The notes under the pieces are model-generated. The model had not been told where the DNA came from. It searched no databases and saw nothing but the letters and a program-made list of their open reading frames with translations. A program made the position numbers and the translations under genes. Below, piece by piece: positions 1-64,000 of a stretch of 64,000 bases of DNA (position 1 is the stretch's first letter; each line of letters opens with the position of its first letter). The DNA is from Bordetella sp. 02P26C-1 (GTDB lineage Bacteria; Pseudomonadota; Gammaproteobacteria; Burkholderiales; Burkholderiaceae_B). Where the stretch lies: NCBI RefSeq assembly GCF_009763255.1, contig NZ_WSJB01000010.1, forward strand, positions 1 through 64,000, in the 5' to 3' direction.

Positions 1-2
1 GA

Positions 3-131
3 TTTGGCGGGGGCTTCGGCGGCGGCAGGCGCGGGGGCCGCGGCGGACGTGGCGGTTTTGGCGGTGGCTTTGGCGGCTTCGGCGGTGGCGGTGGCCGCAG
101 TGGTGGCGGCGGCGCCTCAGGCCGCTGGTGA
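3..131 (+). CDS. C-terminal tail of a TPM-domain (YgcG-like) protein, partial
   Basis: Reading frame 3 is open from the window edge to a TGA at 129-131. It encodes a tail of almost only Gly, Phe and Arg that ends GGGGASGRW. TPM-domain (YgcG/DUF477) membrane proteins typically end in a Gly/Phe-rich low-complexity tail closing on a similar GGASG-x-W motif, so I read this as the last 42 codons of such a gene. The catalytic or binding part lies outside the window. It ends 15 bases inside the 3' end of the convergent GTPase gene. The identification rests on the tail alone and is moderate. Confidence 0.55.
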   Translation, partial: FGGGFGGGRRGGRGGRGGFGGGFGGFGGGGGRSGGGGASGRW

Positions 132-1514
132 GGGGTCCCGCTCGTCGCGGGCCAGCACGCGCGCGAGTTCCACGACGACTTGTTTACGCCGCTCGTCGTC
201 CTCGTGGCCTTTGTTCAAGGCCGACCATTCCGGGCGGCTGCGGGCTTCCTTGAGCGCCTTGGGCAATCGGGCCGAGCGCCAGGCATCATCGGCGGGCGTG
301 TCCAGCCTCACAGGCTCGCGAGCGGCATGGCCGCGCCGATCCAGGGCCTCGATCAATTGCCGCTGGCGCAAGGCCAGCAGGCGCAAGATCGCATCGTCGA
401 CGGTGATTTCGCGATAGCCACGCAGCTTGCCCAGCAAACGGCCTCCCAGCCGTTCCACTCCCTGCCACAGACCGCCCGCGGCCGCGCCGATCAGCATACC
501 CGTGCCCAGGCTTAACCCCGCGCTCAGCATATCGACCGCGGCACCGGCCATGGCGCCAGCGGCCATGCCCGTGCCCAGGCGGATACCCATATCCTTGATT
601 GCCTGCGGGTGAAACAGATCCATGCCCCAACGCATATCGACTAAGGGCAAATCGTTGTCGGCGTAGTCGTTGCGATGGAAGTTATAAAGCGCGAGCAAGG
701 CATCGACGCACGCCTGTTCGCGGCGCCGCACACGCGCGCGCAAGGCTTCTGCCTGACTTTTCAGCGCTTCTTCGTCGGCGGGGCTGGTCACGCGCAGCGC
801 GGCGACATCGATCAACAGATCCGCGGCCAGTTGCCATGCGGCCTGGCGCCGCTCTTCTCGCTCGCGCATCAGCACATCCGCGAGACGATGCAGCGTCTGC
901 GCATGTCGATCCAGCAGCACCGCCAATTTCGCATACAGCTGGTGTTCGCCATCCAGCGGCGGTGCAATGGTGTCGAATTCGAGCGCCGCGTGCAGCCCCA
1001 GGCGCGCCATGGCATCACGCCATTCATCGGCGCGGTGATGTGGGGCGTTAACGAAGTTCAGCACCGGCAGCAAGGGCCGGCCGCAGGCTGCGAGCAGAGC
1101 GAGCTCGTCGCGGTGTTTGCTCAACACGGGGTCGCGGGCGTCAATCACGTACAAGGCGGCGTCGCAATCGAGCATCTTGGTGAGCACGCGCGCTTCCTGC
1201 TCATAACGGCGATGTGCTTCGGGCGAATCGAGGAAACGGCGAATACGCGCCGGGCCATCGCGGCGGGTATCGGGGTCGTCCAGGCGCTCCAGATATTCCA
1301 AGAGCGCGATACTGTCTTCCATGCCGGGCGTATCGAACCATTCGAGCGCGGGCTTGCCGTCGAGGCTCAAACGGGCGCCCTCGACATGGCGGGTGGTGCC
1401 AGGGCTGTCGGCCACCTCGCCAAAATCGCTTCTACGCGTGAGCGTGCGCAAGAGCGAAGTCTTGCCCGTATTCGTGTGACCGACCACGGCGATCTTTAGC
1501 ATCGCATCAGTCAT
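117..1514 (-). CDS. DUF3482 family GTPase
   Basis: 465 aa. An N-terminal P-loop GTPase domain shows G1 GHTNTGKTS (residues 12-20), Thr40/41 as the probable G2, and G3 DTPG (61-64). The usual G4 NKxD is not visible; the equivalent stretch reads LNFVN, so nucleotide specificity may be set differently. The second half matches the DUF3482 layout: a helical charged region, a Gly/Ala-rich hydrophobic patch around residues 310-350 that could insert into membrane, and a basic C-terminus. The ATG (1512-1514) lies inside the end of the DUF2868 gene (8-base overlap), so the two are translationally coupled. The pairing of these families is recurrent in Burkholderiales. Cellular role is unknown; a membrane-associated GTPase is an inference. 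Confidence 0.85.
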   Translation of the reverse strand: MTDAMLKIAVVGHTNTGKTSLLRTLTRRSDFGEVADSPGTTRHVEGARLSLDGKPALEWFDTPGMEDSIALLEYLERLDDPDTRRDGPARIRRFLDSPEAHRRYEQEARVLTKMLDCDAALYVIDARDPVLSKHRDELALLAACGRPLLPVLNFVNAPHHRADEWRDAMARLGLHAALEFDTIAPPLDGEHQLYAKLAVLLDRHAQTLHRLADVLMREREERRQAAWQLAADLLIDVAALRVTSPADEEALKSQAEALRARVRRREQACVDALLALYNFHRNDYADNDLPLVDMRWGMDLFHPQAIKDMGIRLGTGMAAGAMAGAAVDMLSAGLSLGTGMLIGAAAGGLWQGVERLGGRLLGKLRGYREITVDDAILRLLALRQRQLIEALDRRGHAAREPVRLDTPADDAWRSARLPKALKEARSRPEWSALNKGHEDDERRKQVVVELARVLARDERDPSPAA

Positions 1515-2946
1515 TGCCTGACTCCAGCCAGCGTAGAGGCTGATCCTCGTTATGCAGAATGGAAGTTTCCGCCATGCCAGCCGCCATCAGGCGTTCACGC
1601 CAAGTCGTACGGCGATCGGACGCAGGCTCGCGCTGGGGATCCAGATACAGCCAGACGCGCGTTTCACCGGCTAGTTCGGCCAGCGAGGCGATCAGCCCCA
1701 TCGTGCCGCGATCTGGGGTCTGGCGTGCATCGCAGGCAATCAAAAGCCTGGGCGTATGGCTGTCGGAAAGCGCGTCACGTACGCAGTTGCGCTGTTCGCG
1801 CGAATCGAGATTGCCCGCGTTTTGAATGGTGTCGGGCATATCGGCCGGCGGCCACGTGACATCGGCCGGCAGCTCCAGGCTGACCAGGACCGGCTGCGTT
1901 CCCCACGAGACCGTCGCGTCGTCGGTCCGTGTCGCACCGACCTGCGGCTGATGAATGTCATCGACCGGCCGGTCAATACCGGTGGATTGCGCCGCCGGCA
2001 GCAAGCGATCGCGCAGTGCCGCATAGCCGGGCAACGTAGGATCGATGCGCAAGCCGCGCAGCGCGCGACGGGCTTGCAACGTGCACCATATCGCTGCCAC
2101 CAGGCGCGGCAATATGCCGTAGACCACCAGGACGCCGATCAGCCAAACCGACCATTGCGCCTGTGCGGCGGCCGGTAGCGCTTGCGCGCCATCGCTTGCG
2201 CGGACCATGTCCTCGGCGGGGATCGTGAAGCCGAGTTGCGCTGGCAGCCAGCCGATCGCGTGCGTGAGCGTCACGAAGGTATCGGGCTGCAAGATCGTGG
2301 TGGCCCAGACAAAGCGATAGCTTGCTGTGGAGAGTAAAACCAACAACGTTATCAGCGCGGCTGTCAGACCCGTCAGCCACAGTCCGTGACTGATCGCGCC
2401 AAAGAGACCCCGGATCGCGCCGATGCGTCCCAGCAAATTCATTAACGCCTGGGGCACTAACGCCGCATCGGGGCCGCGCGCGAATTTGCGCGTGATCCAT
2501 AGCCATAGACGACCGAGCCCGGTGGCATGACGCGGCCGCAGCAGCAAGGACGCGAGCCAAAGCACCAGCGTCAGGAGGTTCAAACCCAGTAAGGCACCGA
2601 GCGCCCACAGCACATTGACCGGCCGCGTGCCGTCGCCCAAAGCCCCGGCGGCCGAGCCGATGCCGGTCAGGAGGGCAAGGATGAACAGGATGGACAGGCT
2701 GATCAGCGCGCCCTGTCGCCAACGGCTGACGAGCTCGTCCAGGCCTTCACGGCGGCCCAGCGATTGCGCGCGCAGCAGTATCCTTGGCTCTAATGCCTCG
2801 GGCCCCCGACGGGCATGCCGCACCGCGTCGGCGTCTTCAAGCGGGCCCCAGTGTTCCTCGCGCAGACGCAAGGTCTCCGCCAGCCAGTGGTGCTGCCACG
2901 GCGGAATGTCGGCGGAAAGCTTTGTGACAGCGTCAGGCGCGGCCAT
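1507..2946 (-). CDS. DUF2868 domain-containing membrane protein
   Basis: 479 aa. Four strongly hydrophobic segments are visible, at about residues 81-103, 112-136, 190-209 and 266-288. They are separated by a soluble loop (about 210-265) and followed by a roughly 180-residue hydrophilic C-terminal domain. This is the size and layout of the DUF2868 family. It sits between the YkvA and DUF3482 genes: its ATG shares one base with the YkvA stop (TAATG) and its end overlaps the GTPase start. The three were therefore probably made as a unit. The membrane protein could be the partner or anchor of the GTPase. No enzymatic motif was seen. Confidence 0.8.
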   Translation of the reverse strand: MAAPDAVTKLSADIPPWQHHWLAETLRLREEHWGPLEDADAVRHARRGPEALEPRILLRAQSLGRREGLDELVSRWRQGALISLSILFILALLTGIGSAAGALGDGTRPVNVLWALGALLGLNLLTLVLWLASLLLRPRHATGLGRLWLWITRKFARGPDAALVPQALMNLLGRIGAIRGLFGAISHGLWLTGLTAALITLLVLLSTASYRFVWATTILQPDTFVTLTHAIGWLPAQLGFTIPAEDMVRASDGAQALPAAAQAQWSVWLIGVLVVYGILPRLVAAIWCTLQARRALRGLRIDPTLPGYAALRDRLLPAAQSTGIDRPVDDIHQPQVGATRTDDATVSWGTQPVLVSLELPADVTWPPADMPDTIQNAGNLDSREQRNCVRDALSDSHTPRLLIACDARQTPDRGTMGLIASLAELAGETRVWLYLDPQREPASDRRTTWRERLMAAGMAETSILHNEDQPLRWLESGND

Positions 2947-3323
2947 TAACTGTCGGAATCGGGTTTAACCGTGTCGGTCGAGCCAAACCAGGTCTGCAAT
3001 TTCTGCGCGGCCTGTTGCTTTACATCGTCAGTGATGTAGAACGCCACCGTGGCCAGCGCGGCAGACATCACACCCAGATCATCGGTGTAGCCGACGAGCG
3101 GTGCCAGATCCGGGATCGCGTCCAACGGCAACACGAAATACCCCAGCGCGCCATAAATCACCCGGCGAGCCCATTTCGGCGTGTTCGGGCTTTGCACGGC
3201 GTAATACAGCCACAGCGCTTTTTCCAAGGCCTGCTTGCCGGCCGCCGACGCATGGCGGGTCGCCTTGCGCCAGAAGCGCTGGTCGGAATAAGCCTTTTCG
3301 TAGGTGGGATTCAAGGTCGACAT
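2946..3323 (-). CDS. YkvA-family (DUF1232) small membrane protein
   Basis: 125 aa. The DUF1232 signature is clear in the middle: a hydrophobic segment leading into LPLDAIPDLAP and GYTDDLGVM (about residues 64-85), followed by a second hydrophobic stretch. The function of YkvA-type proteins is not established; they are small integral or membrane-attached proteins. It is the first gene of the minus-strand trio with DUF2868 and the DUF3482 GTPase. Its stop shares a base with the next start. The promoter must lie in 3324-3515, back to back with the aldolase operon promoter; I cannot place it with confidence. Confidence 0.8.
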   Translation of the reverse strand: MSTLNPTYEKAYSDQRFWRKATRHASAAGKQALEKALWLYYAVQSPNTPKWARRVIYGALGYFVLPLDAIPDLAPLVGYTDDLGVMSAALATVAFYITDDVKQQAAQKLQTWFGSTDTVKPDSDS

Positions 3324-3515
3324 AGTGCTTGGACGCTAATGCGAAAAAGTCCAGTGTGAGTCGATTGTAGACGGTTTGCTTAGCGCTTCCCGAGGAATGG
3401 CTGGTAGGCCTTTGCGGCTTACGTATGGACCGCCATCGGCCTGCAACTGCCCTGGGCACCCAGTCAAACCCGCCCGGGCAGCATCTGGCACGGCCGCATT
3501 GTCGTTCATCCTAAA

Positions 3516-3544
3516 TTGACAGCAACCACCCCGTGCCTTAAATT
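3516..3544 (+). promoter_or_regulatory. sigma70-type promoter of the aldolase/dehydrogenase/TctC operon
   Basis: A perfect -35 TTGACA (3516-3521), a 17-base spacer and a -10 TAAATT (3539-3544, four of six consensus positions). Transcription would start near 3551, about 47 bases before the aldolase ATG and exactly where the tandem repeats begin. Inferred from motif match and spacing. Confidence 0.6.
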
Positions 3545-3550
3545 GCCAAA

Positions 3551-3583
3551 AAAGAACGATCATTCTGTCAGAAAGAACAATCA
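3551..3583 (+). promoter_or_regulatory. Tandem operator-like direct repeats at the transcription start
   Basis: AAAGAACGATCA (3551-3562) recurs as AAAGAACAATCA (3572-3583) with one mismatch. The repeat period is 21 bases, which is two helical turns, so both copies face the same side of the DNA. A short palindrome TTCT-GTC-AGAA (3563-3573) lies between them. Position at +1 to +33 of the predicted transcript suggests a repressor site. The regulator is not identifiable here; GntR or IclR families commonly control such operons. Confidence 0.5.
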
Positions 3584-3597
3584 GGTAGAGAGGAGCA

Positions 3598-4407
3598 ATG
3601 GAAAAACATACTTTGGCAGCGCATTTGGCGTTCCAGCCCAAGCAAGAGGATTTTTCGGAATCGGAGTGGGAAACCCGCGTCAAACTGGCCGCGTGCTACC
3701 GGCTGCTGGATCTGTATGGCATGACGGATATGATTTACAACCATGCCTCAGCGCGTGCGCCTGGACCCGAAGAGCATTTTTTGATTAACCCCTTTGGGTT
3801 GCGCTATGCCGAGATCACGGCATCGACGCTGCTGAAAGTCGACGTGAGTGGTCGGGAGATCTTCAATCCCTGGAAAGACTACAAAATCAATAAGGCCGGG
3901 TATGTCATCCACAGCGCGATTCATGAGGCACGGCCCGACATTGGATGCGTCATCCATACTCATACGCCTTATGGCATGGCCGTGGCCGCGCTGAAATGTG
4001 GCCTCTTGCCCATCACGCAGACGGCGATGCGATTTGGGACGGTCGCGTATCACGATTACGAAGGCGTGGTGGTGGACACGCAAGAACAGGCAAGGCTGCT
4101 GGAAAACTTGGGCAATGCCGAAGCGATGATTCTGAGAAATCATGGTCTGCTGACGGTTGGCACCACTATCGAGCAAGCCTTCAACAACATGTACCGGCTC
4201 GAACGATCCTGCAAGGCGCAGGTCCTGGCCATGTCAACCGGCGGCGAACTGATCGACCTGCCGGAGAGCGTGATCAAGAGAACGAATAACCAACTCTCCT
4301 TGCAGCCGAGCGCCGACTCGCCGGGAAAACAAAAGCCCTACGGCATTCTGGAATGGGACGCCATGCTTCGCTGGTTGGATAGCATTGATCCCTCCTACCG
4401 GACCTGA
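3598..4407 (+). CDS. Class II aldolase/adducin-domain protein
   Basis: 269 aa. The class II aldolase fold is recognisable by the zinc-ligand pattern HTHTPYG (His120, His122) and a third His in RNHGLL (His182), with an upstream FLINPFGLRY active-site loop. Members cleave or epimerise small sugar-phosphate-like or hydroxyacid substrates, or decarboxylate. This one belongs to the adducin-like branch, whose substrates are mostly unknown. The start is supported by GAGAGGAG 3-10 bases upstream of the ATG. It is first in an operon with a D-2-hydroxyacid dehydrogenase (5-base gap) and a TctC binding protein, which points to uptake and breakdown of an organic acid. The substrate is not predictable from sequence. 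Confidence 0.85.
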   Translation: MEKHTLAAHLAFQPKQEDFSESEWETRVKLAACYRLLDLYGMTDMIYNHASARAPGPEEHFLINPFGLRYAEITASTLLKVDVSGREIFNPWKDYKINKAGYVIHSAIHEARPDIGCVIHTHTPYGMAVAALKCGLLPITQTAMRFGTVAYHDYEGVVVDTQEQARLLENLGNAEAMILRNHGLLTVGTTIEQAFNNMYRLERSCKAQVLAMSTGGELIDLPESVIKRTNNQLSLQPSADSPGKQKPYGILEWDAMLRWLDSIDPSYRT

Positions 4408-4412
4408 CGCTC

Positions 4413-5441
4413 ATGCACACGGAAAAGTGTCAGTATGTGCTGGTGTCGGACGCATTGGATTCGGATCAGCTACGCGAGATTGAATCGTTGGCAGCGGCGA
4501 GTCAGGGGCGCTGGGACGTGCTCACCGCCAACGAAGAGACGGATCTGGATCCGGCTACGTTGGACGATATCGGCATCGTCTTTATCTCTGTGGATGTGTT
4601 GGGCGAATCCAGCAAAACGCAGCTTACGCCGCGCATGCGCCAGTTTTGCGACATTGCCTTGCGCGCACCCAATCTGCGGTGGCTGCAAGCATCGTCTGCC
4701 GGGCTGGACAGGCCGCAGTTCCAGACTCTGCTTGCCCAAGGCGTCACGTTCACGCATGCCGGTGGAATCGCATCGACAACAGTGGCTCATTCCGCGATAG
4801 CGGGCTTGCTGGCGCTCGGCCGGGAATTGCCCGACTTCATGGCCAAGCAAAGAGAGCAACAGTGGAAAGCCAGGCGCGGCCTGGATGCGCCGCGTGATAT
4901 TCCAGGACAAACGGCGATCGTCGTTGGTCTTGGCGCAATCGGGCAGGAAATCGTGCGCCTCTGTCAGGCCTTGGGCCTGCACGTTATTGGATTTAATCGA
5001 TCCGGCGCCAGTCCGGGCAATCTGGATATCGAGACCCATCGCCTTTGTGACTTTGATCGTTTGATCGAGCAAGCAGACTGGCTGATTTTGAGTTGTCCGC
5101 TGACAGAAGATACCCGTCATCTTGTGACGATGCGTCAGTTGCAGCGCATGAAGCGTTCGGCGCGTTTGATCGATGTATCGCGTGGCGGCGTTGTCGCGTC
5201 AGCGGATCTGCTGCTCGCGCTGCAGCGTGGTGAGTTGGCGGGCGCTTATCTGGATGTATTCGAGACGGAGCCGCTGCCGCCGGACTCTCCGTTCTGGAAG
5301 CTGCCCAATGCCATTATCACGCCGCATGCCGCGGGTGATTCCGCCGGACGAGGCAGGAAGCTCACGGACTTTTTTATTCAAAACCTTGGTCGATATTTAG
5401 CCGGCCAGCCTCTGCTGAATAACGCAGCAGGCCCCGGGTAA
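4413..5441 (+). CDS. D-2-hydroxyacid dehydrogenase (NAD(P)-binding)
   Basis: 342 aa, normal for the family. The Rossmann NAD(P) motif is VVGLGAIGQEI (GLGAIG at 172-177). The catalytic trio is intact: Arg257 in DVSRGG, Glu286 in FETEPLP and His305 in ITPHAAG. It should interconvert a 2-keto acid and the D-2-hydroxyacid. The basic NRSG after the second strand (195-198) leaves NADP use possible. The ATG follows the aldolase stop by five bases without a strong ribosome site, so translation is probably coupled. With the aldolase and TctC it likely forms one catabolic route for an imported carboxylate. The physiological substrate is unknown. Confidence 0.87.
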   Translation: MHTEKCQYVLVSDALDSDQLREIESLAAASQGRWDVLTANEETDLDPATLDDIGIVFISVDVLGESSKTQLTPRMRQFCDIALRAPNLRWLQASSAGLDRPQFQTLLAQGVTFTHAGGIASTTVAHSAIAGLLALGRELPDFMAKQREQQWKARRGLDAPRDIPGQTAIVVGLGAIGQEIVRLCQALGLHVIGFNRSGASPGNLDIETHRLCDFDRLIEQADWLILSCPLTEDTRHLVTMRQLQRMKRSARLIDVSRGGVVASADLLLALQRGELAGAYLDVFETEPLPPDSPFWKLPNAIITPHAAGDSAGRGRKLTDFFIQNLGRYLAGQPLLNNAAGPG

Positions 5442-5495
5442 TCGGGTCTACGTTAACCAACATTCATATAACGACATCATCATCAGGAGACAAAA

Positions 5496-6458
5496 ATGAT
5501 ATCTCGTCTTGGCAAGGCCTTTATCGCATTGCTTATGGCAGCGCCGTGCGCGGCACTCGCGAACGATTTCCCTAACCGTCCTGTCACGATTGTCGTGCCC
5601 TACAGCGCGGGCGGCAGCACCGATGTGGCGGCCCGTATTGTGGGCGAAGGTTTGAGTAAACAGCTGGCGCAACCGGTCATCATCGACAATAAGCCCGGCG
5701 CTGGCGGCACGATAGGCACGATGGCTGTCAAGAACGCGCCCGCGGATGGCTATACCTTGCTCATCACCTCCGCGTCTCACATCGTCAACAATATTCTTCA
5801 ACCTGAGCTGACCTACAACATTGAAGAAGATTTCGTCCCGCTTTCACAGATTACCCAATTACCGATTGTGCTGGTCGTCAACAAGGATAGCCAGATCAAG
5901 TCCTTGCCCGATCTGATTGCCGCCGCGAAAAAATCGCCGGGGGCCTTGAATTTCGGTACCGCCGGCATAGGCACGATTCAGCATGTGTCGGCCATGCAGC
6001 TATTGGACAAAGCCGATATCGACGCGACTCACGTGGCCTATAAAGGAGGAGCCGCGGCACTCACCGACTTGATCGGCGGGCAGATTGATTTCACGTTCTC
6101 TCCCATCGTCGAAGTGCTGAGCTATATCGAGAGCGGCCGGGTCCGTCCGTTGGCAGTCACCACCACCGAAAGATCCGCTGCGTTGCCTGCGGTGCCCACG
6201 CTGGCTGAGTCGGTTCCTGGCTACGATTCATTCCATTGGAATGGCTTTGTCGTAAGAAAGGGTACGCCTGCCGAGAATGTGGCGAAGTTATCTGACGCCT
6301 TGGTGAAGGCAACAAAAGATCCGGCCGTGATCGCCAAGCTCAAGTCGCAGGGCACCGATGCCAAGGGCGAAGGCGCGCAAGCGTTGGCGGACTTGATGAA
6401 AGCCGAAAAAGATCGGCTGACGCCGCTTCTGAGCCCCGCTGTTGCCGCATCCAAGTGA
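5496..6458 (+). CDS. Bug/TctC-family periplasmic solute-binding protein
   Basis: 320 aa with a Sec signal peptide (MISRLGKAF, hydrophobic core, cleavage near ALAND). The mature start FPNRPVTIVVPYSAGGSTD and GKPGAGGTIG-like loop (KPGAGGTIG here) are hallmarks of the Bug/TctC family, which binds carboxylates such as dicarboxylates, tricarboxylates, amino acids or aromatic acids. A strong ribosome site AGGAGA (5485-5490) precedes the ATG. No TctA/TctB permease genes accompany it, as is common for the many orphan Bug proteins of Alcaligenaceae. Co-transcription with the aldolase and dehydrogenase suggests it captures or senses the substrate of that pathway. Confidence 0.9.
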   Translation: MISRLGKAFIALLMAAPCAALANDFPNRPVTIVVPYSAGGSTDVAARIVGEGLSKQLAQPVIIDNKPGAGGTIGTMAVKNAPADGYTLLITSASHIVNNILQPELTYNIEEDFVPLSQITQLPIVLVVNKDSQIKSLPDLIAAAKKSPGALNFGTAGIGTIQHVSAMQLLDKADIDATHVAYKGGAAALTDLIGGQIDFTFSPIVEVLSYIESGRVRPLAVTTTERSAALPAVPTLAESVPGYDSFHWNGFVVRKGTPAENVAKLSDALVKATKDPAVIAKLKSQGTDAKGEGAQALADLMKAEKDRLTPLLSPAVAASK

Positions 6459-6513
6459 GAAAAAAGTCTGCGGCGCTTCGAGCGGCTGCGGGCGTTGTAG
6501 GCGTGCAGAGTGT

Positions 6514-6546
6514 AAAAAACCCGCATAGCCAGCGCTGTTGCGGGTT
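6514..6546 (-). terminator. Intrinsic terminator downstream of tRNA-Thr
   Basis: Read on the minus strand, AACCCGCA (6539-6546) pairs with TGCGGGTT (6518-6525) over a 13-base loop, and a run of six T follows (6514-6519). It lies 23 bases past the tRNA 3' end. There is no T run on the plus strand, so it serves the tRNA rather than the TctC gene. Confidence 0.8.
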
Positions 6547-6568
6547 CTGGAGACTTCCTGATGCTAAT

Positions 6569-6644
6569 TGGTGCCGGTGAAAGGAATCGAACCCTCGACC
6601 TTCTCATTACAAGTGAGCTGCTCTACCAACTGAGCTACACCGGC
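6569..6644 (-). tRNA. tRNA-Thr (anticodon UGU)
   Basis: 76 nt on the minus strand. The acceptor GCCGGTG pairs with CACCGGC and the 3' CCA is encoded (6569-6571). The D arm GCTC...GAGC and the T-loop GTTCGATTC are present. The anticodon loop CTTGTAA gives UGU, reading ACA/ACG Thr codons. The top pair of the anticodon stem (27-43) is a G-A mismatch. It is a single gene between the TctC operon and sspB, with its own terminator. Confidence 0.96.
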
Positions 6645-6775
6645 AGTCGCGCTGTCATCGCGGTGATGACGGGCGAAGGGTTTGCATTGTATCGGAATCT
6701 CGCGCGATGTATAGACATCGCGCGTCGATAATCAGACTGACTGGCACCGCGTTTTGACCGACGCGCTAAAGGTCA

Positions 6776-6805
6776 GACGGTCGCCGGGAGCATCCGACGA
6801 CCGTC
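6776..6805 (-). terminator. Hairpin just downstream of sspB
   Basis: GACGGTCG (6776-6783) and CGACCGTC (6798-6805) form a perfect 8-bp stem with a 14-base loop, beginning two bases after the sspB stop codon. Only a weak T-rich tail follows (CTGACCTTTAG), so it may be an inefficient terminator or an RNA-stabilising 3' end. Confidence 0.5.
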
Positions 6806-6807
6806 CT

Positions 6808-7257
6808 TTATTTGACGATCGTCAGGCGCGGACGCTTCGGTTCGTCATCATCCGGACCGCCATCGGTGTCGTCAGACGATTCGTTGCTGTCGACCACTGC
6901 GGTTTCAGCTGAGGCGGCGGTTTCATCCGCCGTTGGGGCTTCGTAGGGATGCACCTCGAAGCCCATCCCTGCCCCGGTTTCGCGCGCGTAAATCGCGCTG
7001 ACCGCGGCGACCGGCACCCAGACGTTTTCCGTCACGCCGCTGAAACGGGCTTGGAATTCGATGAACTCGTTGCCCAGGACCAGCTGGTTCGTGGCCAGCG
7101 TGCCCACATTCAGCGTGATCTGGCCGTCGCGTACGTGCGCCATCGGCACACGGGTGTGTTCGTCGACCTGCACGGTGATGTACGGCGTATAGCCGTTGTC
7201 CGTGCACCATTCGTGCAGCGCACGAATCAGATACGGTTTGGTGGAAGTTTCACCCAT
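6808..7257 (-). CDS. sspB: ClpXP protease specificity-enhancing factor
   Basis: 149 aa. The N-terminal SspB fold begins KPYLIRALHEWC and continues through PYITVQVD and the strand-rich core (VPMAHVRDGQITLN, NEFIEFQARFSG). The linker is acidic and disordered (residues about 112-140) and the chain ends RPRLTIVK, the conserved ClpX-binding tail. SspB tethers ssrA-tagged and other substrates to ClpXP, so it works with tmRNA-mediated ribosome rescue in the cytoplasm. It follows sspA with a 22-base gap in the same transcript, the standard arrangement in beta- and gammaproteobacteria. Confidence 0.95.
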   Translation of the reverse strand: MGETSTKPYLIRALHEWCTDNGYTPYITVQVDEHTRVPMAHVRDGQITLNVGTLATNQLVLGNEFIEFQARFSGVTENVWVPVAAVSAIYARETGAGMGFEVHPYEAPTADETAASAETAVVDSNESSDDTDGGPDDDEPKRPRLTIVK

Positions 7258-7279
7258 GGTCCAGAGCCCTTCGCCGCGA

Positions 7280-7891
7280 TTAGCGACGCATTACCTTTTC
7301 GGAAGGCGTCAGTGCTTCGATGTAGGCCGGACGCGAGAAGATGCGTTCGGCGTACTTTTGCAGCGGCGCGGCGTTTTTGGGCAGTTCGATGCCGTAGTGA
7401 TCCAGGCGCCACAAGAGCGGGGCCACGGCCACGTCGAGCATCGAGAATTCCTCGCCCAGCATGTACTTGTTCTTCAAGAGCAGCGGAGCCAGCTGTGCCA
7501 GACGATCGCGGATGTTCTGGCGCGCATTGGCCAGGCGCTTTTCGTCGGGCTTGGCGCTACGGTCTTCCAGGGCGGAGACGTGCACGAACAGCTCTTTCTC
7601 GAAGTTGTACAGGAACAGACGGGTGCGCGCGCGCATGACCGGATCGGCCGGCATCAGCTGCGGGTGCGGGAAGCGCTCGTCGATGTATTCGTTGATGATG
7701 TTGGACTCGTACAGCACCAGGTCGCGTTCGACCAGGATGGGCACTTGCCCGTACGGGTTCATGACCGAAATGTCTTCGGGTTTGTTGTACAGGTCGATGT
7801 CCCGGATTTCAAAGTCCATCCCTTTTTCGAAGAGCACAAAGCGGCAGCGTTGCGAAAACGGGCAGGTGGTTCCGGAATAGAGCACCATCAT
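7280..7891 (-). CDS. sspA: Stringent starvation protein A (GST-fold RNA polymerase-associated)
   Basis: 203 aa. It has a thioredoxin-like N-terminal domain (MVLYSGTTCPFSQRCRFVL) and an all-helical GST C-terminal domain. The NPYGQVPILV and LYESNIINEYIDERFPHP stretches mark SspA rather than a general glutathione transferase. SspA binds RNA polymerase and redirects transcription in stationary phase and acid stress; it usually lacks GST activity. Two adjacent in-frame ATGs (7889-7891 and 7886-7888) can serve as start. It sits directly after the cytochrome bc1 genes, a conserved linkage, but is separated from them by a terminator-like hairpin, so it may have its own promoter in 7952-8049. Confidence 0.95.
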   Translation of the reverse strand: MMVLYSGTTCPFSQRCRFVLFEKGMDFEIRDIDLYNKPEDISVMNPYGQVPILVERDLVLYESNIINEYIDERFPHPQLMPADPVMRARTRLFLYNFEKELFVHVSALEDRSAKPDEKRLANARQNIRDRLAQLAPLLLKNKYMLGEEFSMLDVAVAPLLWRLDHYGIELPKNAAPLQKYAERIFSRPAYIEALTPSEKVMRR

Positions 7892-7910
7892 GGCGGTAAG
7901 TCCTTGTATG

Positions 7911-7951
7911 AAAAGCGAAAGGCCAGCGCGCTAATCTAGCAAACGCTGGCC
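7911..7951 (-). terminator. Intrinsic terminator after petC
   Basis: On the minus strand GGCCAGCG (7944-7951) pairs with CGCTGGCC (7921-7928), followed by TTTCGCTTTT (7911-7920). It lies about 100 bases beyond the petC stop and just before the sspA start, separating the bc1 operon from sspAB. Confidence 0.65.
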
Positions 7952-8049
7952 CCGATTACCAGGGTGGGACAGGCGGGATAAGCGCCCGATCGGGAGCTTG
8001 TCGCCGCCCCGAAGTATTGCATAGCCTGCCTTAATGGGGCAGTGACGGA

Positions 8050-8892
8050 TTAGCGCACGTGCTTCCAGTAAGAGGCATTCAAACGCCAGGCTACGACCAG
8101 AAATAAACCGAGAAACAGCAACACCCACACACCAAGCTGCTTGCGGTACAGCTGATGGGGTTCGGCCATCCAGGACAGGAATGCGGTTAAATCGGCCACG
8201 CCATTGTCAAAACTGGCGACCTTGGTCGGGTCCAGCGCTTTGAATTTAGCCTCAAGTGTAGCGTGTCCGTGGAAATTCGCGACAGGTTCGGTTTTGACCT
8301 GCGCGTAGCCTTGGTCGTCGTAGGTGGTCGTGACGCGTTCCCAGGAGCCGTCTTGCGCCTCGTGCATGGCGACGGTGGTGAGTTCGCGCGGACCCTGGAG
8401 CTGCCAGAAAACGTGCGGCATCCCGACGTTGGGGAAGACGAGGTTGTTCCAGCCGGTCGCCTTGGAGGTGTCGCGGTAGAACGTGCGCATATAGGTATAG
8501 ATGTAATCGGCGCCGGTGGGCCCGGCGTTGATCGATTTGGCGCGCGCGATGATCGACAGGTCAGGCGGTATGGTACCGAACCATTTCTTGGCGTCCGCTG
8601 GCGTCATCGCAATCGTCATCAGATCGCCGACTTTCTCGCCGGTAAACAGCAGGTTTTCGCGGATCTGCTCGTCTGTCAGGCCGATTTCCGTCAGCTTGTT
8701 GTAGCGCATGGACGAGGCGCTATGACAGTTCAGGCAGTAGTTGACGAACAATTTGGCGCCGTTTTGCAGGGCCGCGAGGTCGTTAACCCGGTTGGGCGCG
8801 GTGTCCAGGGGGTAGCCGCCCTCGGCGGCATAGGCGCCGGTGCACGCAAAGAGTAACGCGGCGGCGCCAATCAGCTTCTTGATCATGGTCAT
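8050..8892 (-). CDS. petC: Ubiquinol-cytochrome c reductase, cytochrome c1
   Basis: About 280 aa. The signal peptide starts MTMIKKLIGAAALLFAC and is cut near AYAA. The heme c site CLNCH follows in NYCLNCHSASSMRY; the axial Met is probably in FPNVGMPHVF. A C-terminal membrane anchor (GVWVLLFLGLFLVVAW) precedes ASYWKHVR. It is the c-type subunit of complex III that passes electrons from the Rieske cluster to a soluble or oxidase-bound cytochrome c. An in-frame ATG at 8922 inside petB would add a non-signal-like MPIDPRSPDG, so I prefer the ATG at 8890-8892 (8886 is also possible). Last gene of petABC. Confidence 0.95.
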   Translation of the reverse strand: MTMIKKLIGAAALLFACTGAYAAEGGYPLDTAPNRVNDLAALQNGAKLFVNYCLNCHSASSMRYNKLTEIGLTDEQIRENLLFTGEKVGDLMTIAMTPADAKKWFGTIPPDLSIIARAKSINAGPTGADYIYTYMRTFYRDTSKATGWNNLVFPNVGMPHVFWQLQGPRELTTVAMHEAQDGSWERVTTTYDDQGYAQVKTEPVANFHGHATLEAKFKALDPTKVASFDNGVADLTAFLSWMAEPHQLYRKQLGVWVLLFLGLFLVVAWRLNASYWKHVR

Positions 8893-8911
8893 TCCGTCAG
8901 GGCTCCGAGGG

Positions 8912-10300
8912 TCAATGGGCATGGAACGTCACGCGGTCCGGCACGGGCTTGAAGGTGCCCAGGCGGCTCCAGATCGGCATCAGGAAGAAAAAGCCCAGGT
9001 AGATGAGCGTGCCAATCTGCGACAGGAGGTTGAACGTGTCGTTTGGCGGCTGCGTGCCTAGATAGCCCAGCATCAGGAAGTTGACGATGAAAATCCCATA
9101 CAGCCATTTATGCCACGTGGGGCGATACCGGATAGATTTGACCGGGGAATGATCCAGCCAGGGCAGGAAGAACAGGATCACCACCGCGCCGCCCATGGCG
9201 ACCACGCCCCAGAACTTGGCGTCGATCGTGCGCAGCAGCACGGCCACGACGATCAGCACGGCGGGAATGGCGATGCGCAGGAAACCACGCAGGTTGCTCT
9301 TGACCAGCAGGCCGATGGCACCCAGGACCGCGCCGGCCGCCAGGATCCAGGTGAATTCCTCGGTGGTCGCGCGCAGCATCGAGTAGAACGGTGTGAAATA
9401 CCAGACCGGCGCGATATGCGGCGGGGTCTTAAGCGGATCGGCGGGGATGAAGTTGTTGTATTCCAGGAAGTACCCGCCCATTTCTGGGGCAAAGAACACA
9501 ATGGCCGCGAAGACGATCAAGAACCCCGCGACACCCATGATGTCATGCACGGTGTAGAACGGATGGAACGGAATCGCGTCCTTGGGACGGCCGTATTTGT
9601 CCTTGGGGCCTTGCTTGACCTCGATGCCGTCCGGGTTGTTGGAGCCGACTTCGTGCAGCGCCACCAGGTGAGCCGCGACCAGACCGATCAGCACCAGCGG
9701 GATCGCGATCACGTGAAACGCGAAGAAGCGGTTGAGCGTGGCGTCCGACACGACGTAGTCGCCGCGAATCCAGATGGACAGTTCCGGGCCGATAAAGGGA
9801 ATGGCCGAGAAGAGGTTCACGATCACCTGTGCGCCCCAGTAGGACATCTGGCCCCAGGGCAGCAGATAGCCGAAGAAGGCCTCGCCCATCAGGCACAGGA
9901 AAATCGCAACGCCGAAGATCCACACCAGTTCGCGCGGCTTGCGATAGGAGCCGTAGAAGAGCCCGCGCAACATGTGCAGGTAGACCACGACAAAGAACAT
10001 CGACGCGCCGGTGGAGTGCATATAGCGCACGAGCCAACCCCATGGCACTTCGCGCATGATGTATTCAACCGATTGGAAAGCCCGTTCGGCGTCGGGCTTG
10101 TAGTGCATGACCAGGAAGATCCCGGTCACGATCTGGATGACCAGTACCAACAGCGCCAGCGAGCCGAAGAAATACCAAAAATTGAAATTCTTAGGCGCGT
10201 AGTACTCGGACAGATGCGCCTTCCATGTGGAGGAAGCCGGAAATCTCCGGTCCAGCCAACCCAGCAATCCTGTTGTCTCGACAATCTTTTCGCCAGCCAT
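8912..10300 (-). CDS. petB: Ubiquinol-cytochrome c reductase, cytochrome b
   Basis: 462 aa polytopic protein with eight or more membrane spans. The N-terminal b-type half has the four heme-ligating His in helices B and D (MHYKPDAERAF follows helix A; HSTGASMFFVVVYLHMLRG and HVIAIPLVLIGLVAAHLVALHEVGS are seen). The Qo-site signature appears as DPLKTPPHIAPVWYF, with a PVWY variant of PEWY. The C-terminal extension is typical of proteobacterial long cytochrome b. It is the quinol-oxidising core of complex III in the inner membrane. It lies 65 bases after petA and runs into petC. Confidence 0.96.
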   Translation of the reverse strand: MAGEKIVETTGLLGWLDRRFPASSTWKAHLSEYYAPKNFNFWYFFGSLALLVLVIQIVTGIFLVMHYKPDAERAFQSVEYIMREVPWGWLVRYMHSTGASMFFVVVYLHMLRGLFYGSYRKPRELVWIFGVAIFLCLMGEAFFGYLLPWGQMSYWGAQVIVNLFSAIPFIGPELSIWIRGDYVVSDATLNRFFAFHVIAIPLVLIGLVAAHLVALHEVGSNNPDGIEVKQGPKDKYGRPKDAIPFHPFYTVHDIMGVAGFLIVFAAIVFFAPEMGGYFLEYNNFIPADPLKTPPHIAPVWYFTPFYSMLRATTEEFTWILAAGAVLGAIGLLVKSNLRGFLRIAIPAVLIVVAVLLRTIDAKFWGVVAMGGAVVILFFLPWLDHSPVKSIRYRPTWHKWLYGIFIVNFLMLGYLGTQPPNDTFNLLSQIGTLIYLGFFFLMPIWSRLGTFKPVPDRVTFHAH

Positions 10301-10365
10301 GCATGGCTCCTTCTATACAGGGCGTATTGTGCTTAGTCGGGAGAGCTTAACGCGCGGGGAGCGCA

Positions 10366-11010
10366 TCAAGCTTTGTTGTCTTCGTCTACCCCGACGATGA
10401 TGCGGGTGTCGCTCAGGTATTGATATGGAGGAACTTCGAGGTTGTCGGGCGCGGGCTTGTTTTTGTAGACGCGTCCGGCAAGATCGAAGGTAGAGCCGTG
10501 GCAGGGGCACAGGAAACCGCCCTGCCAGGAGGATGGCAGACCACCGCCACCGCCTTTTTCGAAGTGTGCGGTGGGCGAGCAGCCCAGGTGCGTACAGATA
10601 CCGACGCAGACGAACAGGTCTGGTTCGCGCGAGCGGTATTCATTCTTGGCGTATTCGGGGGTGTAGCCGGGCCGCTCGGATTCGGGGTCGGCGAGATAGG
10701 GGTCTTGCTGTTTGATGCCGGCTAGCTGGGCGTCGTCGCGACGCAAAATCCAGACCGGTTTACCCCGCCATTCGACGGTGCGCATCTGGCCGGGAGCGAG
10801 ATCAGCGACGTCGACTTCAACGGGAGCGCCAGCGGCGCGGGCCTTTTCGGATGGGGCAAAGGTACTGACAAACGGGACGGCTGCTGCCACTCCGGCTACA
10901 CCGCCCACCGCACAGGCCGTCGTGACCCACATGCGGCGCGAAGGATCTGGTGGCAGACTTGGATTTACCGCACCTTCATCATCATCATGCAACAGCGTAT
11001 CCTGACTCAT
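10366..11010 (-). CDS. petA: Ubiquinol-cytochrome c reductase, Rieske iron-sulfur subunit
   Basis: 214 aa from the ATG at 11008-11010, chosen because GAGGATGGGA lies directly upstream; an upstream in-frame start would add 21 residues with no family match. The N-terminus carries a twin-arginine anchor (DPSRRMWVTTACAVGGVAG), so export should use the Tat system, whose genes are in this window. The 2Fe-2S ligands are in CTHLGC and CPCHGS. It moves electrons from quinol at cytochrome b to cytochrome c1. First gene of petABC, divergent from mscL. Confidence 0.96.
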   Translation of the reverse strand: MSQDTLLHDDDEGAVNPSLPPDPSRRMWVTTACAVGGVAGVAAAVPFVSTFAPSEKARAAGAPVEVDVADLAPGQMRTVEWRGKPVWILRRDDAQLAGIKQQDPYLADPESERPGYTPEYAKNEYRSREPDLFVCVGICTHLGCSPTAHFEKGGGGGLPSSWQGGFLCPCHGSTFDLAGRVYKNKPAPDNLEVPPYQYLSDTRIIVGVDEDNKA

Positions 11011-11157
11011 CTTCCCATCCTCAGTGATACGGGCTTGTTCCTTGCTAGCGATAGGCTGGCAGGCGACCCGCATCTGTTGTGTGAAACATGTAACAGTGCT
11101 GCAACCGCGTATTATAACGCCTGCCCGCTTCAGGGCGTATGACGAAAGGGAGTGCTC

Positions 11158-11604
11158 ATGAGCAAAGCATCTGGTTTCCTAAAAGAGTTTCGTGATTTCG
11201 CCGTGAAAGGCAATGCGTTCGATCTGGCCGTTGGTGTCATTATCGGCGCCGCGTTTAGCAAGATCGTTGATTCGGTCGTAAAAGACCTGATCATGCCACT
11301 GGTGAACTTCGTGTTGGGCGGTTCGGTGGATTTTTCCAACAAGTTCCTGGTGTTGTCCGTGCCCGAGGGCTATACCGGCCCGATGACTTATGCCGATCTG
11401 ACTCAAGCGGGCGCGATTGTGTTTGCCTGGGGCAACTTCCTGACCATTCTCATTAATTTCATTCTGCTGGCCTTTGTCGTGTTCATGATCATCAAGGTGA
11501 TCAACTCGGCGCGTCGCAAGCATGAAGAAGAACCTGCCGCCCCGGCCGCCCCGCCGGAAGATGTGGCGTTGCTGCGCGAGATCCGCGATTTGTTGAAGCG
11601 GTAA
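11158..11604 (+). CDS. mscL: Large-conductance mechanosensitive channel
   Basis: 148 aa. It starts [19 protein letters not shown], with the TM1 pore helix ([20 protein letters not shown]), a periplasmic loop, TM2 ([20 protein letters not shown]) and a C-terminal helix ending [11 protein letters not shown]. The homopentamer opens under membrane tension to release solutes on hypo-osmotic shock. AAAGGGAG precedes the ATG at 11158; a GTG two codons earlier is less likely. The Pro/Ala/Glu-rich linker ([13 protein letters not shown]) before the last helix is a lineage feature. It is a single gene facing the Nif3-like gene, with 21 bases between them. Confidence 0.96.
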
Positions 11605-11625
11605 ATCTGCGCAGCGGATGCGTCG

Positions 11626-12402
11626 TCAGACCGGGTTGTCGATATCGATGAATTCAACCCGGATGCCGAACTCGCGCGCGACGGCTTCGCCTAGCGCCTG
11701 TACACCATAACGTTCGGTCGCGTGATGGCCTGCGCCGATAAAGCCGGTGCCGGTTTCGCGCGCGAGGTGAAAGGTCGGCTCGGAGGCTTCGCCCGTGATG
11801 TAGGCGTCGGCGCCGGCGTCGATGGCATCGCCCAGCATGCCCTGCGCGCCACCCGTGCACCATGCGATGCGGCGCAAGGGCTGTTCAGGATCACCGATCA
11901 CGAGTGGCGTGCGTCCTAGTCTTTCTTGCGTGCGCGCGGCCAATGCGCCCAACGTGGGCAGATCCGGCGCGTTGCCTAACCACACGAGGTCGCCATGACC
12001 ACAAGTGAGGGGCTTGCCTTGATCGTCGCGTTCCGGGGTGAGGCCCAGCACGCGGGCGAGTTGCGCGTTGTTGCCCCATTCAGGATGCGCATCCAACGGC
12101 AGGTGATAGGCGTAAAGATTCAGATCGTGTTGCAGGGCGAGCGCCAGGCGGGTACGGCGCGTGCCACGCACACGTGGGTCTTCGTTTTTCCAGAACCATC
12201 CGTGATGCACCAGGATGGCATCGGCGCCGCGTTCGATGGCCGCGCGCAGCAATGCCTCGGAGGCGGTGACTCCGGTGATAATGTGGCCTACGCGCGGTTT
12301 GCCTTCGACCTGGAGACCGTTCGGACAGTAGTCTTTGAATCGCGGCGCTTGCAGCGTGGCGTCGAGCCAGGCAGTCAGTTCGCGGGTGTCGATGGTTTTC
12401 AT
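11626..12402 (-). CDS. Nif3-like dinuclear metal centre protein (YbgI family)
   Basis: 258 aa. The metal ligands typical of the family are visible: LVHHGWFW near residue 66, HLPLDAHP near residue 99, and GAGHHATERYG near the end. Family members form toroidal hexamers with a two-metal site. Some are described as GTP cyclohydrolase I type 2 homologues, but a firm physiological role is lacking. It is transcribed away from the HtrA gene, with only 20 bases between the ATGs, so the two share a very tight divergent promoter region. Confidence 0.9.
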   Translation of the reverse strand: MKTIDTRELTAWLDATLQAPRFKDYCPNGLQVEGKPRVGHIITGVTASEALLRAAIERGADAILVHHGWFWKNEDPRVRGTRRTRLALALQHDLNLYAYHLPLDAHPEWGNNAQLARVLGLTPERDDQGKPLTCGHGDLVWLGNAPDLPTLGALAARTQERLGRTPLVIGDPEQPLRRIAWCTGGAQGMLGDAIDAGADAYITGEASEPTFHLARETGTGFIGAGHHATERYGVQALGEAVAREFGIRVEFIDIDNPV

Positions 12403-12422
12403 TGTCTTACCTTGTCAGGATC

Positions 12423-13640
12423 ATGCGTCGCTATTGGCTGATATTCGCTCAGGCCGTCACGGTGTGTCTGGCCATTTTATTCGTCGTGACGACGTTGCGA
12501 CCTGACTGGCTGCGCTTATCCACTTATGCGCCATCGTCTGGCCCAAGCGCGCCGCCGCCCGTTGCCGCTGATGCCGGTAACGGGGCGCAAGCCGATGCCA
12601 ATTCCAATGCGGACGCCCGCCCTGCCCTGATTCCCGGCGTTGTGTCTTATGCGCCAGCCGTGGCGCGCGCCGCGCCGTCGGTGGTGAATGTGTACACCAG
12701 CAAGCATGTGAATGTGCCGGTGGTGCCGTTGCCCGATGATCCGATGCTCAAGCAACTGCTTGGCCAGATGCCTGGCATCTCGCGCAATCAGCCTACCAGC
12801 AGCCTCGGTTCGGGCGTGATCGTCAGCCCCGAAGGCTATGTGCTGACCAACTATCACGTCGTGGAGGCCGCCGATGCGATCGAGGTGGCACTGACGGATG
12901 GTCGGGCGGGGACGGCCAAGGTGGTCGGTGCGGATCCGGAGACTGATTTAGCGGTGCTGAAACTCGCCGATGAGCTGCGACCCTTTCCCGTGGCGGCTTT
13001 TGCCACGGATCTGCGCTTGCAGGTGGGGGATGTGGTGCTGGCCATCGGCAACCCCTTCGGTGTGGGGCAGACGACCACTCAGGGCATTGTGTCGGCCTTG
13101 GGGCGCACGGGCCTGGGCATTAATACGTACGAAAATTTCATTCAGACGGATGCGGCGATTAACCCGGGCAACTCGGGCGGCGCATTGATCGATACGCAAG
13201 GCAATTTGGTGGGGATTAACGCGGCGATCTATTCCGAGACGGGCGGCTCGCTGGGGATCGGTTTTGCGATTCCCGTGGATACCGCGCGCAAGATCATGGA
13301 AGAGATCATCAAGTCCGGCGGTGTGCGGCGTGGCTGGCTGGGCATCGAGCCGCAGGACATCACGCCGGATCTGGCGCGTGCGTTCGGCCTGTCCGCGAAT
13401 ACGCGCGGCGTCATCATCGCGGGCGTGATGCGCGATGGTCCAGCGGCCAAAGGCGGCCTGCGCGTCGGCGATATCGTGAAGTCGATTGATGGCGTCGAGG
13501 TCAGTGACACGATGACCATGCTGCGTTTGATCGCGGCGCTGCCGCCCGGCGAAAAAGCCACGGTGCGTGTACGGCGCAGCGGCAAGCCGCGCGAGCTGAC
13601 GGTGACCATTGGAACGCGGCCGATGTTGCCGCGGTCATAG
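12423..13640 (+). CDS. HtrA/Do-like serine protease (single PDZ)
   Basis: 405 aa. An N-terminal membrane anchor or uncleaved signal (about residues 6-24) is followed by an Ala/Pro-rich linker. The trypsin-like domain has its triad at His145 (TNYHVVEAA), Asp175 (ETDLAVLKL) and Ser251 (NPGNSGGAL). One PDZ domain follows (RRGWLGIEPQD onward). Anchor plus single PDZ resembles DegS, the protease that starts the sigmaE envelope-stress cascade, more than DegP. This fits the sigmaE-like promoter at rpoH in this window, though a general quality-control role is equally possible. I chose the ATG at 12423 (CAGGA upstream) over an upstream TTG. Confidence 0.9.
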   Translation: MRRYWLIFAQAVTVCLAILFVVTTLRPDWLRLSTYAPSSGPSAPPPVAADAGNGAQADANSNADARPALIPGVVSYAPAVARAAPSVVNVYTSKHVNVPVVPLPDDPMLKQLLGQMPGISRNQPTSSLGSGVIVSPEGYVLTNYHVVEAADAIEVALTDGRAGTAKVVGADPETDLAVLKLADELRPFPVAAFATDLRLQVGDVVLAIGNPFGVGQTTTQGIVSALGRTGLGINTYENFIQTDAAINPGNSGGALIDTQGNLVGINAAIYSETGGSLGIGFAIPVDTARKIMEEIIKSGGVRRGWLGIEPQDITPDLARAFGLSANTRGVIIAGVMRDGPAAKGGLRVGDIVKSIDGVEVSDTMTMLRLIAALPPGEKATVRVRRSGKPRELTVTIGTRPMLPRS

Positions 13641-13675
13641 CTCGCTCAGCCCACTGCACCTGAACTTGCCCTGCC

Positions 13676-14476
13676 TCAGGGCTGTTCGGTCAGACTGTTA
13701 GCTTCGTCGGCTTCGGCGCGGCTGTTAGGGGTGACCATGCGAGCAATGAGCAGCCCGACCTCGTACAACAGACACAGCGGGACAGCCAGCATGAATTGGC
13801 TCACCACATCGGGCGGCGTCACCACGGCGGCGATCACGAACGCGCCCACGACCACATAGCCGCGCGCGGCGCGCAGTTTTTGCAGTTCGACGATGCCTGT
13901 TTTCACGAGCAGCACGACGGCGACCGGGACTTCAAAGGTGATGCCGAAGGCCAGGAACATCGTCATGACGAAGCTCAGATAGGCCTCAATGTCCGGCGCG
14001 GGCGTGATCGACTGCGGCGCGAAACTCGCGATGAAGTGAAAGACCGTGCGGAAAACAAAGAAATAGCAAAACGCCATGCCCAAGATAAAGAGCAGCGTGC
14101 TCGATACGATCAATGGCAGCGCCAGGCGTTTTTCATGGCGGTACAGTCCGGGCGCGACAAAGGCCCAGGCCTGATAGAGCACAACCGGCAGCGCGATGAT
14201 GAACGCCGCCATGAGCGTGACTTTGACAGGCACCATGAACGGCGTGATCACGCCGGTGGCGATCATACGGGTGCCCTGCGGCAGCGAGGCCAGCATGGGC
14301 TGGGCCAGCACGTCATAAATGACCGAAGCGCCCGGGTAGAGGAACAGCACCACGAACACCACGAGTACGGTGATCACGGCTTTCATGAGCCGGCTGCGCA
14401 GCTCGACCAGGTGCGAGATGAAAGTTTCCTGCGGCTGATCCTGGTCCAGATCGTCGTGCTGGGCGTTCTGAGTCAC
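13676..14476 (-). CDS. tatC: Twin-arginine translocase subunit TatC
   Basis: 266 aa with six membrane segments. Conserved features include [12 protein letters not shown] at the N-terminus, the P-rich periplasmic loop, and the [14 protein letters not shown] stretch. TatC with TatB forms the receptor that recognises twin-arginine signals on folded proteins in the inner membrane. The start is GTG (14474-14476), overlapping the tatB TGA as GTGA, so translation is coupled. Likely local client: the Rieske protein PetA. The Arg/Glu-rich C-terminus ([11 protein letters not shown]) is cytoplasmic. Confidence 0.96.
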
Positions 14477-14964
14477 GGCGTGGTCGGCGTTTTAGGTTGC
14501 TGGGGAGACGTAACCGGCTCGGCGGGTACGGATGCGCTGGAAGCCGGGGGTGGGTTGTCGGCGGGTGCGGATGGCGCGGAGGCTGTGGGAGCAACAGAGG
14601 CTGCTACCGCCGCAGCGGTTGCCGGCGTTGCAGACGAGGTCGCTTCGGCGTCCTTTTTGATATCCGCGAAGGCTTTGTTTGCCTCGGATGCCGTCGTGTC
14701 CAGCTCGCTGCGTATGGTCGTTTCCGTCTCGCGCAACGAGGTTTTCACGTTGTGCGCGGCTTCGTCCATTTCGCTCTTGAACTTGCGCAGTTCGTCGAGC
14801 TCGATTTCGCGGCGGATATCGCTTTTGACGTCACTGACGTAGCGTTGCGCGCGACCGAGCAAATGCCCGATGGTACGCGCCACTTTGGGCAGACGTTCTG
14901 GCCCGATGACGATCAGCGCGATAACGCCGATCACCATCATCTCCGTGAAACTGACATCAAACAT
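14473..14964 (-). CDS. tatB: Twin-arginine translocase subunit TatB
   Basis: 163 aa. One N-terminal membrane helix ([20 protein letters not shown]) is followed by [18 protein letters not shown], the typical TatB hinge and amphipathic helix. A long charged helix and an Ala/Pro-rich disordered tail complete the protein. TatB pairs with TatC in the substrate receptor. It lies 100 bases downstream of tatA, a gap containing a strong hairpin, and overlaps tatC by four bases. Confidence 0.95.
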
Positions 14965-15003
14965 GCGACATCTGCTCGCTTAAAAACATAGCACTAGGAA
15001 ATC

Positions 15004-15044
15004 GCGGTCGAGGCGGCGCCAATGCCAGGCATCGCGTCGACCGC
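15004..15044 (-). other. Stable hairpin between tatA and tatB
   Basis: GCGGTCGA (15004-15011) and TCGACCGC (15037-15044) are perfect 8-bp arms. The loop itself holds a nested palindrome ATGCC-A-GGCAT (15022-15032). There is no T run after it on the minus strand, so it is not a classic terminator. It could stabilise the upstream tatA mRNA or attenuate read-through, which would help TatA exceed TatBC. Inferred from sequence only. Confidence 0.5.
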
Positions 15045-15064
15045 ATTCAACCGCGTCACGCCAA

Positions 15065-15289
15065 TCAGGAGTGATGCTTTTCCTTGGTCTGCACGTCGAT
15101 GGTGTCGTCGGCCACTTTGTTCTGCGTGACTTGCTCGGGCTTGTCGCTGTTGGCGTCTTTCATGCCTTCTTTGAAGCCTTTGACCGCGCCGCCGAGGTCG
15201 CTGCCGATGTTGCGCAGTTTCTTGGTACCGAAGATGAGTGCAACGATGACCAGGACAACCAACCAATGCCAGATACTGAAGCTACCCAT
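15065..15289 (-). CDS. tatA: Twin-arginine translocase subunit TatA
   Basis: 74 aa. It starts [21 protein letters not shown], a short membrane helix, followed by [19 protein letters not shown], the TatA hinge and amphipathic helix, then a polar tail. TatA multimerises to form the transport path for folded proteins. It lies between the HIT gene (18 bases) and tatB, completing a tatABC cluster at the end of the his region, a linkage seen across betaproteobacteria. Confidence 0.95.
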
Positions 15290-15307
15290 GATGATGAATC
15301 TCCGGGG

Positions 15308-15676
15308 TTATGCGTTGGGCGCCGTGCGACCCTGCCAGGGACGCGGGCCGCCGAGGATATGGAAATGCAAATGCGGGACTTCCTGGCCGCCATGCGCGCC
15401 CGAGTTGGCGACTAAGCGGAACCCGCCTTCGGGTCCCGGCTGACAACCATTCTCGGCCGCCAGTCGGGTAGCCAATACTGTCATTCTACCCAACCAGCCG
15501 GCGTCCTCGGGCGTGACATCCTGCAGCGAGACCAAGTGGTGCTTGGGGATAACCAGCAGATGCACCGGCGCGGCCGGATTGATGTCATGAAAGGCCAGGA
15601 ATTCTTCGTCCTCGTAGACTTTCTTCGAGGGGATTTCGCCGCGGACGATTTTGCAGAAAATACAGTTGTCGCTCAT
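15308..15676 (-). CDS. Histidine triad (HIT/HinT) nucleotide hydrolase
   Basis: 122 aa. It has the N-terminal zinc-type CIFCKIVRGEIPS and the active-site triad HLHFHILGG (about residues 101-109), with a conserved HLLVIPKHH strand earlier. HinT proteins hydrolyse adenosine phosphoramidates and aminoacyl-adenylates in the cytoplasm. The order hisE-HIT-tatA is conserved in many betaproteobacteria. It starts 13 bases after the hisE stop and is likely on the same long transcript. Confidence 0.93.
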   Translation of the reverse strand: MSDNCIFCKIVRGEIPSKKVYEDEEFLAFHDINPAAPVHLLVIPKHHLVSLQDVTPEDAGWLGRMTVLATRLAAENGCQPGPEGGFRLVANSGAHGGQEVPHLHFHILGGPRPWQGRTAPNA

Positions 15677-15689
15677 GGTGGCTCCGGAC

Positions 15690-16037
15690 TCAGGATGCAG
15701 GGCGGCGCGCTTTTTCTTCCAACCCGGACAGCCCTTCGCGTCGTGCCAGCTCGGCCAGCACGTCTTCGGGGCGCAGGTTGAAGTGCGTCAGCGCAACGAG
15801 GCAATGAAACCATAGATCGGCCGTCTCGCTGACGATGCGCTCGGGCGTGCCGTCTTTGGCAGCCATGACCAGTTCGGTGGCTTCCTCGCCGATCTTTTTC
15901 AGAAACGAATCGGGGCCCTTGGCGAGCAGCTTGGCCACGTACGAGGACGCGGGATCGCCGCCATGATCCGGGCGTCGCGTCTCGAGCGTATCGGCGATGC
16001 GCGCCAGCGTGTCGGCGCCGTGTTCGGGAGTGCTCAT
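15690..16037 (-). CDS. hisE: Phosphoribosyl-ATP pyrophosphatase
   Basis: 115 aa. The MazG-like fold is marked by [17 protein letters not shown] and [13 protein letters not shown], whose acidic residues bind Mg. It performs step 2 of histidine synthesis, PR-ATP to PR-AMP plus PPi. The ATG at 16035-16037 overlaps the hisI TGA as ATGA, which decides this start over longer in-frame options. It is a separate gene rather than a HisIE fusion. Last his gene in the operon. Confidence 0.95.
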
Positions 16038-16438
16038 TTGTAGATGTGCTCCGGGTCTTTCAGGACGGGGTCCACGCTCACCCAGGTGGCGCTGTCGGTC
16101 TGCCCTTCGAGGCGGCGAAAGAAACAGCTGGCGCGGCCCGTGTGGCAGGCGATGCCGCCTTCCTGGTGAACCTTCAGCAAAATCACGTCGCCGTCGCAAT
16201 CCAGGCGCAGTTCGTGCACGGTCTGGGTATGACCGGACTCTTCGCCCTTGCGCCAGAGGCGCTGGCGCGAACGCGAAAAGTACACCGCGCGGCCGGTGGC
16301 GGCGGTCTCGGACAAGGCTTCTTGATTCATCCAGGCCACCATCAGGATATCGCCGGTTTCGGCGTCCTGAGCGATGGCGGGAATCAGGCCGTTGGCGTCA
16401 AAGACGACGTCGGCCATCCAGGCGGGTTGTGGTGTCAT
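16034..16438 (-). CDS. hisI: Phosphoribosyl-AMP cyclohydrolase
   Basis: 134 aa. The catalytic and zinc-binding motifs are in [42 protein letters not shown] and [14 protein letters not shown] (Cys ligands). It opens the purine ring of PR-AMP in step 3 of histidine synthesis. It lies nine bases after hisF and overlaps hisE by four bases. Confidence 0.96.
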
Positions 16439-16447
16439 GGGTGCAGT

Positions 16448-17281
16448 CTAATCCAGTCTGACGGAGATGCCCTGATTCGCCATGAACGTCTTGCATTCCC
16501 GCACAGTGTGTTGGCCGAAATGGAAGATGCTCGCGGCCAGCACGGCGCTGGCGCGTCCGGCGGTCACGCCATCGGCCAAGTGCTGCAGACTGCCGACGCC
16601 GCCCGAGGCGATCACCGGAACCGGCACGGCGTCGGACACGCGGCGGGTCAGTTCGATGTCAAAGCCGGATTTGGTGCCATCGCGGTCCATGCTGGTCAGC
16701 AGGATTTCGCCCGCGCCATAGGCGGCCATTTTGCGCGCCCATTCGACGGCGTCCAGGCCCGTGGGTTTGCGGCCGCCGTGGGTAAAGACTTCCCAACGCG
16801 GTGGTTCACCGGGCGCGGAGACGCGGCGCGCGTCGATGGCGACCACGATGCACTGCGAGCCGTGATAGTCGGCGGCGGCGCGCACTAACTCGGGGTTCGC
16901 GACCGCCGCGCTATTGATGCTGATCTTGTCCGCACCCGCATTGAGCAGGCGTTGCACGTCGGAAACCTGACGCACGCCACCGCCCACGGTCAGCGGGATG
17001 AAGACCTGCGAGGCGACTTGCTCGATGATGGGCAGAATCAGATCGCGGTCGTCGCTGGTGGCCGTGATATCGAGAAACGTCAGTTCGTCAGCGCCCTGCT
17101 CGTCGTAGCGTCGCGCGATCTCGACGGGGTCACCCGCATCGGTCAGATTGACGAAGTTCACGCCTTTGACGACACGGCCGGCCGTGACGTCCAAGCAAGG
17201 AATGATGCGACGCGTGAGCGCGCTGGCCTGACCGGACGCGGCGGGCGTCGTGGGAGCGGCGGAGGGATTTACAACAGTCAT
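16448..17281 (-). CDS. hisF: Imidazole glycerol phosphate synthase, cyclase subunit
   Basis: 277 aa from the ATG at 17279-17281, which overlaps the hisA TGA as ATGA. A 20-residue Ala/Pro/Thr-rich N-terminal extension precedes the conserved [18 protein letters not shown]; catalytic Asp is in PCLD and the second Asp in [13 protein letters not shown]. The (beta/alpha)8 barrel takes ammonia from HisH to form IGP and AICAR. The extension is unusual relative to the roughly 255-residue norm but lies outside the barrel. Confidence 0.95.
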
Positions 17282-18018
17282 GGGCAAAGTTCGTCGGCGC
17301 GGGTCTGCGCGGCCTGGAAGTCGAGCGTGCCTTCGTAGATGCTGCGCCCAAGGATGGCGCCTTCCACGCCTTCGCTGGCCACCGCGCACAGCGCCTCGAT
17401 GTCGGCCATGCCTGCGATGCCGCCGGAGGCGAACACGGGGATGCGGACGTGCTGGGCGAGCTTGACCGTGGCTTCCACGTTCACACCGGACAACATGCCG
17501 TCGCGGCCGATGTCGGTGTAGATGATGGATTCGCAGCCGTAGTCTTCGAATTTCTTGGCCAGATCGAGCACGTCATGGCGGGTGAGCTTGCTCCAGCCAT
17601 CGGTGGCAATTTTGCCGTCGCGGGCGTCCAGACCGACGATGATGTGGCCGGGGAACGCGCCGCAAGCGTCTTGCAGGAAACCGGGGTTTTTCACGGCCGC
17701 CGTGCCGATGATGACGTAGGAAATGCCAGCGTCCAGGTAGGCTTCGATGGTGTCCAGATCGCGGATACCACCGCCGATCTGCACCGGGATTTCGTCACCG
17801 ACGGCTTCCAGGATGGCCTTGATGGGCGCGTTGTTCTTCGGCTTGCCGGCGACGGCGCCATTGAGGTCGACCAGATGCAGGCGCCGCGCGCCCAGGTCGA
17901 GCCAGTGCGAGGCCATCTCGGCGGGTTCTTCGGAGAATACCGTGGCGTCGTCGAGGTCTCCCTGGCGCAGGCGTACGCAGCGCCCGTCTTTGAGATCGAT
18001 GGCGGGGATCAGCAGCAT
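17278..18018 (-). CDS. hisA: 1-(5-phosphoribosyl)-5-[(5-phosphoribosylamino)methylideneamino]imidazole-4-carboxamide isomerase
   Basis: 246 aa (beta/alpha)8 barrel. It starts [21 protein letters not shown], with the catalytic Asp in PAIDLK; the second catalytic Asp is in [14 protein letters not shown]. Phosphate-binding loops GGGIRD and ASGGIAG are intact. It does the Amadori rearrangement of ProFAR to PRFAR, step 4. It lies between hisH (61-base gap) and hisF (4-base overlap). Confidence 0.96.
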
Positions 18019-18079
18019 GGTCTATAGCGAGCTTGAATAAGTTGAGTAAAAAATGTCCCGCGCGAGGCGCGTACGGAAA

Positions 18080-18733
18080 TTAAGGCTGCCAGTCTACAAA
18101 ATTGCGGTACAGGCGCAAACCGTGGGTTGCGCTCTTCTCGGGGTGAAACTGCACCGCGAAGATGTTATCCCTTGCAACTGCACAGGTAAATGTAACGCCG
18201 TAGTCGGTTTCCCCTATGGTCAACGACGGATCGGCGGGGGCGGCATAGTAGCTGTGGACGAAATAAAAGTGCGTCCCGTCGGGGATGCCATCCCAGAGCG
18301 CATGGGCGCGGGTTTGACGCACGGCGTTCCAACCCATGTGCGGCACCTTCAGGCGTTCCACGCCGTCAGCCGGCACCGTCCCATCGGCGAATTGTTCGCC
18401 CGCGAAACGGCGCACCGTGCCCGGAAATAAAGCGAGGCACGAGGTGTTGCCCTCTTCGCTGGTCTCGAACAGCATTTGCTCACCCACGCACACGCCCAAC
18501 AAGGGCTTGGCGGCGGCGGCACGCAGCACGGCTTCACGCAGTCCGGATTCATTGAGCGTGCGCATGCAATCGGCCATGGCGCCTTGGCCAGGGAATACGA
18601 CACGGTCGGCCGCGTCGATCTCGGCGGCGCGATTACACACGCGGATGTCGGCGTCAGGCGCGGCGAAGCGCAGGGCGCGGGCCACGGAGTGGAAATTACC
18701 CATTCCGTAGTCGACGATGGCAATAGTAGTCAC
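18080..18733 (-). CDS. hisH: Imidazole glycerol phosphate synthase, glutaminase subunit
   Basis: 217 aa class I glutamine amidotransferase. The oxyanion strand PGQGAM, the nucleophile loop [11 protein letters not shown] (Cys) and the C-terminal His/Glu in VQFHPEKS are all present. The residue after Gly in the nucleophile loop is Glu rather than the more usual Met. It supplies ammonia to HisF. The start is GTG (18731-18733), as the frame begins [13 protein letters not shown] directly there. It sits 22 bases after hisB. Confidence 0.95.
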
Positions 18734-18755
18734 AGATATCTGCCTGGCTTAAGAG

Positions 18756-19343
18756 TTACAGCACGCCCTTGGTCGACGGCACCACGTCGCCCATGCGCGG
18801 ATCGACTTCCAGCGCCATGCGCAACGCACGGCCAAACGCCTTGAAGACGGTTTCGCACTGGTGGTGCGCGTTAAAGCCGCGCAGGTTGTCGATGTGCAGC
18901 GTGGTCAACGCGTGGTTGACGAAGCCCTGGAAGAACTCACGCGTCAGGTCCACGTCGAAATTGCCGATGCGCGCGCGAGTGAAGGGGATGTGATATTCCA
19001 GGCCCGGACGGCCCGAAAAATCGATCACCACGCGCGAGAGCGCTTCGTCCAGCGGCACATAGGCGTGGCCATAACGGCGGATACCGGCTTTGCTGCCCAC
19101 GGCCTTGGCCACCGCCATGCCCAGCGTGATGCCCACGTCTTCGACCGTATGGTGCGCATCGATGTGCAGATCGCCTTCGGCCTTGATGTCGAGGTCGATC
19201 AGTCCATGACGGGCGATCTGGTCCAGCATATGGTCGAGGAAGGGAACACCCGTGTCCAGATTCTGACGGCCGGTGCCATCCAGATTGACGGCGACGCGAA
19301 TGCGCGTTTCGTTGGTGTTGCGGGTGATATCGGCGGTACGCAT
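18756..19343 (-). CDS. hisB: Imidazoleglycerol-phosphate dehydratase
   Basis: 195 aa, monofunctional, with no HisB-type phosphatase domain. The metal-binding repeats are [32 protein letters not shown] and [12 protein letters not shown]. It dehydrates IGP to imidazole acetol phosphate (step 6). The ATG at 19341-19343 begins [15 protein letters not shown], the family norm; an in-frame extension upstream to 19406 is not conserved. It follows hisD by 65 bases, the place where hisC is expected, and no hisC is present. Confidence 0.96.
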
Positions 19344-19408
19344 AAACAGTGAGGCGAGCCTGGTAATAATGAGGTTTTCGGCGCCACGGGCGTCCGTGGC
19401 GGGCAAGA

Positions 19409-20713
19409 TCAGGACTTATCGAGACGGTATTCGGCGCTGGCGGCGTGGGCAGGCAGGCCCTCGCCTTTGGCGAGCTCGGCGGCGATACGGCCCAGGGTCT
19501 GGGCGCCCTGCTGGGACACCTGGATCAGGCTGGAACGCTTCTGGAAATCATAGACACCCAGCGGCGACGAGAAACGCGCCGTGCGCGAGGTCGGCAGCAC
19601 GTGGTTGGGCCCGGCGCAATAGTCGCCCAGCGATTCGGAGCTGAAACGGCCCATGAAGATCGCGCCGGCATGGCGGATACGCGCGGTCCAGTGTTCGGGT
19701 TGCTCGGTGGAAATTTCCAGATGTTCGGGCGCGATACTGTTGGCGATGGCGCAGGCTTCTTCCAGATCGCGCACCAGGATCAGCGCGCCGCGATTGGCCA
19801 GGCTCACGCGCAGGATGTCCTCGCGTGGCATGGTCGGCAGCAGGCGCTCGATCGCGGCTTCGACCTCGTCAATGTAGGCGGCGTCCGGGCACAGCAGGAT
19901 GGATTGGGCCATCTCGTCGTGCTCGGCTTGCGAGAACAGATCCATCGCGATCCAGTCGGCGGGCGTTTTGCCGTCGCAGATGACCAGGATTTCGCTGGGG
20001 CCGGCGATCATGTCGATGCCCACGGTGCCGAACACGCGGCGTTTGGCGGCGGCGACGTAGGCATTGCCGGGACCGACGATTTTGTCGACGGCGGGAATAG
20101 TCGCCGTGCCGTAGGCCAGCGCACCGACGGCCTGCGCACCGCCAATGGCGAAGGCACGGTCCACGCCGGCGATAGCGGCGGCCGCCAGCACGATGGGGTT
20201 ACGCACGCCATCGGGCGTGGGCGTGACCATGATCAGTTCGCCCACGCCCGCCACCTTCGCGGGAATGGCGTTCATCAGCACGGACGAGGGATAGGCGGCT
20301 TTGCCTCCCGGCACGTACAACCCTGCCCGGTCCAGCGGCGTGATCTGTTGTCCGAGCAAGGTGCCTTCGGCGTCGGTATACGTCCAGGTTTCACCGCGTT
20401 GATGCTCGTGATAGGCGCGCACGCGATCGGCCGCGGTTTCCAGCGCGTTGCGCTGCGCGGTGGGCAAGGCGGCCAGCGCCGCATGCCAGTCGGCCTTGGG
20501 AATTTCCAACGCTTCGGCGGAGGTGACCGCGACGCGATCGAAACGCCGCGTATATTCCAGTAGCGCCGTGTCGCCACGCTGGCGCACATCGGTCAGAATC
20601 GCGGCCGCAGCGCGGTCGATGGATTCGTCTTCGGTGGCTTCAAAAGCCAGCAGTTTAGACAGCGCGGCGGCAAAATCCGGCTGACGGGAATCGAGGCGGT
20701 TAATCAGAGCCAT
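19409..20713 (-). CDS. hisD: Histidinol dehydrogenase
   Basis: 434 aa. NAD-binding and catalytic regions are intact: [44 protein letters not shown] and the zinc/base region [19 protein letters not shown] and APEHLEI. It oxidises histidinol to histidine in the last two steps. It starts 93 bases after hisG. A short GC-rich palindrome (GCCACG...CGTGGC, 19383-19400) lies just past its stop. Confidence 0.97.
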
Positions 20714-20806
20714 GGCGTCACGGTGAAGCTAAAAAGCCATCGGCGCGCGCCTCATCGAGCCGCCCGCCGTAGCGTATAAAGACATAGTGTAGCGGGCGCA
20801 GCGTTC

Positions 20807-21487
20807 TCAGGCAGCAGCGCTCGCGTCGGCGGCCCGTTGGAACGCGTCGAGCAAGGGTTGCAAACGGGCGCCACGCGTCTTCAGGGACGCTTGGTTGACG
20901 ATCAGCCGCGACGAGATATCCATGATGTCCTCGACGGCGACCAGATCGTTCGCGCGCAGCGTGCCGCCCGAGGACACCAAGTCCACGATACAGTCGGCCA
21001 GACCCACCAGTGGGGCGAGTTCCATCGAGCCGTAGAGCTTGATGATGTCCACGTACACGCCCTTGGACGCAAAATGCTCGCGTGCCGATTGGACGTATTT
21101 GGTGGCGACACGCAGGCGCGCGCCCTGGTGGACGGCGGCGGCGTAGTCGAAGCCATTGCGCACGGCCACGCACAGGCGGCACTTGGCGATATTCAGGTCG
21201 ATCGGCTGATACAGCCCGCCCGGCTGCTGGGCCGCGTGCTCGATCAGCACGTCCTTGCCCGCGATGCCCAGATCGGCTGCACCGTATTGCACGTAGGTGG
21301 GTACGTCCGAGGCGCGCACGATGATCAGCTGCAGGCCGGGATCGCTGGTCGGCAGAATCAGCTTGCGCGAGCTCTCGGGGTTCTCGGGTACCTCGATGCC
21401 GGCTTCGGCCAGCAGCGGCAGCGTTTCTTCGAAAATGCGGCCCTTGGACAGGGCCAGGGTAATGGGCGCGTTGGCGACGGGGCTCAT
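20807..21487 (-). CDS. hisG: ATP phosphoribosyltransferase, short (HisG-S) form
   Basis: 226 aa, so the short form that lacks the C-terminal histidine-binding domain. It shows [28 protein letters not shown] and the PRPP-binding loop [16 protein letters not shown]. It catalyses the first, committed step of histidine synthesis. HisG-S needs the regulatory partner HisZ for activity and feedback control; hisZ is not in this window. The ATG overlaps the murA stop by four bases. Confidence 0.96.
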
Positions 21488-22752
21488 AGGGATTCCTTGC
21501 CGGTCAGGCGCTGTATATCCGCGCCCAGGGCGCGTAATTTGACTTCCATGCGGTCGTAGCCGCGGTCCAGGTGATAAATGCGATCGATGGTGGTCTCGCC
21601 CACGGCCGCCAGGCCCGCGATGACCAGGCTGGCCGAGGCGCGCAGATCGGTCGCCATGACGGTGGCGCCCGAGAGGCGCGGCACGCCATGCACGACGGCG
21701 GTGTGGCCGTCGATATCGATATCGGCGCCCATGCGGCCGAGTTCCTGCACGTGCATGAAGCGGTTCTCGAAAATCGTCTCGACGATGACCGCGGTGCCTT
21801 CGGCGACCGTGTCCAACGCCATCAGCTGCGCCTGCATATCGGTGGCAAAGCCGGGATATTCATGGGTACGGGCACCGACGGCCCGCGGGCGGCCTTGCAT
21901 GGAACCGCGAATCCAGTCCTCGCCGATTTCGAGCTTCACGCCGGCTTCGGTCAGTTTGTCCAGGGTGGCGCCCATCACGCCAGGATCAACATTGCGCAGC
22001 ACGATATCGCCGCCGGCGGCGCCCACGGCGCACAGGAACGTACCGGCCTCGATACGGTCCGGGCAGACACGATGCTCGGCGCCATGCAGGCTATCGACGC
22101 CATCAATCACGATGCGGTCGGTGCCGTGGCCACGAATGCGCGCGCCCATCTTGATGAGCAGTTCGGCCAGATCGACGACTTCGGGTTCGCGTGCGGCGTT
22201 TTCGAGAATCGTCTGGCCTTCGGCCAGGACGGCGGCCATCAGCAGGTTTTCCGTGCCGGTGACGGTGACCATATCGGTGCGGATCGTCGCGCCCTTCAGA
22301 CGGGGCGCGCGGGCCACCACAAAGCCATGCTCGATCCTGATGTCCGCGCCTAATGCCGCCAGTCCCTTGATGTGCTGATCAACCGGGCGTTGGCCAATGC
22401 TGCAACCACCGGGCAGGCTGACACGCGCCTCGCCGAATCGCGCCACCAGCGGCCCCAGCACCAGGATCGAGGCGCGCATGGTCTTGACCAGATCGTAAGG
22501 CGCTTCGAGGTTATCGACCTGATCGGCTTGCAGCGTGACCACGCCGTCGGCGCCGCGCGAGGCCTTGACGCCCATGCGACCCAGCAGGCTCAGCATGGTG
22601 GAGGTATCGTTCAAATCGGGAACGTTGTGCAGCGAGACCGTATCGGCGGTCAAAAGGCCCGCGCACAGAATCGGCAGGGCCGCGTTTTTCGCGCCCGACA
22701 CCGTGACTTCGCCGCGCAGGGCGGCGCCACCGGTAATGCGTAGTTTGTCCAT
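21484..22752 (-). CDS. murA: UDP-N-acetylglucosamine 1-carboxyvinyltransferase
   Basis: 422 aa, two-domain inside-out barrel. Lys22-Asn23 (SGAKNAALP) and the fosfomycin-reactive Cys117 in [12 protein letters not shown] are present. It transfers enolpyruvate from PEP to UDP-GlcNAc, the first step of peptidoglycan precursor synthesis in the cytoplasm. Its ATG shares one base with the ibaG stop (TAATG) and its end overlaps hisG. The ibaG-murA-hisG order is widespread in proteobacteria. Confidence 0.97.
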
Positions 22753-22997
22753 TACTGACCCGCCTTGGCGTATTCTTCGGGCGTCATGGTCCGCATGGAC
22801 AGCGCGTGAATTTCGGCTTTCATGCGATCGCCCAGGGCGGCGTAGACGAGCTGATGGCGCGCGATCAAACGTTTGCCTTCAAATTCGCGGCTGACAATGA
22901 CCGCGTCGAAATGCGAACCGTCGCCCTGCACGTCCAGGTGCTCGCAAGACAAACCGTCGGCAATATATTGGCGAACCTGCTCGGGGGTAGGCAGCAT
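22752..22997 (-). CDS. ibaG: BolA/IbaG family protein
   Basis: 81 aa with the BolA fold. The conserved His/Asp patch appears as [17 protein letters not shown] and the C-terminal [13 protein letters not shown]. IbaG-type BolA proteins pair with monothiol glutaredoxins to carry 2Fe-2S clusters and respond to acid stress. Location directly upstream of murA is the hallmark of ibaG as opposed to bolA. It is translationally coupled to murA. Confidence 0.9.
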
Positions 22998-23002
22998 GGG
23001 TG

Positions 23003-23815
23003 TTACGTCCTGAGTTTGTAGCCGCTGGCCAGCAGTCGCAAAGCGTAGAACGCCAATACCGCGAACACCCCCGTCACGACCGCCAGGCTATGCCAGGGCG
23101 ACACGTCCGATGCGGAGAAGAATCCGTAGCGAAAGCCATCGATCGTATAGAAAATGGGGTTCCAGTGCGACACCGATTGCCAGAACGGCGGCAGTGTATG
23201 GATGGAGTAGAACACGCCGGACAAGAACGTGGCCGGCATGATGAGAAAGTTTTGGAAGACGGCCAGCTGGTCGAATTTTTCCGACCACAGACCTGCGATG
23301 ATGCCTAGCGTGCCCATGATGCCGCAGGCCAGCACGGCGAATACGACGACCCAGCCCGGGTGCGCCACTGGCAGAGAGACAAAACACAGCGCGACCAGCC
23401 AGACGCACAGCCCCACGGCCAGCCCGCGCGCGATAGCGGCGATCAGATAGGCCGAGAAGATTTCGCGATGCGACAGCGGCGGCAGCAGCACAAACACCAG
23501 ATTGCCGGTGATGCGGCTTTGAATCAGCGACGATGACGGGTTGGCGAAGGCGTTTTGCAGCATGCTCATCATCATCAAGCCGGGGATGAGAAACTGCGTA
23601 TACGGGATGCTGCCGTACACCATCAACCGCCCTTCCAGCACTTGGGCGAACACCAGCAGATACAGCAGCGCCGTGACGACCGGCGCGGCGATGGTCTGGA
23701 AGGCGACCTTCCAGAACCGCAGCAGTTCCTTGCGCAACAGCGTGGGAAAGCCCGATCCGGCATCCAGGCGCGGCTGCACGAGCGGCTTGTCCGTGGGCGT
23801 GATGGGTGGCGTCAC
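23003..23815 (-). CDS. ABC-2 type transporter permease (YadH-like)
   Basis: 270 aa with about six membrane segments and the ABC-2 consensus: RITGNLVFVLLPPLSHREI and LSGVFYSIHTLPPFWQ. It should form the membrane part of an exporter with the ATPase encoded just upstream; YadGH-type exporters have no agreed substrate. The start is GTG (23813-23815), overlapping the ATPase TGA as GTGA. It is followed by ibaG after five bases. This pair is regularly found between the mla genes and murA in betaproteobacteria. Confidence 0.9.
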   Translation of the reverse strand: MTPPITPTDKPLVQPRLDAGSGFPTLLRKELLRFWKVAFQTIAAPVVTALLYLLVFAQVLEGRLMVYGSIPYTQFLIPGLMMMSMLQNAFANPSSSLIQSRITGNLVFVLLPPLSHREIFSAYLIAAIARGLAVGLCVWLVALCFVSLPVAHPGWVVVFAVLACGIMGTLGIIAGLWSEKFDQLAVFQNFLIMPATFLSGVFYSIHTLPPFWQSVSHWNPIFYTIDGFRYGFFSASDVSPWHSLAVVTGVFAVLAFYALRLLASGYKLRT

Positions 23816-24621
23816 GACAGGGCCTCCTCGGGTTCCAGCTCGGCGCCGGCGGGCGAGTCATCCTGCATGATGCGCACAAACGCATCCTCGAGGTCCACGC
23901 CGCCCACGCGCGCCAGCAGCGCTTGCGTGGTGTCGAGCGCGACGATGCGCCCGCGCTTGAGCATGGCGATGCGTCCGCAGAGCGCTTCGGCTTCTTCGAG
24001 GTAGTGCGTGGTCAGCATGATGGTGTGGCCGGCCTTGTTCAGACGCGAGATGAATTCCCAGAGCGTGCGGCGCAGATCCACGTCCACGCCCGCCGTCGGT
24101 TCATCGAGCACGATGACCGGTGGGCGGTGCACCAGCGCTTGCGCGACCAGCACGCGGCGTTTCATGCCGCCCGACAGCGCCCGCATATTGCTATTGGCCT
24201 TGTCCGCCAGCCCCAGATTGAACAGAATCTCGTCGATCCAATCGTCGTTATTGCGCAAGCCAAAGTAGCCCGACTGAATGCGCAGCGTCTCGCGCACCGT
24301 GAAGAACGGGTCGTACACGAGTTCCTGCGGGACCACGCCCAGCGCGCGGCGGGCGGCCTTATAGTCGGTCGTGACATCGTAGCCACAGACGCTTGCGCGC
24401 CCGCTGGTGGCTTTCGCCAGCCCCGCGAGTATGGAGATCAGCGTGGTTTTGCCCGCGCCGTTAGGGCCGAGCAGCCCGAAAAACTCGCCCGGCTCGATCC
24501 GCAAACTGACGTCGTTTAACGCCTGAAATCCCGGGCCGGCTGTGCGTCCAAGCAGTTTTTTCCAGCCGACGGGTCGCGGCGGATAGATTTTGGAGACGTG
24601 TTCTAGACAGACAGCAGACAT
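23812..24621 (-). CDS. ABC transporter ATP-binding protein (YadG-like)
   Basis: 269 aa ATPase. Walker A is GPNGAGKTTLIS, the signature ALSGGMKRRVLVAQAL and Walker B VIVLDEPTAGVD; the switch His is in LTTHYLEEAE. It is of the exporter (ABC-2) class and works with the adjacent permease. It lies 93 bases downstream of mlaC, which leaves no room for the STAS protein MlaB that I expect there in relatives. Confidence 0.92.
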   Translation of the reverse strand: MSAVCLEHVSKIYPPRPVGWKKLLGRTAGPGFQALNDVSLRIEPGEFFGLLGPNGAGKTTLISILAGLAKATSGRASVCGYDVTTDYKAARRALGVVPQELVYDPFFTVRETLRIQSGYFGLRNNDDWIDEILFNLGLADKANSNMRALSGGMKRRVLVAQALVHRPPVIVLDEPTAGVDVDLRRTLWEFISRLNKAGHTIMLTTHYLEEAEALCGRIAMLKRGRIVALDTTQALLARVGGVDLEDAFVRIMQDDSPAGAELEPEEALS

Positions 24622-24714
24622 GGCTACGGCGCAAAGCTCGGGGCTAGAGCGGGGAATCGTCCATTATAAATGGCGCACCCGTACCCAGCCCTAAGCGCCC
24701 TGCGCCGCCTGGGG

Positions 24715-25347
24715 TTATTGATTGCGCTGGTTCAGCGCCTTGATCAGGCCGTCGATGCCGGATTGATCGATCTGCTGGGCGAACTGATTGCGATAGTTCT
24801 GGATGAGCCAGATGCCTTCGACATTCAGGTCATAGATGCGCCAGCCTTGCTGCGGATCCTTTTCCAGACGATAGTCCACGCCCACGGGCTGACCGTTGGA
24901 CTGGGTGATCAGGCTGCGCACCACCACGTCATCCGCATTGGGGTCGCCACGGAAAGGCAACAGCTTGATGGTGGTGGAGGGCGTGACATCGGTCAGAGCG
25001 CCGCTATAGGTACGGATCAACGTGCCCCGAAAGGCATCGGCCAGCGCATTGCGCTGCTCAGGCGTGGCCTGACGCCAGTAGCGGCCGGCGGCCAGCTGCG
25101 TGGTCTTGCGAAAGTCCACGTACGGCAGGATATAGGTGTCCACGACCTTGTTGATGTGGGCCAGATCGCCCGACTTCACTTTCGTGTCCGATTTGAGCGC
25201 GTCCAGCGCTTCAGTGGCGGCTTGCAGCACGAATTGATCCGGTGCACCGTGTGCGTCGGGTTTGGCGTGCGCGCTCGCTGCGGCCATCAGGCCGAGCATG
25301 GCGGCCAGGAACAGGCGCTGCACTTGGGTAAAAATAGAAATTCGCAT
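24715..25347 (-). CDS. mlaC: Periplasmic phospholipid shuttle MlaC
   Basis: 210 aa with a signal peptide (cut near ASAHA). The Ttg2D/MlaC domain shows DTYILPYVDFRKTTQLAAGRYW, QRNALADAFRGTLIRTYSGAL and VDYRLEKDPQQGWRIYDLNVEGI. It ferries phospholipid between the MlaA-porin complex in the outer membrane and MlaFED in the inner membrane. An AGGAGC ribosome site lies just upstream of the ATG. It follows mlaA by 29 bases. Confidence 0.94.
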   Translation of the reverse strand: MRISIFTQVQRLFLAAMLGLMAAASAHAKPDAHGAPDQFVLQAATEALDALKSDTKVKSGDLAHINKVVDTYILPYVDFRKTTQLAAGRYWRQATPEQRNALADAFRGTLIRTYSGALTDVTPSTTIKLLPFRGDPNADDVVVRSLITQSNGQPVGVDYRLEKDPQQGWRIYDLNVEGIWLIQNYRNQFAQQIDQSGIDGLIKALNQRNQ

Positions 25348-25376
25348 AAATGCTCCTTACGGGTGAGACGCCGCGA

Positions 25377-26201
25377 TCAGCGGGCAGCCGGCGTGGCCGC
25401 GGGTGCGCCTGTGGCGGGGGTGGCCGACGCGGGGGCCTTCGCCTCGGTGTCGTCCTCGTCGTCCTCGAGGCTGTAGTCGGGTACATTGTCCTCGCCGCTC
25501 GCCGTGCCGCGCACCATGGCGGCGCGACGCTGCAAATAGGCGTCTCGGACAAAGCTATACGGATCGAGCGCGACGCGATCAACCGTGTTGGTCGTATCGA
25601 GCAGGTTCGCGCGGGTATCGACGATATCCAGGCCCCACAGGCTATTGCGCAGGGGCACATCATCGATCGCGCTGGGACTGGTGTAAGTGTACTCACGACC
25701 ATACCAGTCGCCCACCAGGCCGGCGCTGTCGCGCACGGTGCTCGGACCCCAGAACGGCAACACCAGGTACGGGCCACTGCCGATGCCCCAGACGCCCAAC
25801 GTGGTGCCGAAGTCGTTCGGAATCTTGCGTGCGCCATTGGCCGAGGCCACGTCGATACAGCCGCCAATTCCCATGGTGGTGTTGAACAGGAACCGCCCCA
25901 GCGTGTTCACGAAATCATGCCCACGGCCTTGCAGAAAGCTGTTGGTCGCCGCCCACAGATCACCCACGTTGCTGAACATGTTGTGGATACAACTGCGTAC
26001 CGGTTGTGGCGTCACATAGGTGTAGGCCTGCGCCACGGGCTTGAACACGGCGCGGTCAACCGTATCGTTGAATTTGTAGACGCCGCGGTTAAAGCCTTCC
26101 CAGGGGTCCTGGGGATTAGGCGTGCCTTGCGTGGCGCAGCCGGCTGTCAAGGCGCAGACGGCGGCGACGGAGGCTAAACGGGCGTAAGTGGGCATGGTCA
26201 T
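25377..26201 (-). CDS. mlaA: Outer-membrane lipoprotein MlaA (VacJ)
   Basis: About 274 aa. A lipoprotein signal peptide ends at lipobox LTAGC. The VacJ domain follows: DPWEGFNRGVYKFNDTVDRAVFKPVA, then FSNVGDLWAATNSFLQG, and PNDFGTTLGVWGIGSGPYLVLPFWGPSTVRD (each read in pieces). The last 45 residues are an acidic then Ala/Pro-rich tail. MlaA removes mislocalised phospholipid from the outer leaflet of the outer membrane. The start could be the ATG at 26201 or 26195; an upstream TTG is unlikely. Its inclusion inside the mla operon is typical of betaproteobacteria, unlike E. coli. Confidence 0.94.
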   Translation of the reverse strand: MTMPTYARLASVAAVCALTAGCATQGTPNPQDPWEGFNRGVYKFNDTVDRAVFKPVAQAYTYVTPQPVRSCIHNMFSNVGDLWAATNSFLQGRGHDFVNTLGRFLFNTTMGIGGCIDVASANGARKIPNDFGTTLGVWGIGSGPYLVLPFWGPSTVRDSAGLVGDWYGREYTYTSPSAIDDVPLRNSLWGLDIVDTRANLLDTTNTVDRVALDPYSFVRDAYLQRRAAMVRGTASGEDNVPDYSLEDDEDDTEAKAPASATPATGAPAATPAAR

Positions 26202-26286
26202 AATGGGACTGCCAAAGTTCAATTCGGATTAACTTGCCACGAGGCTACACAATTGCGCTTGTTCTGCCTAGCGGGGCGGCACAGTG

Positions 26287-26790
26287 TCAGTTCGCCGGCG
26301 CGGGCGCCGGGTCATTCTGGCCGGCTTGCGAGCCCTGATTTTCCGCGGTTTTGTAGAGAAACTGGCTGATCAGGTTTTCCAGCACGACGGCGCTCTGTGT
26401 ATAACGGATTTTGCCGCCGTCGGTCAGGTTTTGTTCGTCACCGCCTGCGGTCAGGCCAATGTACTGCTCGCCCAAGAGGCCGGAGGTCAGGATCGACGCG
26501 GAGGTGTCCTTGGGGAACAGAAACTGTTCTTCCATATTGAGGGTGACGACCGCTTTGAACGTCTGGTCGTCGAAACTGATGGCTTTCACCCGGCCAACCA
26601 CGACGCCCGCGCTTTTCACGGCCGCGCGCTCCTTCAAGCCGCCGATGTTGTCGAAATCGGCCGTCAGGGTGTAGGTGGGCGCAAAAGAGAAGCTGCTCAG
26701 ATTACCCGCGCGCAAGGCCAGGAAAATAACCGCCACCGCCCCCAGCAGAATAAAGAGCCCTACCCAGAAATCAGTTTTTTCGCGTGACAT
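26287..26790 (-). CDS. mlaD: MCE-domain protein MlaD
   Basis: 167 aa. An N-terminal membrane anchor (DFWVGLFILLGAVAVIFLAL) is followed by one MCE domain (YTLTADFDNIGGLKERAAVK and SAGVVVGRVKAISF) and the hydrophobic pore-loop segment GLLGEQYIGL. Six copies form a periplasmic ring that passes lipid to MlaFE. A Pro/Ala-rich C-terminus ends the protein. It lies 14 bases after mlaE. Confidence 0.95.
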   Translation of the reverse strand: MSREKTDFWVGLFILLGAVAVIFLALRAGNLSSFSFAPTYTLTADFDNIGGLKERAAVKSAGVVVGRVKAISFDDQTFKAVVTLNMEEQFLFPKDTSASILTSGLLGEQYIGLTAGGDEQNLTDGGKIRYTQSAVVLENLISQFLYKTAENQGSQAGQNDPAPAPAN

Positions 26791-26804
26791 GGTACTAATC
26801 CGTA

Positions 26805-27593
26805 TTATTCGCCAAACATCAGGGCGGTAAGCAAGAAGTCCAGACCCAGCACCGCCAGCGAGCCGACGACGACAGTGCGGGTGGTGGCGCGTGCGACGCC
26901 CTCGGGCGTGGCGCGCGCCTGCCAGCCCTGGTAGAGGGCCACCAGCGTGACGGCCACGCCAAACACAATGCTTTTCAGCACGCCGTTGGCCACATCGTTC
27001 CAGACGTCCACGCCGCTTTGCATTTGCGACCAGAAGGCGCCGGGGTCCACGCCAATGAGCAGCACGCCCACGACCCAGCCACCCAGAATGCCGACCATGG
27101 AAAACACGGCCGCCAGAATGGGCATCGCAATGACCCCACCCCAGAAACGCGGCACCAGCACGCGGCGCATCGGATCGACGGCCATCACTTCCATGGCCGA
27201 GAGCTGCTCACCCGCCTTCATCAAACCGATCTCGGCCGTGAGCGAGGTGCCTGCCCGCCCGGCAAACAGCAAAGCCGTGACCACCGGGCCCAGCTCGCGC
27301 ACCAGCGACAGCGCCACCAGCAAGCCCAGTGCCTCTTCCGAGCCGTAGCGATTCAGGGTGTAGTAGCCCTGCAATCCCAGCACGAAGCCGACAAACAGCC
27401 CCGACACCACGATAATCAGCAGGGAGTAATTGCCGATGAAATGCACTTGCTGCGACACCAGCCGCGGGCGTTTAAAGACGATTCCGCTGCGTATCAGCAG
27501 TTGAAAAAAGAAACGGGTAAAGACGCCGATGTCGCTGATGCGATGGCGCACCCAGCGGCCCAGCGCGCTGATCGCGGTAATCGGTCCGATCAT
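26805..27593 (-). CDS. mlaE: Lipid asymmetry ABC permease MlaE
   Basis: 262 aa from the ATG at 27591-27593, preceded by AAGAGGG and overlapping the mlaF TGA as ATGA; a GTG ten codons earlier is less likely. The permease has the family stretches FVLGLQGYYTLNRYGSEEALG, LVRELGPVVTALLFAGRAGT and EIGLMKAGEQLSAMEVMAVDP (coupling helix). It is the inner-membrane core of the MlaFEDB complex that moves phospholipids between the membranes. Confidence 0.95.
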   Translation of the reverse strand: MIGPITAISALGRWVRHRISDIGVFTRFFFQLLIRSGIVFKRPRLVSQQVHFIGNYSLLIIVVSGLFVGFVLGLQGYYTLNRYGSEEALGLLVALSLVRELGPVVTALLFAGRAGTSLTAEIGLMKAGEQLSAMEVMAVDPMRRVLVPRFWGGVIAMPILAAVFSMVGILGGWVVGVLLIGVDPGAFWSQMQSGVDVWNDVANGVLKSIVFGVAVTLVALYQGWQARATPEGVARATTRTVVVGSLAVLGLDFLLTALMFGE

Positions 27594-28426
27594 GATGCGC
27601 GGCCCTCTTGCTTGGCCAGCCACGCGCGAAAGGCCGGTGTTTCGGGATACTGAAACGCGACGGGCCCGTCGGGCTCGCCGCGCAGGAATTGCTGGACATA
27701 GGGATCGGAGGAGTCCCTCAGCGATTGCGGCGTGCCAGACATGACGAGTTCACCCTGGCCGACCAAATAGACGCGATCGGCAATGGCAAAGGATTCTTCC
27801 ACGTCGTGCGTAATCAGCACGGATGCGCAATGCAGCCGGTCGGACAGGTCGCGGATCAGGCGCGCCGTGATCCCTAGCGAAATCGGGTCCAAGCCTGCAA
27901 AGGGCTCGTCGTACAAAATCAATTCGGGTTCCAACACCACGGCGCGCGCCAGTGCCACGCGCCGGGCCATGCCGCCTGAAATTTCCGCCACGCGCAAATG
28001 CGCCGCGGCACGCAGGCCGACCGCATCGAGCTTTTCCAGCACGCGGGCGCGAATTTCCGCCTCAGCCATCTTCGTGTGTTCGCGCAGCGGGAACGCGACA
28101 TTTTCAAAGACGTTCAGGTCCGTAAACAGCGCGCCTTGCTGAAACAAGACCCCCATGCGCTGGCGCAAGGCCTGCAACTGGTCGCGATCGATTTGGCTCA
28201 AATCCGTCCCGAACACGTGCACACGGCCGCGCTGGGGGGGTAACTGTCCGGTCGCGGCCCGCAGCAACGTCGTTTTGCCCGAACCCGAACCACCCATCAC
28301 GGCCACCACCTGGCCCGGCTGAACCGTCATCGTGATGTCCCGCAATACCGTGAAGTCGCCATATCCCAGCGCCACGGCGTCTAGGGATAAAGCGGGTTCG
28401 GAACTGCTGGACGTATGAACGGACAT
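27590..28426 (-). CDS. mlaF: Lipid asymmetry ABC ATPase MlaF
   Basis: 278 aa from the ATG at 28424-28426 (MSVHTSSSSEPAL); the open frame continues to 28519 but those residues are not conserved. Walker A GGSGSGKTTLLRA, signature EISGGMARRVALARA, Walker B LILYDEPFAGLDP and switch LITHDVEES are intact. The C-terminal extension (about 25 residues, ending AWLAKQEGRAS) is the region that in E. coli docks onto the neighbouring MlaF. First gene of the mlaFEDAC run. Confidence 0.95.
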   Translation of the reverse strand: MSVHTSSSSEPALSLDAVALGYGDFTVLRDITMTVQPGQVVAVMGGSGSGKTTLLRAATGQLPPQRGRVHVFGTDLSQIDRDQLQALRQRMGVLFQQGALFTDLNVFENVAFPLREHTKMAEAEIRARVLEKLDAVGLRAAAHLRVAEISGGMARRVALARAVVLEPELILYDEPFAGLDPISLGITARLIRDLSDRLHCASVLITHDVEESFAIADRVYLVGQGELVMSGTPQSLRDSSDPYVQQFLRGEPDGPVAFQYPETPAFRAWLAKQEGRAS

Positions 28427-28515
28427 GGGCAATAGACGTAGGCCAGGACAAGCCAGCCGACAAAGGGGTGGACCATAGGGTAACTGCGCCGGGTCAAGCC
28501 AACAGTCAAACAGGC

Positions 28516-28552
28516 CCATCGCCCCGCCGCGTAGGTCGCGGCAGGGCGATGG
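28516..28552 (-). terminator. Long hairpin between the TctC gene and mlaF
   Basis: CCATCGCCC (28516-28524) with GGGCGATGG (28544-28552), continued after a single C/A mismatch by GCCGCG (28526-28531) with CGCGGC (28537-28542), closed by a 5-base loop. The 15-pair stem lies 55 bases past the TctC stop. The following T content is weak (CCTGTTTGACTG), so it is terminator-like rather than certain. Confidence 0.55.
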
Positions 28553-28606
28553 ACGTCGCCCATTGTAACTTGCCCTTGCGAGCGTGCCAGGGGGCGATTA
28601 TGCCGC

Positions 28607-29593
28607 TTACTGCAGAGTAATGTTGCCTTTCTTGATCACATCCGCCCACTTCTGGGTCTCGGCGGCGATGAACTTGCCGAAATCCTCGGGGCTGCCGCCG
28701 CCGGCCTGACTGCCGGTATCGGCGATGGCGCGCTGCACTTCCGCGTCTTGCAGGATCTTGTTCAGCTCCGTATTGAGCTTGGCGATGATGGGCTCGGGCG
28801 TGCCAGCCGGGGCCACAATGCCTTGCCAGTTATACGACTCGAATCCGGGCAGGCCGGCTTCGTCCATAGTCGGCACATCGGGCAAGACCTTCAAACGCTC
28901 TTTCGAGGTCACGGCGATCGGATGGACCTTCGTGCTCTGGATAGCCGGCAGCGCCGAATAGCCCATTTCGAACATCATCGCGATGTGGCCGCCCATCAGG
29001 TCAGCGGCTGCGGGGCTGCCGCCCTTGTAGGGCACGTGCACGATATCGATGTCGGCCTGTTCGCGGAACATTTCGCCAGACAGGTGGTGAGCCCCGCCCA
29101 CGCCGGAAGAGCCGAACGTCAGCTTGCCCGGTTCTTTTTTGGCCAGTTCGATCAGTTCTTTCAGGTTCTTCACCGGCAGAGAGTTGTTCACGCTCAATAC
29201 CAGCGGGCTGTTCTCGACCAGGATCACGGGTGCCAGATCTTTGTCGGCCTGGTAGGGGATCTTGTCCATCAGCGTCGGGTTCACGGCCATGGGCGCCAAG
29301 TTGCCCGCGCCAATGGTGTAGCCGTCCGGTGCGGCCTTGGCGATCAGGTTGGTGCCGATCACGCCGCCCGCGCCCGCCTTGTTTTCCACCACGACGGTCT
29401 GGTTGAGCGCGTCACCGAGCTTGCGCGCGATCAGTCGCATGCGCGTGTCGGCAAAGCCGCCCGGGGCGTAGGGAACGATGAAGGTAATCGGTTTGGAGGG
29501 CCAGTCGCCCACGTCTTGCGCGCGCGCGATCGAGGCGCTTGCCAAGGTGGTGATGGCTACAAGACCAGCCAAAAGGGGACGTAGGGATTTCAT
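28607..29593 (-). CDS. Bug/TctC-family periplasmic solute-binding protein
   Basis: 328 aa. The signal peptide is cut near IARAQD. The family motifs WPSKPITFIVPYAPGGFADTR and ENKAGAGGVIGTNL are clear, as are the later GGAHHLSGEMF and HVPYKGGSPAAADLMGGHI regions. It binds a carboxylate-type ligand, identity unknown. No TctA/B permease is adjacent. It stands alone between mlaF and gltD, with terminator-like hairpins on both sides, so it is probably monocistronic. It is only a distant paralogue of the TctC protein at 5496-6458. Confidence 0.9.
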   Translation of the reverse strand: MKSLRPLLAGLVAITTLASASIARAQDVGDWPSKPITFIVPYAPGGFADTRMRLIARKLGDALNQTVVVENKAGAGGVIGTNLIAKAAPDGYTIGAGNLAPMAVNPTLMDKIPYQADKDLAPVILVENSPLVLSVNNSLPVKNLKELIELAKKEPGKLTFGSSGVGGAHHLSGEMFREQADIDIVHVPYKGGSPAAADLMGGHIAMMFEMGYSALPAIQSTKVHPIAVTSKERLKVLPDVPTMDEAGLPGFESYNWQGIVAPAGTPEPIIAKLNTELNKILQDAEVQRAIADTGSQAGGGSPEDFGKFIAAETQKWADVIKKGNITLQ

Positions 29594-29661
29594 GCGCGTA
29601 CTCCTCGTTATTTGGTAATGCTAATGCGCGAGGCCGCTATTATGCCCTCTCCCCCGCGCGC

Positions 29662-29702
29662 TCAAAACAAAACGGCCAGTCCCTGGGTGGGAACTGGCCG
29701 TT
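29662..29702 (-). terminator. Intrinsic terminator of gltBD
   Basis: AACGGCCAGTCCC (29671-29683) pairs with GGGAACTGGCCGTT (29689-29702) with one bulged A. On the minus strand it is followed by TTTTGTTTTG (29663-29672, overlapping the stem foot). It lies 20 bases past the gltD stop and also isolates the TctC gene beyond. Confidence 0.85.
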
Positions 29703-29722
29703 GGACGCGTCTGCCTTGATCC

Positions 29723-31189
29723 TTATCGGGGCAGGTCGCTTTCACCCATCAAGTACTCATCGACCGAACGGGCACATTGGCGACCTTCGCGGATGGCCCA
29801 CACCACCAACGATTGACCCCGGCGCATATCGCCCGCGGCGAAGACCTTGTCCACGCTGGTGCGATAGTCGTCGGTGTTGGCGCGCACATTGCCGCGCGCG
29901 TCACGTTCCACGCCGAACGCATCCAGCACTTTTTGTACCGGCGAGACAAAGCCCATCGCCAGCAGCACCAGATCGGCCTTGATTTCGAATTCCGAGCCTT
30001 CGATCTCGCGCATCTTCATCTGGCCCGTGGCTTCGTCGGTGAACCACTCGACGCGCGCTCCGACTAGTTTCTCGACCTTGCCATTGCTGCCCACCAGCGC
30101 CTTGGTCGTCACCGCCCAGTCGCGCTCGCAGCCTTCTTCGTGCGAGGACGAGGTGCGCAGCTTCAGCGGCCAGTACGGCCACACCAGCGGTTTGTTCTCG
30201 CTTTCCGGAGGCTGCGGCATCAGTTCGAATTGCGTGACCGACAGCGCGCCATGGCGGTTGCTGGTGCCCACGCAGTCCGAGCCGGTATCGCCGCCACCGA
30301 TCACGACCACGTGCTTGCCCTTGGCCAGCGTCTGCTTGGTCAGGCGATCGCCCGCGACGGCTTTGTTCTGCTGACGCAGGAAATCCATCGCGAAATAAAC
30401 GCCATCGAGCTCGCGGCCCGGCACGGGCAGATCGCGTGGCGTTTCCGAGCCGCCCGTCATCACGACGGCGTCAAACTCTTCCAGCAGCGATTGCGGCGTG
30501 CGCACCGTCAAGCCATCAGCCACCGGATCATCCTGATTGCCGATGTAAGTCGACGGGGCGAACTCCACGCCCTCGGCTTCCATCTGGGCGATACGGCGAT
30601 CGATCTGCGACTTCTCCAGCTTGAAGTCAGGGATGCCGTAGCGCAGCAGTCCGCCGATACGGTCGCTCTTTTCAAACACCGTCACCGAGTGCCCCACGCG
30701 CGCCAGCTGCTGCGCACAAGCCAGCCCCGACGGGCCCGAGCCCACGACCGCGACTTTCTTGCCGGTCTTGCGAGCCGGCACCTGCGGCACGACCCAGCCT
30801 TCTTCCCAGGCCTTGTCGATGATGGCGTGCTCGATCGACTTGATGCCTACCGCGTCATTGTTGATATTCAGCGTGCAGGCGGCTTCACAGGGCGCCGGAC
30901 AGATGCGTCCGGTGAACTCCGGGAAGTTATTGGTCGAGTGCAGCGAGTCAATCGCGCGGCGCCAGTCCTGGTTGTAGACCAGATCATTCCAGTCAGGAAT
31001 GAGGTTGTTGACCGGGCATCCGTTATGACAGAACGGGATGCCGCAATCCATGCAGCGCGCGGCCTGAATCTTGGCCGAGCCATCGTCCAGGCGCATCACA
31101 AATTCGCGCCAGTTCTTCAGACGCTTTTGCGGTGCTTCAACGGCTTCGTGCAGCCGTTGATATTCCATAAAGCCCGTTATCTTTCCCAT
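29723..31189 (-). CDS. gltD: Glutamate synthase (NADPH) small subunit
   Basis: 488 aa from the ATG at 31187-31189 ([13 protein letters not shown]), with AAGGA upstream. The N-terminal iron-sulfur region has [22 protein letters not shown] and [14 protein letters not shown]-binding [17 protein letters not shown] and NADPH-binding [12 protein letters not shown] follow, and a second FAD motif [19 protein letters not shown] closes it. It passes electrons from NADPH to GltB to make glutamate from glutamine and 2-oxoglutarate. It follows gltB by 17 bases. Confidence 0.97.
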
Positions 31190-31206
31190 GGTTAATCCTT
31201 CGGCCC

Positions 31207-34200
31207 TTATGCAGCCAATTGTTCGGGGTTGGCTGCACGCCACATTTCGCCCAGAGCGCGACGGTATTCCGTCGGCATCACTTTGATGAACTTGCCGCGC
31301 GCGGCTTGCCAGTCGCCCAGAATCTCGCGGGCGCGGAAGCTGCCGGTGTAGCGGAAATGGTCCTCGATCAGCTTGCGCAGGATCGCTTCGTCGGTCGCGC
31401 GTTCGCCACCGCGTTGCGCGCTATGCCAGCCGGAACGATCGTCTGCCGACTCTTGCTCTTCGTGCGACAGCACGGGTTCGAGTTCCACCATTGCCAGGTT
31501 GCAGCGATGCTTGAAGCTGCGATCCGGATCCCATACATAGGCCACACCGCCCGACATACCGGCAGCAAAGTTGCGGCCCGTGTCGCCCAGCACCACCACC
31601 GTGCCGCCGGTCATGTATTCGCAGCCGTGATCACCCGTGCCTTCCACCACCGTGGCGGCACCCGAGTTACGCACCGCGAAACGCTCGCCGGCCACGCCGT
31701 TAAAGAACGCCTCGCCAGACAGCGCGCCGTACAGCACCGTGTTGCCCACGATGATGTGGTCGGGGCCAAAGCCGCGGAAGTCGTTGGGCGAACGCACGAT
31801 GATGCGGCCGCCCGACAAGCCTTTACCCACGTAGTCGTTACCCTCGCCCACCAGATCCAGCGTGATGCCGTGCGCGAGGAACGCGCCAAAGCTTTGACCG
31901 GCGGTGCCGTTGCACTGGATATGGATCGTGTCGTCCGGCAGACCTTCGTGACCGTAACGCGATGCCACCGCGCCCGACAGCATGGCGCCAATGGTGCGGT
32001 TGCGGTTACGCACGGGCGTGATGAACGAGACTTTCTCGCCACGTTCCAGCGCGGGCTTGCTGCGCTCGATCAACAAGTGATCCAGCGCGTGTTCGAGACC
32101 ATGATCCTGGATCTCGGTATGACGCTTCTCGGTGTCGATCTGCGGCTGATGGAACACGCGGCTGAAATCCAGACCTTGCGCTTTCCAGTGTTCGATGCCA
32201 GCACGCGTATCGAGCAGATCGGCGCGACCCACCAGTTCGTCGAACTTGCGAATTCCCAGCTGAGCCATGATTTCGCGCACTTCTTCAGCGATAAAGAAGA
32301 AGAAGTTCACCACATGCTCGGGCTTGCCCTGGAACTTGCGACGCAGCACCGGATCTTGCGTGGCCACGCCCACCGGGCAGGTGTTCAGATGGCACTTGCG
32401 CATCATGATGCAGCCTTCGACGACCAGCGGCGCGGTCGCGAAGCCGAACTCATCGGCGCCCAGCAATGCGGCGATCACCACATCGCGGCCGGTCTTCATC
32501 TGACCGTCGGCCTGCACACGAATACGGCTGCGCAGGCGGTTGAGCACCAGCGTTTGCTGCGTTTCGGCCAGGCCCAGTTCCCAAGGCGTACCCACGTGCT
32601 TGATCGAGGACACGGGCGATGCACCAGTGCCGCCGTCATGACCGGCGATCACGACGTGATCGGCCTTGGCCTTGGCGACACCTGCCGCCACGGTACCCAC
32701 GCCGACTTCGGACACCAGCTTGACCGAAATCGAGGCACGGTTATTGACGTTCTTCAGATCGTGAATCAGCTGAGCCAAGTCTTCGATCGAGTAGATGTCG
32801 TGGTGCGGCGGGGGCGAGATCAGACCCACGCCCGGCACGGAATAACGCAGCTTGGCGATGTAGTCGGTGACCTTGTGGCCCGGCAGCTGACCGCCTTCGC
32901 CGGGCTTGGCGCCTTGCGCCATCTTGATCTGGATCTGATCGGCGCTGCTCAGGTATTCGGCCGAGACGCCAAAGCGACCCGAGGCCACCTGCTTGATGCG
33001 CGAACGCAGCGAGTCGCCGGCCTTCAGCGGCACATCGGCTTCAATACGATCACCGCCCAAGATCGAGGCCAGCGTATCGCCGTCCTTGACGTTGCTCTTG
33101 CCTTCGCGCAGTTCGGCGCGGTAGCGCAGTTCGTCTTCGCCGCCTTCGCCGGTATTCGACTTGCCGCCGATGCGGTTCATCGCCACGGCCAATACCGAGT
33201 GCGCCTCGGTCGAGATCGACCCCAGCGACATCGCGCCGGTCGCAAAACGCTTGACGATTTCCTTGGCCGGTTCGACCTCATCCAGCGGAATCGCGCGCGT
33301 CGGATCGAAGCGGAACGAGAACAGACCGCGCAGCGTCATGTGGCGACGCGTCTGATCGTTGATGATCTGCGCGTACTCCTTGTACGTGCGATAGTTGTTG
33401 GCGCGCGAAGCATGCTGCAGCTTGGCGATGGAATCGGGCGTCCACATATGCTCTTCGCCACGCACACGGTAGGCGTAGTCGCCACCGGCATCCAGATCGT
33501 TGGCCAGCACCGGGTCGGCGCTGAAGGCCGCGCGATGCTGACGCAAGGCTTCTTCGGCGACTTCGAAAATGCCGATGCCTTCGATGGTCGATGCCGTACC
33601 GGTGAAGTACTGATCAACCAGATTGCGTTGCAGACCCACGGCTTCGAAAATCTGCGCGCCGGTGTAGGACATGTAGGTCGAGATGCCCATCTTGGACATG
33701 ACCTTGTTCAAGCCCTTGCCCACCGCCTTGATGTAGTTCTTGACCGCCTTTTCCGGATCGGCCAGGCGACCCAGCGATTCCAACGCCAGGTAGGGGTGGA
33801 TGGCTTCCGCGCCATAACCGCCCAGCAACGCGAAATGGTGCACTTCGCGTGCCGAACCGGTTTCCACCACCAGGCCCGTCGCGGTGCGCAGACCGGTACG
33901 GATCAGGTGTTGATGCACGGCGGAGGTCGCCAGCAGTGCTGGGATCGCCACGCGTTCGCTATCGACCAGACGATCGGACACGATCAGGATGTTGTAGCCG
34001 CTTTGCACCGCATCCACGGCACGCGCGCACAGCGCTGCCACGCGGGCTTCGATGCCTTCGGCACCCCAAGCCACCGGATACGTGATGTCCAGTTCATAGC
34101 TGCGGAATTTCTTGCCCGTGACCTGCTCGATGTCACGGATCTGCGCCATCGCGGCGAAATCCAGCACCGGCTGAGACACTTCCAGACGCAGCGGGGGGTT

Positions 34201-35943
34201 GACGTTGTTGATGTCCAGCAGGTTCGGCTTCGGACCGATAAAGGACACCAGCGACATCACCATCTGTTCGCGGATCGGATCGATCGGCGGGTTGGTGACT
34301 TGCGCGAACAACTGACGGAAATAGTTATAGAAAGGCTTGGCGCGGTTCGACAGCACCGCCAGCGGCGCATCGTTACCCATCGAGCCGACCACTTCCTCGC
34401 CGAGGGTGGCCATCGGTTCGAGGATGAACTTGTAGTCTTCCTGAGTCCAGCCAAACGCCTGCTGGCGATCCAGCAACGACACCGACGACTCGGGCGCCTG
34501 GGCGGCCTGACGCGGCGCGGGCAGCGATTCCAGCTTCAGTTGCAGGCGTTGAATCCACTGACGGTACGGGCGGCTGTTGGCCAGCTGCAGCTTGATCTCC
34601 GTATCGTCGATGATGCGGCCTTGCTCCAGATCGATCAGGAACATCTTGCCCGGCTGCAGACGCCATTTCTTGACGATGCGGTGCTCGGGGATGGGCAGCG
34701 TGCCGGCTTCGGACGCCATGATGACCATGTCGTCGTCCGTAATCAGATAGCGCGCGGGACGCAGGCCGTTGCGGTCCAGCGTGGCGCCGATCTGACGGCC
34801 ATCGGTAAAGGCCACGGCGGCCGGGCCGTCCCACGGCTCCATCATCGCGGCGTGGTATTCGTAGAACGCGCGGCGGCTCGCGTCCATCTGCGTGTTTTGC
34901 TCCCAGGCTTCCGGGATCATCATCATCATCGCGTGCGACAGCGGATAGCCGGAGTTCACCAGCAGTTCCAGGCAGTTGTCGAACGTGGCCGTATCCGATT
35001 GGCCTTCGTAGACAATGGGGTACAGCTTTTTCAGGTCGTCGCCCAACACGGCCGACTGCATCATGCCTTCGCGCGCGCGCAGCCAGTTGAAGTTGCCCTT
35101 GACCGTATTGATTTCGCCATTGTGGGCGATCATGCGATACGGGTGAGCCAGCGGCCAGGCCGGGAACGTGTTGGTCGAGAAGCGTTGGTGCACCAGCGCC
35201 AGCGCCGATACCGCGCGCGGGTCGGCCAGATCGCGGTAGTAGCGGCCGACCTGGTCAGCCAGCAGCAGGCCCTTATAGACCACCGTGCGCACCGATGCCG
35301 ACGGTACGAAATATTCCTTGCCGTGCGCCAGGCGCATGCCTTGGATGGCGTGGCTGGCCGTCTTGCGGATCACGTACAGCTTGCGTTCCAGCGCATCCGG
35401 CACCATGACGTCGGCGCCGCGGCCGATGAACAGCTGACGGATCACCGGCTCGACCGAGCGCACGGTGGGCGACATGGGCATCTCGACATCCACCGGCACA
35501 TCGCGCCAGCCCAGTACGGTCTGACCTTCGGCACGGACCGCGCGTTCCAGTTCTTGCTCGCATGCCAGACGCGAGGCGGTTTCCTTGGGCAGGAAGACCA
35601 TGGCCACGCCGTACTCGCCCGGAGGCGGCAGCGTGATGCCGCGCTGGCTCATGTCGTCGCGATAGAGCGCATCGGGGATCTGAATCAGAATGCCCGCGCC
35701 ATCGCCCATCAACTTGTCAGCGCCCACGGCACCCCGGTGATCCAGGTTCTCCAGGATCTTCAGACCTTGCTGGATGATCGCGTGGCTCTTGCGCCCCTTG
35801 ATATGCGCGACAAAACCGACACCACAGGCGTCATGCTCATTCTTGGGGTTGTAAAGGCCTTGGGCAGGCGGCAGACCGATGCGGGTCGCATCGATAGGCG
35901 TCGCTTCGGGGCGACAGGAAGAGTTTTTTGAAGTCAATGACAT
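31207..35943 (-). CDS. gltB: Glutamate synthase (NADPH) large subunit
   Basis: 1578 aa from the ATG at 35941-35943. The N-terminal class II amidotransferase begins after a 36-residue leader at [16 protein letters not shown], with the Cys exposed by propeptide cleavage. The central FMN barrel includes [15 protein letters not shown] and [11 protein letters not shown]; the 3Fe-4S cluster Cys are in [16 protein letters not shown]. The C-terminal GXGXG beta-helix domain is complete. Ammonia tunnels from the glutaminase to the synthase site. Upstream are two TTGC/GCAA palindromes that may bind a regulator. Confidence 0.97.
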
Positions 35944-36317
35944 AGCGCGCTCCGCAGTGGGTCTGCGTGGGATGTTGCAGTGCAAGGTCCCGACGATACT
36001 GCGCTATGGCGTTGCGTGCAACTAAAATTTGATGGTATGTCCCTTATTTATATAGTTCATTAAAGTGCTAAATAAAATTAGGGGCATATAAAAACTATCT
36101 ATAAATCAAGTGCTTGTAAAAGCTGGATTATCCACAGGGTAGAGACAGGCGTCGTGTTTGCACAGAAATAGTACAATGCGTCCCCGTTTTAATTTGGTGA
36201 TTTTCAACAGATCGGCTGGCAGACACGGCTCTGGCGACATCGGTGCTGCACTGCACGTTCGCGCAGACACTAGCCCCGGCCTTCCACGGGAGACCGGAAA
36301 ATTGTCAAAGTGAGCAG
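35944..36317. other. 374-bp AT-rich intergenic region upstream of gltB
   Basis: No gene is supported here. Seen: two related palindromes TTGCA-G-TGCAA (35975-35985) and GTTGC-GT-GCAAC (36011-36022) just upstream of the gltB start; an A/T-rich block (36030-36125) with a -10-like TATAAA on the minus strand that may hold the gltB promoter; and one perfect DnaA-box 9-mer TTATCCACA (36128-36136). The rest to 36317, beyond the RAYT-like gene's 3' end, shows no strong structure. Confidence 0.5.
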
Positions 36318-37031
36318 CTATTGCGCCGCGTCTACCGGCTTCTTACGGGGTCTGCCACGCTGCCCGGGAGATACGCGCCGGCTGGCTGTATGGGCGAGGT
36401 TGGCGATGAACTCAGGGCCGCCGAGCGCCCATTGGCCCATCACGGCCTGGTCGATCCGCTGGCTTTGCTCGCGCGACAGTCCGTCATGCAGCCGGCGACG
36501 GTAATTTGCTTGTCGGTCAAACGGTGTATTGCCGCAAGCCCAGTAATCCGCGTGGTCCGACTGCCACTGCGTCGCAGGTGTCGCCGCCAACGTGTGGCCG
36601 GTGTGGTTACCGGCGGAAGACCAGGGCCAGGCCTCGGCATCTGGCGAGGCGCCGCTACGTACCGGGTAGGTTTCCAGCCATACCAGCGCGGGCAATACCC
36701 ACACGCCGGGCTCCAGCAATGCGGATCGGTAGCGTCCCGCAAACACACGACCGCTGCGCAAGCGCGCCGCCAGATTCCGCCCCAGCGTCTGCATCAGACG
36801 CGGCAGGCCTTCCTCGTCCGTGGGGGTTGCCAGCAGCAGGATACGGTCGATCGCCAGCACCCACCCATGAACGGCGACTCGATGGCGTTGCGCGGCTTCT
36901 CCCAGCCAGGTGGCCAGTTGGTTCAATACCTCCTGCGGCGTCGGCTGCGAGGGCGTCGCCAGAGGGTGCACAAAATTCGCCTGAATCAGCTGGGGTAGGC
37001 CGGGGGCGTACAAACGGGGCAGTCGAGCCAT
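36318..37031 (-). CDS. RAYT-like Y1-transposase-derived protein, catalytic residues lost
   Basis: 237 aa. The fold is recognisable as REP-associated tyrosine transposase: MARLPRLYAPGLPQLI at the start, HGWVLAIDRILLLATP in place of the Y1 core strand, RSGRVFAGRYRSALLE, and a late WPWSS motif. The HUH motif (normally PNHVHLL) reads IDRILL, so both metal-binding His are gone (Asp62, Ile64). The Tyr-bearing helix reads GRNLAARLR without Tyr. The tail is basic (GQRGRPRKK, an AT-hook-like RGRP). It cannot be an active HUH nuclease by this reading; it may be domesticated as a nucleic-acid-binding protein. It is intact in length with no frameshift. Confidence 0.7.
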   Translation of the reverse strand: MARLPRLYAPGLPQLIQANFVHPLATPSQPTPQEVLNQLATWLGEAAQRHRVAVHGWVLAIDRILLLATPTDEEGLPRLMQTLGRNLAARLRSGRVFAGRYRSALLEPGVWVLPALVWLETYPVRSGASPDAEAWPWSSAGNHTGHTLAATPATQWQSDHADYWACGNTPFDRQANYRRRLHDGLSREQSQRIDQAVMGQWALGGPEFIANLAHTASRRVSPGQRGRPRKKPVDAAQ

Positions 37032-37065
37032 AGCATGATAGGGCCGCGAAGCCGGACAGAACGGT

Positions 37066-37122
37066 GGTGTAGATCACTATATATAAATAGTGCCACACCC
37101 GTCGAGAGGCAATATCGACGGG
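37066..37122. repeat. Two adjacent imperfect palindromes between the RAYT-like gene and the esterase
   Basis: First hairpin: GGTGT (37066-37070) with ACACC (37095-37099) enclosing CACTAT-ATATAA-ATAGTG (37075-37092). Second: CCCGTCGA (37098-37105) with TCGACGGG (37115-37122) over nine bases. A 12-base direct repeat CGGGCGTCACGC occurs at 37119-37130 and 37174-37185. They may be operators for the divergent genes or REP-like elements linked to the transposase relative; copy number elsewhere is unknown. Confidence 0.5.
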
Positions 37123-37210
37123 CGTCACGCGGCACCGCGGGCGGGCGCCCGACCCGACCGCGCGGGTTAAGATCGGGCGTCACGCAACCAGTCATATAGG
37201 TTCACACGCC

Positions 37211-38065
37211 ATGGCAGACTTGGAACTCATTTCCCAGCACCGCTGTTTCGGCGGTTGGCAACGTTTTTACCGGCATGCTTCGAGCGAAATCGGCCTGCCG
37301 ATGCGATTCTCTGTTTTCCTTCCGCCCCACGCAGAACGGGGCCCCGTGCCCGTGCTGTTTTATCTGGCAGGCCTGACCTGCACCGAGGAAACCTTCATGA
37401 TCAAAGGCGGCGCGCAACGGCTGGCCGCCGAATTGGGGATGATGCTGGTCGCCCCCGACACGAGCCCGCGTGGCGCGGGCGTGCCGGGCGAGGACGCGGA
37501 CTGGGATTTCGGTACCGGCGCGGGCTTTTATCTCGATGCGACAACGTCCGCCTGGCGGCCGCACTACCGCATGGAAAGCTATGTGACCAAAGAGCTGTAC
37601 GCCATCGCCACCGGGCAGCTGCCTGGCGACCCGGCGCGTACGGGGATCTTCGGCCATTCCATGGGCGGCCATGGCGCCCTGGTGCTGGCCCTGCGGCACC
37701 CAGATAAATTCCGCTCCGTTTCGGCCTTCGCGCCCATCGCTGCACCCACGCGCTGCCCCTGGGGGAAAAAGGCATTCGAGGGCTATCTTGGCACGGATAC
37801 CGAGGCCTGGAAGGCCTATGACGCCAGCGAACTCATGGCCCGGGCGCAGCGCCCCTTCCCGGAGGGGATTCTGATCGATCAAGGCCTGGCCGATGGCTTT
37901 TTGGCCGAGCAACTTTACCCCGAGGCCTTCGAGGATGCCTGCCGCCAGGCGAATCAGCCGCTGACGCTGCGGCGCCACGCGGACTACGACCACGGCTATT
38001 ACTTTATCTCGACCTTCATGGCCGACCATCTGCAGTTTCACGCCGAGCGACTGGGTTTGCGTTGA
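37211..38065 (+). CDS. fghA: S-formylglutathione hydrolase
   Basis: 284 aa alpha/beta hydrolase of the esterase D family. It has the nucleophile elbow GHSMGGHGAL (Ser), the oxyanion region YLAGLTCTEETFMIKGGAQR, SPRGAGVPGEDADWDFGTGAGFY, and the C-terminal catalytic His in DYDHGYYFI. It hydrolyses S-formylglutathione to formate and glutathione, the second step of glutathione-dependent formaldehyde detoxification. The partner dehydrogenase (adhC/frmA) is not in this window. A perfect GC palindrome (CCGGGGCGG/CCGCCCCGG, 38108-38125) after the gene may end the transcript. Confidence 0.93.
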   Translation: MADLELISQHRCFGGWQRFYRHASSEIGLPMRFSVFLPPHAERGPVPVLFYLAGLTCTEETFMIKGGAQRLAAELGMMLVAPDTSPRGAGVPGEDADWDFGTGAGFYLDATTSAWRPHYRMESYVTKELYAIATGQLPGDPARTGIFGHSMGGHGALVLALRHPDKFRSVSAFAPIAAPTRCPWGKKAFEGYLGTDTEAWKAYDASELMARAQRPFPEGILIDQGLADGFLAEQLYPEAFEDACRQANQPLTLRRHADYDHGYYFISTFMADHLQFHAERLGLR

Positions 38066-38132
38066 GGCGGCTTGCGGGCTATTGTGAATTGAATATCCCG
38101 CAACGCGCCGGGGCGGCCGCCCCGGTGTCTGA

Positions 38133-38834
38133 ATGGATGACCCGGTGATCAACGGTTTCGCTCCTTTTATCTGGATGGCCTTAGTTGCCCTGGTGGTGCT
38201 GATCCCCGGCGGCCTGCTGTTATTCGGCCGAGGCGGTCCACGCGATGCCCGAGGGCGGCGGATGTTCCGCCTGCGCCCTGTTCGGCGGCTGTTCGGCCTC
38301 CTGCTGATTCTGCTCGCCGCCGTGTCGGCTTTCCTGGCGCTGACGCTGGTGCAGTTTCTACGGCTGACCACAGACGTGCCGGTCGCCAGCGTGTCGATGC
38401 GTGAGCAGGCGCCCGGAGCGTTTGTCGTGACCACGGCGCTTTCGGGCAGCGCGGACCGCGACTATGTCCTGACGGGCGACCAGTGGCAGATCGACGCCAA
38501 GGTGATCCGCTGGCGCCTGCCCGCCCTGCTGGCGGGCGCGCCGCCCTTGTACCGATTCGAGCGTCTGGCCGGGCGCTACACCGATATCCGGCAGGAACAA
38601 GAGGCGCCGCGTAGCGTGCACGATTTGTCAGACTGGCCGGTGCCGGATCTAGCAGTGCTCAGGCAGGTGTTCCCCAACTGGCTGCCCTTTGTCGACGTGC
38701 AATACGGTAGCGCCGCCTATATGCCGATGTTCGACGGTGCGCGCTATCAGGTCTATATGGACCCGCGCGGGGCGGTAGTCATACGCCCGGGCGACACGGT
38801 GACCGCCGAGGCGTTGAAGCAGCGTGGCTGGTAG
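38133..38834 (+). CDS. Uncharacterised two-span membrane protein
   Basis: 233 aa. Two membrane segments are evident (about residues 11-31 and 52-73) with a basic loop between (GGPRDARGRRMFRLRPVRR). A roughly 155-residue soluble domain follows, rich in beta strands (YVLTGDQWQIDAKVIRW, LYRFERLAGRYTDIR). I recognise it only as a conserved hypothetical seen near fghA in related genomes; 'cation/multidrug efflux pump' labels sometimes given to it are not supported by what I see. It lies 67 bases after fghA, behind a GC palindrome. Confidence 0.7.
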   Translation: MDDPVINGFAPFIWMALVALVVLIPGGLLLFGRGGPRDARGRRMFRLRPVRRLFGLLLILLAAVSAFLALTLVQFLRLTTDVPVASVSMREQAPGAFVVTTALSGSADRDYVLTGDQWQIDAKVIRWRLPALLAGAPPLYRFERLAGRYTDIRQEQEAPRSVHDLSDWPVPDLAVLRQVFPNWLPFVDVQYGSAAYMPMFDGARYQVYMDPRGAVVIRPGDTVTAEALKQRGW

Positions 38835-38899
38835 CCCAGGCACAGAGGGTGCTGCCAGTCTGAATACGGTCCTAGCGTCACAAAATCTCAGACCAGTCT

Positions 38900-38926
38900 G
38901 AACTTTTACGCGGGCTGCCAGTCCAA
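38900..38926 (+). promoter_or_regulatory. sigmaE (RpoE)-type promoter of rpoH
   Basis: GAACTT (38900-38905), a 16-base spacer, then TCCAA (38922-38926). This matches the extracytoplasmic sigmaE consensus GAACTT-N16-TCtgA, including the spacing of the E. coli rpoH P3 promoter. Initiation would fall around 38931-38934, inside the left arm of the CIRCE element. Confidence 0.6.
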
Positions 38927-38953
38927 TTAGCACTCACATGGAGAGAGTGCTAA
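38927..38953 (+). promoter_or_regulatory. CIRCE element (HrcA operator)
   Basis: TTAGCACTC (38927-38935), nine bases, GAGTGCTAA (38945-38953). This is a perfect match to the CIRCE consensus with perfect arms and the exact spacer. CIRCE is the binding site of the heat-shock repressor HrcA. It lies 44 bases before the rpoH ATG and overlaps the predicted transcription start, a position suited to repression. hrcA itself is outside the window. Confidence 0.92.
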
Positions 38954-38997
38954 TATCAAAGAATCCCGCTGTCAATTCCCACCTGGAGGACGCAACC

Positions 38998-39882
38998 ATG
39001 AATCAACCCGGTAGCTCGTTGGCCCTTACTGGCAACGCCCTGGCGTTGGCCGTTGCCAATCCGGGCTCGCTAGGCACCATCGAGGCCTATATTTCCGCCG
39101 TCAACCGTCTGCCGGTCCTGACGGCCGAACGCGAAACCGAATTAGGTCGCCGCCTGCGCGATAACGACGATCTCGAGGCGGCTCGAGAACTCGTGTTGTC
39201 GCACCTGCGCCTGGTGGTGTCGGTTGCCCGTCAGTATCTGGGCTACGGCCTGCCGCACGCCGACCTAATCCAAGAAGGCAACGTCGGCCTGATGAAGGCC
39301 GTCAAGCGTTTCGATCCCGAGCGTGGTGTACGCCTGGTGTCGTTCGCCGTCCATTGGATCAAAGCCGAAATTCACGAATTCATCATCCGCAACTGGCGCA
39401 TGGTGAAGGTCGCTACCACCAAAGCACAGCGCAAGCTGTTCTTTAACCTGCGCAGCATGCGCCCCGATGGCCAAACGCTCGATCGCGAGCAAGTCGACCA
39501 TATCGCGCAAGCGCTTAACGTACGCCGCGAAGACGTCAGCGAAATGGAAGTCCGCCTGTCCGGCCGTGATCTGTCGCTGGAAAAGCAGGATGACGACGAG
39601 GACGCTTACGCGCCCATTTCGTACCTCTCTGACGAAGGGCAAGCCGAACCCACTCGCGTGCTGGATCGTCGTGAATACGATCAGCTGCAAGGCACCGGCT
39701 TGGCCAACGCGCTCGAGGCCCTGGATCCGCGCGCGCGCCGCATTATCGAGGCGCGCTGGCTGCAGGACGAGGGCGGCGCCACGTTGCAGGATCTGGCCCA
39801 AGAGTTCGGCGTATCGGCCGAGCGTATTCGCCAGATTGAAGCGGCGGCACTGAAGAAGATGCGCGGCGCGTTATCTGCCTGA
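38998..39882 (+). CDS. rpoH: RNA polymerase sigma-32 factor (heat shock)
   Basis: 294 aa from the ATG at 38998, chosen for TGGAGGA 7-13 bases upstream; an in-frame ATG at 38938 falls within the CIRCE spacer. It has region 1.2 (LGTIEAYISAVNRLPVLTAEREXE-like), region 2 (HLRLVVSVARQYLGYGLPHADLIQEGN), the RpoH box (TKAQRKLFFNLR, about residue 139) that separates sigma32 from other sigma-70 group members, and region 4 with a helix-turn-helix (LQDLAQEFGVSAERIRQIE). It directs heat-shock transcription. Confidence 0.97.
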   Translation: MNQPGSSLALTGNALALAVANPGSLGTIEAYISAVNRLPVLTAERETELGRRLRDNDDLEAARELVLSHLRLVVSVARQYLGYGLPHADLIQEGNVGLMKAVKRFDPERGVRLVSFAVHWIKAEIHEFIIRNWRMVKVATTKAQRKLFFNLRSMRPDGQTLDREQVDHIAQALNVRREDVSEMEVRLSGRDLSLEKQDDDEDAYAPISYLSDEGQAEPTRVLDRREYDQLQGTGLANALEALDPRARRIIEARWLQDEGGATLQDLAQEFGVSAERIRQIEAAALKKMRGALSA

Positions 39883-39921
39883 CGCTGTTTTTGCCGGCTG
39901 GTAAGGTCCGGTACACATAAA

Positions 39922-39965
39922 ACGGCCTCCTGGGTGTGAGATGAATGTCCACCTCAGGGGGCCGT
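39922..39965 (+). terminator. Terminator-like hairpin after rpoH
   Basis: ACGGCCTCCT (39922-39931) pairs with AGGGGGCCGT (39956-39965) with one G-U pair, extended inside by GGTG/CACC. Only GCCGTTT follows on the plus strand, while TTTTATG follows on the minus strand. It could end rpoH inefficiently, allowing read-through into the downstream RNA element. Confidence 0.5.
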
Positions 39966-40117
39966 GCCGTTTACACACGGCCTATGGCTTACTGCGGTGC
40001 TCTACGGGCACGCCCATACCGGGAATGGCTTACATTTTGATGCAATTTCTAGCCCCGTAATGGTCCCGATCTGGAAACTAAATTGCCGTAAACGTGACTA
40101 ACCACTGTAGACGACAA
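39966..40117. other. Intergenic stretch between the rpoH hairpin and the candidate sRNA
   Basis: No coding frame is supported. A small palindrome GCCGT-TTACAC-ACGGC (39966-39981) follows the rpoH hairpin. A 9-base direct repeat ATGGCTTAC occurs at 39984-39992 and 40025-40033. A weak promoter-like pair TTGCCG (40083-40088) and TGTAGA (40106-40111) with 17-base spacing points toward the sRNA candidate. Confidence 0.35.
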
Positions 40118-40227
40118 TCGCCGTTCACGGCACATGTAGTCTTGCATCCGTTTCGGCTTCTCCTCTTCCCCTCCCCTAAGAAACGGATGCTTGCAGGGCA
40201 CCTCGCATATCGGTGCCCTATTTTTTT
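40118..40227 (+). ncRNA. Candidate small RNA with C/U-rich anti-Shine-Dalgarno loop
   Basis: Two structures in tandem. GCATCCGTTTC (40144-40154) and GAAACGGATGC (40180-40190) form a perfect 11-bp stem. Its 25-base loop (40155-40179) is almost only C and T, with TCTCCTC and CCCCTCCCC, the complement of Shine-Dalgarno sequences. Four bases on, AGGGCACC (40195-40202) and GGTGCCCT (40212-40219) form an intrinsic terminator followed by A and seven T. No T run exists on the opposite strand, so the RNA reads rightward. The 5' end is a guess from a weak promoter; it could also be the processed 3' end of the rpoH mRNA. No protein-coding frame explains it. Confidence 0.6.
40195..40227 (+). terminator. 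Strong intrinsic terminator of the sRNA candidate
   Basis: An 8-bp perfect stem AGGGCACC/GGTGCCCT with a 9-base loop, followed by ATTTTTTT (40220-40227). It ends 20 bases before the 3' end of the convergent phosphodiesterase gene. Confidence 0.9.
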
Positions 40228-40247
40228 GCCTGCTCGCCCTGGGTCCG

Positions 40248-41063
40248 TCAGGCCGCCTGTGACCTCGTCTGCACCGCCTGCCACGCTGCCGCGCCGATAC
40301 GACGCACGCCCGTGGCAAACGAGCCGTCCTGATAAAGCTTTAACCAGCGGTAGCCGGGTGGCGACGGGTCGATCGCATGTTTGCCATCGCGAACAGTAAA
40401 TTGAAAACAGGTCGAAGGCGTCGCCAGCAGACGCAGATGATGGCGGCGGCGATCCAGCGCCTGATGCACATGACCCCACAGCAGCACGCGCGTGCGCGGC
40501 AGCGCGGCCAGGCGCTGAAACAGCGTAGACGCGTTTTCCAACATCATGGTGTCGGTAAAGCCGCTGGCGACTTGGATAGGATTGTGATGCAGGGCCACCA
40601 GCACATGACGATCTTGATCGCCGGCTGCGGTTTCCAATAAATCCAGCTGTTCATCGCTGAGATATCCTGCGTTCGAGCCCGGAATGGTGGAATCCAGCAT
40701 CACGACGCGCCACGCGCCGATATCGACCACAGGGTCGGTCCAGGGTCCCAGCACCTCGCGCATCACCAGGGGATCATCATGGTTGCCGGGCAGACAACGC
40801 ACAGGCCAGTTTGTTTGCGCCAATACCTTTTGTAGACGTTCGTAGGCACACGGCGAACCATCTTGCGACAGATCCCCGGTGGCCAGCACCAGATCCGGGC
40901 GATGCCCGTTCGCGCGCACCAGATCGATCACCGCGCGCAGACTGGCATCGGTGTTGACATGGCACATTTCGCTTTCCGGCTCGGCCATCAAGTGCAAATC
41001 GGTGAGTTGTACCAACAGCTTGGGCGCCTCGGCACGGACAGAGCTGGAATGTGAAGCCTTCAA
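40248..41063 (-). CDS. CpdA-like 3',5'-cyclic AMP phosphodiesterase (metallophosphoesterase)
   Basis: 271 aa. All metallophosphoesterase motifs are present: QLTDLHLM, ATGDLSQDG, PGNHDD, ALHHNPI and WGHVHQ. This is the class III cyclic nucleotide phosphodiesterase layout, so hydrolysis of cAMP is the best prediction, though substrate cannot be proved from sequence. The start is TTG (41061-41063) with GGAGG five bases upstream; no in-frame ATG precedes the first motif. It diverges from an antiporter gene with a cyclic-nucleotide-binding-type domain, 184 bases apart, which suggests a shared signalling theme. Confidence 0.85.
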   Translation of the reverse strand: MKASHSSSVRAEAPKLLVQLTDLHLMAEPESEMCHVNTDASLRAVIDLVRANGHRPDLVLATGDLSQDGSPCAYERLQKVLAQTNWPVRCLPGNHDDPLVMREVLGPWTDPVVDIGAWRVVMLDSTIPGSNAGYLSDEQLDLLETAAGDQDRHVLVALHHNPIQVASGFTDTMMLENASTLFQRLAALPRTRVLLWGHVHQALDRRRHHLRLLATPSTCFQFTVRDGKHAIDPSPPGYRWLKLYQDGSFATGVRRIGAAAWQAVQTRSQAA

Positions 41064-41247
41064 AGGGCCTCCATGCAGTTTATTAAAGCTCAGTACCTTA
41101 CCGAAAAAGCCGCCGAAATGGGTGGTTTCTCCGCGAGCCGCGTAACCAAACGTGCTGAATTCTGCGGGGGCACGCGGGCAAGCATCGCGACGAAAAAGCG
41201 CTATTCTGTGAGCCTGGCTGAACTCTCAGCGTCTCGACACTTCCTCC

Positions 41248-43818
41248 ATGGATATTGGATTCATTGTTTTTGGACTTGCGGGCCTGCTTACGCTGGTCTG
41301 TTTCATGCCGCCCTTAGCGGGCCGCGTCAAGCTGCCCTATTCCGTGCTGCTGGCAATCGTGGGGTGTTTGCTGGGTGTGGGCCTGCACCTGCATGGCTGG
41401 GCGCCTCCGGTGCTGGGCGACCTGTTCGACACCATCGAGCGGTTCGAAATTTCGTCCGAAACTTTCCTGATGGTGTTTCTGCCCGTGCTGCTGTTCGAGA
41501 CGGCACTGGCGATGAACGTGCGTCGCCTGATGGACGATATTGGTCCTATTTTGATGATGGCGATCGTGGCAGTGGTGGTGTGTACGCTGGTGGTCGGCTG
41601 GACCGTCAATGCCGTGTCGTCGTATGGGATGGTCGCGTGTTTGTTGCTTGGCGCCATCGTGGCCACCACCGATCCGGTGGCCGTGGTCGGTATTTTCCGC
41701 GAGGTGGGCGCGCCCAAGCGGCTGACAACATTGGTCGAGGGCGAGGCCCTGTTCAACGACGCGGCGTCGATTGCGTTGTACTCGGTGCTGCTGGCCGTCC
41801 TGGGCGGTACGGGCACCTTGAGCGCCGGGGGCGTGTTTACCGATTTCATCACGCACTTTATTGGAGGAGGCGTGGCAGGCTTTGTCATGGGCCGGGCGGC
41901 ATGTTTTCTGTTTGCCTGGTTGCGCGGCTTTCCTACAGCAGAAATCACGCTGACACTGACCCTAGCCTATCTCTCGTTCTTTATTTCCGAGCATTATCTC
42001 GGCGTGTCGGGCGTAGTCGCCACGGTGATCGCGGGCTTGGTCGTGGGGTCTACCGGCCGCACGCGCATGTCGCCGGTGACCTTCGAGCACCTGGCCAGTT
42101 CCTGGGAACAATTCGGCTTCTGGGCGAACTCGCTGATCTTTATTTTCGCGGCGATGCTGGTGCCCAAGCTCATGGCCGCCACGGACCCGCAAGAGTTGCT
42201 GCTGATTGTCGTGGTGTTTGTGGCGACCCTGTTCGCCCGTGCGTTGGTCGTATTCGGGCTGCTGCCACTACTGGGTTTGACGCCCTTTGGCACGAAGGTC
42301 AGCACGCCATACAAAACCGTCATGACCTGGGGAGGCTTGCGCGGCGCCGTGTCGCTGGCGCTGGCCTTGGCCGTGACCGAGCAAAGCGCCGTTCCCGAGG
42401 CCGAGAGACACTTTATTGCCGTGGTGACCACGGGCTTTGTGCTGGCCACGCTGTTCATCAACGGCATGACGTTGCGCCCGCTGATTCGAATGCTGGGGAT
42501 CAATCAGCTCTCGAGTGCCGAGCGCACGATACGCAATCAGGCCTTGATGGTGGCGCTGGGGGACCTGCAGGGCAAGGCCGACGAAATCGCGGACACCGAC
42601 CACATCAGTCCGGAAGCCCGCGACCGCATACACTCGGTGTTCGATGCCAGCCTGGCCAGTGTGCACGATGGCCAAGTGGGCCAGATGTCGCACGAGCAGC
42701 GGGTCCAAGTCGGGCTGGTCATTCTCGCGCAGCGCGAGCAGGAAATGTTTTTCGATATCCTGAAGGCGCAGATCGTGGACTGGCGTCTGGCCGAGTCGCT
42801 ATTGGCGCGATCGGAACGATTAGAAGACGTGGTGCGTAACGGTGGGCTGGAAGGCTTTGAAAAGGGCATGGCGGCGGATGTTCGCTATTCACGCGGTTTC
42901 CGTATCGCGCTGCGCATGCACTACATGTTTGGCTTTCAAGGATGGCTGGCCTACGAGTTGGGTAAACGGTTTGCGAGCCTCTTGACCAAGCGGTCCGTGG
43001 CACAGCGGTTAATTATCTTCGCCCAACAGCAGATCGCGCCCTTGCTCGGCGATGCGGCCGCCCAACAAATCGTGGCTGTGCATCAGCGCCGCCTCGACAT
43101 GATTGTCCATGCCTTGCAATCGCTGAATCTGCAATATCCCTCCTACGCATTGTGGTTGCAGGAAAGCTACCTGGGTCGCACGGCGCGCGAGCTGGAACGC
43201 ATCCGCTATCACGACATGCTCGAGCAGTTCCTCATCAGCGGCGAGGTTTATGCGGATCTCATGAGTCAGCTCAAAGGACGCTGGCGTCATATCGACAAGC
43301 ACCCGCCGCTGGATATGGAGCTCAGCGCCGCCGAACTCATCAAGCGTGTGCCTTTGTTCGAAGGTTTAAGCGCCGATTCCCTGCATGCGATCGGCCGGTT
43401 GCTCAAACCCCGCCTCGCGCTGCCGGACCAACCGGTACTCACGCGCGGACGTCACGGGCTGGAGATGTGCTTTGTCGCCTCGGGTGCGGTGTCCGTGCAT
43501 TTGCCCGATGGCACGACGATCGAACTAGGCAGTGGCGAATTCTTTGGCGAACTGGCGCTGCTGGGCGAACAGCAGATCACGCCGGACGTGCATTCACTGG
43601 GATATAGCAAGCTCTTGATGCTGTCCCTGCGCGACTTCGAGGCCTTGCTTGCGCGCGATGCCGATTTGCGCGAACGGGTGCAGCTGGTGGCCAAACAGCG
43701 GCTGCGCGCGATCGAGGTCTGGAAACAGTATTCGCAAACCGGTACGACCACCCCGTCCGAAAAGCCCGCCGATCCCCCCGCGGACATCGGCCCGGCAGCC
43801 CCGTCCAACGTCAGCTAG
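41248..43818 (+). CDS. CPA1-family Na+/H+ antiporter with C-terminal cyclic-nucleotide-binding-like domain
   Basis: 856 aa. Residues about 1-415 are 12-13 membrane helices with the NhaP/CPA1 hallmarks TTDPVAVVGIFREVGAPKRL and EGEALFNDAASIALYS, and MTWGGLRGAVSLALAL. A long helical cytoplasmic region follows (about 430-690). Then comes a cNMP-type beta-roll (about 694-835: LFEGLSADSLHAI, SGAVSVHLPDG, GEFFGELALLGE). The phosphate-binding cassette keeps Gly-Glu but the Arg expected shortly after is missing (QQITPDVHS), so cAMP binding is doubtful. This fusion resembles sperm-type NHE architecture. A divergent CpdA-like gene sits next to it. Confidence 0.88.
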   Translation: MDIGFIVFGLAGLLTLVCFMPPLAGRVKLPYSVLLAIVGCLLGVGLHLHGWAPPVLGDLFDTIERFEISSETFLMVFLPVLLFETALAMNVRRLMDDIGPILMMAIVAVVVCTLVVGWTVNAVSSYGMVACLLLGAIVATTDPVAVVGIFREVGAPKRLTTLVEGEALFNDAASIALYSVLLAVLGGTGTLSAGGVFTDFITHFIGGGVAGFVMGRAACFLFAWLRGFPTAEITLTLTLAYLSFFISEHYLGVSGVVATVIAGLVVGSTGRTRMSPVTFEHLASSWEQFGFWANSLIFIFAAMLVPKLMAATDPQELLLIVVVFVATLFARALVVFGLLPLLGLTPFGTKVSTPYKTVMTWGGLRGAVSLALALAVTEQSAVPEAERHFIAVVTTGFVLATLFINGMTLRPLIRMLGINQLSSAERTIRNQALMVALGDLQGKADEIADTDHISPEARDRIHSVFDASLASVHDGQVGQMSHEQRVQVGLVILAQREQEMFFDILKAQIVDWRLAESLLARSERLEDVVRNGGLEGFEKGMAADVRYSRGFRIALRMHYMFGFQGWLAYELGKRFASLLTKRSVAQRLIIFAQQQIAPLLGDAAAQQIVAVHQRRLDMIVHALQSLNLQYPSYALWLQESYLGRTARELERIRYHDMLEQFLISGEVYADLMSQLKGRWRHIDKHPPLDMELSAAELIKRVPLFEGLSADSLHAIGRLLKPRLALPDQPVLTRGRHGLEMCFVASGAVSVHLPDGTTIELGSGEFFGELALLGEQQITPDVHSLGYSKLLMLSLRDFEALLARDADLRERVQLVAKQRLRAIEVWKQYSQTGTTTPSEKPADPPADIGPAAPSNVS

Positions 43819-43819
43819 C

Positions 43820-44647
43820 TTAAATCTCGCCGTGCGCGTGGCGGCGGGTGATGTCTTCCAGGATGACGAGCGCGGCTTCTACCGTGAAGTCGCCCTCGTC
43901 GATGCGACGCAGAGCCTCGGCCACGCTGATCTGTTCAATTTCCATGACCTCGCCATCCTGGTTCACCGGGCATGTGCCGGCCGGCAACACGCAGGTGCTG
44001 GTGAGAATGTCCTCGACCTGATAACCCTCCGGCAGGCGACGGTGCATGCGCAATACCGTGCGCAACGGCGTACGGGCCGCGAGACTGTCGGGCGAGAGGC
44101 CGGCTTCTTCCGCGCATTCGCGCAATAGTGCGTGTTCCAGATCTTCCTGACTGCTGGCTAAACCGCCAACCAGCGTGTCCCACATGCCGGGATCGGTGGA
44201 TTTACTCAACGCACGACGCGCGACCCACAATTCACCGTCCGGCGTCCAGGCATTCAGATGCACGGCGCGGGTCAATAGACCCAGGGGCCGCATGGCGGCG
44301 CGTTCGATCATGCCGAGCCGGGTGTCCATGGCGAATACATCCATGAGCTCATTACGCCAGCCGCGCAGGCAGTCGGCTTCGCGCAGCGTCTGTGCAACCC
44401 GAGCAAGCAATGCGTCCAGCTCGGCGCCCACGGGCAGCCCTGTTCCAATGCGCAGCGCATCGGGTTGCACTTGTACGCCAGCCAGCTGGCTGAGCGCATC
44501 GCAGGCGGCGTGCGTGGCCCACCCACAGCAATGGTCGGCAATATAGAGCGGGCGCGCTAATTCTGGCGGCGGCTCTTGTACGCGCTCGGCTAACCGCGTG
44601 TAGCGCGCGGACCAATGGGCGTCGTTGTCAATCGGGGCATATAACAT
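43820..44647 (-). CDS. Nudix hydrolase with DUF4743 N-terminal domain
   Basis: 275 aa. The N-terminal half is a DUF4743-type region ending LLTRAVHLNAW. The Nudix box is exact: GGLASSQEDLEHALLRECAE then EAGL, matching G-x5-E-x7-REUxEExGU. The nearest known relatives are thiamine-pyrophosphate-type Nudix enzymes (Tnr3-like) that clean up oxidised or analogue diphosphates; substrate is an inference. Its stop is two bases from the antiporter stop on the other strand. The upstream side faces the cytochrome oxidase operon. Confidence 0.88.
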   Translation of the reverse strand: MLYAPIDNDAHWSARYTRLAERVQEPPPELARPLYIADHCCGWATHAACDALSQLAGVQVQPDALRIGTGLPVGAELDALLARVAQTLREADCLRGWRNELMDVFAMDTRLGMIERAAMRPLGLLTRAVHLNAWTPDGELWVARRALSKSTDPGMWDTLVGGLASSQEDLEHALLRECAEEAGLSPDSLAARTPLRTVLRMHRRLPEGYQVEDILTSTCVLPAGTCPVNQDGEVMEIEQISVAEALRRIDEGDFTVEAALVILEDITRRHAHGEI

Positions 44648-44723
44648 GGGTGGATTTTAGTGCACACGGCCAACGCCGGCGCGCGCCGGATCGATGTTGT
44701 TGTGTATGATGCTGGAGCGTGAG

Positions 44724-44752
44724 ATAACACCGGAAGGGGCGTCCGCTATAAT
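44724..44752 (+). promoter_or_regulatory. sigma70-type promoter of the cytochrome oxidase operon
   Basis: -35 ATAACA (44724-44729, four of six), 17-base spacer, perfect -10 TATAAT (44747-44752). Predicted start near 44759 gives a leader of about 125 bases before ctaC. The divergent Nudix gene starts 77 bases upstream of the -35. Confidence 0.55.
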
Positions 44753-44883
44753 TCCGAGGTTAGGGATTCAGGCCGGCCGCCGTCTCTGGGTCCAAGTCGC
44801 ACCTGCCGTCTTAATAATTGCGAGCATTCCGTCCGCTGCAGCATCCCGGCCCGGAAGAGCCCGCAACATGTTTCGGAGTAAGC

Positions 44884-46044
44884 ATGAAGAAGTGGTGGAG
44901 AGGGGTACTAAGCGTTTGTGGTTTGCTGTTTAGCTGTGCCGTCGGCGCGAAAGTGGAAAATATGCCCGGCGGACCCAAGGTTGATCAGCTCAACCTTCCC
45001 GAAGGCGTGACGCAGATCGCGCAGGATGTGATGTGGCTTCACTGGCTGCTGCTGACGATATGCGGCCTGATTTTCATTGGCGTCTTTGGCGTCATGTTCT
45101 ATTCGATCTGGGCGCACCGCAAATCGCGCGGTCACCAGGCCTCCACTTTTCATGAGCATCTGGGCGTTGAAGTCGCCTGGACGGTTATCCCTTTCATTAT
45201 TGTGATTGCCATGGCCCTGCCCGCTACGCGGACGGTGGTTGCCATGAAGGACACTTCCAGCTCGGACATGACGGTCAAGGTTACGGGCTACCAATGGAAA
45301 TGGGGCTACGAGTACCTTGATGGCCCAGCGAGTGGAGTGAAGTTCCTGGCCACCCTGTCCACGCCTCGCGCGCAGATCGAGAATCGCGAGCCCAAGGGTC
45401 TGTATTACCTGATGGAGACCGATAACCATCTGGTCGTGCCCGTCGACAAGAAGATTCGTGTCGTGGTGACCGCTGCCGACGTGATTCACTCGTGGATGGT
45501 CCCCGACTTTGGTGTGAAGCAGGATGCGATCCCCGGCTTTTTGCGCGATACCTGGTTCCGCGCGGAGAAGCCCGGCATTTATCGCGGTCAGTGCGCGGAG
45601 CTGTGCGGCAAGGATCACGCCTTTATGCCTATCGTGGTCGAAGTGCTGCCGCAAGATAAGTTCGACGCGTGGGCCGAAGAACAGAAAAAGAAAATGGCGG
45701 CCAACGCGGACGATCCCAACAAGGAATGGACCGCGGAAGAACTCATCGCGCGAGGCGAAAAGGTCTATGCCGCCAACTGTGTGGCCTGTCACCAGGCTAA
45801 CGGTAAAGGCGTACCTGGCTCCTTTCCGGCCCTGGATGGCGACAAAACCGTCTTAGGTCCCAAAGACGCACAACTCGATGTCGTGCTGCACGGCCGGCCC
45901 GGAACGGCGATGGCCGCGTTCGGCGGTCAGTTGAATGACGTCGAAATCGCCGCTGTCGTCACCTATACCCGCAACGCCTGGAGCAACGCAGGCAAGGGCG
46001 AAGACCCCGTGGTTCAGCCCAAGGACTCGGTCGCTAAGCGCTGA
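44884..46044 (+). CDS. ctaC: Cytochrome c oxidase subunit II fused to cytochrome c (caa3 type)
   Basis: 386 aa from the ATG at 44884 (CGGAGT upstream). Signal peptide, then two membrane helices (about residues 48-70 and 90-112). The CuA site is in [17 protein letters not shown], with the upstream His in [13 protein letters not shown] cytochrome c domain follows with heme motif CVACH and probable Met ligand in GTAMAAFGG. Electrons enter at CuA and pass to heme a in subunit I. The fused heme c marks a caa3-type enzyme. First structural gene of the oxidase operon. Confidence 0.96.
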
Positions 46045-46133
46045 TCGCTAGCCCGTCCTTGAAGCGCAGAACCCGTTACGAGACATCACCGGACTCTCGC
46101 ACGAGTCCGGCAAAGAGTAGGAAGGAGTCGATC

Positions 46134-47756
46134 ATGAGCAGCGTCACTGTAGACCACGTCGCGCCGGGCCACGGGCACAGCCACGGCCACGATGACCACG
46201 ATGACCATCACCACGCCATTCCGACAGGATGGCGACGTTGGCTGTTTGCGACCAACCACAAAGACATCGGGACGATGTATCTCATCTTCTCGTTCGTCAT
46301 GTTGCTCGAGGGTGGCACGCTCGCCCTGCTCTTGCGCACGGAATTGTTCGAACCGGGTATTCAGTTCTTTCAGCCGGAACTCTTTAACCAGTTCACCACG
46401 ATGCACGGACTCATCATGGTGTTCGGCGCGATCATGCCGGCCTTTGTGGGCTTTGCGAACTGGATGATTCCGCTGCAGATCGGCGCCTCGGATATGGCGT
46501 TCGCGCGGATGAATAACTTCAGCTTCTGGTTGCTGCCAGTGGCGGGCATCATGCTGACGGCGTCGTTCTTCGTGCCCGGTGGCGCGACGGCGGCAGGCTG
46601 GACCTTATATGCGCCGCTGTCCACGCAGATGGGTCCCGGCATGGATCTGGCCATCTTCGCGGTGCACATCATGGGCGCCTCGTCCATCATGGGCGCGATC
46701 AACGTGATCGTCACGATCCTCAACATGCGTGCCCCGGGCATGACGTTGATGAAGATGCCGCTGTTTTGCTGGACGTGGTTGATCACGGCTTTCCTCTTGA
46801 TCGCGGTGATGCCGGTGCTGGCCGCGGCGATCACGATGCTACTGACGGATCGCCATTTCGGCACCGGGTTCTTTAATGCCGCCGCGGGCGGCGACCCCGT
46901 GCTGTATCAGCACGTGTTCTGGTTCTTCGGGCACCCCGAGGTTTACATCATGATCTTGCCGGCGTTCGGGATCGTGTCGGCCATCGTGCCCGCGTTCTCG
47001 CGCAAGAAGTTGTTCGGCTATGCCTCGATGGTTTATGCGACCTCGGCCATCGCGGTGCTGTCCTTTATCGTGTGGGCGCACCACATGTTCACCACCGGCA
47101 TGCCGATCACCGGTCAGCTGTATTTCATGTACGCCACCATGCTGATCTCCATCCCCACCGGGGTGAAGGTGTTTAACTGGGTGGCCACGATGTGGCGCGG
47201 TTCGATGACGTTCGAGACGCCGATGTTGTTCTCGATCGGGTTTATCTTCGTGTTCACGATCGGCGGCTTCACGGGCCTGATTCTGTCGGTGGCGCCTATC
47301 GATATTCAAGTCCACGATACCTATTACGTGGTGGCGCACTTCCACTACGTGCTGGTGGCGGGTTCGCTCTTCGCGTTGTTCGCGGGCGCCTATTACTGGG
47401 TGCCGAAGTGGACCGGCCGCATGTACAACGAAAAGCTGGGCAAGCTGCATTTCTGGTCGACGCTGATTTCGTTTAACGTGACCTTCTTCCCGATGCACTT
47501 TCTGGGTCTGGCTGGCATGCCGCGTCGTTATGTGGATTATGCGGCGCAGTTCACGACCTTCCACCAGATCGCGACGATTGGCGCGTTCTGGTTTGGCATC
47601 TCGCAGTTGCTCTTCCTCTACATCATGCTGCAGTGCTATCGCGGCAAGGGTGCAATCGCGCCGGCCAAGCCGTGGGAAGGTGCCGAGGGTCTGGAATGGA
47701 CGGTGCCGTCGCCGGCGCCCTTCCATACCTTCGAGACGCCGCCCGAGGTGAAGTAA
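46134..47756 (+). CDS. ctaD: Cytochrome c oxidase subunit I
   Basis: 540 aa, 12 membrane helices, from the ATG at 46134 with GAAGGAG upstream. It carries heme and CuB ligands: [30 protein letters not shown] (the His-Pro-Glu-Val-Tyr active-site helix with the His-Tyr crosslink pair), AHHMFTTG and HFHYVLVAG. It reduces oxygen and pumps protons. The first 30 residues are unusually rich in His and Asp ([16 protein letters not shown]), a cytoplasmic tail that could bind metal. Confidence 0.97.
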
Positions 47757-47774
47757 ACACAAGAGGCGATAGTC

Positions 47775-47888
47775 ATGACTCCGGAGCAACGCCGTCGTAA
47801 TAAGAAAGTTGCGCTGATCTTGGTGGCGCTGGTGGTGGCGTTGTTCGCCTGGACGTTCTTTCGCGGCTCCGTGGTGTTTACCAAATAG
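47775..47888 (+). CDS. Cytochrome oxidase small assembly protein
   Basis: 37 aa: a basic N-terminus (MTPEQRRRNKKVALI), one membrane helix and a short FFRGSVVFTK tail. Small proteins of this type sit directly after ctaD in many Burkholderiales oxidase clusters and are annotated as cytochrome oxidase small assembly proteins; the exact role is not known to me. It starts 18 bases after ctaD (GAGGCGATAGTC upstream). The next gene begins eight bases after its stop, where ctaG is expected but missing. Confidence 0.75.
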   Translation: MTPEQRRRNKKVALILVALVVALFAWTFFRGSVVFTK

Positions 47889-47896
47889 GTGCTGCG

Positions 47897-48121
47897 ATGA
47901 CCCAAGACATCCGTGATGCTTCGCGACGCAAGCTGAGCTTTTTTCAAACGCTCAAAGCCGTGTTGTGGGGAATGTTCGGCGTGCGTCGCGGGTCGGGTTA
48001 TCAAGAGGATGCGGCCAAGCTTAACCCCGTGCATCTGATCATCGCGGGCATCTTGGCAGGCGTGATTTTTGTATTGGTGCTAATCGCGATCGTGCGATGG
48101 GCCGTGGCGAGTTTGAGCTAA
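47897..48121 (+). CDS. DUF2970 domain-containing protein
   Basis: 74 aa. The family pattern FQTLKAVLWGMFGVRRGSGY followed by KLNPVHLIIAGILAGVIFV is clear: an amphipathic start and one membrane helix. DUF2970 proteins are regular members of betaproteobacterial cytochrome oxidase operons, between the assembly genes and ctaE, with no assigned function. It ends ten bases before ctaE, whose ribosome site AAGGAGA begins at its stop. Confidence 0.88.
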   Translation: MTQDIRDASRRKLSFFQTLKAVLWGMFGVRRGSGYQEDAAKLNPVHLIIAGILAGVIFVLVLIAIVRWAVASLS

Positions 48122-48131
48122 GGAGACGACC

Positions 48132-49007
48132 ATGAGTGCAAGCCACTCGGTTCATGTGAAAGAGGCGCCTTACTACTACGTACCCGCGGATTCCGCGCAC
48201 CCCGTGCGCACAGCGGTCTGTCTGTTGGCGATGGGCTTGGGCGCGGCGGCTTGGATTAACCAGGTCGGCTGGGGCAAGTGGGTCGTGCTGGTGGGCTTTC
48301 TGGGTCTGATCACCTCGCTCTATTACTGGTTTGGCGATGCGATACAGGAATCGGAAACCGGCCTGAACAGCAGACGCATCGATGTGTCGTATCGATGGAG
48401 CATGAGCTGGTTCATCTTTTCCGAGGTCATGTTCTTTGCGGCGTTTTTCGGCGCGCTCTGGTATGTGCGTACGATCACGACGCCATGGCTGGGTGACTTG
48501 GATCACCGCTTGATGCTGTGGCCGGATTTTCAGGCGGCGTGGCCGAACTTCGGGCCGGCCGGGGTGGTCGAGCCGTTCCAGACCGTGGGCCCGTTCTGGC
48601 TGCCGACCATCAATACCGCGTTGCTGCTGACCTCGGGTGTCACGCTGACCATCGCGCACCATGCGCTGCGTGAGGACCATCGTCGCAAGGCGATCTTCTG
48701 GTTGTTCGCCACGGTGGCGCTTGGTTTTATCTTCGTGGTGTGCCAGGCGTATGAGTACCGTCACGCTATTTACGACCTGAACCTGAAATTCAGCTCTGGC
48801 GCGTATGGGTCGCTGTTTTACATGCTGACTGGCTTTCACGGCTTTCACGTGATCATTGGCGCGACCATGCTGACGGTGATCATGATCCGTCTGATGCGCG
48901 GCCACTTCACCCCTCAGCATCACTTCGGCTTTGAGGGCGCGGCGTGGTACTGGCACTTCGTGGACGTGGTGTGGCTGGGCCTGTACTTGTTTGTCTACTG
49001 GTTCTAA
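48132..49007 (+). CDS. ctaE: Cytochrome c oxidase subunit III
   Basis: 291 aa with seven membrane helices. It starts with a polar segment including PYYYVPADSAHPVRTAV, then shows SWFIFSEVMFFAAFFGALWY (the conserved Glu), FQAYEYRHA-like VCQAYEYRHAIY, GFHGFHVIIGATML and AAWYWHFVDVVWL. It stabilises subunit I and proton uptake. AAGGAGA is seven bases upstream of the ATG. Last structural oxidase gene of this transcript; GC hairpins follow. Confidence 0.96.
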   Translation: MSASHSVHVKEAPYYYVPADSAHPVRTAVCLLAMGLGAAAWINQVGWGKWVVLVGFLGLITSLYYWFGDAIQESETGLNSRRIDVSYRWSMSWFIFSEVMFFAAFFGALWYVRTITTPWLGDLDHRLMLWPDFQAAWPNFGPAGVVEPFQTVGPFWLPTINTALLLTSGVTLTIAHHALREDHRRKAIFWLFATVALGFIFVVCQAYEYRHAIYDLNLKFSSGAYGSLFYMLTGFHGFHVIIGATMLTVIMIRLMRGHFTPQHHFGFEGAAWYWHFVDVVWLGLYLFVYWF

Positions 49008-49060
49008 GCGAACACGGGCGTCACCGTGGCATCGGGGTGGCGCCTACGGGCACGCTCCGC

Positions 49061-49099
49061 GGGCTGCGCCAGGCGCAGCCACGCAGACGGGCGCAGCCC
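49061..49099. repeat. Mutually exclusive GC hairpins between ctaE and the DUF2909 gene
   Basis: GGCTGCGCC (49062-49070) and GGCGCAGCC (49072-49080) form a tight palindrome. A second copy, GGCGCAGCCC (49090-49099), can instead pair with GGGCTGCGCC (49061-49070) over ten bases. It lies between converging genes and probably serves as a bidirectional 3' end; there is no T run. Confidence 0.45.
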
Positions 49100-49107
49100 G
49101 GCAGTGA

Positions 49108-49308
49108 TCAGCGAAAACCGGTACTCTCTATCCAGCCCATGTGGTGGGCGAACAGCACAAACAAAAACAGGACCACCGATAACCCGATGCGTACCGTCAA
49201 TGCGTTGACCGTACGATTGGTGGTGCCCTTATCCTTCATCAAGTAAAACAGCGCAGACGCCAGACTGGCCAGAATACCGATGAATGCCAAGACGACAACA
49301 ATGCGCAT
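49108..49308 (-). CDS. Twin transmembrane protein (DUF2909)
   Basis: 66 aa. It has two hydrophobic helices (about residues 3-22 and 42-59) joined by a basic loop (MKDKGTTNRTVNALTVRIG). The size, loop and position, antiparallel between ctaE and SURF1, match the DUF2909 small membrane protein found in betaproteobacterial oxidase clusters. Function unknown; a role in oxidase assembly is suggested only by context. Confidence 0.8.
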   Translation of the reverse strand: MRIVVVLAFIGILASLASALFYLMKDKGTTNRTVNALTVRIGLSVVLFLFVLFAHHMGWIESTGFR

Positions 49309-49343
49309 TTTGGCCTCCGGGGTAAAACGGAATTATTGCAGAC

Positions 49344-50108
49344 ATGGCTCATTCAGTACGGCGTATCTTGTTAACTTTGGTACTGCTGGGCCTGGTCGTC
49401 GCGCTGTGTGTTTCGTTGGGGGCATGGCAGCTGCGTCGCGCGGACGAACGTCTGGCCACGGCCGAGCGCATTGAGGCAGGCCGGGCGCAGACGCCCGTGG
49501 TGCTTAGAGCAAGCACGCCCGATACGGAGCTTACCGCCTGGCGGCCGGCGCGGGTCGCGGGACAATGGCTGAATCAATTCACCATCTTGCTGGATAACCG
49601 TAACCAGCACGGCAAACCCGGCTACTGGCTTGCCACGCCGATGCTGCTTGCCGGGCGCGATGAAGTCGCGGTGCTGGTGCTGCGCGGATGGCTGCCTCGG
49701 ACCTTGGGTGCGAATGCGGGCGTGCGTCAGCTTCCCGATCTGCCACCGACGCCAGACGGCGTCCAGACCATCGTGGGCGAGATGTATCCCCACGTGCCGC
49801 GCTTGTTTGAATTATGGTCATTGGGCTCAGACAAACAGGGTCAGTTGCCGGCGACCTTGCCTGCCGCGGACGGCATCCCACAGTTGCAGAATCTGGAATT
49901 GGCCGACTACTCCAAGGCCACGGGATTGCGGCTGCTGCCCGTGGTTCTGATGCAGACCGAGGGCGAGGACGCGCTGGTGCGCGATTGGCCCCAGCCGTCC
50001 GTCGACTATCACCAGAATCGCGGCTATGCACTGCAGTGGTTTTCATTCGCGGCAATTGCCGCGATCGCGGCCTTGGTGCTGGCCTGGCGCACCTGGCGGC
50101 GGCCGTGA
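49344..50108 (+). CDS. SURF1-family cytochrome oxidase assembly protein
   Basis: 254 aa with an N-terminal and a C-terminal membrane helix enclosing a periplasmic domain. The family motifs LGAWQLRRADERLA, LLDNRNQHGKPGYWL, VLRGWLPR and the C-terminal HQNRGYALQWFSFAAIA are present. SURF1 helps insert or retain heme a in subunit I. The start ATG is 35 bases from the divergent DUF2909 start. It is the first of a plus-strand assembly run that continues to the SCO gene. Confidence 0.93.
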   Translation: MAHSVRRILLTLVLLGLVVALCVSLGAWQLRRADERLATAERIEAGRAQTPVVLRASTPDTELTAWRPARVAGQWLNQFTILLDNRNQHGKPGYWLATPMLLAGRDEVAVLVLRGWLPRTLGANAGVRQLPDLPPTPDGVQTIVGEMYPHVPRLFELWSLGSDKQGQLPATLPAADGIPQLQNLELADYSKATGLRLLPVVLMQTEGEDALVRDWPQPSVDYHQNRGYALQWFSFAAIAAIAALVLAWRTWRRP

Positions 50109-50180
50109 GGGCGCCCAGGATTTTGGAACTTTCCCCCGATCAACGACTCTGTCGATGCTGGCTCCCATAGGAAGATACAC

Positions 50181-50897
50181 GTGGCGCAAATGAATCTCAC
50201 CGGTCCTGCGAAGAAGCGATCGCTCACGCCGCTGGTATTGGTATTGCTGTGTTGCCTTGCGCCCGTCGTGGCGGCTTTTCTCGTCTATAGCAACCCGCAA
50301 TGGTGGCCGGATCAGTCCAGCAACTATGGCACCCTGGTCGAGCCGCAGCGCCCCATGCCGGGCCCAGATGCGCTGCAATTGACTACACTAGAGGGCGAGC
50401 CCTTTGACCTGAATAGTCTGAAGGGCAAATGGCTGCTAGTCAGCGCAGGCGAGGCCGCGTGTCCCGAATCCTGCGCCCGCCAGTTGTTCATCACCCGTAA
50501 TTCGCATGCCAGCCAAGGCAAGAATGTCGACCGGCTGGCGCGTGTCTGGTTCATCACCGATGACGGCCAGGTGCCTGAGAAGGTCCTGCAAGCCTACCAG
50601 GGCACGATCATGCTGCGGGCCAAGCCTGAACAACTGGCGCGTTTTCTGCTGCCCGCAGAGGCACCACCCCGCCCGGCGAGCCCGTCGGCCGATTCACCTG
50701 TACGCTCTGTTTCATTGTCCCAAGCTGTTTCTTCACCCGCCGGTCCGTCCGCCCTCGCCGCTGCGCAAGCATTGTCAGGTCCTATCTGGGTCATCGACCC
50801 GCTAGGCAATCTGATGCTGCAGTTCCCGGCCGAGGCCGATGGGGTGCGAGTACGCAAGGACATTAGCAAGCTTGTGTATAACTCGCGCATTGGTTAA
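50181..50897 (+). CDS. SCO-related thioredoxin-fold membrane protein
   Basis: 238 aa. One N-terminal membrane helix (about residues 16-36), then a thioredoxin-like domain with LEGEPFDLNSLKGKWLLVSA and a CPESC pair at the place of the SCO CxxxC. The distal His ligand of true SCO proteins is not seen; the equivalent C-terminal strand reads IWVIDPLGNLML. A Pro/Ser-rich insert (about 160-200) interrupts the domain. GTG start with AGGAAG upstream. Context (SURF1, COX15, ctaB, SCO) implies oxidase assembly; without His it may act as a thiol reductant rather than a copper carrier. Confidence 0.75.
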   Translation: MAQMNLTGPAKKRSLTPLVLVLLCCLAPVVAAFLVYSNPQWWPDQSSNYGTLVEPQRPMPGPDALQLTTLEGEPFDLNSLKGKWLLVSAGEAACPESCARQLFITRNSHASQGKNVDRLARVWFITDDGQVPEKVLQAYQGTIMLRAKPEQLARFLLPAEAPPRPASPSADSPVRSVSLSQAVSSPAGPSALAAAQALSGPIWVIDPLGNLMLQFPAEADGVRVRKDISKLVYNSRIG

Positions 50898-50909
50898 CGC
50901 CGCGTCGCT

Positions 50910-51935
50910 ATGCAATCCATCAAAGAACGTTATCGCAAACTGGTGTTTTTCACCTGGTTCCTGACCCTCGATCTGATCATGTTCGGCGCGTTTGTGCGCC
51001 TGACGGATTCGGGCCTGGGTTGTCCCGATTGGCCGGGGTGTTATGGCAGCGTCACGCCCATTGGCGCGCTCAGTGACATCCATCAAGCCGCGCAAGCCAT
51101 GCCTTATGGCCCGGTGACACTGTCCAAGGCGTGGATCGAGATGATTCATCGCTATGTCGGCGCGTTCTTAGGGATGTTGATCATCGCGATTGTGTGGATG
51201 GCGTGGCGATACCGGCGTGAATTGGGTCGCTCCCCCGTGCTCGCGGTCGTGACGTTGATCGCGGTGTGTGTGCAGGGGGCGTTCGGCGCTTGGACGGTGA
51301 CGCACAAACTCATGCCCGCCGTGGTGACGCTGCATTTGGTGCTGGGGCTGTCGCTATTGGCCTTGATGACGTGGCTATCCGCGCGCGAGCGGGTGCATGA
51401 TCCCGTGCCTGTCAGCGCCAAGCGCTGGCGACCGTGGCTGATTGTCGGACTGGCGCTATTGGCGGTGCAAATCGCGTTGGGCGGGTGGGTAAGCACTAAC
51501 TATGCTGCGCTGGCTTGTCTGGATTTCCCGACCTGTCACGGGGAATGGGTGCCCGAGATGGATTTCGCGGGCGGGTTCTCTGTGATCCGGGGCTTGGGCG
51601 AGCTGCCTTCGGGTGAAATGATTTCCCAGCATGCGCTGACGGCGATCCACTGGGTACACCGCAATTTCGCCTTTATCGTGCTGGTTTATCTCGGTGCGCT
51701 GGCGTGGCGATTGCGCGGCGTGTCGGGATTACGGGGTCCGGCTACGCTGATGCTGGCGTTGTTGGGCGCACAGTTGTTGACGGGTCTGACGACGATTTTC
51801 TTCCAGTGGCCATTGTTGATTGCGGTGTTACATAACGGCGGTGCGGCGGGCCTGACGCTGGTGAGCGTGGTCATCCTGGTGCGTCTGGCCAACGCGGGCC
51901 GTGCGCCGTCGGCCGGATCGGCGCCGGGCGTTTAA
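50910..51935 (+). CDS. ctaA: Heme A synthase (COX15/CtaA)
   Basis: 341 aa, eight membrane helices in two four-helix halves. Conserved pieces are [31 protein letters not shown] (His ligand), VTLHLVLG, the second Cys pair [14 protein letters not shown] and HWVHRNFAF. It oxidises the methyl group of heme O to give heme A for the oxidase. It starts 12 bases after the SCO-related gene and is followed directly by ctaB. Confidence 0.95.
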
Positions 51936-51945
51936 AATAGCTCCC

Positions 51946-52839
51946 ATGTCTAGTCTTGCCGCTCCTCAATCCGGCCTGTTGCGCCAGTATCTCGTGCTGA
52001 CCAAGCCGCGCGTAACGCAGCTGGCTGTGTTCTGCGCCGTCATCGGTATGTTCCTGGCCGTGCCGGGGATGCCCGATCTGGGCCGCGTTGTCTTCGGGAC
52101 CGTGGGTATCTGGTTATTGGCGGCCGCCGCCTTTGCAATCAACTGCCTGATCGAGCAGGAGGTAGATGCGCGCATGCTGCGCACCGCCCGCCGCGCCACC
52201 GCGCGCGGCACGATTTCCGCTACCCAGGTGATTTTGCTGTCCGGGTTGCTGGGCGGCGCCGGCATGCTGGTGTTGTATCACCTGGTGAATCCCTTGACGA
52301 TGTGGCTCACTTTCGCCACGTTCGTGGGCTACGCGATCATCTACACCATCATTCTCAAGCCACGCACGCCCCAAAACATCGTGATTGGCGGGATATCGGG
52401 CGCGATGCCGCCCGCGCTGGGCTGGGCGGCGGTGGCCGATGCCGTGCCCGCCCAGGCATGGGCACTGGTCTTAATTATCTTTATTTGGACGCCCCCGCAT
52501 TTCTGGGCGCTGGCGCTGTATCGCCGCCACGATTATGTGAAATCGGGGCTGCCCATGTTGCCAGTCACGCATGGCGAGGAATACACGCGACTGCAGATCC
52601 TGCTGTATAGCTTGGCGCTGGTGGCCTCGACGGTCTTGCCGTTTATCGTGCGCATGAGCGGCTGGTTCTATCTGGTGTGCGCGCTGGTGCTGGGTGCGAT
52701 GTTTGTCAGCTACGCGTGGCGGTTGTACCGTCAGTACAGCGACGAGTTGGCGCGTCGCCTGTTCCGGTTCTCGATCCTATATCTGTCGTTGTTGTTCGCC
52801 GCCTTATTGGTGGACCACTGGGCCGGCTTGTTGCTTTGA
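51946..52839 (+). CDS. ctaB: Heme O synthase (protoheme IX farnesyltransferase)
   Basis: 297 aa UbiA-family prenyltransferase with about nine helices. [15 protein letters not shown] opens the protein; the first Asp-rich site is in [20 protein letters not shown] and the second region is [23 protein letters not shown]. It adds a farnesyl group to heme B to give heme O, the substrate of CtaA. The ATG at 51946 lies ten bases after the ctaA stop; longer frames upstream are not conserved. Confidence 0.95.
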
Positions 52840-52856
52840 CCTGGGAGATCCCATTC

Positions 52857-53465
52857 ATGTCCGTGTTTTCCGCCCTACGCCGCACGTTATTGCGCGGCGC
52901 GGCCCTTATGCTTGCCGCCGGCGTGCTGGCCGGTTGCAGCGAGCCCGAAGCAAAATTCCAGGGTAGCGACATCACCGGGACTCACCTGGGCCGCGCGATG
53001 GCCCTGACCGATCAAAACGGCGAAAAGCGCACGATCGAGGGCTTGGCCGGCAAGGTGGTGGTGGTGTTTTTCGGGTTCACCCAGTGTCCGGACGTATGCC
53101 CCACGGCCTTGGCTGAGCTCTCGCAAGTCATGCAGAAGCTTGGCCCGGACGCCGATCGCGTGCAGGTGCTGATGGTGACCGTCGATCCCGAGCGTGACAC
53201 CCCGGAGATCCTGAAGCAATACGTGACGAGCTTCGACCCACGCTTTCTCGGCTTGACGGGTACGCCCGCCGAGATTCGCGCGGCGGCGGCATCGTTCAAA
53301 GCGTATTACGCCAAAATCCCCACCGAGGGGGACAACTACACCATGGACCATACCGCCGCCTTCTATCTCTTTGATCCGAAAGGCGAATCGCGGGTCTTGC
53401 TTGGCAATAGCCTGGGCGCCGACGCGATGGCGCACGATATCAAGCTGTTGTTGGACTCGAAATAA
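52857..53465 (+). CDS. SCO1/SenC-family copper chaperone lipoprotein
   Basis: 202 aa from the ATG at 52857 (GGGAGA upstream). The lipoprotein signal ends LAGC. Copper ligands are intact: CPDVCP in FGFTQCPDVCPTAL and the His in MDHTAAFYLFD. TVDPERDTPEIL and FDPRFLGLTG are typical SCO loops. It delivers copper to, or reduces the thiols of, CuA in CtaC. With ctaG absent from the cluster, this protein may carry more of the copper-loading work. Last gene of the assembly run. Confidence 0.94.
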   Translation: MSVFSALRRTLLRGAALMLAAGVLAGCSEPEAKFQGSDITGTHLGRAMALTDQNGEKRTIEGLAGKVVVVFFGFTQCPDVCPTALAELSQVMQKLGPDADRVQVLMVTVDPERDTPEILKQYVTSFDPRFLGLTGTPAEIRAAAASFKAYYAKIPTEGDNYTMDHTAAFYLFDPKGESRVLLGNSLGADAMAHDIKLLLDSK

Positions 53466-53511
53466 GCGCGGACGCTCGCTTGTCGCGGCGGGCGGCCGGC
53501 AGAACGCCCCT

Positions 53512-53745
53512 CTAGTTTGCCGTGGCCGGTCGGGTATTGCGCCATGCTTCGTAGGCCGCGCGCGCTTCGGGCGTCAGTTCATCGGGCGGCAGCTCGCGCC
53601 GGTGGCCCACGATCATCAAGGCGTAGGGCGTGGCCAGGGCTGCCGCTTCGCGGCACAGGCGCGATTCCTCCCCGCGCGAGGGCTCTCTTTCACGCCAGTA
53701 ATTGATGGCCTGTTCCAGTTCGGGTAGAGAGATGGGAGAATTCAT
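53512..53745 (-). CDS. DUF3717 domain-containing small protein
   Basis: 77 aa soluble protein. It starts ISLPELEQAINYWRERE and includes ESRLCREAAALATPYALMI, the DUF3717 pattern known from Burkholderiales; function unknown. The ATG at 53743-53745 is preceded by unconserved frame that I exclude. It converges with the SCO gene and diverges from the PhaM-like gene. Confidence 0.82.
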   Translation of the reverse strand: MNSPISLPELEQAINYWREREPSRGEESRLCREAAALATPYALMIVGHRRELPPDELTPEARAAYEAWRNTRPATAN

Positions 53746-53990
53746 GCGTCTATTGTCCCAGAATCGCTCGGGCCTGACTCCTTGCAGCTTGCAAAGCGTC
53801 ACCTTCGCAACAGGGCGATACTTCCGCGCACCGCCTTTGGCAGCTTGCTGCAATCGAGCGTAATATCGGCATCTGCACACGGTGACGGATCATCTTTCTG
53901 GCGAGCGGCAACTGGCCTGCCCCTGCTGCCTCGGGGCGCTGTCGCGCCGCGGATGACAGCCGCCTCCTACTGCCTGCTATCGGAGACTGT

Positions 53991-54683
53991 ATGACTACGT
54001 CCAAATCGAATCCGTTCGTGCTGCCTGGCCTCGGGCAGGAGGGAGACCTCGCCGGTAACCCGTTTTTGGCCAGCATGGAAATGATGCGCAACGCGTGGGC
54101 CGGATTGACCGGCCCGGGTGGGTTGGCGCAGTCCTTGCCGATGGCGCCGCCCATGAATCTCGAAGACCTGGAGCGTCGCATCAACGAGCTGCGCTCCGTC
54201 GAAAGCTGGCTGCGGATGAACTTGTCCATGTTGAGCAGCGCGATCCAGGGTATGGAGGTGCAGCGTTCAACGATTGCGACGCTGCGTTCTTTCGTGGCCG
54301 CCGGTGCGAATGCGGACGGGCCGTCTCCGCTGGAAGTCGTGCTGGGACTCAAGCCTGGCAAAGACGCGGCCCCGCCTTTCGCTGCGCCCAAATCTGAGCC
54401 CGAACCCCAGCCGCCGGAGACGCCGACCGGCAGTGAAGGCGCCAGCGCAGCCGATCCGATGGCCCAGGCTGCGCAGTCAGCGTCGCAAGCGTGGTGGAAT
54501 TTGCTGCAGCAGCAGTTCAACCAGATCGCTACCGCGACCGCCGCCAGCATGCCGGCCACGCCGCAGGCCGGGGCACCCGCAGCGGGCGCTGACGCGCCAT
54601 CGGCTGCTTCCGACGCCGCGCCGCGCAAGCGCGCCCCGCGTAAAACCGCGGCCAAGCGCGCAACCAACACTCGTAAATCCTAA
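53991..54683 (+). CDS. PhaM-like polyhydroxyalkanoate granule regulatory protein
   Basis: 230 aa. It has an N-terminal conserved part (NPFLASMEMMRNAWAGL, then MNLEDLERRINELRSVESWL and a helical QRSTIATLRSF), an Ala/Pro-rich middle and a basic C-terminal tail of Lys/Arg-Ala-Pro repeats (APRKRAPRKTAAKRA). PhaM of Cupriavidus has this layout: it activates PHA synthase PhaC and tethers granules to DNA via the histone-like tail. No phaC or phaB genes are in the window, so the PHA role is by homology only. CGGAG precedes the ATG. Confidence 0.82.
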   Translation: MTTSKSNPFVLPGLGQEGDLAGNPFLASMEMMRNAWAGLTGPGGLAQSLPMAPPMNLEDLERRINELRSVESWLRMNLSMLSSAIQGMEVQRSTIATLRSFVAAGANADGPSPLEVVLGLKPGKDAAPPFAAPKSEPEPQPPETPTGSEGASAADPMAQAAQSASQAWWNLLQQQFNQIATATAASMPATPQAGAPAAGADAPSAASDAAPRKRAPRKTAAKRATNTRKS

Positions 54684-54746
54684 TCTTCCCCGTTGGGGAC
54701 GGGGCGCGTGCCTGCTGTGCGTGCCTCGATTATTGCTGATCCACTT

Positions 54747-56117
54747 ATGCTTAACGTCGTTATCCTCGCTGCCGGTCTCGGTAAACGCATGCAGTCTGAT
54801 CTGCCCAAGGTCTTGCACCCGCTGGCCGGTAAACCCATGCTCGAACATGTGGTCGACAGCGCCACAGAGCTGAATCCCGGCCGCATCGTCGTCGTGGTGG
54901 GTCATGGTGCCGAGCGTGTGCGCAGCGCGTTCGAGGGCCGCGAGGGACTGAGCTTTGCCCTGCAACAACCGCAGCAAGGCACGGGCCATGCCGTGCAGCA
55001 AGCCGTTCCGCTTTTGGGCGAAGACGGCAATAACGATGTGACGTTGGTGCTATACGGCGATGTGCCGCTGGTGCAGCCAGAAACGCTCAAGCGTCTGCTC
55101 GATGCGCGCGGTGACGGCGCGGCCGTGCTGACGGAGATCCTCGACGATGCAACGGGCTATGGCCGTATCGTGCGCGATGCGCAAGGCCAAGTCGCGCGTA
55201 TTGTCGAGCATAAGGACGCCAACGACGAAGAGCGCGCGATTCGCGAGGTCAATACCGGCATTCTGGTGGCCCCGACGGCCAAACTGAAAGACTGGCTCAG
55301 CCGCATCGACAACAACAATGCGCAAGGCGAGTATTACCTGACCGATGTGGTGGGCCTGGCCGTCGCCGACGGCGTGGCAGTGGGCGCCGCACACCCGGCC
55401 GCGGGTTGGGAAACGCTGGGCGTAAACAGTCGCGTGCAACAGGCCGAGCTGGAGCGCCGCTATCAGTATGAACAAGCGCGTCGCCTGTTAGAGGCCGGCG
55501 TCACGCTCATGGACCCCGCCCGTTTCGATGTGCGAGGTTCCCTCGCCTGCGGACGCGATGTCGTGATCGATGTGGGGTGCGTGTTCGAAGGCAAGGTGGA
55601 GTTGGCAGACGGCGTGCGCGTCGGACCACATTGTGTGCTGCGCGATGTCTCGATCGGCCCCGGTACGCAGATCGAAGCGTTCAGTCACCTGCAACGGGCG
55701 GTGGTGGGCGGGGACGCCCGCATTGGTCCCTATGCGCGCCTGCGTCCCGGCGCCAAGCTCGGCGATCGTACCCATGTCGGTAATTTTGTCGAGATCAAAA
55801 ACAGCGTGCTCGACGTCGATAGCAAGGCGAATCATCTGGCCTATATCGGTGATGCCGATGTGGGCGCGCGCGTCAACGTCGGTGCAGGCACCATCACTTG
55901 CAACTACGATGGCGTGAACAAATTCCGTACGACGATCGAAGACGATGCGTTTATCGGATCGGATACGCAACTTGTCGCACCCGTACGCGTGGGACGCGGC
56001 GCCACCCTGGGGGCGGGAACTACGCTGACTGAAGACGCACCAGCGGGCAAGCTCACGCTATCACGCGCCCGTCAAACCACTATCGAGGGTTGGCAGCGTC
56101 CGCAGAAGAAATCGTGA
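54747..56117 (+). CDS. glmU: Bifunctional GlcNAc-1-phosphate uridyltransferase / glucosamine-1-phosphate acetyltransferase
   Basis: 456 aa. The N-terminal uridyltransferase shows [19 protein letters not shown] and VLYGDVPLV; the C-terminal left-handed beta-helix has [19 protein letters not shown] and [11 protein letters not shown] with the acetyl-transfer residues. It makes UDP-GlcNAc, the substrate of MurA and LPS synthesis. The ribosome site is weak. The end overlaps the MFS gene by four bases (GTGA). glmS lies 3.1 kb downstream on the same strand. Confidence 0.97.
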
Positions 56118-57514
56118 GTTCGAACACGTCAAACTGCGCGCAGTCGCGCGGCGCCAAGGAACGTCAGGCTTTGCCTGACGGTTTGCCCACGCCGCGCCGC
56201 CACTATGCGGCGGCAACCGTCCTGGTGGGCATCAGCATGTCGGTGCTCGACACCTCGATCGCCAACGTGGCATTGCCCACCATCGCGGCAGACTTGCATG
56301 CACAGCCCTCGCAGGCAGTTTGGGTCGTCAACGCGTATAACCTCGCGGTGGTGATGCTGTTGTTGCCGCTATCCGCGGTGGCAGAGCGCGTGGGCTTTCG
56401 CCGGATGTTTACGGTGGGCTTGGCGTTGTTTGCGATCGCGTCGTTGTGTGGCGCGTTGTCGCAGACGCTTTGGCATCTGACGGCGGCGCGCGTGGTGCAA
56501 GGCATAGGCGCGGCATCGCTGATGTGCATGTTTGGCGGTCTGGTGCGCAATATCTACCCGTTGCGTATGCTGGGCCGAGGTATCAGCATTAACGCAACGA
56601 CTGTCGCGATCATGTCGGTGCTTGGGCCGACGGTAGGATCGATCATCCTCGATGTGGCGCATTGGCGGTGGATCTTCGCGATCAATATTCCCATCAGTGT
56701 GGGCGTCATGTTTGGCTTGCGTTATTTGCCCGAGGTGCCCCGTAGCGTCGGACGTCTGGATTGGAGCAGCGCCTTGCTTTGCATGGTGACGTTGGGCGTT
56801 TTTATCACCGGCGTTGATATGCTGGGGCAAAGTCCCTGGCGTGGCGTCGCGCTGATCACGCTGTCTGTCATCGCGGGGGGCATACTGGTGCGGCGCGCGA
56901 GCCATCAGACCGCGCCACTTGTGCCCGTGGACTTGTTGCGTATCCGGCCTGTTGCGTTCGCCGTGGGAGCGTCGGTATGTACATTTGCCGCGCAGATGGC
57001 GGCCTTTGTGTCGCTACCGTTTTACTTTCAGCAGGTGCTGGGACGTCCCTATCTAGAGGTGGGTTTGTTGATGGGCGCTTGGCCAATAGGTACGGCCATC
57101 GTCGCGCCGTTTGCCGGTCGTTTATCCGACCGTTATTCCGCTGCGATATTGAGCGGCGTGGGTGCTGGCGCGATGACATTGGGATTAGCGGCGCTCGCCA
57201 TGCTGCCATTGAGTGCGCATAACGGCGTCATCATGGCCGCGATGGGTTTGACCGGAATGGGGTTCGGATTTTTCCAAACGCCTAACAATCGCGCGATGCT
57301 GTCATCGGCGCCGCGCCAACGCAGTGGTGCGGCCGGCGGAATGCAGGCGACGACGCGTGTGTTCGGTCAAAGCTTCGGTACGGCTTTGGTGGCAATTGCG
57401 TTCAGCGTGGGCGGCGCGAATGGTTCTACCGTCGCACTCGTGCTTGCCACGTTGTGCGCGGCGGTGGCCATCGCGGTGAACTCTGTGCGGGCGAACAAGC
57501 TACGCGTTGAATGA
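56114..57514 (+). CDS. MFS transporter, DHA2 (EmrB/QacA-like) family
   Basis: 466 aa with about 14 membrane helices. Motif A-like [14 protein letters not shown] and antiporter motif C-like [23 protein letters not shown] are present, and [19 protein letters not shown] in TM1 marks the DHA2 family of proton-coupled drug exporters. The GTG at 56114 overlaps the glmU stop as GTGA and is preceded by AGAAGAA, so I prefer it. It and the following glycosyltransferase are coupled (ATGA) and appear inserted between glmU and glmS. Substrate unknown. Confidence 0.88.
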
Positions 57515-58575
57515 TGAAGGTCTTGCAACTGAATTTCGAAAAAGGCTGGCGCGGCGGTGAGCGTCAAACGCTCTACTGCATGCGTGCGTTTCGTGCGGCG
57601 GGGCATGATGTAGAAGTGTTATGCCGCGCGGGCGCGCCGCTTGAGGCGCGTTGCAAGGAAGAAGGCTTTGTCACGCATGGCGTGCGTAACGTGCCGGCGC
57701 AGCTCGCGTATCTGGCGCGGGCGGGTCGGCACTACGACATCATCCACGCCCAGACGGCGAACACCGTTACGTGGGCAGTGTTGACCAAAGCCTTCCACGG
57801 CCGCCCGGTGGTGTTTTCGCGTCGTACATCATTCGAAGTCGAACCCGGTGACCAGTGGAAGACCGGCGCGAAATGGCGCCGCGTGGATGGCTTTGTCGCG
57901 ATCAGCGAGATGGCCGCGGCCGAGCCCAGACGTTTAGGCTTGCAGCCCGTGATCATCCGCAGTGCTGTTGAGCCCCACGCCATCGACCATGCGAATGTCG
58001 ATCGCTTAGTGGCCGAACTGGGGTTGCAGGGCAAAAAGGTATTGGCTACCTCGGCGGCGCTGATTCACGATAAAGATCCGCTCACGTTGATACGCGCGGT
58101 GGGTGAGTTGGCGCGCACGCGTCGTGATTTTGTGTTTGTGCACTTTGGCGCGGGCGGTGATCGCGAGGCGCAGGCGCGCGCGGAAGTCCAAGCCTTAGGG
58201 TTGCAAGACGTCTACCTGTTCGCGGGTTTTCGCAAGGGTGTGGAAGACTTCTACAGCATCTTTGACGTGTTCGTGATGAGCTCCATCGAAGAAGCGCTCG
58301 GCAGCAGTGTGCTGGACGCTTTTCTGCAACGCGTACCGGTCGTGTCTACGGACGCTGGTGGCCTAAAAGAAAGTCTGGCCGATGGTCGTGGCGTGTTGTG
58401 TCCGGTTGGCGATGTGCAAGCGTTAGCGAGTGGCATGGCGCGTTGTCTGGACGATGCTGCGTTCCGCGACGCGTGCACGCAGCGTGCGTACGACTATGTT
58501 CGTAGCGAGCATGATGTGACAGAGATGGGGCGGCGTTATTTAGCACTGTTCGAACGTCTGCTTGCGCAACGTTGA
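57511..58575 (+). CDS. Family 4 (GT-B) glycosyltransferase
   Basis: 354 aa. The N-terminal domain holds NFEKGWRGGERQTLYC, a GT4 acceptor loop, and the C-terminal domain holds HFGAGGDREAQ, YLFAGFRKGVEDFYSIFDVFVMSS and the EALGSSVLDAF, VVSTDAGGLKE donor-binding region with the paired Glu of the E-x7-E motif. It should transfer a sugar from an activated donor to a surface-glycan or lipid acceptor. It overlaps the MFS stop by four bases. No LPS or capsule cluster surrounds it, so the acceptor is unknown. Confidence 0.87.
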   Translation: MMKVLQLNFEKGWRGGERQTLYCMRAFRAAGHDVEVLCRAGAPLEARCKEEGFVTHGVRNVPAQLAYLARAGRHYDIIHAQTANTVTWAVLTKAFHGRPVVFSRRTSFEVEPGDQWKTGAKWRRVDGFVAISEMAAAEPRRLGLQPVIIRSAVEPHAIDHANVDRLVAELGLQGKKVLATSAALIHDKDPLTLIRAVGELARTRRDFVFVHFGAGGDREAQARAEVQALGLQDVYLFAGFRKGVEDFYSIFDVFVMSSIEEALGSSVLDAFLQRVPVVSTDAGGLKESLADGRGVLCPVGDVQALASGMARCLDDAAFRDACTQRAYDYVRSEHDVTEMGRRYLALFERLLAQR

Positions 58576-58585
58576 GGCGCAACGG

Positions 58586-59071
58586 TTAAGCCTCTGAAAT
58601 ATCCACGCGGGTTTCAAATTTCGCCCGATGCACCGAGAAAAACGTGCGCACATTGCGCACGTTCGCCTGTGCCGTGAACGCGCGATGCACGAGTGCGTGA
58701 TAAGCAGGCATATCGGGCACTTGAGCAACGACAACGAAATCCGGGCCGGTGGATACGCGATAGCACTGCAGCACCGCGGGCTCGTTCAGCATTGCTGTTT
58801 CAAAGGCAGCGAGGTTCTCCGCAGCCTGTATATCCAGTGTGATCTCGACGATCGCCGTCAAACTGCTGCCTATCTTCTCTGGCGCCAAGATGGCAACCTG
58901 GCGCGTGATTACCCCCGTTTCCACGAGCCGTCGCACGCGGCGCAGGCACGTAGGCGGCGATGCATGGACGCGGCCGGCCAGTTCTTGGTTGGTCAGCGCG
59001 CAGTCTTGCTGGAGTTGGACGAGGATGCGCCGGTCGAGGTCGTCTAATTCGACCAAAGGGGATTGATTCAC
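58586..59071 (-). CDS. Lrp/AsnC-family transcriptional regulator
   Basis: 161 aa. The N-terminal helix-turn-helix is LDDLDRRILVQLQQDCALTN through ASPPTCLRRVRRL; a C-terminal RAM domain follows (VEITLDIQAAENLAAFE, GPDFVVVAQVPDM). It is a feast/famine-type regulator that senses an amino acid or small effector. It diverges from glmS across a 153-base AT-rich region (59072-59224) and might control itself and glmS; target and ligand cannot be read from sequence. Confidence 0.92.
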   Translation of the reverse strand: MNQSPLVELDDLDRRILVQLQQDCALTNQELAGRVHASPPTCLRRVRRLVETGVITRQVAILAPEKIGSSLTAIVEITLDIQAAENLAAFETAMLNEPAVLQCYRVSTGPDFVVVAQVPDMPAYHALVHRAFTAQANVRNVRTFFSVHRAKFETRVDISEA

Positions 59072-59224
59072 GTACTTTTATTTCATCGGGGAGCTCTAAA
59101 AGAAAGAATATTTAATCATACTTATGTAAGAAAATAAGCTTTCATATACACCAAAATTAAGAAATCAAATTTCACCCCAACCAGCGCACAATGCGCCACA
59201 TACTTACCGAAAACGAGGTTTTCT

Positions 59225-61057
59225 ATGTGCGGAATTGTCGGCGCCGTCGCTCAACGTGACATCACTCCCATCCTGGTCGAGGGCCTGAAGCGGCTGGAAT
59301 ACCGCGGCTATGATTCCTGCGGCGTTGCCTTGTATATGGACGGCGCATTGCGGCGCACGCGCAGCACCAAGCGCGTGGCCGAGCTGGCTGACCAGATCGC
59401 CGAGGACAAGCTGTCGGGTTTTACCGGCATTGCGCACACCCGTTGGGCCACCCATGGCGCACCCGCCACGCACAATGCCCATCCGCACTTCTCGCAGCTG
59501 GGTAACGACGAGCCTCGTATCGCGTTGGTCCACAACGGCATCATTGAAAACCACGATGAACTGCGCGCCGAATTGCAGGCCGCCGGCTATGTGTTCGAAA
59601 GCCAGACCGACACCGAAGTCATCGCGCACTTGGTTAACCACCTGTACAACGGCGACCTCTTCGAGGCCGTGCAACAAGCCGTGCGCCGTCTGGAAGGCGC
59701 ATACGCCATCGCCGTGTTCTGCCGCGATGAGCCGCATCGTGTCGTGGGCGCGCGCCAGGGTTCGCCCTTGGTCGTGGGCGTGGGCGAAAACGAGAACTTC
59801 CTCGCTTCTGACGCCTTGGCACTGGCCGGCACCACCGATCGCATCATTTATCTCGAAGACGGCGACGTAGTGGATCTGCAGCTCTCGCGCGTATGGATCA
59901 CGGATACCGAAGGCAAGCCGGTCGAGCGCCAGACCCACACTGTGCATGTGCACACGGGTGCTGCCGAGTTGGGCCCCTATCGCCATTACATGCAGAAGGA
60001 AATCTTCGAGCAGCCGCGCGCCGTGGGCGATACGCTGCAGGCCATCGAAGCCATCACGCCGGAGCTGTTTGGCGATGAGGCGTACAAGATTTTCAAGAAC
60101 ATCGACTCCGTGTTGATCCTGGCTTGCGGCACCAGCTACTACGCGGGTTTGACGGCGAAATACTGGATTGAATCCATTGCGCAGATTCCTGTCGCAGTCG
60201 AAATCGCCAGCGAGTACCGCTATCGCGACAGCGTGCCGAATCCGCGTGCGTTGGTGGTGACCATCTCGCAGTCCGGTGAAACCGCCGACACGCTCGCGGC
60301 GTTAAAGCATGCACGATCGCTGGGCATGGAAAATACGCTGACCGTGTGCAACGTATCCACCAGCGCCATGGTGCGCGAATGCAAGCTCGCCTACATCACG
60401 CGCGCGGGCGTGGAAATCGGCGTGGCCTCCACCAAAGCCTTCACGACGCAGTTAACGGGTCTGTTCCTGCTGACGCTGGCCTTGGCTCAAGTGCGTGATC
60501 GTCTGACCGCTGAACAAGAAGCCGAACACCTCAAAGCCCTGCGTCACCTGCCGGTCGCTATTGGCTCTGTCCTCGCGCTGGAGCCGCAAATCATGGCATG
60601 GGCGGATCGATTTGCCACCAAGGAGAATGCGCTATTCCTGGGCCGTGGCATGCACTATCCCATTGCGTTGGAGGGTGCGTTAAAGCTTAAAGAGATCAGC
60701 TACATTCACGCGGAAGCCTATCCCGCTGGGGAGCTCAAACATGGCCCGCTGGCGCTTGTGACCGAGCATATGCCGGTGGTGACGATCGCTCCGCGCGATG
60801 CGCTGTTGGAAAAGCTGAAATCCAATATGCAGGAAGTGCGCGCCCGTGGCGGCGAGCTATACGTGTTTGCCGATGCGGATAGTCGCATCACTAATAGCGA
60901 TGGTATGCACGTGATTCGCATGCCGGAGCACTATGGCATGCTGTCGCCGATTCTGCATACGATACCGCTGCAGTTGCTGTCGTATCACACGGCGTGTGCA
61001 CGTGGGACGGATGTGGATAAACCGCGGAATCTGGCGAAGAGTGTGACGGTGGAGTAA
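59225..61057 (+). CDS. glmS: Glutamine--fructose-6-phosphate aminotransferase (isomerizing)
   Basis: 610 aa. The N-terminal Ntn glutaminase uses Cys2 (MCGIVGAVA) and contains [18 protein letters not shown]. Two SIS domains follow ([48 protein letters not shown]) and the tail ends KSVTVE. It makes glucosamine-6-phosphate, the entry step to UDP-GlcNAc, upstream of GlmM and GlmU. The ribosome site is ACGAGG. No glmS ribozyme (a Gram-positive feature) is seen in the leader. A 10-bp hairpin ends the transcript. Confidence 0.97.
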
Positions 61058-61072
61058 GCACACGCGAAGCCG

Positions 61073-61102
61073 TGGCGCCTGAATGGAAGACATCAGGCGC
61101 CA
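61073..61102. terminator. Bidirectional hairpin between glmS and the LysR gene
   Basis: TGGCGCCTGA (61073-61082) and TCAGGCGCCA (61093-61102) are perfect 10-bp arms with a 10-base loop, 15 bases after the glmS stop and 56 bases after the convergent LysR stop. Only ATTATG follows, so strength is uncertain. Confidence 0.6.
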
Positions 61103-61157
61103 TTATGAACGAACGAAGTGCAATGCCTCTGTCTTTATCCAAGCCAATGACGGAGGA

Positions 61158-62126
61158 TCAAGCCAGACGCACATCATGTTCAGGAAGCACGACCAAATCC
61201 TCCCGCCCGGTCGCGTGCAGCTGCATGGCCTCGCGCGCAATCGCGACAATGGCCGCGCCTAGTTTCACCGCGTGATCCGGGCGCCAGCTGGCGATGAGCG
61301 GCATGTCGGCCAAGGGATGGTCGCATTGGATCAGACGATAATCGCCGCTCTCGATGAAAGGCCTCGCGCACGCAATGGGCAAGGTCGCGATACCGATATT
61401 CTGTTCCAGCAATTTGCGGCTCGCGCCAATCGAAGACACGAAGTGCATGTGATGCGGCCACACACCGTTCTTCTCCATAATGTGCAACAGCGACATATAG
61501 GGTTGAGAGTCCCGCGGGAACGTGATGATCGGCCAGCTCGTCAGTTCGCTCAAGCTCATGCGCTGTGGAACATCCGACTCGGCCAGGCAAATCCAGCCCA
61601 TCTTCATCGCGCCTATTTCGCGGTTGTACATGTTCTCTTCGACAATAGGGTCCGCTTGCAAGGCGATATCGACTTCGCCATTACGCATGAGCTGATGCAG
61701 TCGACGCGCGGACTCGGTAGTGAGCTCGATCTGCGCCTCGGGCAGTTCGCGTTCGAGTCCGCGTACCAGTTCGGGAAACCAGGAATGGGTGATGGATTCA
61801 ATGACCCCCAAACGCAGACGGCGCCGCAGCGGTAGTGCGTCGCGCATGAGATGAAGCATGGATTTGGATGCCTCCACCATTTGCTGAGCGTAGGGCAGCA
61901 GCATGCGTCCCGCGTGGGTCAGCTGTACCGAGCGGGCCTTGCGCTCGAACAGCGGCTGGTTGAACTCCTCCTCCAGCGCGGCGATGCGTCCCGAGATGGC
62001 GGCTTGCGTCAGATTGCATTTCGCCGCCGCGGCTTTGAAGCTGCGCAGCTGCGCCACCCAAATAAAGGTCTCCAGGAATCGTACATTCACGGCGTTTTTC
62101 CCGCCCCGAAGTGAGGCATCAAGCAT
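61158..62126 (-). CDS. LysR-family transcriptional regulator
   Basis: 322 aa. The winged helix-turn-helix is FLETFIWVAQLRSFKAAAAK then NLTQAAISGRIAALEEEFNQ, followed by LFERKARSVQLTHAGRMLLP. A co-inducer domain of two lobes fills the rest. It diverges from a TRAP transporter operon with 161 bases between, the usual place for a LysR activator of uptake genes, so it probably controls that operon in response to the imported acid. A GTG twelve codons inside (62088-62090) is an alternative start. Confidence 0.9.
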   Translation of the reverse strand: MLDASLRGGKNAVNVRFLETFIWVAQLRSFKAAAAKCNLTQAAISGRIAALEEEFNQPLFERKARSVQLTHAGRMLLPYAQQMVEASKSMLHLMRDALPLRRRLRLGVIESITHSWFPELVRGLERELPEAQIELTTESARRLHQLMRNGEVDIALQADPIVEENMYNREIGAMKMGWICLAESDVPQRMSLSELTSWPIITFPRDSQPYMSLLHIMEKNGVWPHHMHFVSSIGASRKLLEQNIGIATLPIACARPFIESGDYRLIQCDHPLADMPLIASWRPDHAVKLGAAIVAIAREAMQLHATGREDLVVLPEHDVRLA

Positions 62127-62287
62127 TTCCGGGGGTAGTTTATTCCAACTTTTAGTTATCGTTGACGCCCGTCATTGCTACGTCATTACAGGTTTCATTA
62201 ACTTTTTCTTATCTCACAGATCGAAAAAAAAAGTTTGTTGACATCTCGACGCAATGTGAAAATGCGCCTTCCGATTAGGGGAATGCT

Positions 62288-63298
62288 ATGAAAAAGATAT
62301 CTCGTCTGGCCGCGTTCTGCGGCGTCGCCTGCAGCATGTTGTTCGCCTCCCAAACGGTGTCGGCGGCCAAGGTAAAGTGGGATCTGACCAACGACTACCA
62401 AGCCTCTTCGCTTTCCGGTCAGATGGACCAAATGTTTGCGAAGAAGGTCAACGAGCTGACCGACGGGCGCGTGACGGTCAACGTTCACCTCGGCGGATCG
62501 CTGGGCTATAAGTCGGCCGACGCGCTGGATGCCGTGGAAACCGGCGCGGTTCAGATCGCCGACTCGTCCAGCTCGTTCTGGGGCGGCCTGGATCCGCTGT
62601 TCAAGCTGACCAGCATGCCGTTTGTCGTGTCGACGTATGAAGAAGCCCGTATTCTCTACGATGTGGCGCGTCCTTATTACGAGAAGGCGCTGCTCGAGCG
62701 TAATCAATACCTGCTCTATGTGATCCCATGGGCTCCGTCGGGTCTGTGGACGCGTAAGCCGATCAACAACCAAGCCGATCTGGCGAACCTGCGTATTCGC
62801 ACGTACGATCCGAACGGTATCGTCGCGCTGCGTGCCATTGGCGCCGCTCCGTTGCAAACGCCGATCGGCGATGTGATGCCCATGCTGGCGACCAACGCGC
62901 TCGACGGTGTGTTGACGGCGGCCGAAGGCGGCGCGGTGCTGAAGTTCTGGGAACAGCTTCCCCATTACACCGCCATCAACTACGCCATGTCCTTGCAGAT
63001 CGCCGCGATCAACAAAGACGCGTTCGACGATCTGTCGGAAGCTGATCGCAAGGCCGTCATGCAGGCCGCGAAAGACACCGAGGACTTCGGTTGGAACGAG
63101 TTGAAGGCACGCGAAGTGGCGACCTACGAACTCATGCGCAAGAACAACGTGACGATCGCCACGGAAATCGATCCCGCCTTCATGAACGCATTGCGCGACA
63201 CCAGCAAGACGATTCAGGAAAGCTGGTTGAAGGAAACGGGCGAGCGCGGCCAGAAGATCCTCAGCGACTTCAACGCGCGTAAAGCCGCAGCGAAGTAA
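62288..63298 (+). CDS. TRAP transporter solute-binding protein (DctP family)
   Basis: 336 aa. The signal peptide is cut near VSAAK. The DctP family pattern is clear: FAKKVNELTDGRVTVNVHLG, LYVIPWAPSGLWTRKPINN, and RIRTYDPNGIVALRAIGAAP containing the Arg that binds the substrate carboxylate. A periplasmic binding protein for an organic acid, feeding the DctQM permease downstream. A TTGACA (62238-62243) lies 45 bases before the start, but no good -10 is at the right distance, as expected for an activator-dependent promoter. Confidence 0.93.
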   Translation: MKKISRLAAFCGVACSMLFASQTVSAAKVKWDLTNDYQASSLSGQMDQMFAKKVNELTDGRVTVNVHLGGSLGYKSADALDAVETGAVQIADSSSSFWGGLDPLFKLTSMPFVVSTYEEARILYDVARPYYEKALLERNQYLLYVIPWAPSGLWTRKPINNQADLANLRIRTYDPNGIVALRAIGAAPLQTPIGDVMPMLATNALDGVLTAAEGGAVLKFWEQLPHYTAINYAMSLQIAAINKDAFDDLSEADRKAVMQAAKDTEDFGWNELKAREVATYELMRKNNVTIATEIDPAFMNALRDTSKTIQESWLKETGERGQKILSDFNARKAAAK

Positions 63299-63389
63299 CG
63301 CCTCATTGATGTTGTGTGTCCATGCACGGGATATCCCGGTGCATGGGCAGCACGGGCATCCCGATTTTTCTTTCCTTCAAGCGACTCCG

Positions 63390-63905
63390 ATGAAATTCAT
63401 CTTGACGATCGCGGATCGAGCCTCCGCGCTCGCCGCTGGGCTCGCGTCCGTGTTATTGGTTTTAATGGTCGCGCACACGGTACTCGAAATCGCGCTGCGT
63501 ACCGTTGGTATGTCCACCCATGTGCTCGATGAGCTCGTGGGATATGAACTGGCGGCCATGGTTTTCTTGGGCTTAGGACAGGCGCTCAGACAAGGCGCTC
63601 TCATCCGCGTGGATATCCTCCTCTCGAAGCTGCGCGGACGTGCGCGCCGGGCTGTCGAGGCGTTGGGCGCCTTTCTGAGCCTGCTGGCTGTCGGCTTCCT
63701 GTGCTACTACTTTTACCTAGCCATCACGCGTTTTCTCGCGCGCGGAACACTGAGCAATTCGGTGATCGCGGTGCCGCTTTGGATTCCCAATACGATCATT
63801 ATGGTCGGTCTGATCATTTTCGGGTTGCAGCTCATCGCCTATCTATTGCGCATGATCAGCGGCGATGCCTCGATCGAGGAACCCAGTCATGCAGAAGTGC
63901 TGTAG
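63390..63905 (+). CDS. TRAP transporter small permease (DctQ family)
   Basis: 171 aa with four membrane helices: the first around residues 14-34, then LAAMVFLGLGQALRQGALIRVDILL (the family core), a third near 90-110 and a fourth near 130-155. It pairs with the large permease DctM to drive sodium-coupled uptake of the ligand delivered by the binding protein. The start ATG at 63390 has only a weak ribosome site; frame upstream to 63306 is not conserved. Confidence 0.9.
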   Translation: MKFILTIADRASALAAGLASVLLVLMVAHTVLEIALRTVGMSTHVLDELVGYELAAMVFLGLGQALRQGALIRVDILLSKLRGRARRAVEALGAFLSLLAVGFLCYYFYLAITRFLARGTLSNSVIAVPLWIPNTIIMVGLIIFGLQLIAYLLRMISGDASIEEPSHAEVL

Positions 63906-63914
63906 GAGCCGCAC

Positions 63915-64000
63915 ATGAATGAATTGCTAACCGGCGGCATCATGCTGCTGTTGCTGGTGCTATATCTCGGGCTCGGGGTATGGATCTTCATGGGGCTGAT
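63915..64000 (+). CDS. TRAP transporter large permease (DctM family), start only
   Basis: The first 28 codons are present: MNELLTGGIMLLLLVLYLGL then GVWIFMGL, the first membrane helix of a DctM-type permease. TAGGAGCC lies just upstream. It begins nine bases after the DctQ stop and runs off the window. Order P-Q-M is the standard TRAP operon. Confidence 0.85.
   Translation, partial: MNELLTGGIMLLLLVLYLGLGVWIFMGL

What the first reader, a model, noticed from the sequence alone, without database searches (positions are those of the whole stretch)
40118..40227. Candidate small RNA presenting an anti-Shine-Dalgarno loop, convergent with a CpdA-like gene and downstream of rpoH
The sequence shows a perfect 11-bp stem (40144-40154 with 40180-40190) whose 25-base loop is C/U-only apart from its ends and contains UCUCCUC and CCCCUCCCC. 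An intrinsic terminator with seven U follows four bases later. A loop of this kind can pair with AGGAG-type ribosome sites; for example AGGAGA at 5485-5490 (TctC) and 48121-48126 (ctaE) are exact complements of UCUCCU. Alphaproteobacterial CcsR-type RNAs use similar CU-rich loops and are linked to RpoH stress responses, but I do not recognise a named family for this one. It may be a free sRNA or the 3' end of the rpoH mRNA.
Basis: partly seen in the sequence, partly recalled or inferred. Interest (0 to 1): 0.75.

Follow-up and report, generated by a model that had tools for sequence, protein, structure and literature searches.

The report
Ribosome-site-binding small RNA beside rpoH
This looks like a real small regulatory RNA, the counterpart of one already reported in the whooping-cough bacterium, that offers a C/U-rich loop to ribosome-binding sites; new here is a conserved start signal that resembles those of the envelope-stress sigma factor.

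Summary
The window (a Bordetella-type Alcaligenaceae genome) carries a predicted ~120-nt, three-hairpin RNA between rpoH and a convergent metallophosphoesterase gene. Homologues lie just behind rpoH across the family: a covariance model finds 141 of 200 genomes, 35 of 43 genera. The C/U core is nearly invariant, while 17 of 18 stem pairs show compensatory changes. No Rfam family matches, but it is very probably the orthologue of Bordetella pertussis CT_521 (PMC12235514), an Hfq-dependent sRNA whose RIL-seq targets share a Shine-Dalgarno-like motif. So the kind is known. The rpoH-3'-UTR and CcsR/RpoH readings are not supported. Not found in print: its promoter, AACT-N18-CTAA at fixed spacing in 87 of 102 homologues (0.22 expected). 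It resembles a sigma-E (ECF) promoter and shares -35 and 16-nt spacer with a rpoH promoter. In 9 genomes of the genus the signature occurs 1-3 times each, at this sRNA (8 of 9) and inside rpoE ahead of rseA (9 of 9). I propose a sigma-E-controlled anti-Shine-Dalgarno sRNA; sigma-E control is inferred, not shown.

The parts
40074..40101 (+). Predicted sigma-E/ECF-type promoter of the sRNA: GAAACTA (-35), 16-nt spacer, ACTAA (-10)
   Evidence: AACT-N18-CTAA at fixed spacing in 87 of 102 homologues, 0.22 expected in dinucleotide shuffles (pattern chosen after seeing an alignment); one of only two matches to GRAACTW-N17-CTAA in the whole 4.1-Mb genome
40108..40227 (+). Predicted sRNA transcript, ~120 nt, probable orthologue of B. 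pertussis CT_521
   Evidence: fold z -6.14; length agrees with CT_521, ~120 nt; the start is inferred to within a few bases
40109..40142 (+). 5' hairpin of the sRNA
   Evidence: a hairpin at this position in diverged sequence, 48 of 53 segments with z below -1 against 40 mononucleotide shuffles each
40144..40190 (+). C/U-loop hairpin (stem 11 bp, loop 40155-40179)
   Evidence: 10 core pairs 99.1% paired across 57 sequences, 9 of 10 with compensatory changes
40158..40175 (+). Near-invariant anti-Shine-Dalgarno core TTCTCCTCTTCCCCTCCC in the loop
   Evidence: TTCTCCTC present in 102 of 102 retained homologues; L104, dropped by hand, lacks it; invariant columns
40195..40227 (+). Intrinsic terminator with seven T
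   Evidence: 8 of 8 stem pairs with compensatory changes
38998..39882 (+). rpoH (sigma-32), upstream neighbour on the same strand
   Evidence: ORF, sigma-70 regions 1.2, 2 and 4; an RpoH match lies 114-357 nt upstream on the same strand at 99 of 105 distinct places
38900..38926 (+). Predicted sigma-E promoter of rpoH: GAACTT-N16-TCCAA
   Evidence: GAACTT-N16-TCNNA in 50 of 97 rpoH upstream regions; SigE transcribes the B. bronchiseptica rpoH (fam) promoter in vitro (PMC3490749, passages)
38927..38953 (+). CIRCE-type inverted repeat (TTAGCACTC-N9-GAGTGCTAA) upstream of rpoH
   Evidence: sequence; same repeat in 87 of 97 rpoH upstream regions; the name CIRCE is recalled
40248..41063 (-). Convergent calcineurin-like (CpdA-like) phosphoesterase ORF
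   Evidence: ORF, PF00149 at 53.1 bits; a relative lies opposite in 38 of 106 locus rows

Best explanation
A ~120-nt, independently transcribed, Hfq-dependent trans-acting sRNA, orthologue of B. pertussis CT_521. Hairpin 2 holds open a near-invariant C/U loop that pairs with purine-rich Shine-Dalgarno stretches of many mRNAs, blocking ribosome binding and/or changing mRNA stability. Its expression is most likely driven by the envelope-stress sigma factor sigma-E through its own promoter at 40074-40101, so that RpoH (also on a sigma-E-type promoter) and this RNA rise together: the chaperone arm and a translation-lowering RNA arm of one stress response. Shown here: structure, conservation, synteny, the conserved promoter-like signature. 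Shown by others in B. pertussis: transcript, Hfq dependence, SD-like target motif, target changes in a promoter deletion. Inferred: orthology to CT_521 (by place, size and C/T-rich seed, not by letter-to-letter comparison), sigma-E control, and translational repression in this organism.
For: Structure and covariation. Conservation and place. Promoter signature; genome-wide places and the second site in rpoE. rpoH promoter with the same -35 and spacer: with SigE transcription of rpoH in vitro (PMC3490749, passages). CT_521 biology: PMC12235514, section 20 and passages.
Against: No transcript data for this organism. The -10 of the sRNA (ACTAA/CCTAA) differs at its first base from the rpoH -10 (TCNNA) and from the TCTGA/TCAAA type recalled for E. 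coli; only 15 of 97 rpoH upstream regions fit the sRNA-type signature itself. Genome-wide the signature is not more frequent than its reversed control; only its places are telling. 59 of 200 family genomes give no model match; in 19 of 20 of these that I checked an RpoH gene is present (two of them split or partial; G065 gave only a distant sigma-70 relative), so rpoH can exist without this RNA. The duplex test of the loop against start-codon regions in the window did not separate them significantly from controls (p 0.083). In B. pertussis tcfA fell, not rose, in the CT_521 promoter mutant, and PtxA and FhaB protein amounts did not differ.
Confidence: 0.72

Rival explanations
1. It is a free sRNA of the CT_521 type, but driven by an ECF sigma other than sigma-E, or by the housekeeping sigma.
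For: The -10 differs at one position from the rpoH sigma-E-type -10, and only 15 of 97 rpoH upstream regions fit the sRNA-type signature; the rseA-mutant passages of PMC12235514 concern CT_532, not CT_521.
Against: Same -35 and 16-nt spacer as the rpoH promoter; the only other recurrent place of the signature in 21 genomes is inside rpoE ahead of rseA; no sigma-70 match in the region, where 1.0 is expected by chance.
Confidence: 0.2
2. The RNA is the processed 3' end of the rpoH mRNA rather than a free transcript.
For: It lies 114-357 nt behind rpoH on the same strand at 99 of 105 places; between the two the scan gave only one weak + strand terminator-like site at the rpoH stop, with chance giving a similar number over the region (4 found, mean 2.4).
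Against: Conserved promoter signature between the two and a 5' hairpin beginning just after it; CT_521 runs at the expected size, and a mutant without its -10 region changed target expression.
Confidence: 0.08
3. It is a member of the Burkholderia 'toxic sRNA' family RF02278 (ncS27/bdhR1, B. pertussis S17/CT_433).
For: Same layout of C/U stretch plus terminator; model R1 scores the S17-type locus at 21.6 bits.
Against: No RF02278 match at the window locus even at E up to 5; the genome has a separate RF02278 gene at 69 bits between a glycosyltransferase and coq7, the place described for S17.
Confidence: 0.03
4. It is only a terminator region for rpoH, with no trans function.
For: It ends in an intrinsic terminator between convergent genes.
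Against: The loop is the most conserved part and termination does not need it; CT_521 had 22 chimeric partners in RIL-seq.
Confidence: 0.03

Closest known systems
B. pertussis sRNA CT_521 (PMC12235514)
   Same: Place between rpoH (bp3748) and its neighbour bp3747, ~120 nt, own promoter, conserved C/T-rich stretch upstream of the terminator, SD-like target motif
   Different: Other species; the passages and section read name no sigma factor for CT_521; its letters were not available for direct comparison and I did not check what bp3747 encodes
B. pertussis S17/CT_433 and Rfam RF02278 (ncS27/bdhR1, double-hairpin RNAs)
   Same: C/U-rich anti-SD stretch followed by a terminator hairpin; S17 is Hfq-dependent and represses via ribosome sites
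   Different: Separate gene in this same genome beside coq7; the window RNA is not matched by RF02278; S17's conserved seed is at a processed 5' end, here the seed is a closed hairpin loop
Alphaproteobacterial CcsR (cuckoo) RNAs
   Same: C/U-rich loops, link to stress (recalled, not tested)
   Different: Sigma-E-like, not RpoH-type, promoter; beta-proteobacterial host; no Rfam family matched at this locus, though I did not check whether CcsR is in Rfam
Enterobacterial sigma-E sRNAs MicA, RybB, MicL
   Same: If the promoter reading is right, same regulatory position: the RNA arm of sigma-E (sigma-E control of MicA is stated in PMC12235514 passages; the rest recalled)
   Different: No sequence relation tested; broad anti-SD loop instead of seeds for particular mRNAs (recalled)

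Membership tests
CT_521 sRNA | Lies in the intergenic region next to rpoH | tested here: met
   place of CT_521
CT_521 sRNA | ~120-nt transcript from its own promoter | tested here: inconclusive
   Predicted only: promoter signature to T-run gives ~120 nt; no RNA data for this species
CT_521 sRNA | Conserved C/T-rich region upstream of the terminator, complementary to SD | tested here: met
CT_521 sRNA | Sequence identity to the published RNA | not testable with these tools
CT_521 sRNA | Hfq dependence, RNase E cleavage, RIL-seq partners | not testable with these tools
   Wet-lab data are reported for B. pertussis
Rfam RF02278 (Betaproteobacteria toxic sRNA; S17/bdhR1) | Covariance-model match at or above 50 bits | tested here: not met
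   No match at the window locus; the member of this genome is elsewhere, 69 bits
CcsR (cuckoo) RNAs | Match to a curated RNA family | tested here: inconclusive
   No Rfam family of any kind reached E 5 at 39800-40350, but whether CcsR is in Rfam was not checked
CcsR (cuckoo) RNAs | RpoH-type promoter and co-transcription with a ccaF-type gene (recalled) | not tested
   Feature recalled only; the promoter signature found here is of another type
Sigma-E-dependent sRNA | Sigma-E-type promoter at the transcript start | tested here: inconclusive
   GAAACT/GAACTT with 16-nt spacer and nCTAA; -35 and spacer agree with the rpoH promoter, the -10 departs at one base, and the consensus is recalled
Sigma-E-dependent sRNA | Level follows sigma-E activity | not testable with these tools
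   Needs an rseA-deletion Northern; in PMC12235514 the rseA-mutant passages concern CT_532

The most novel reading that the evidence does not exclude
CT_521-type RNA is the main noncoding arm of the sigma-E envelope-stress response throughout Alcaligenaceae: sigma-E drives rpoH, this general anti-Shine-Dalgarno RNA, and, from a promoter hidden inside the rpoE coding sequence, its own anti-sigma factor rseA. Stress thus raises chaperones, lowers translation initiation broadly, and resets itself.
Probability: 0.45. Interest if true: 0.65.

Novelty: new member of a known kind. Interest (0 to 1): 0.5.

Why it matters
CT_521 and CT_433 are called central riboregulatory hubs of B. [quoted passage not shown] The same paper tested sigma-E control of another sRNA, CT_532, and found none. 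The promoter signature here points to CT_521 as a sigma-E-controlled one and gives a single-Northern test. No Rfam family matches it, and a covariance model for it now exists.

Tried and rejected
Rfam at gathering score (whole window) and at E up to 5 (39800-40350): no family at the locus. RF02278 membership: rejected. The AGGAGA examples: real but uninformative by count. Loop-to-start-codon duplex energies in the window: mean -9.9 (57 starts) against -8.9 kcal/mol (170 controls), p 0.083, on a rough ORF set that probably holds false genes; not used as support.

How far outside the family. A scan for C/U-loop hairpins behind rpoH in 101 usable of 102 loci found 21; controls: 3 on the reverse strand, 0 in one shuffle of each. 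Thirteen of the 21 are named Alcaligenaceae loci (L150, an Alcaligenaceae MAG, and L219, Taylorella, had none); six (L126, L127, L129, L165, L170, L188) lie outside with different sequence; L161 and L251 are weak. In the 80 named rpoH loci model R1 gave 18 hits: 13 at 74-99 bits and 3 at 40-43 bits, all just behind rpoH, and 2 weak ones on the other strand. In the order search 35 of 399 genomes matched: 10 in the family, all at 50 bits or more, and 25 outside, all at 37 bits or less; of the 20 outside loci fetched, 3 had rpoH beside them. Whether the element is older than the family stays open. Of the 59 family genomes without a model match I looked at rpoH in 20; 18 of these gave a usable region behind rpoH, 17 without such a hairpin and one weak (L251).

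Limits of the counts. The 106 locus rows came from a BLAST search, which favours homologues with a kept loop; the 34 extra genomes that only the covariance model found were not aligned. Rows dropped before the alignment: L001 (duplicate of the window), L104 (diverged loop), L106 (chance coding match), L043 (no run of five T); 102 kept, 57 after removing near-duplicates. The promoter patterns were chosen after looking at alignments of the same loci. The columns were chosen by the motif, so its invariant columns are not evidence. The pattern asks for ACTT and CTAA and misses the promoter of 8 of those 12 genomes' sRNAs. The codon test uses loci found by the motif, so the motif codons are partly conditioned; the fact less touched by this is that 20 of 21 genomes searched have the motif in rpoE.

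Papers: PMC12235514, section 20 whole plus passages; PMC11722255, abstract, outline, 12 of 14 passages and section 12; PMC5688073, passages; PMC3490749, passages; others only as search listings.

Full report
What is there. The window holds rpoH (38998-39882), then 365 bases, then a convergent calcineurin-like phosphoesterase ORF (40248-41063, minus strand). In the gap lies the feature. With the start placed where homologues suggest (about 40108), the RNA is 120 nt and folds as three hairpins: a 5' hairpin 40109-40142, the C/U-loop hairpin 40144-40190 and the terminator 40195-40219 followed by seven T; energy -43.8 kcal/mol, z -6.14, none of 200 shuffles as low.

Whose genome. The nearest named RpoH is that of Bordetella genomosp. 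4, 92% identical. So the window is from a relative of Bordetella in the Alcaligenaceae; this is inferred by matching coordinates and lengths.

Conservation. A BLAST search of 200 genomes of the same family found the DNA in 107 (31 of 43 genera) at E up to 0.1. I examined 106 locus rows, 105 distinct places. An RpoH match lies 114-357 nt upstream on the same strand at 99 of 105. The other six: no RpoH match in the stretch at L064, L075, L098 and L104; a partial one 1445 nt away at L080; L106 is a chance match inside a coding sequence by its look. A covariance model built from 57 non-redundant sequences finds 141 of 200 family genomes, 35 of 43 genera.

Structure under selection, loop under more. 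On the 57 sequences 98.3% of pair cells are standard pairs, 17 of 18 pairs have compensatory changes, and the slid controls fall to 41-49% paired. The loop core TTCTCCTC is present in 102 of 102 retained homologues and the following CCCCTCCC nearly so. Stems that covary around an unchanging loop are what a pairing seed looks like. The 5' hairpin is there too in quite different letters: 48 of 53 segments fold more than one standard deviation better than mononucleotide shuffles.

Promoter. Upstream of the 5' hairpin stands AACT-N18-CTAA in 87 of 102 homologues and GAA(A)C-N19-C(T/C)AA in 97 of 102, against 0.22 and 0.62 expected in dinucleotide shuffles; of spacings 10-25 only 18 occurs more than once. 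In the window it is 40074-40101. The form GAAACTT or GAACTT, 16 nt, nCTAA resembles RpoE-like (ECF02) promoters as I recall them. Two observations tie it to sigma-E. First, rpoH upstream regions carry GAACTT-N16-TCNNA in 50 of 97 cases, with 5 at spacer 17 or 18, and B. bronchiseptica SigE transcribes the rpoH (fam) promoter in vitro (PMC3490749, passages). Against this, only 15 of 97 rpoH upstream regions fit the sRNA-type signature with its own -10. Second, in the own genome the pattern GRAACTW-N17-CTAA has only two matches, this sRNA and a place inside rpoE on the coding strand, ahead of rseA. In nine genomes of the genus there are 21 matches: 8 at the sRNA, 9 inside rpoE, 4 elsewhere (codon reading). 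In twelve genomes of eleven further genera a stricter pattern gives 18 matches: 11 inside rpoE, 4 at the sRNA by coordinates, 3 elsewhere. The number of matches is not above the reversed-pattern control; it is their places that are telling.

What is known. CT_521 of B. pertussis lies between bp3747 and rpoH (bp3748), is ~120 nt, is reduced without Hfq, increases in the RNase E and RNase III mutants, keeps a C/T-rich region upstream of the terminator in other bordetellae, had 22 partners in RIL-seq with an SD-like motif, and its promoter mutant had less tcfA and more plrR and bp0913 mRNA; ptxA and fhaB mRNA appeared increased while their proteins did not differ (PMC12235514, section 20 read in full). 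I take the window RNA to be its orthologue; this rests on place, size and seed. The sister RNA S17/CT_433 (PMC11722255: abstract, passages and one section), related to RF02278 (PMC5688073, passages), is a separate gene here, at 69 bits between a family-4 glycosyltransferase and coq7.

What I did not find in print. Searches for CT_521 with Bordetella (one paper), for Bordetella with sRNA and rpoE, sigma E or ECF (12 of 42 papers listed), for bp3747 or rpoH (5 of 983 listed) and for an internal promoter ahead of rseA (8 papers) showed no statement that CT_521 is under sigma-E or that rseA has a promoter inside rpoE; apart from PMC12235514 I saw listings only. The rseA passages in PMC12235514 concern CT_532. 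Supplements could not be opened and two Bordetella papers cited there were not held, so either may be known.

Verdict.

Noticed in passing
Own genome G000:C33:139040-139067 (L226 1501-1528, minus strand); L230-L237, L278, L280, L281, L283-L286, L288, L292, L294, L295: A sigma-E-type promoter signature lies inside the rpoE coding sequence, in the own genome about 270 nt before rseA, and in 20 of 21 genomes searched. Of 111 codons with one amino acid in all 20, 10 are invariant and 6 of these sit in or at the motif (partly conditioned by the motif search). Possible intragenic promoter for the anti-sigma factor.
   Followed up: partly
window 38900-38953: rpoH is preceded by a sigma-E-type promoter directly followed by a CIRCE-type repeat; the repeat is present in 87 of 97 rpoH upstream regions, which suggests joint sigma-E and HrcA-type control of rpoH (names recalled).
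   Followed up: partly
L126, L127, L129, L165, L170, L188: Outside the family, C/U-loop hairpins of different sequence also lie just behind rpoH; either a diverged form of the same RNA or a parallel invention.
   Followed up: partly
Own genome G000:C37:34634-34698 (L108 about 1501-1565, minus strand): Probable orthologue of S17/CT_433: RF02278 at 69 bits, between a family-4 glycosyltransferase and coq7.
   Followed up: yes
window 39915-39985: GC-rich inverted-repeat-like stretch between rpoH and the sRNA, seen by eye, possibly the end of the rpoH mRNA; no run of T follows.
   Followed up: no
window about 40040-40058: An A/T-rich stretch about 17-35 bases upstream of the sRNA's -35 element (TTGATNCAAATT-like in close relatives) is moderately conserved; UP element or activator site.
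   Followed up: no
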